NCBI GenBank assembly: GCA_005787665.1
Contig: SYAB01000084.1
Span: 1-9,620, forward strand
Direction of reading: 5' to 3'
Length of the DNA stretch: 9,620 bases
Source of the DNA: Actinomycetota bacterium
GTDB lineage: Bacteria > Actinomycetota > Actinomycetes > Mycobacteriales > Mycobacteriaceae
Shown here: positions 1 through 9,620 of the stretch, one piece after another
Numbering within the stretch: the first letter of the stretch is position 1
How the letters are laid out: each line of letters opens with the position of its first letter
The notes under the pieces: model-generated
Database searches by the model: none
The model's input: only the letters and a program-made list of their open reading frames with translations
Told to the model about the DNA's origin: nothing
Made by a program: the position numbers and the translations under genes

Positions 1-155
1 GCGGGGTCCTCGCAGTGCGCCGCGATCAAATCGTGCAGCGCTCGGATGCCGATCATCCCCTCGGGCAGTCGCCGCGAGGCCAGCCGGGTACCGGCCTCAT
101 CCATCAGATACACGTCATGATGGTCTTCGGCCCAGTCATCGCCGACGAAGATCAT
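1..155 (-). CDS. IS110-family transposase, N-terminal fragment (cut by window edge)
   Basis: This is the start of a DEDD (RuvC-like) transposase that excises and inserts its element by RNA-guided recombination. The 51 visible residues begin MIFVGDDWAEDHHDVYLMDE, the usual opening beta-strand of IS110 enzymes; Asp7 is the likely first catalytic Asp, equivalent to the Asp in the common G-I-D-V-x-K opening. The text that follows (LASRRLPEG, then ALHDLIAAH) also fits the family. The rest, including the C-terminal transposase domain with its catalytic Ser, lies outside the window, so intactness cannot be judged. I chose ATG at 155 because GGAGGAGG at 164-171 sits 8 nt upstream; GTG at 164 is in frame but overlaps that site, and ATG at 159 is out of frame. 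The gene reads in the same direction as the ABC genes but is separated from them by the noncoding end of the element. Confidence 0.87.
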   Translation of the reverse strand, partial: MIFVGDDWAEDHHDVYLMDEAGTRLASRRLPEGMIGIRALHDLIAAHCEDP

Positions 156-224
156 CCATGCCACCTCCTCCAGTCCTGTTCCCTCGCTATCACTTTCGGC
201 GAGCCCGAGGACACCCGGCGGCGA

Positions 225-383
225 CCTAATGGATCAGTGCTCACAACGGCACGACACCCCATCAGCGCTACAAGCGACCTCACCGAACCGGCCGGGGCAC
301 GATCTAGGACTAGGAGTCCAACACACACTCCGGGGGCAAGCAGTGCTCACCGGCCAGCGGCTCAGTGATCAGCGTCCCGCTAC
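225..383 (-). ncRNA. Candidate IS110 bridge (seek) RNA with two repeated modules
   Basis: No protein gene is supported in 156-447. On the minus strand this stretch holds two copies of the same layout: GTAGCG and CTGAT blocks, a 16-17 nt variable stretch, the 10-mer GTGAGCACTG, then a variable block. The first copy is at 383 down to 330 and the second at 271 down to 225. A perfect 5-bp hairpin (GGACT-CCT-AGTCC, 307-319) lies between them and another stem (CTCGC/GCGAG, 182-202) precedes the transposase ribosome site. Known IS110-group bridge RNAs carry a target-binding loop followed by a donor-binding loop, each with left and right guide segments, encoded just upstream of the transposase. The duplicated module matches that plan. 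Ends, promoter and folding are not determined; the noncoding role is an inference from family architecture. Confidence 0.45.
235..350. repeat. Direct 10-bp repeat CAGTGCTCAC, two copies 106 bp apart
   Basis: The plus strand has CAGTGCTCAC at 235-244 and again at 341-350. Each is followed, after 16 or 17 nt, by ATCAGCG (261-267 and 368-374), so the two matches are offset by 106 and 107 bp and belong to one degenerate duplication. CGCTAC also recurs (266-271 and 378-383). They define the constant parts of the noncoding RNA candidate. Confidence 0.75.
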
Positions 384-447
384 TCAGGCAGAACCTGCGG
401 ACACGCCACGCCGATCGAATCCCATTAGGGGCCCCATCCGGCGGCCG

Positions 448-2259
448 TCACGCCAGCGAGTCGATCCAGGCCCGGTGCAGCACCGCGTACCGGCCGCCGG
501 AGCCGATCAGCGCGGCGGGTTCGCCGTCCTCCACCACGCGGCCGCGCTCCAGCACCAGCACCCGGTCGGCGATCGCGACCGTGGACAGTCGGTGGGCGAT
601 GATCACCGCGGTGCGCCCCGCGAGCACCGTGCGAAGAGCCCGCTGCACCAGGCGTTCGCTGGGGACGTCCAGTGCCGAGGTCGCCTCATCGAGGATGAGC
701 ACGGCGGGGTCGGCCAGGAACGCCCGGGCGAACGCGATCAGCTGGCGTTGTCCGGCGCTGAGCCGACCGCCCCGGGTGGCCACATCGGTGTCATAGCCGT
801 CCGGCAGCTCCGCGATGAATCCGTCGGCGCCGACGGCGACGGCGGCTGCGCGCACGTCGGCGTCGCCGGCCCCCGGAAGCCCGAAGCGGATGTTGTCGGC
901 GACACTTCCGCTGAAGAGGAAGTTCTCCTGGGTCACCAGGACGATGTGGCGACGCAGATCGACGTTGGCGAGCTGCCGAAGGTCGATACCGTCGAGGGTG
1001 ACCGCTCCCGCATCGGGGTCGTAGAACCGGGCGATCAGTTTGGCGATGGTGGTCTTGCCCGCGCCGGAGGTGCCGACCAGCGCCACGGTCTGTCCGGCGG
1101 GCACCCGCAGCGTCATCCCGGAGAGCACCGGATAGCCGGGCGTGTAGCCGAAGTGAACGTCGGCAAGGGCGATGTCGCCGCGGGCGGTGGCCAGGGGTGT
1201 CGGCTCGGCAGGGTCCTCGACATCGGATTGCGCGGCGAGAACGCCGGCGATCTTCTCCAGCGCGGAGGAAGCCGACTGGAAGGTGTTGAAGAACTGCGAG
1301 ATGTCCTGCATCGGTTCGAAGAACATCCGTAGATAGAGCAGGAACGCCGTCAGTGTTCCGATGGTCATCTCCTCCCCGATGACCCGGTACCCGCCGTAGA
1401 GCAGCACCGCCCCGGTGGTGAGGTTGCCGACGAGTTTCGTCGCGGGCATGAAGATCGCCAGCAGCCGGAACGTCCTTTCGTTGACGTCCCGGTAGTCGTC
1501 GGCGACCTCCTCGAAGATCTCCTGATTGCGGGCCTGGCGCCGATAGGCTTGGACGGCTTTGATGCCGGTCATCGTCTCGACGAACTGAACGATCACCGCT
1601 GCCGCGCTCTCGCGGACCCTCCGGTAGGTCTTGGCCGACTCCCGGGCGAACCAGCGCACCAGGAAGACCAGCACCGGGAAGGCGAGCAGACAGATCAGGC
1701 CGAGTCGGACGTCGAGCACCACCAGCAGAACGGCCGTTCCGAACATGGTCAGCACCGCCGTCACCAGACTGTCGAAGCCGGTGTCGAGCATCTCTGCGAT
1801 GGCGTCGATGTCGTTGGTGGATCGGCTGACCACCCGGCCCGAGGTATAGCGGTCATGGAAGGCGACGTCGAGGCGCTCGAAGTGCCGAAACAACCTGCGG
1901 CGCAATTCGAGCAGCACCCGCTGACCGACCCGACCGGCAGCATTGAGGAACACCAGCCGGCCGCCGGCCTGAATCACCAGCAGACCGCACAACGCGGTCA
2001 CCACCATGATCAGCTCGCCCGCTGACCCGCCGGCCGCCAGTGGCGGGATCGCGCGGTCGATACCGCGTTTGACCAACAGTGGGATGGCCAGCTTCGCCGC
2101 GTTCTCGACGATCACCACGGCGGCCAGCGCGACGATGACGAGCCGGTAGGGCCGTAGCAGCGAACCCAGGAGTGCGCGGGCCGCGCGGCGGTACTGCGCC
2201 CGCTCGCCGGCCGGCAGATCATCGACCGGCTCATCGAAGCGGCCGCGCCACTCGCTCAC
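448..2259 (-). CDS. ABC exporter half-transporter, consensus-site subunit
   Basis: Second subunit (603 aa) of a predicted heterodimeric type IV ABC exporter in the plasma membrane: six-helix transmembrane domain (about residues 35-320) then a nucleotide-binding domain. Numbered from the GTG at 2259: Walker A GTSGAGKT at 396-403, Q-loop Gln444, signature LSAGQ at 500-504, Walker B VLILD at 520-524 followed by catalytic Glu525, H-loop His556. The signature is non-canonical (Ala for Gly), so this chain supplies a good Walker B but a poor signature, complementary to its partner. The GTG start overlaps the stop of the upstream gene as GTGA, with GGAAGG about 10 nt upstream, which implies translational coupling; an in-frame TTG at 2277 would add six residues. 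The adjacent M. tuberculosis pair Rv1273c/Rv1272c is similar in kind, but orthology and substrate (lipid, drug or siderophore are all possible) cannot be decided here. Confidence 0.93.
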   Translation of the reverse strand: MSEWRGRFDEPVDDLPAGERAQYRRAARALLGSLLRPYRLVIVALAAVVIVENAAKLAIPLLVKRGIDRAIPPLAAGGSAGELIMVVTALCGLLVIQAGGRLVFLNAAGRVGQRVLLELRRRLFRHFERLDVAFHDRYTSGRVVSRSTNDIDAIAEMLDTGFDSLVTAVLTMFGTAVLLVVLDVRLGLICLLAFPVLVFLVRWFARESAKTYRRVRESAAAVIVQFVETMTGIKAVQAYRRQARNQEIFEEVADDYRDVNERTFRLLAIFMPATKLVGNLTTGAVLLYGGYRVIGEEMTIGTLTAFLLYLRMFFEPMQDISQFFNTFQSASSALEKIAGVLAAQSDVEDPAEPTPLATARGDIALADVHFGYTPGYPVLSGMTLRVPAGQTVALVGTSGAGKTTIAKLIARFYDPDAGAVTLDGIDLRQLANVDLRRHIVLVTQENFLFSGSVADNIRFGLPGAGDADVRAAAVAVGADGFIAELPDGYDTDVATRGGRLSAGQRQLIAFARAFLADPAVLILDEATSALDVPSERLVQRALRTVLAGRTAVIIAHRLSTVAIADRVLVLERGRVVEDGEPAALIGSGGRYAVLHRAWIDSLA

Positions 2260-4196
2260 GGCGGGCCTACCTTCCAAACCGCATCACCGGCCGGCGGCCG
2301 GGCTGCCGCCTGCTGCTCGGCGGACTCCTCGCGCAGGTGGTCGAGTCGACGCCGTTCGGTGTCGTCCTCCCATTGCGGCCGGGGTTCGCAGCCGTCGTCG
2401 AGTTCGTCGTCGGCGGCCAGCAGATATCGGTAGCGCGGAACCCGCGCCAGCAGTTCCTCGTGGGTGCCCACATGGGTGATAGTCCCCGCGCCGTCCACGG
2501 TGTCCAGCAACGCAACCTTGTCGGCCAGCTGGATGGTCGAAGCGCGATGTGCCACAACGATTCCGGTGACCGACGCCAGCACCCGGCGCAACGCGGCGGT
2601 GACGGCCTCCTCGGTGTGGACGTCCAGGGCCGACAGGGTGTCATCGAGCACCAGCACACTGGGATCGGCGAGGATGGCTCGGGCCAGCGCCAGCCGTTGA
2701 CGCTGGCCACCCGACAGGCTCATCCCCTGCTCGCCGATGCGGGTCTGCAGTCCGAAGGGCAGGTCGGCGACGAACTGCGCGGCCGCCACCGACAGGGCCC
2801 GCTGCACGGCACGCTCATCGGCATCGGGCCGGCCCAGACGCAGGTTCTCGGCCACCGACATGGAGAACAGGGTCGGGTCCTCGAAGGCCACGGCAACCGA
2901 GGTCCGCAGCGCCGCCAGGGACAGATCGCGGATGTCGACGCCGTCAAGGCGGATCGCCCCCTCCGTCACGTCGTAGAGCCGGGGCAGCAAAGCGGCCAAC
3001 ACCGACTTGCCCGAGCCGGTCGCACCCACCAGCGCCAGAGTCTGTCCCGGTTCGACGATGAGACTGACGTGTCGCAGCGTCCAGGTCTGGCTGCCGGGGA
3101 AGCGGAAGCCGACGTCGTCGAGTTCCAGGCGGCCTCCGCGCGGCGCCTCCCGGATCGGGCCGTCGGTGATCTCCAGCGGCTCGTCGAAGACCTCGGCGAT
3201 CCGGTTGGCCGCGGTCATCGCCTCCTGCGTCATCGACAGCAGGAAACCCAGGGATGCGATCGGCCAGACCAGCGACAGCATCATGGTGATGAAGGCCACC
3301 AGTGTGCCCAGGGTGACCAGACCCCGGCCGGCGGCTACGGCGCCGAAGCCCAGGACGACGATCAGGGTGACGTTGGGGATGGCCCCGAGCAGTGTCCAGA
3401 ACCGCGCCGAGACCGCCACCTTGCGGACCTGGGTCCGGTAGAGCGTCGTCGCCTGCTCATCGAATCGGTCGTAGACGTAGTCCTCCCGGCCGAAGGACTT
3501 CACCACCCGCAGTCCCAACGCCGATTCCTCGACGACGGTCGCCACGTGACCGGCCTCGTCCTGGGCTCGGCGCGACAACGCGGTGAACGTCCGCTCGAAA
3601 CGCACCATGGTGACGGTGATCGGCAGGACCGAGACCGCCACGATCGTCCCGAGCGGCCAGTACATCGCGAGCAGGATGACCGTGATGACGACGATCTGCG
3701 CGACGTTGAGCATCAGGAAGATCAACCCGAAGGACAGTAACCGGCGAATCGTGCTCAGGTCGTTCATGATCCGCGACAGCAACTGCCCGGACTGCCAGCG
3801 TCCGTGGAAGGACATCGGCAGGATCTGCAGCCGGGCGTAGAGGTCCTTGCGGATGTCGGCCTCCACACCCATGGTGGCCCGGGCCACCAGCCACCGGCGG
3901 ATGAACCACAGCGCCGCCTCGACGATTCCGACCGCCACCGCCGCCGAACCCAGGATCCACAGTCCGTGCGGGTCGCGCTGGCGCACCGGACCGTCGATCA
4001 CCGCCCGGGTCATCAGCGGGATCGCCACGGTGGCCCCCAGGCTGGCCAGCGCAACGATCACCATGGCGATCCACCGGGTCCGATAGGGCATCAGGTAGGG
4101 CAGGAGTCGCAGCAGGTCGGAGGCCGTCCGGACGCGGCGGGGACGCGATGCGATCACGGGCTCCGGCCGCGGTACCGCGGCGCTCACCTTGGTCAC
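2256..4196 (-). CDS. ABC exporter half-transporter, degenerate-site subunit
   Basis: First gene of the exporter operon (646 aa): transmembrane domain at about residues 40-325, nucleotide-binding domain at about 357-595. Walker A GATGSGKS is at 391-398, signature LSGGQ at 494-498 and the H-loop His at 550. Two catalytic positions are altered: the Q-loop has Glu439 (context [10 protein letters not shown]) where Gln is normal, and the residue after Walker B is Asp519 instead of Glu (VLVLDD). In heterodimeric exporters of the TM287/288 type such changes mark the non-hydrolysing ATP site, formed with the partner's LSAGQ. A charged 50-residue tail (597-646) follows the ATPase domain. GTG at 4196 is chosen because GGAGGAGG (4208-4215) lies 11 nt upstream; GTG at 4187 is a possible alternative. 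Divergent from prrA across 83 bp. Substrate unknown. Confidence 0.93.
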
Positions 4197-4279
4197 AACG
4201 CCGACGACCTCCTCCGGGTCAGATCATTGCACGGCCAAGCCTCCCCGCCGCCGGCACGCCGATCCGGCACTATGGGGGA
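4197..4279. promoter_or_regulatory. Divergent control region between ABC exporter operon and prrA
   Basis: These 83 bp must hold the start signals of both directions unless transcription enters from outside. For the exporter, GGAGGAGG at 4208-4215 is a strong ribosome site on the minus strand. For prrA, the sequence just before ATG is CACTATGGGGGA: the purine run touches the start codon, too close for normal ribosome binding, while CACTAT (4268-4273) lies 6 nt before it, so a leaderless prrA transcript is possible though the -10 is weak. I see no clear operator. Sharing such a short region means a regulator binding here could affect both operons. Confidence 0.4.
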
Positions 4280-4981
4280 ATGGACAGCGGCTCTGCCTCT
4301 CCGCGCGTGCTGGTCGTCGATGACGACCCCGACGTGCTCGCCTCGCTGGAGCGCGGGCTGCGGCTGTCCGGATTCGAGGTCGCGACCGCAGTCGACGGCG
4401 CCGAGGCGCTGCGCAGCGCCACCGAGCACCGTCCCGACGCGATCGTGCTCGATATCAACATGCCGGTGCTGGACGGGGTCAGCGTGGTGACCGCTCTGCG
4501 CGCGATGGACAACGACGTGCCGGTGTGTGTGCTGTCGGCCCGAAGCTCCGTCGACGACCGGGTGGCCGGCCTCGAGGCGGGCGCCGACGACTACCTCGTG
4601 AAGCCCTTCGTGTTGGCCGAACTGGTGGCCCGGGTCAAGGCCCTGCTGCGCCGCCGCGGTGCGACGGCGACATTCTCCTCGGAGACCATTCAGGTCGGGG
4701 CGCTGGAGGTCGACATCCCCGGGCGCCGTGCCCGGGTCAACGGCGTGGACGTCGATCTGACCAAACGCGAGTTCGACCTGCTCGCGGTTCTCGCCGAGCA
4801 CAAGACCGCGGTCCTGAGCCGGGCGCAGCTGCTGGAACTGGTGTGGGGTTACGACTTCGCCGCCGACACCAACGTGGTGGACGTGTTCATCGGCTATCTG
4901 CGCCGCAAGCTCGAGGCCGGCGGTGCGCCCCGACTGCTGCACACCGTGCGTGGGGTGGGCTTCGTGCTGCGTACCCAGTGA
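4280..4981 (+). CDS. prrA: PrrA, OmpR-family response regulator
   Basis: DNA-binding response regulator of the mycobacterial PrrAB two-component system, 233 aa. The receiver domain (about residues 8-122) shows the acidic pocket Asp14-Asp15-Asp16, phospho-acceptor Asp58 (VLDINMP), Ser86 (VLSARSS) and Lys108 (DYLVKPF). The winged-helix effector domain (about 140-230) contains [15 protein letters not shown] and a C-terminal VRGVGFVLR wing typical of OmpR/PhoB proteins. The text agrees very closely with M. tuberculosis PrrA as I remember it, which in that species is essential and induced early in macrophage infection. The M. tuberculosis protein begins MGGMD; here the first codon of that motif is TAT, so translation must begin at the second Met (4280). 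The same frame is open back to 4148, but that part overlaps the divergent ABC gene and is not protein-like. prrB follows after 12 bp. Confidence 0.95.
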
Positions 4982-4995
4982 CCGGGTGACCCGGT
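4981..4995. promoter_or_regulatory. 15-bp palindrome across the prrA stop / prrB start
   Basis: ACCGGGT-G-ACCCGGT is a perfect inverted repeat with 7-bp arms and a single central base. It begins with the last base of the prrA stop codon and ends within the GTG start of prrB. As RNA it could form ACCGG/CCGGT with a 5-nt loop, covering the place where a prrB ribosome site would lie; no good GGAGG is visible there. It may tune prrB translation relative to prrA, or be a protein site. The palindrome is seen; the role is inferred. Confidence 0.4.
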
Positions 4996-6334
4996 GCTGC
5001 TGTCGCGCTTCTTCCGCCGAACCCCCTCCCTGCGAACCCGGGTGGCGTTCGCAACCGCGATCGGCGCCGCGATCGTCGTGACGATCGTCGGCACCATCGT
5101 CTGGATCGGCATCACCAACGACCGCCTGGAACGCCTCGATCGTCGCCTCGACGAAGCCGCCGGCTTCGCGGTCCCCTTCGTGCCGCGCGGGCTGGATCAG
5201 ATCCCGCTGAACCCCAACGTCCGCGATGTGGTGATCACCGTGCACCGCGGCGACGAGGTGCGATCGAACTCCGGGGTGGTGCTGCCCGAACTCGACAGCG
5301 ACTACGCCACCACCGAGGTGGACGGAGTGCGCTACCGGGTCCGCACGGTCGAAATCCCCTACCCCGAGCCGCCGACCATGCTGCAGGTCGGCGCCACCTA
5401 CGACGACACCGTCGCCGACACCAAGAACCTGCATCGCCGGGTCCTGGTGATCTGTATCTTCGCCGTCGGCGCGGCCGCCCTGCTGGGCTGGTTGCTGGCC
5501 GCGTTCGCGGTGCGCCCGCTGCGCCGGCTGGCCCAGCAGACCCGGCAGATCGACGCCGGCGGTGGCGCACCGGAGATCGACGTCAGCGGAGCCAGCGAGG
5601 CCGTCGAGATCGGCGAGGCGCTCAACGGCCTGCTGGAGCGGATCTGGACCGAACAGGACCGAACCCGCGCCGCACTGACCTCGGCTCGGGACTTCGCCGC
5701 GGTGTCCGCGCACGAACTGCGCACCCCACTCACTGCGATGCGGACCAATCTCGAGGTGCTGTCCACCTTGGAACTGCCCCCCGAACAGCGCAAAGAGGTG
5801 CTCGGCGACGTGATACGGACGCAGAGCCGGATCGAATCGACTCTGGGCGCACTGGAGCGGCTGGCTCAGGGCGAACTGTCCACCGCCGCCGATCAGGTCC
5901 CGGTGGACATCACCGAACTGCTCGACCGGGCGGCTCACGACGCGATGCGGGTGTTCCCGGGCCTCGAGGTGACACTGGCCCCCTCGCCCACATGCATCAT
6001 CATCGGCTTACCCGCGGGTCTGCGTCTGACGGTGGACAACGCGATCGCCAATGCGGTCAAGCATGGCGGGGCGACCCGGGTACACCTGTCGGCCGTCACG
6101 TCCCGAGCCGGGGTCGAGATCGCCGTCGATGACAACGGCAGCGGGGTTCCGCACACCGAGCGCCAGTCGGTCTTCGAGCGTTTCGCCCGCGGCAGCACCG
6201 CATCCCGGTCGGGGTCGGGACTGGGCCTGGCCTTGGTGGCCCAGCAAGCCGAAATCCACGGTGGCACAGCGTCGTTGGAAGACAGCCCTTTGGGGGGCGC
6301 CCGGTTGGTGCTGCGCCTCCCGCCACCCCACTAA
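4994..6334 (+). CDS. prrB: PrrB, membrane sensor histidine kinase
   Basis: Sensor kinase that phosphorylates PrrA, 446 aa. A basic N-terminus precedes TM1 (about 17-40). An extracytoplasmic sensor domain of about 108 residues follows, then TM2 (about 150-173) and a HAMP linker (from RPLRRL, about 174-222). The dimerisation/phosphotransfer helix carries SAHELRTPL with phospho-acceptor His240. The ATPase domain has N-box DNAIANAVKHGG (349-359), G1 DDNGSGV (379-385), F-box region ERFARG (395-400) and G2 GSGLGLAL (407-414). All kinase motifs are intact. The GTG start at 4994 gives MLLSRFFRRTPSLRTRV, the expected cytoplasmic start; ribosome-site complementarity is poor, so expression probably depends on coupling with prrA. 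The signal it senses is not evident from the sequence. It ends convergently with arfC, 26 bp away. Confidence 0.94.
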   Translation: MLLSRFFRRTPSLRTRVAFATAIGAAIVVTIVGTIVWIGITNDRLERLDRRLDEAAGFAVPFVPRGLDQIPLNPNVRDVVITVHRGDEVRSNSGVVLPELDSDYATTEVDGVRYRVRTVEIPYPEPPTMLQVGATYDDTVADTKNLHRRVLVICIFAVGAAALLGWLLAAFAVRPLRRLAQQTRQIDAGGGAPEIDVSGASEAVEIGEALNGLLERIWTEQDRTRAALTSARDFAAVSAHELRTPLTAMRTNLEVLSTLELPPEQRKEVLGDVIRTQSRIESTLGALERLAQGELSTAADQVPVDITELLDRAAHDAMRVFPGLEVTLAPSPTCIIIGLPAGLRLTVDNAIANAVKHGGATRVHLSAVTSRAGVEIAVDDNGSGVPHTERQSVFERFARGSTASRSGSGLGLALVAQQAEIHGGTASLEDSPLGGARLVLRLPPPH

Positions 6335-6342
6335 AACGGGGC

Positions 6343-6358
6343 CCGCGGTAGCGCGCGG
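6343..6358. terminator. Possible hairpin between convergent prrB and arfC
   Basis: The 26-bp gap between the two stop codons contains CCGCG, a 6-nt spacer and CGCGG. A 5-bp GC-only stem could form in transcripts of either strand. No U-run follows in either direction, so an intrinsic terminator is only a suggestion based on position between convergent genes. Confidence 0.25.
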
Positions 6359-6360
6359 TC

Positions 6361-7536
6361 TCAGGTGAAGTTCTTGTCCCACTTGTCGAAGCCGGCCGCC
6401 CGCGCGGTGGCCTCGTCGAAGAACCACACCTCGGCGATCGTCTGCTCGTAGGCGGGGCTGTCGGGCCCGTGGAAGAGCATCGAGTCGGCGTTGCCCTTGA
6501 TCAGCCAGCCCGCGGGTCCACTCCCACCGGAGCCGGGGGCGGCGGAGCCCTTTCCGTAGGGACCGGCCGGCACGTCGGCGACGGCGGCGATGGCGGCACC
6601 GCCGCTGCCCCCCTTGTCGGAGTCCCAGCGCAGGAAGCCGGCTTTGCGGGCGGACTCCTCGTCGGCGAACCACACCTCGGCGATGGTCTGTGAGTACCAA
6701 CGGCTTTCGGTGGTGTGGTAGAGCATCGAGTCGGCATTGCCCTTGATGGTCCAGCCGGCCGGGCCGGTGCCGTCGGCATTGGCCTTGGCCGAGCCCGGGC
6801 CGTACGGGCCGGCCGGGACATCCTCGATCGCCGCGAATTTGGCCGCGATCGTGCCCGATACCGCGTCCATCTTCGCGTCCACCTTGGCAGCACCCGCCGC
6901 CAGCTTGGCATCGGCCGCGTCCAGTTTGGCGTCTATCTTGGCGTCCGCCGCGTCCAGCTTGGCGTCCACCTTGGCAGCACCCGCCGCCAGCTTGGCATCG
7001 GCCGCATCAAGCTTCGCGTCCACCTTGGCGGCACCCGCGGCCAGCTTGGCATCCGCCGCATCAAGCTTCGCGTCCACCTTGGCCCCGGCGGCGTCCAGCT
7101 TGGCGCCGACCGCGTCGAGCTTGGCGTCCGCCTTGGCGGCGGCGGCATCCAACGTGACCTCCGCCTTGGCGGAGGCGGTGTCCAGGGCATCGCCGGCCTT
7201 GCGGGCGGTCGCATCCCAGGCGTCGCTGGCCTCGTCGATCGTGCCGCCGACGGCGTCGATCACCTTGTCGGCGGTGTCGCCGACCTTGTCGGCTGCGTCG
7301 GACAGCTTCGCCGACACACCCGCGGCCGCAGCCGCTCCGGCGGCAGTGACCGTCCCGGCCACCTTGCCGAGGTCGGCCTTAAGGTCGACCTTGCCCACCT
7401 GCGGAGCCTTGACCGATGCCGACACCGAATGGGTGACCGGGACCTCCCGGGTGACCTTGCGGATCATCATGGCAAAGGTCAGCAACAGGCCCATCACGAA
7501 GGCCAGCGTCATCAACCACCAGTTCACGTCGTGCAT
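6361..7536 (-). CDS. arfC: ArfC-like membrane protein with long helical repeat and doubled C-terminal domain
   Basis: Third gene of the arf operon, 391 aa against about 175 in M. tuberculosis ArfC. The N-terminus (MHDVNWWLMTLAFVMGLLLT) is the ArfC-type membrane anchor, TM at about 6-25. Residues about 50-235 are Ala/Lys/Asp-rich and almost free of Pro and aromatics, except Trp107; 135-228 is a regular repeat of units KVDAKLDAADA (11) and KLAAGAA (7). Two copies of a 67-residue domain follow (239-305, 321-387), marked by DVPAGPYG, GPAGW, IKGNADSML and QTIAEVWF; this is the conserved ArfC C-terminal domain that I believe annotation pipelines call the sunset domain. ArfA and ArfB are its expected partners; in M. 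tuberculosis the operon is linked to acid adaptation and ammonia release. The ATG overlaps the arfB stop by one base (TGATG), with GGAG 7 nt upstream. The domain's ligand is unknown. Confidence 0.9.
   Translation of the reverse strand: MHDVNWWLMTLAFVMGLLLTFAMMIRKVTREVPVTHSVSASVKAPQVGKVDLKADLGKVAGTVTAAGAAAAAGVSAKLSDAADKVGDTADKVIDAVGGTIDEASDAWDATARKAGDALDTASAKAEVTLDAAAAKADAKLDAVGAKLDAAGAKVDAKLDAADAKLAAGAAKVDAKLDAADAKLAAGAAKVDAKLDAADAKIDAKLDAADAKLAAGAAKVDAKMDAVSGTIAAKFAAIEDVPAGPYGPGSAKANADGTGPAGWTIKGNADSMLYHTTESRWYSQTIAEVWFADEESARKAGFLRWDSDKGGSGGAAIAAVADVPAGPYGKGSAAPGSGGSGPAGWLIKGNADSMLFHGPDSPAYEQTIAEVWFFDEATARAAGFDKWDKNFT
6376..6822 (-). repeat. Tandem duplication of the ArfC C-terminal (sunset-type) domain
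   Basis: Copy 1 is coded at 6622-6822 (residues 239-305) and copy 2 at 6376-6576 (residues 321-387). Both are 67 residues long and align without gaps, with about two thirds of positions identical by eye (46 of 67 in my count). Invariant parts include DVPAGPYG, GPAGW, IKGNADSML, QTIAEVWF and AGF..WD. The 15-residue linker is Gly/Ser/Ala-rich. The remembered M. tuberculosis ArfC has one such domain. Confidence 0.85.
6853..7134 (-). repeat. Coding tandem repeat in arfC, 54-bp (18-residue) units
   Basis: Residues 135-228 parse completely as units of 11 and 7 residues in the order 11-7-11-7-11-7-11-11-7-11. The core 54-bp unit occurs at 7027-7080 and 6973-7026 with only three base differences. 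A third copy (from 6972 down) contains one extra 33-bp hendecad. Flanking units are more diverged. This points to recent expansion by slippage or recombination, always in frame and always by whole helical units. Confidence 0.88.
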
Positions 7537-7691
7537 CAGCGCGCTCCAATCTCACGCGACCCGGCCGGAAGGTCGGCGATCGCCTCTTCCCTACTGGTCC
7601 GGCTGATGGTCGAAACGGTGATCACCCAGGCCACCGCCGAGCCGACCAGAAAAGCCAGCAGGTACCACAACCACTGCGCTATGAAACCCAT
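7536..7691 (-). CDS. arfB: ArfB, small membrane protein
   Basis: A 51-residue gene between arfA and arfC. It starts MGFIAQWLWYLLAFLVGSAV, one transmembrane helix at about 4-28 (through AWVITVSTI), and ends in a short charged cytoplasmic or periplasmic tail (RTSREEAIADLPAGSREIGAR). Size, anchor sequence and position match M. tuberculosis ArfB (Rv0900, about 50 aa), an accessory membrane protein of the ArfA complex. The arfA stop codon is 11 bp upstream and AGGGGA, overlapping that stop, serves as ribosome site. The stop codon shares its last base with the ATG of arfC, so the three genes are very likely one transcript with coupled translation. The molecular function of ArfB is not known. Confidence 0.9.
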   Translation of the reverse strand: MGFIAQWLWYLLAFLVGSAVAWVITVSTISRTSREEAIADLPAGSREIGAR

Positions 7692-7702
7692 CTCGATATC
7701 CC

Positions 7703-8650
7703 CTAGCTCACTTTGATGTCGGTGCGGCGGTTCTGGGCCCGTCCGGCCTCGGTGTCATTGCTGGCGACCGGCTCGGAGGACCCGGCGCCCTTGCTGGCGA
7801 TCACGTCGGCCGGGATGCCCTGCGACGCCAGGTAGGCGGCGACGGACTTGGCCCGGCTCTCGCTGAGCGGGTCGTTGATCGCGTCGGTACCGGTGTTGTC
7901 GGTGTGGCCGATCACGGTCAGTTTCACCGCCGGGCAGGCCTTGACCGCCGTGGCGACATTCGACAACCGCTGTTCCTCGCCCGCGTTCAACCGGTCGCTG
8001 CCGGTCTCGAATTTAATCGGCACGGCGAGGTCGGCATCGATGTTGGCCTGCAGGTTGTCGCACGAGGGTGCCGCACCGGTGATGGTGATGTTGTTGATGA
8101 TCTGGACGTTCGGCCAGCCCGCTTTCGCGGCGGCCTCGATGGCCGCCCGGACGTCCTCCGACGGCGCGGTCCCGTTGAGGGTCATGGTGTTGCCCTCCAC
8201 CGTGAACTGGAAGTCCGGGACGTCTGTCGCCGCCTTGAGCAGAGCGCTCAGACCGCCGAAGTCGGGTGCGGTCGCGCCGGCAGCGATGTCGATCTTGTCG
8301 ATGAGGTTGACCGCCGGACCGAGCGCAGACTTGAGGGCGGCGAGCAGGCTGTTCTTCACCGACAGGTCGGGCAGGATGCCCGAGAGGGTGAAATCGTTGC
8401 CGTTGCGCAGGATGGACAGCGGCGAGAAGTTCAGGGCCGGCATCGACACGTTCGGCGCGCTGACGCTCACGTCCGGCGCGTTGACGTTCACCTTGGGCTT
8501 GAGCGCACCCCAGCCCAGCCACCCGAACAGCAGCGGTATGAGCAGCAGACCCAACAGCCAACCCCATCCGGGCGACCGCCGGTAGTACCGCGACTCTGTC
8601 CGCCACTCGGTTGCCGTCGCGCTCACCCGCGCGTCGCCGGAACCCGTCAT
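7703..8650 (-). CDS. arfA: ArfA / OmpATb, BON plus OmpA-like peptidoglycan-binding protein
   Basis: First gene of the arf operon, 315 aa (M. tuberculosis OmpATb is 326). A hydrophilic N-terminus leads to one hydrophobic segment at about 28-48, an uncleaved anchor rather than a signal peptide. The middle region (about 75-195) is the BON-type domain of OmpATb, and residues about 200-315 form the OmpA C-terminal fold. The peptidoglycan-binding pattern is clear: GHTDNTG with Asp251 and N-x-x-L-S-x-x-R-A-x-x-V at 259-270 with Arg266. Cys197 and Cys239 are 42 residues apart, the same spacing as the disulfide pair known in M. tuberculosis OmpATb. The protein was first described as a porin and later tied to acid-stress ammonia release with ArfB and ArfC. 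ATG at 8650 has GGAGGAGGG a few bases upstream. Confidence 0.94.
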   Translation of the reverse strand: MTGSGDARVSATATEWRTESRYYRRSPGWGWLLGLLLIPLLFGWLGWGALKPKVNVNAPDVSVSAPNVSMPALNFSPLSILRNGNDFTLSGILPDLSVKNSLLAALKSALGPAVNLIDKIDIAAGATAPDFGGLSALLKAATDVPDFQFTVEGNTMTLNGTAPSEDVRAAIEAAAKAGWPNVQIINNITITGAAPSCDNLQANIDADLAVPIKFETGSDRLNAGEEQRLSNVATAVKACPAVKLTVIGHTDNTGTDAINDPLSESRAKSVAAYLASQGIPADVIASKGAGSSEPVASNDTEAGRAQNRRTDIKVS

Positions 8651-8700
8651 CGGTTCCCTCCTCCGCCATCAACTGGCGCGTCGTTTACTCGAACCGCTGC

Positions 8701-8706
8701 AACATA
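8701..8706 (-). promoter_or_regulatory. Candidate -10 element for the arfABC operon
   Basis: The 132 bp between arfA and the FKBP gene stop must contain the operon's promoter unless transcription reads through from the FKBP gene. TATGTT on the minus strand fits the mycobacterial TANNNT -10 and would give a leader of roughly 45 nt, long enough for the GGAGGAGGG site. No convincing -35 is visible; TCGGAT at the right distance is a poor match. Nothing else in 8651-8782 looks like a gene. Confidence 0.35.
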
Positions 8707-8754
8707 CGACACCTGGGAAGCGAATCCGAGGGTTTTGCCGGGGTTGGGGTCAGA

Positions 8755-8769
8755 TCCGGCCGATCCGGA
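8755..8769 (-). terminator. Possible hairpin after the FKBP gene
   Basis: Downstream of the FKBP stop codon the minus strand can form TCCGG-ATCGG-CCGGA, a 5-bp stem with a 5-nt loop. No U-tract follows. It could separate the FKBP transcript from the arf operon, but the stem is short. Confidence 0.25.
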
Positions 8770-8782
8770 AATTTGCTGCATC

Positions 8783-9142
8783 TCAGCCCACGCCGAGCAG
8801 GTCGATCACGAAGATCAGCGTCTTGCCCGAGAGCCGGTGACCGCCTCCGGCCGGACCGTAGGCGGACTCGGGCGGGATGACCAGTTGGCGGCGCCCGCCC
8901 ACCCGCATCCCGGGGATACCGTCCTGCCACCCTTGGATCAGGCCGCGCAGCGGGAACGAGATGGATTCCCCGCGGTTCCAGGAACTGTCGAACTCCTCGC
9001 CGGAGTCGTACTCGACGCCCACGTAGTGGACGTCGACGACGTCGCCGGGCTTGGCCTCCGGGCCGTCCCCGACGATCACGTCGGTGATGACCAGATCTGC
9101 CGGCGGGGGGCCGCCGGGGAAGTCGATTTCGGGTTTAGTCAC
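8783..9142 (-). CDS. FKBP-type peptidyl-prolyl cis-trans isomerase
   Basis: A single-domain FK506-binding prolyl isomerase of 119 aa, assisting protein folding; no signal peptide or lipobox is visible, so it is probably cytoplasmic. After a Pro/Gly-rich lead (1-16) the domain covers about 17-119. Active-site positions of FKBP12 can be matched: Tyr40 (HYVG), Phe51-Asp52 (EFDSSW), Phe63, Leu68-Ile69, Trp72 (LIQGWQDGI), Tyr95 (PPESAYG) and Phe111 (TLIFVID). The pocket is complete, so enzymatic activity is expected. The start is GTG at 9142: the -10-like TACGGT ends 6 nt before it and no ribosome site is present, which suggests a leaderless message. M. tuberculosis has a different small gene (Rv0898c) at this place. 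Confidence 0.93.
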   Translation of the reverse strand: MTKPEIDFPGGPPPADLVITDVIVGDGPEAKPGDVVDVHYVGVEYDSGEEFDSSWNRGESISFPLRGLIQGWQDGIPGMRVGGRRQLVIPPESAYGPAGGGHRLSGKTLIFVIDLLGVG

Positions 9143-9154
9143 GGGCCCACCGTA
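9143..9154 (-). promoter_or_regulatory. Leaderless-type promoter for the FKBP gene
   Basis: On the minus strand TACGGT (9149-9154) is followed by GGGCCC and directly by the GTG start at 9142. A TANNNT hexamer 6 nt before the first codon is the standard arrangement for mycobacterial leaderless transcripts. No GGAGG lies between. The -35 region is not recognisable. Confidence 0.5.
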
Positions 9155-9170
9155 GCCGCGCCGGGCTGTC

Positions 9171-9176
9171 TACGCT
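9171..9176 (+). promoter_or_regulatory. Leaderless-type promoter facing the oxidoreductase stump
   Basis: TACGCT fits TANNNT and ends 5 nt before the ATG at 9182, so the predicted transcription start falls on or next to the start codon. It stands back-to-back with the FKBP promoter; the two -10 elements are separated by only 16 bp. Any transcript would enter the 3' end of citrate synthase in antisense. Confidence 0.42.
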
Positions 9177-9181
9177 CAGGC

Positions 9182-9259
9182 ATGGCCCCAGATTACTCCG
9201 GCGCCCCGTCCCGAGGTGGCGATGTCGTGATCGTCGGCGGCGGCCACAACGGCCTCGTG
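9182..9259 (+). pseudogene. 5' stump of a deleted FAD/NAD(P)-binding oxidoreductase gene
   Basis: The 26 codons from ATG at 9182 read [20 protein letters not shown] followed by GHNGLV, an intact start plus the GxGxxG dinucleotide-binding loop of phytoene-desaturase-like FAD oxidoreductases. The normal continuation (AAxYLARAG in this family) is missing: from 9260 the sequence is the 3' flank of citrate synthase and the frame becomes Arg/Ser-rich nonsense to a stop at 9413-9415. In M. tuberculosis the oxidoreductase Rv0897c lies between the FKBP-side genes and gltA2, convergent with gltA2, exactly where this stump lies. So a deletion has removed nearly the whole gene, by family size well over 1 kb. 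No function is expected. A chimeric 77-residue peptide could be made if the promoter is active. Confidence 0.72.
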
Positions 9260-9269
9260 CGGGAGCGGA

Positions 9270-9620
9270 TCAGCGGCCGGCGAGGTCGGCGTAGTCGCGT
9301 TCGCCGTAACCGGTGTAAATCTGGCGGGGCCGGCCGATCTTGTTGGGTTCCTCGTGCATCTCGCGCCAGTGCGCGATCCAGCCGGGCAGCCGGCCGAGCG
9401 CGAAGAGCACGGTGAACATCCGGGTCGGGAAACCCATCGCCCGGTAGATCACACCGGTGTAGAAGTCGACGTTGGGGTAGAGCCGACGCTCGACGAAGTA
9501 GTCGTCGGTCAGCGCGACCTCTTCGAGGGACTTGGCGATGTCGAGCAGTTCGTCGTCCCCGCCGAGCTTGCCGAGGATCTTGTCGGCCTGTTCCTTGACG
9601 ATGCGGGCGCGCGGGTCGTA
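9270..9620 (-). CDS. gltA: Citrate synthase, C-terminal part (cut by window edge)
   Basis: The last 116 codons of a type II (hexameric-type) citrate synthase, which condenses acetyl-CoA and oxaloacetate to citrate in the TCA cycle. The fragment contains [10 protein letters not shown] with the catalytic Asp equivalent to E. coli Asp362. It continues with [17 protein letters not shown] and [15 protein letters not shown], which hold the conserved C-terminal arginines of the active site. It ends ADLAGR with TGA at 9270-9272. The reading frame stays open from the stop to the window edge; a GTG at 9452 lies inside the active-site region and is not a start. The order and orientation correspond to M. 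tuberculosis gltA2 (Rv0896). The small gap to the oxidoreductase stump (10 bp) shows that the deletion stopped just short of this gene. Confidence 0.95.

Follow-up and report, generated by a model that had tools for sequence, protein, structure and literature searches.

A probable IS621-type bridge RNA in the left noncoding end of a mycobacterial IS110-group element

The left end of the element and its transposase

The window analyzed here is a 9,620-nucleotide stretch of DNA from a member of the Mycobacteriaceae. On its right-hand side it encodes an FKBP isomerase (8786-9142, minus strand), a BON/OmpA protein (7706-8650, minus strand), and a 391-residue protein (6361-7536, minus strand) that contains many near-identical repeats of the kind AAKVDAKLDAADAKLA. 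The only Pfam match of the repeat protein is apolipoprotein-like, at 29.5 bits against a cutoff of 90. A response regulator with a histidine kinase (4280-6334, plus strand) and two ABC exporter proteins (448-4196, minus strand) follow toward the left. The left edge of the window holds the following features.

3..155, minus strand: N-terminus of an IS110 transposase, 51 codons, leaving the window (PF01548 DEDD_Tnp_IS110, 30.9 bits against a cutoff of 29)
427..428, minus strand: core dinucleotide CT, the left end of the element; likeness among relatives begins here, and the right donor (RD) CTAATGG continues inward
429..442, minus strand: left insertion flank (left target, LT) GCCGGATGGGGCCC, outside the element start

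We drew relatives of this left end from 23 plasmid records, one mycobacteriophage record, and genome contigs (the best 80 of 362 loci). At an E value of 1e-10, left-end relatives were found in 57 of the 396 genomes sampled from one genus. Where the relatives could be aligned, their likeness upstream of the transposase gene starts at CTAATGGG, which is window position 428. Outside this position the flanks vary between elements, with the exception of copies that have a common site or a surrounding repeat (e.g., L004/L012/L015, L020/L021, and L075-L077). Because the likeness starts at 428 and the flanks vary beyond it, the window's element begins at the CT core at 428-427, and the ABC transporter gene at 448-2277 is outside the element, beyond the core. 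CT is also the core of IS621 (PMC11208158). L020 and L021 are two contigs of one Rhodococcus genome that carry the same element; their flanks are identical, and thus the surrounding stretch is itself repeated.

From the core to the transposase start codon we counted 273 nt in the window, a long noncoding left end upstream of the gene, as in IS110-group elements with a left-end bridge RNA. The first-pass annotation had placed this stretch in the noncoding end of an IS110 element, upstream of the transposase, and both the relatives and the PF01548 match bear this out. PF01548 and PF02371 were both present in all three relatives searched; the window shows only 51 amino acids of its transposase, without the C-terminus. 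Across 15 transposases, residues D7, E59, D99, D102, and S316 are invariant, and they sit in motifs that align with IS621 by profile. By analogy with D11, E60, D102, D105, and S241 of IS621, we infer that these are the catalytic residues. A profile of the 15 transposases matched the structures of IS621 (8wt6, 1.1e-14) and ISCro4 (9t56, 5.5e-14), and a phmmer search with the transposase of phage Feyre as the query matched no solved structure at an E value of 0.1. The element of this clade in mycobacteriophage Feyre (L001:2453-3926) lies between a gene annotated as Cro and a hypothetical gene.

An empty site of the window's element was not readable among the 396 sampled genomes. The adjacent ABC transporter stretch has some match in all 396, with a best identity of 81%. 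By eye, the sequence past its stop codon is unconserved in the 32 loci with the flank read, which is why no empty site could be read. A search of Rfam release 15 gave no match at 428-156; the one subthreshold match in the window, at 9043-9093, lies away from the feature.

Structure of the predicted RNA and its repeated blocks

The predicted RNA reads along the minus strand as follows.

369..414, minus strand: 5' stem-loop in which 414-410 pairs with 373-369 around a variable loop (consensus fold, 95.8% of cells paired)
276..367, minus strand: target-binding loop with a stem (361-343/300-282) and an inner hairpin (331-328/316-313) (covariation and covariance model)
342..347, minus strand: handle AGCACU before the left target guide (alignment, handle counts)
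332..340, minus strand: left target guide (LTG), CTTGCCC followed by the core-facing CC (identical to the left flank in relatives, by permutation)
312..317, minus strand: handle ACUCCU before the right target guide (alignment, handle counts)
304..310, minus strand: right target guide (RTG), GTCCT followed by the core-facing AG (in relatives, this block complements the right flank)
303, minus strand: handshake base A after the RTG
264..269, minus strand: handle AGCGCU before the left donor guide (alignment, handle counts)
253..261, minus strand: left donor guide (LDG), TGGGGTGTC (resembles the relatives' right-end TGGGATGTCT, by inspection)
237..252, minus strand: donor-loop hairpin, GTGC (252-249) with GCAC (240-237) (invariant in 48 rows)
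236..241, minus strand: handle AGCACU before the right donor guide (alignment, handle counts)
226..233, minus strand: right donor guide (RDG), TCCATTAG (complements the left-end CTAATGG, 428-422)
225, minus strand: handshake base G after the RDG (matches the left-flank base C at 429)

We aligned the window with 47 relatives. These 48 rows are 48 of 49 references (L040 was left out, and L045-L085 were excluded beforehand), and they were chosen to be nonredundant for the pair of target guides. The consensus fold of the alignment consists of the 5' stem-loop, the target-loop stem, the hairpin between the target guides, and the donor hairpin. Of the 45 consensus pairs, 29 entered the count; weak pairs and those between the left end and the donor guide were set aside. 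In this 29-pair structure, 98.4% of 1,390 cells are paired, and the proportion drops to 23.5 to 48% when the register is slid. Double changes occur at 12 pairs, versus 5.1 in shuffles, and none of 500 shuffles reached any of the five measures. The donor hairpin lacks covariation support because it is invariant in the 48 rows, and the 48-row alignment did not settle the outer stem of the donor loop.

We also built a covariance model of the target loop from 45 of the 47 other rows, holding out the window and its nearest relatives, L030 and L120. The model scored the window at 91.4 bits (E value roughly 1e-20). It also detected L030, L120, and all eight distant relatives searched (41 to 62 bits), and it found no match in the E. 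coli IS621 record or in three ABC transporter loci. The covariance-model search proposed by the first-pass annotation thus does find a structured target loop in the window. The folding of 428-156 alone that was proposed with it was uninformative: the single-sequence fold was no stabler than shuffles (z 0.05).

The first-pass annotation had rested its reading on short blocks that occur twice on the minus strand. We found all of them twice, GTAGCG at 383 and 271, CTGAT at 372 and 265, and GTGAGCACTG at 350 and 244, along with a third CTGAT at 237. The claimed offset of 106 to 107 bp is correct for CTGAT (107) and GTGAGCACTG (106) and wrong for GTAGCG (112); GTAGCG and CTGAT are 5 nt apart in the first module and directly adjoining in the second. 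A repeated 10-mer or longer also arose in 115 of 2,000 dinucleotide shuffles of 428-156, so that this repeat is weak evidence when taken alone; such a repeat together with a collinear 5-mer was rarer (18 of 2,000 dinucleotide shuffles).

Across the 48 rows, GTAGCG stands at the first-module place in 2 and at the second-module place in 25, and CTGAT does so in 32 and 31, respectively. AGCAC is nearly constant ahead of both variable blocks. At 340-332, every one of the 48 rows has its own form of the block, a diversity helped by the choice of rows nonredundant for the target guides; the supposed counterpart at 234-226 takes 4 forms. The alternation of constant and variable blocks is therefore real, and the two-module register is not upheld. 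We found that GTGAGCACTG stands once before the left target guide and once before the right donor guide and that the first CTGAT is mostly an arm of the 5' stem-loop. If the two loops were duplicates in the proposed register, the left target guide would correspond to the right donor guide, and the 5' stem-loop arm to the bases that precede the left donor guide. What actually recurs is A-NNN-C-U, once ahead of each of the four guides, and the first-pass annotation saw mainly two of these four handles.

Guides, insertion flanks, and element ends

We compared the guides with the insertion flanks of the relatives. Flank parsing left out L007, L010, L029, L034, L037, L047, and L084, and no left end was found for L011 and L074. 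The main test used 53 of the 79 parsed rows; it needed both flanks, took one insertion per element, merged identical sites, and excluded the window, which is included in the 79-element test of the left flank. In the 53 elements, the left target guide agreed with the left flank at 5.32 of 7 positions, versus 3.40 by permutation (maximum of 20,000 permutations, 3.92). The values for the 79 elements were 5.06 of 7 versus 3.37 (permutation maximum, 3.81). The right target guide was complementary to the right flank at 3.87 of 4 positions, versus 1.45 (maximum of 20,000 permutations, 2.00), in 62 elements. All four positions were complementary in 55 of these 62, three in 6, and two in 1; in L041, only two of the four right-target bases agree. 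When the 24 nearest elements were taken alone, the left target guide scored 5.13 versus 3.48 and the right target guide scored 3.75 of 4 versus 1.90, and none of 20,000 permutations was as high. These permutations ignore kinship among elements that share targets, and the right target CTGCCG is common to elements of one subclade.

The first-pass annotation had assigned 340-332 to the right target guide. Our own initial reading was the same, with a G-U pair at the core, and we dropped it after the right-flank comparison. The complementarity of this block to the right flank lies at the permutation mean: 3.02 of 5 versus 3.07 in 62 elements, with 15,423 of 20,000 permutations at least as high, and 2.94 versus 3.04 in the 53 elements, again no signal. 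The block equals the left flank instead. The left-end alignment of relatives that had been suggested as a check shows that it varies with the insertion site, as expected, and that the flank it tracks is the left one. The control in the other direction was not flat: tested on the left flank, the right target guide scored 3.09 of 5 versus 2.89, a weak signal reached by 423 of 20,000 permutations.

In the window itself, the left target guide matches its own left flank at 4 of 7 positions; the core-adjoining GCCC agrees, and the next three bases differ. The flanks of 19 of the 53 other elements score equally well, and the assignment for the window thus rests on the relatives. The right target guide at 310-304 predicts the right flank CT-AGGAC; the actual right flank lies outside the window. 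Single elements illustrate the relation. A Rhodococcus element (L003, L018, and L019) occupies three sites that all read CGC-CT-AACT, and its guides are GCTCTCGC and GAGTTAG. Two copies of one element in one genome (L054 and L057) have targets that share GGAGC-CT-GTCA, corresponding to the guides CGGAGC and TGACAG.

Some relatives carry partial copies of the left end. L147:1377-1740 (and L006) contains a truncated left-end copy that ends within the right-target-guide region and is immediately followed by a complete left end. In E. coli, an IS621 copy (L150:1999-2262) likewise has a truncated left end ahead of the full one. Among the IS621 left-end matches, the ten listed span 224 to 262 bp for a 177-nt query. 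Left-end duplications that are partial and differ in length may be recurrent at IS621.

The donor guides relate to the element's own ends. Of 80 elements, 17 have a left end unlike CTAATGGG, and the right donor guide tends to change along with the left end. Agreement between the right donor guide and the right donor was 4.96 of 6 versus 4.54 by permutation (maximum, 4.71) in the 80 elements. Position 8 of the guide agreed in none of the 80; the right donor guide of IS621 likewise pairs discontiguously (PMC11208158). The base after the right donor guide agreed with the last left-target base in 72 of 78 elements (78 of 79, with L145 left out for want of a readable donor guide); permutations gave 45 on average and 56 at most. 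The match is broken in L017, L049, L052, L053, L069, and L070. In IS621, a "handshake" between the donor loop and the target DNA has been described (PMC11208158).

We found a TTGAC hexamer at the right end in all 73 readable loci (TTGACA in 57 of the 73; copies not merged). It lies 17 or 18 nt ahead of the base preceding the core, and this base is T in 71 of 73. The left end starts with CTAAT in 70 of the 71 loci with a left end read. In a circle, the T before the core and the CTAAT start would join into TCTAAT at the junction, and the TTGAC hexamer and TCTAAT would form -35 and -10 boxes. For IS621, a promoter is likewise described as being restored at the junction (PMC11208158).

By analogy with IS621, the element would be excised as a circle, and its abutted ends would form the promoter that drives the bridge RNA. 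Two recombinase dimers would then hold both loops and read target and donor DNA, with strand exchange at the CT core. The relatives support a target loop in which the left guide would carry the left-flank sequence and the right guide would complement the right flank. They likewise support a donor loop in which the left guide would be like the element's right end and the right guide would complement its left end. The base after the right donor guide would match the last left base of the target, as handshake pairing after strand exchange expects. To these steps we would add that all four guides may be held through the same kind of handle, A-NNN-C-U, with one handle for each protomer.

The fourfold handle, rival readings, and known systems

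We counted the handle bases at all four guides (the handle of L006 was not located). The first A was present at 189 of 192 sites in 48 near elements and at 126 of 132 sites in 33 far elements, and the U at +5 was present at 185 of 192 and 126 of 132 sites, respectively. Some misses are slips of the fixed spacing, e.g., at the donor guide of L050, L062, L066, and L081. By handle, the +5 U stands in 44, 48, 48, and 48 rows of the 48-row alignment. In IS621, the flipped-out A43, A67, A116, and A150 and the syn G48, G72, G121, and G155 have the same spacing, and both the A and the syn G are called highly conserved among IS110 family elements (PMC11208158). The pseudo-symmetry of IS621 has already been published, and a six-base motif shared by four guides fits it (PMC11208158). 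In one E. coli IS621 record the handles read AUGCCG, AACCUG, AAACCG, and AAUCCG (A-NNNN-G). Thus, of the conserved A and syn G at the four guides, the A is kept and the G is replaced by U in this clade. Since both bases are published as highly conserved, the clade departs from the family at the second conserved base of the handle. The distances from the A to the core are 14/13/16/15 here versus 14/13/14/15 in IS621. We sought other IS621-like elements and found 5 phage-contig loci and matches in 7 of 246 genomes of the phylum, in which the guides were not placeable. The handle comparison therefore rests on one E. coli record, the other elements being too few and too distant.

Three other readings were weighed. 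On the first, the two modules would be loops duplicated in register, and 340-332 would be the right target guide. The collinear repeat is indeed rare in shuffles (18 of 2,000), and the same motif precedes both blocks. Against this, 340-332 has no complementarity to the right flank and strong identity to the left one, GTAGCG of the first module stands in 2 of 48 rows, and the first CTGAT is mostly paired with the 5' arm. We regard this reading as very improbable. A cis-acting leader or attenuator of the transposase gene, with the variability due to drift, would suit the position just upstream of that gene, but the variable blocks track the insertion flanks across elements, and we find this barely credible. 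A shorter seekRNA-type form, consisting of the target loop alone, could instead be the main active RNA. This reading overlaps with a bridge RNA and does not exclude it, and for ISEc21 the 74-nt seekRNA is the more abundant form (PMC11187229). However, changes at the left end tend to be accompanied by changes in the right donor guide, and the base next to that guide agrees with the target, as is expected if this part works as RNA. We consider the shorter form unlikely as the main active RNA.

We conclude that the minus strand at 428-156 is almost certainly the left noncoding end of an IS110-group element and the coding sequence of an IS621-type bridge RNA. Most likely, this stretch encodes the guide RNA that steers insertion of the mobile element. 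A bridge RNA with target and donor loops had been proposed at the outset, and this much is upheld in the relatives, in which both loops are present, the scaffold is constant, and the target guides vary. Bridge RNAs are predicted for 85.7% of the ISfinder IS110 elements (PMC11208160), so one is to be expected here. Judging by titles and the openings of abstracts, we found no paper on a bridge RNA of these elements in the literature searched; two mycobacterial genome papers mention IS110. On sequence comparison, this appears to be a well-supported new case of an already known kind of RNA, and the U at +5 of the handle is possibly its sole new detail.

The bridge-RNA model, with the handshake base and the promoter boxes at the ends, would extend to a clade with transposases of about 400 residues that is far from IS621. 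With the corrected guide assignment, the target becomes predictable from sequence. Tentatively, we suggest that the bridge RNA may be built around a single protein-binding handle that recurs four times, once for each guide and recombinase protomer, with this clade differing from IS621 at the last base of all four together. The handle might then be a recognition code that shifts in concert with the recombinase, and the RNAs of this clade might be orthogonal to IS621-type recombinases. Such a fourfold handle bears on recombinase-RNA recognition and on orthogonal editing tools.

Among known systems, the IS1111 group shares a DEDD transposase and a guide RNA but carries the RNA mostly in the right end (PMC11208160), whereas it lies in the left end here. 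The ISEc21 seekRNA (PMC11187229) likewise comes from an upstream noncoding region and matches both target strands, with the bottom-strand match 5' of the top-strand match. It differs in that its abundant form is 74 nt and in that the description, in the part used here, covers the target matches, without donor guides. IS621 of E. coli (PMC11208160 and PMC11208158) shares the location at the left end and the target loop before the donor loop. Also shared are the order and strands of LTG, RTG, LDG, and RDG, the handshake base, the CT core, and the promoter boxes that meet at the circle junction. Each guide is preceded by a conserved A in both, and the distance from this A to the core is equal at three of the four guides. 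In contrast, the left donor guide here lies 2 nt further from its A, the transposase has about 400 residues versus 326 in IS621, and the handle base at +5 is U here and G at all four guides of IS621.
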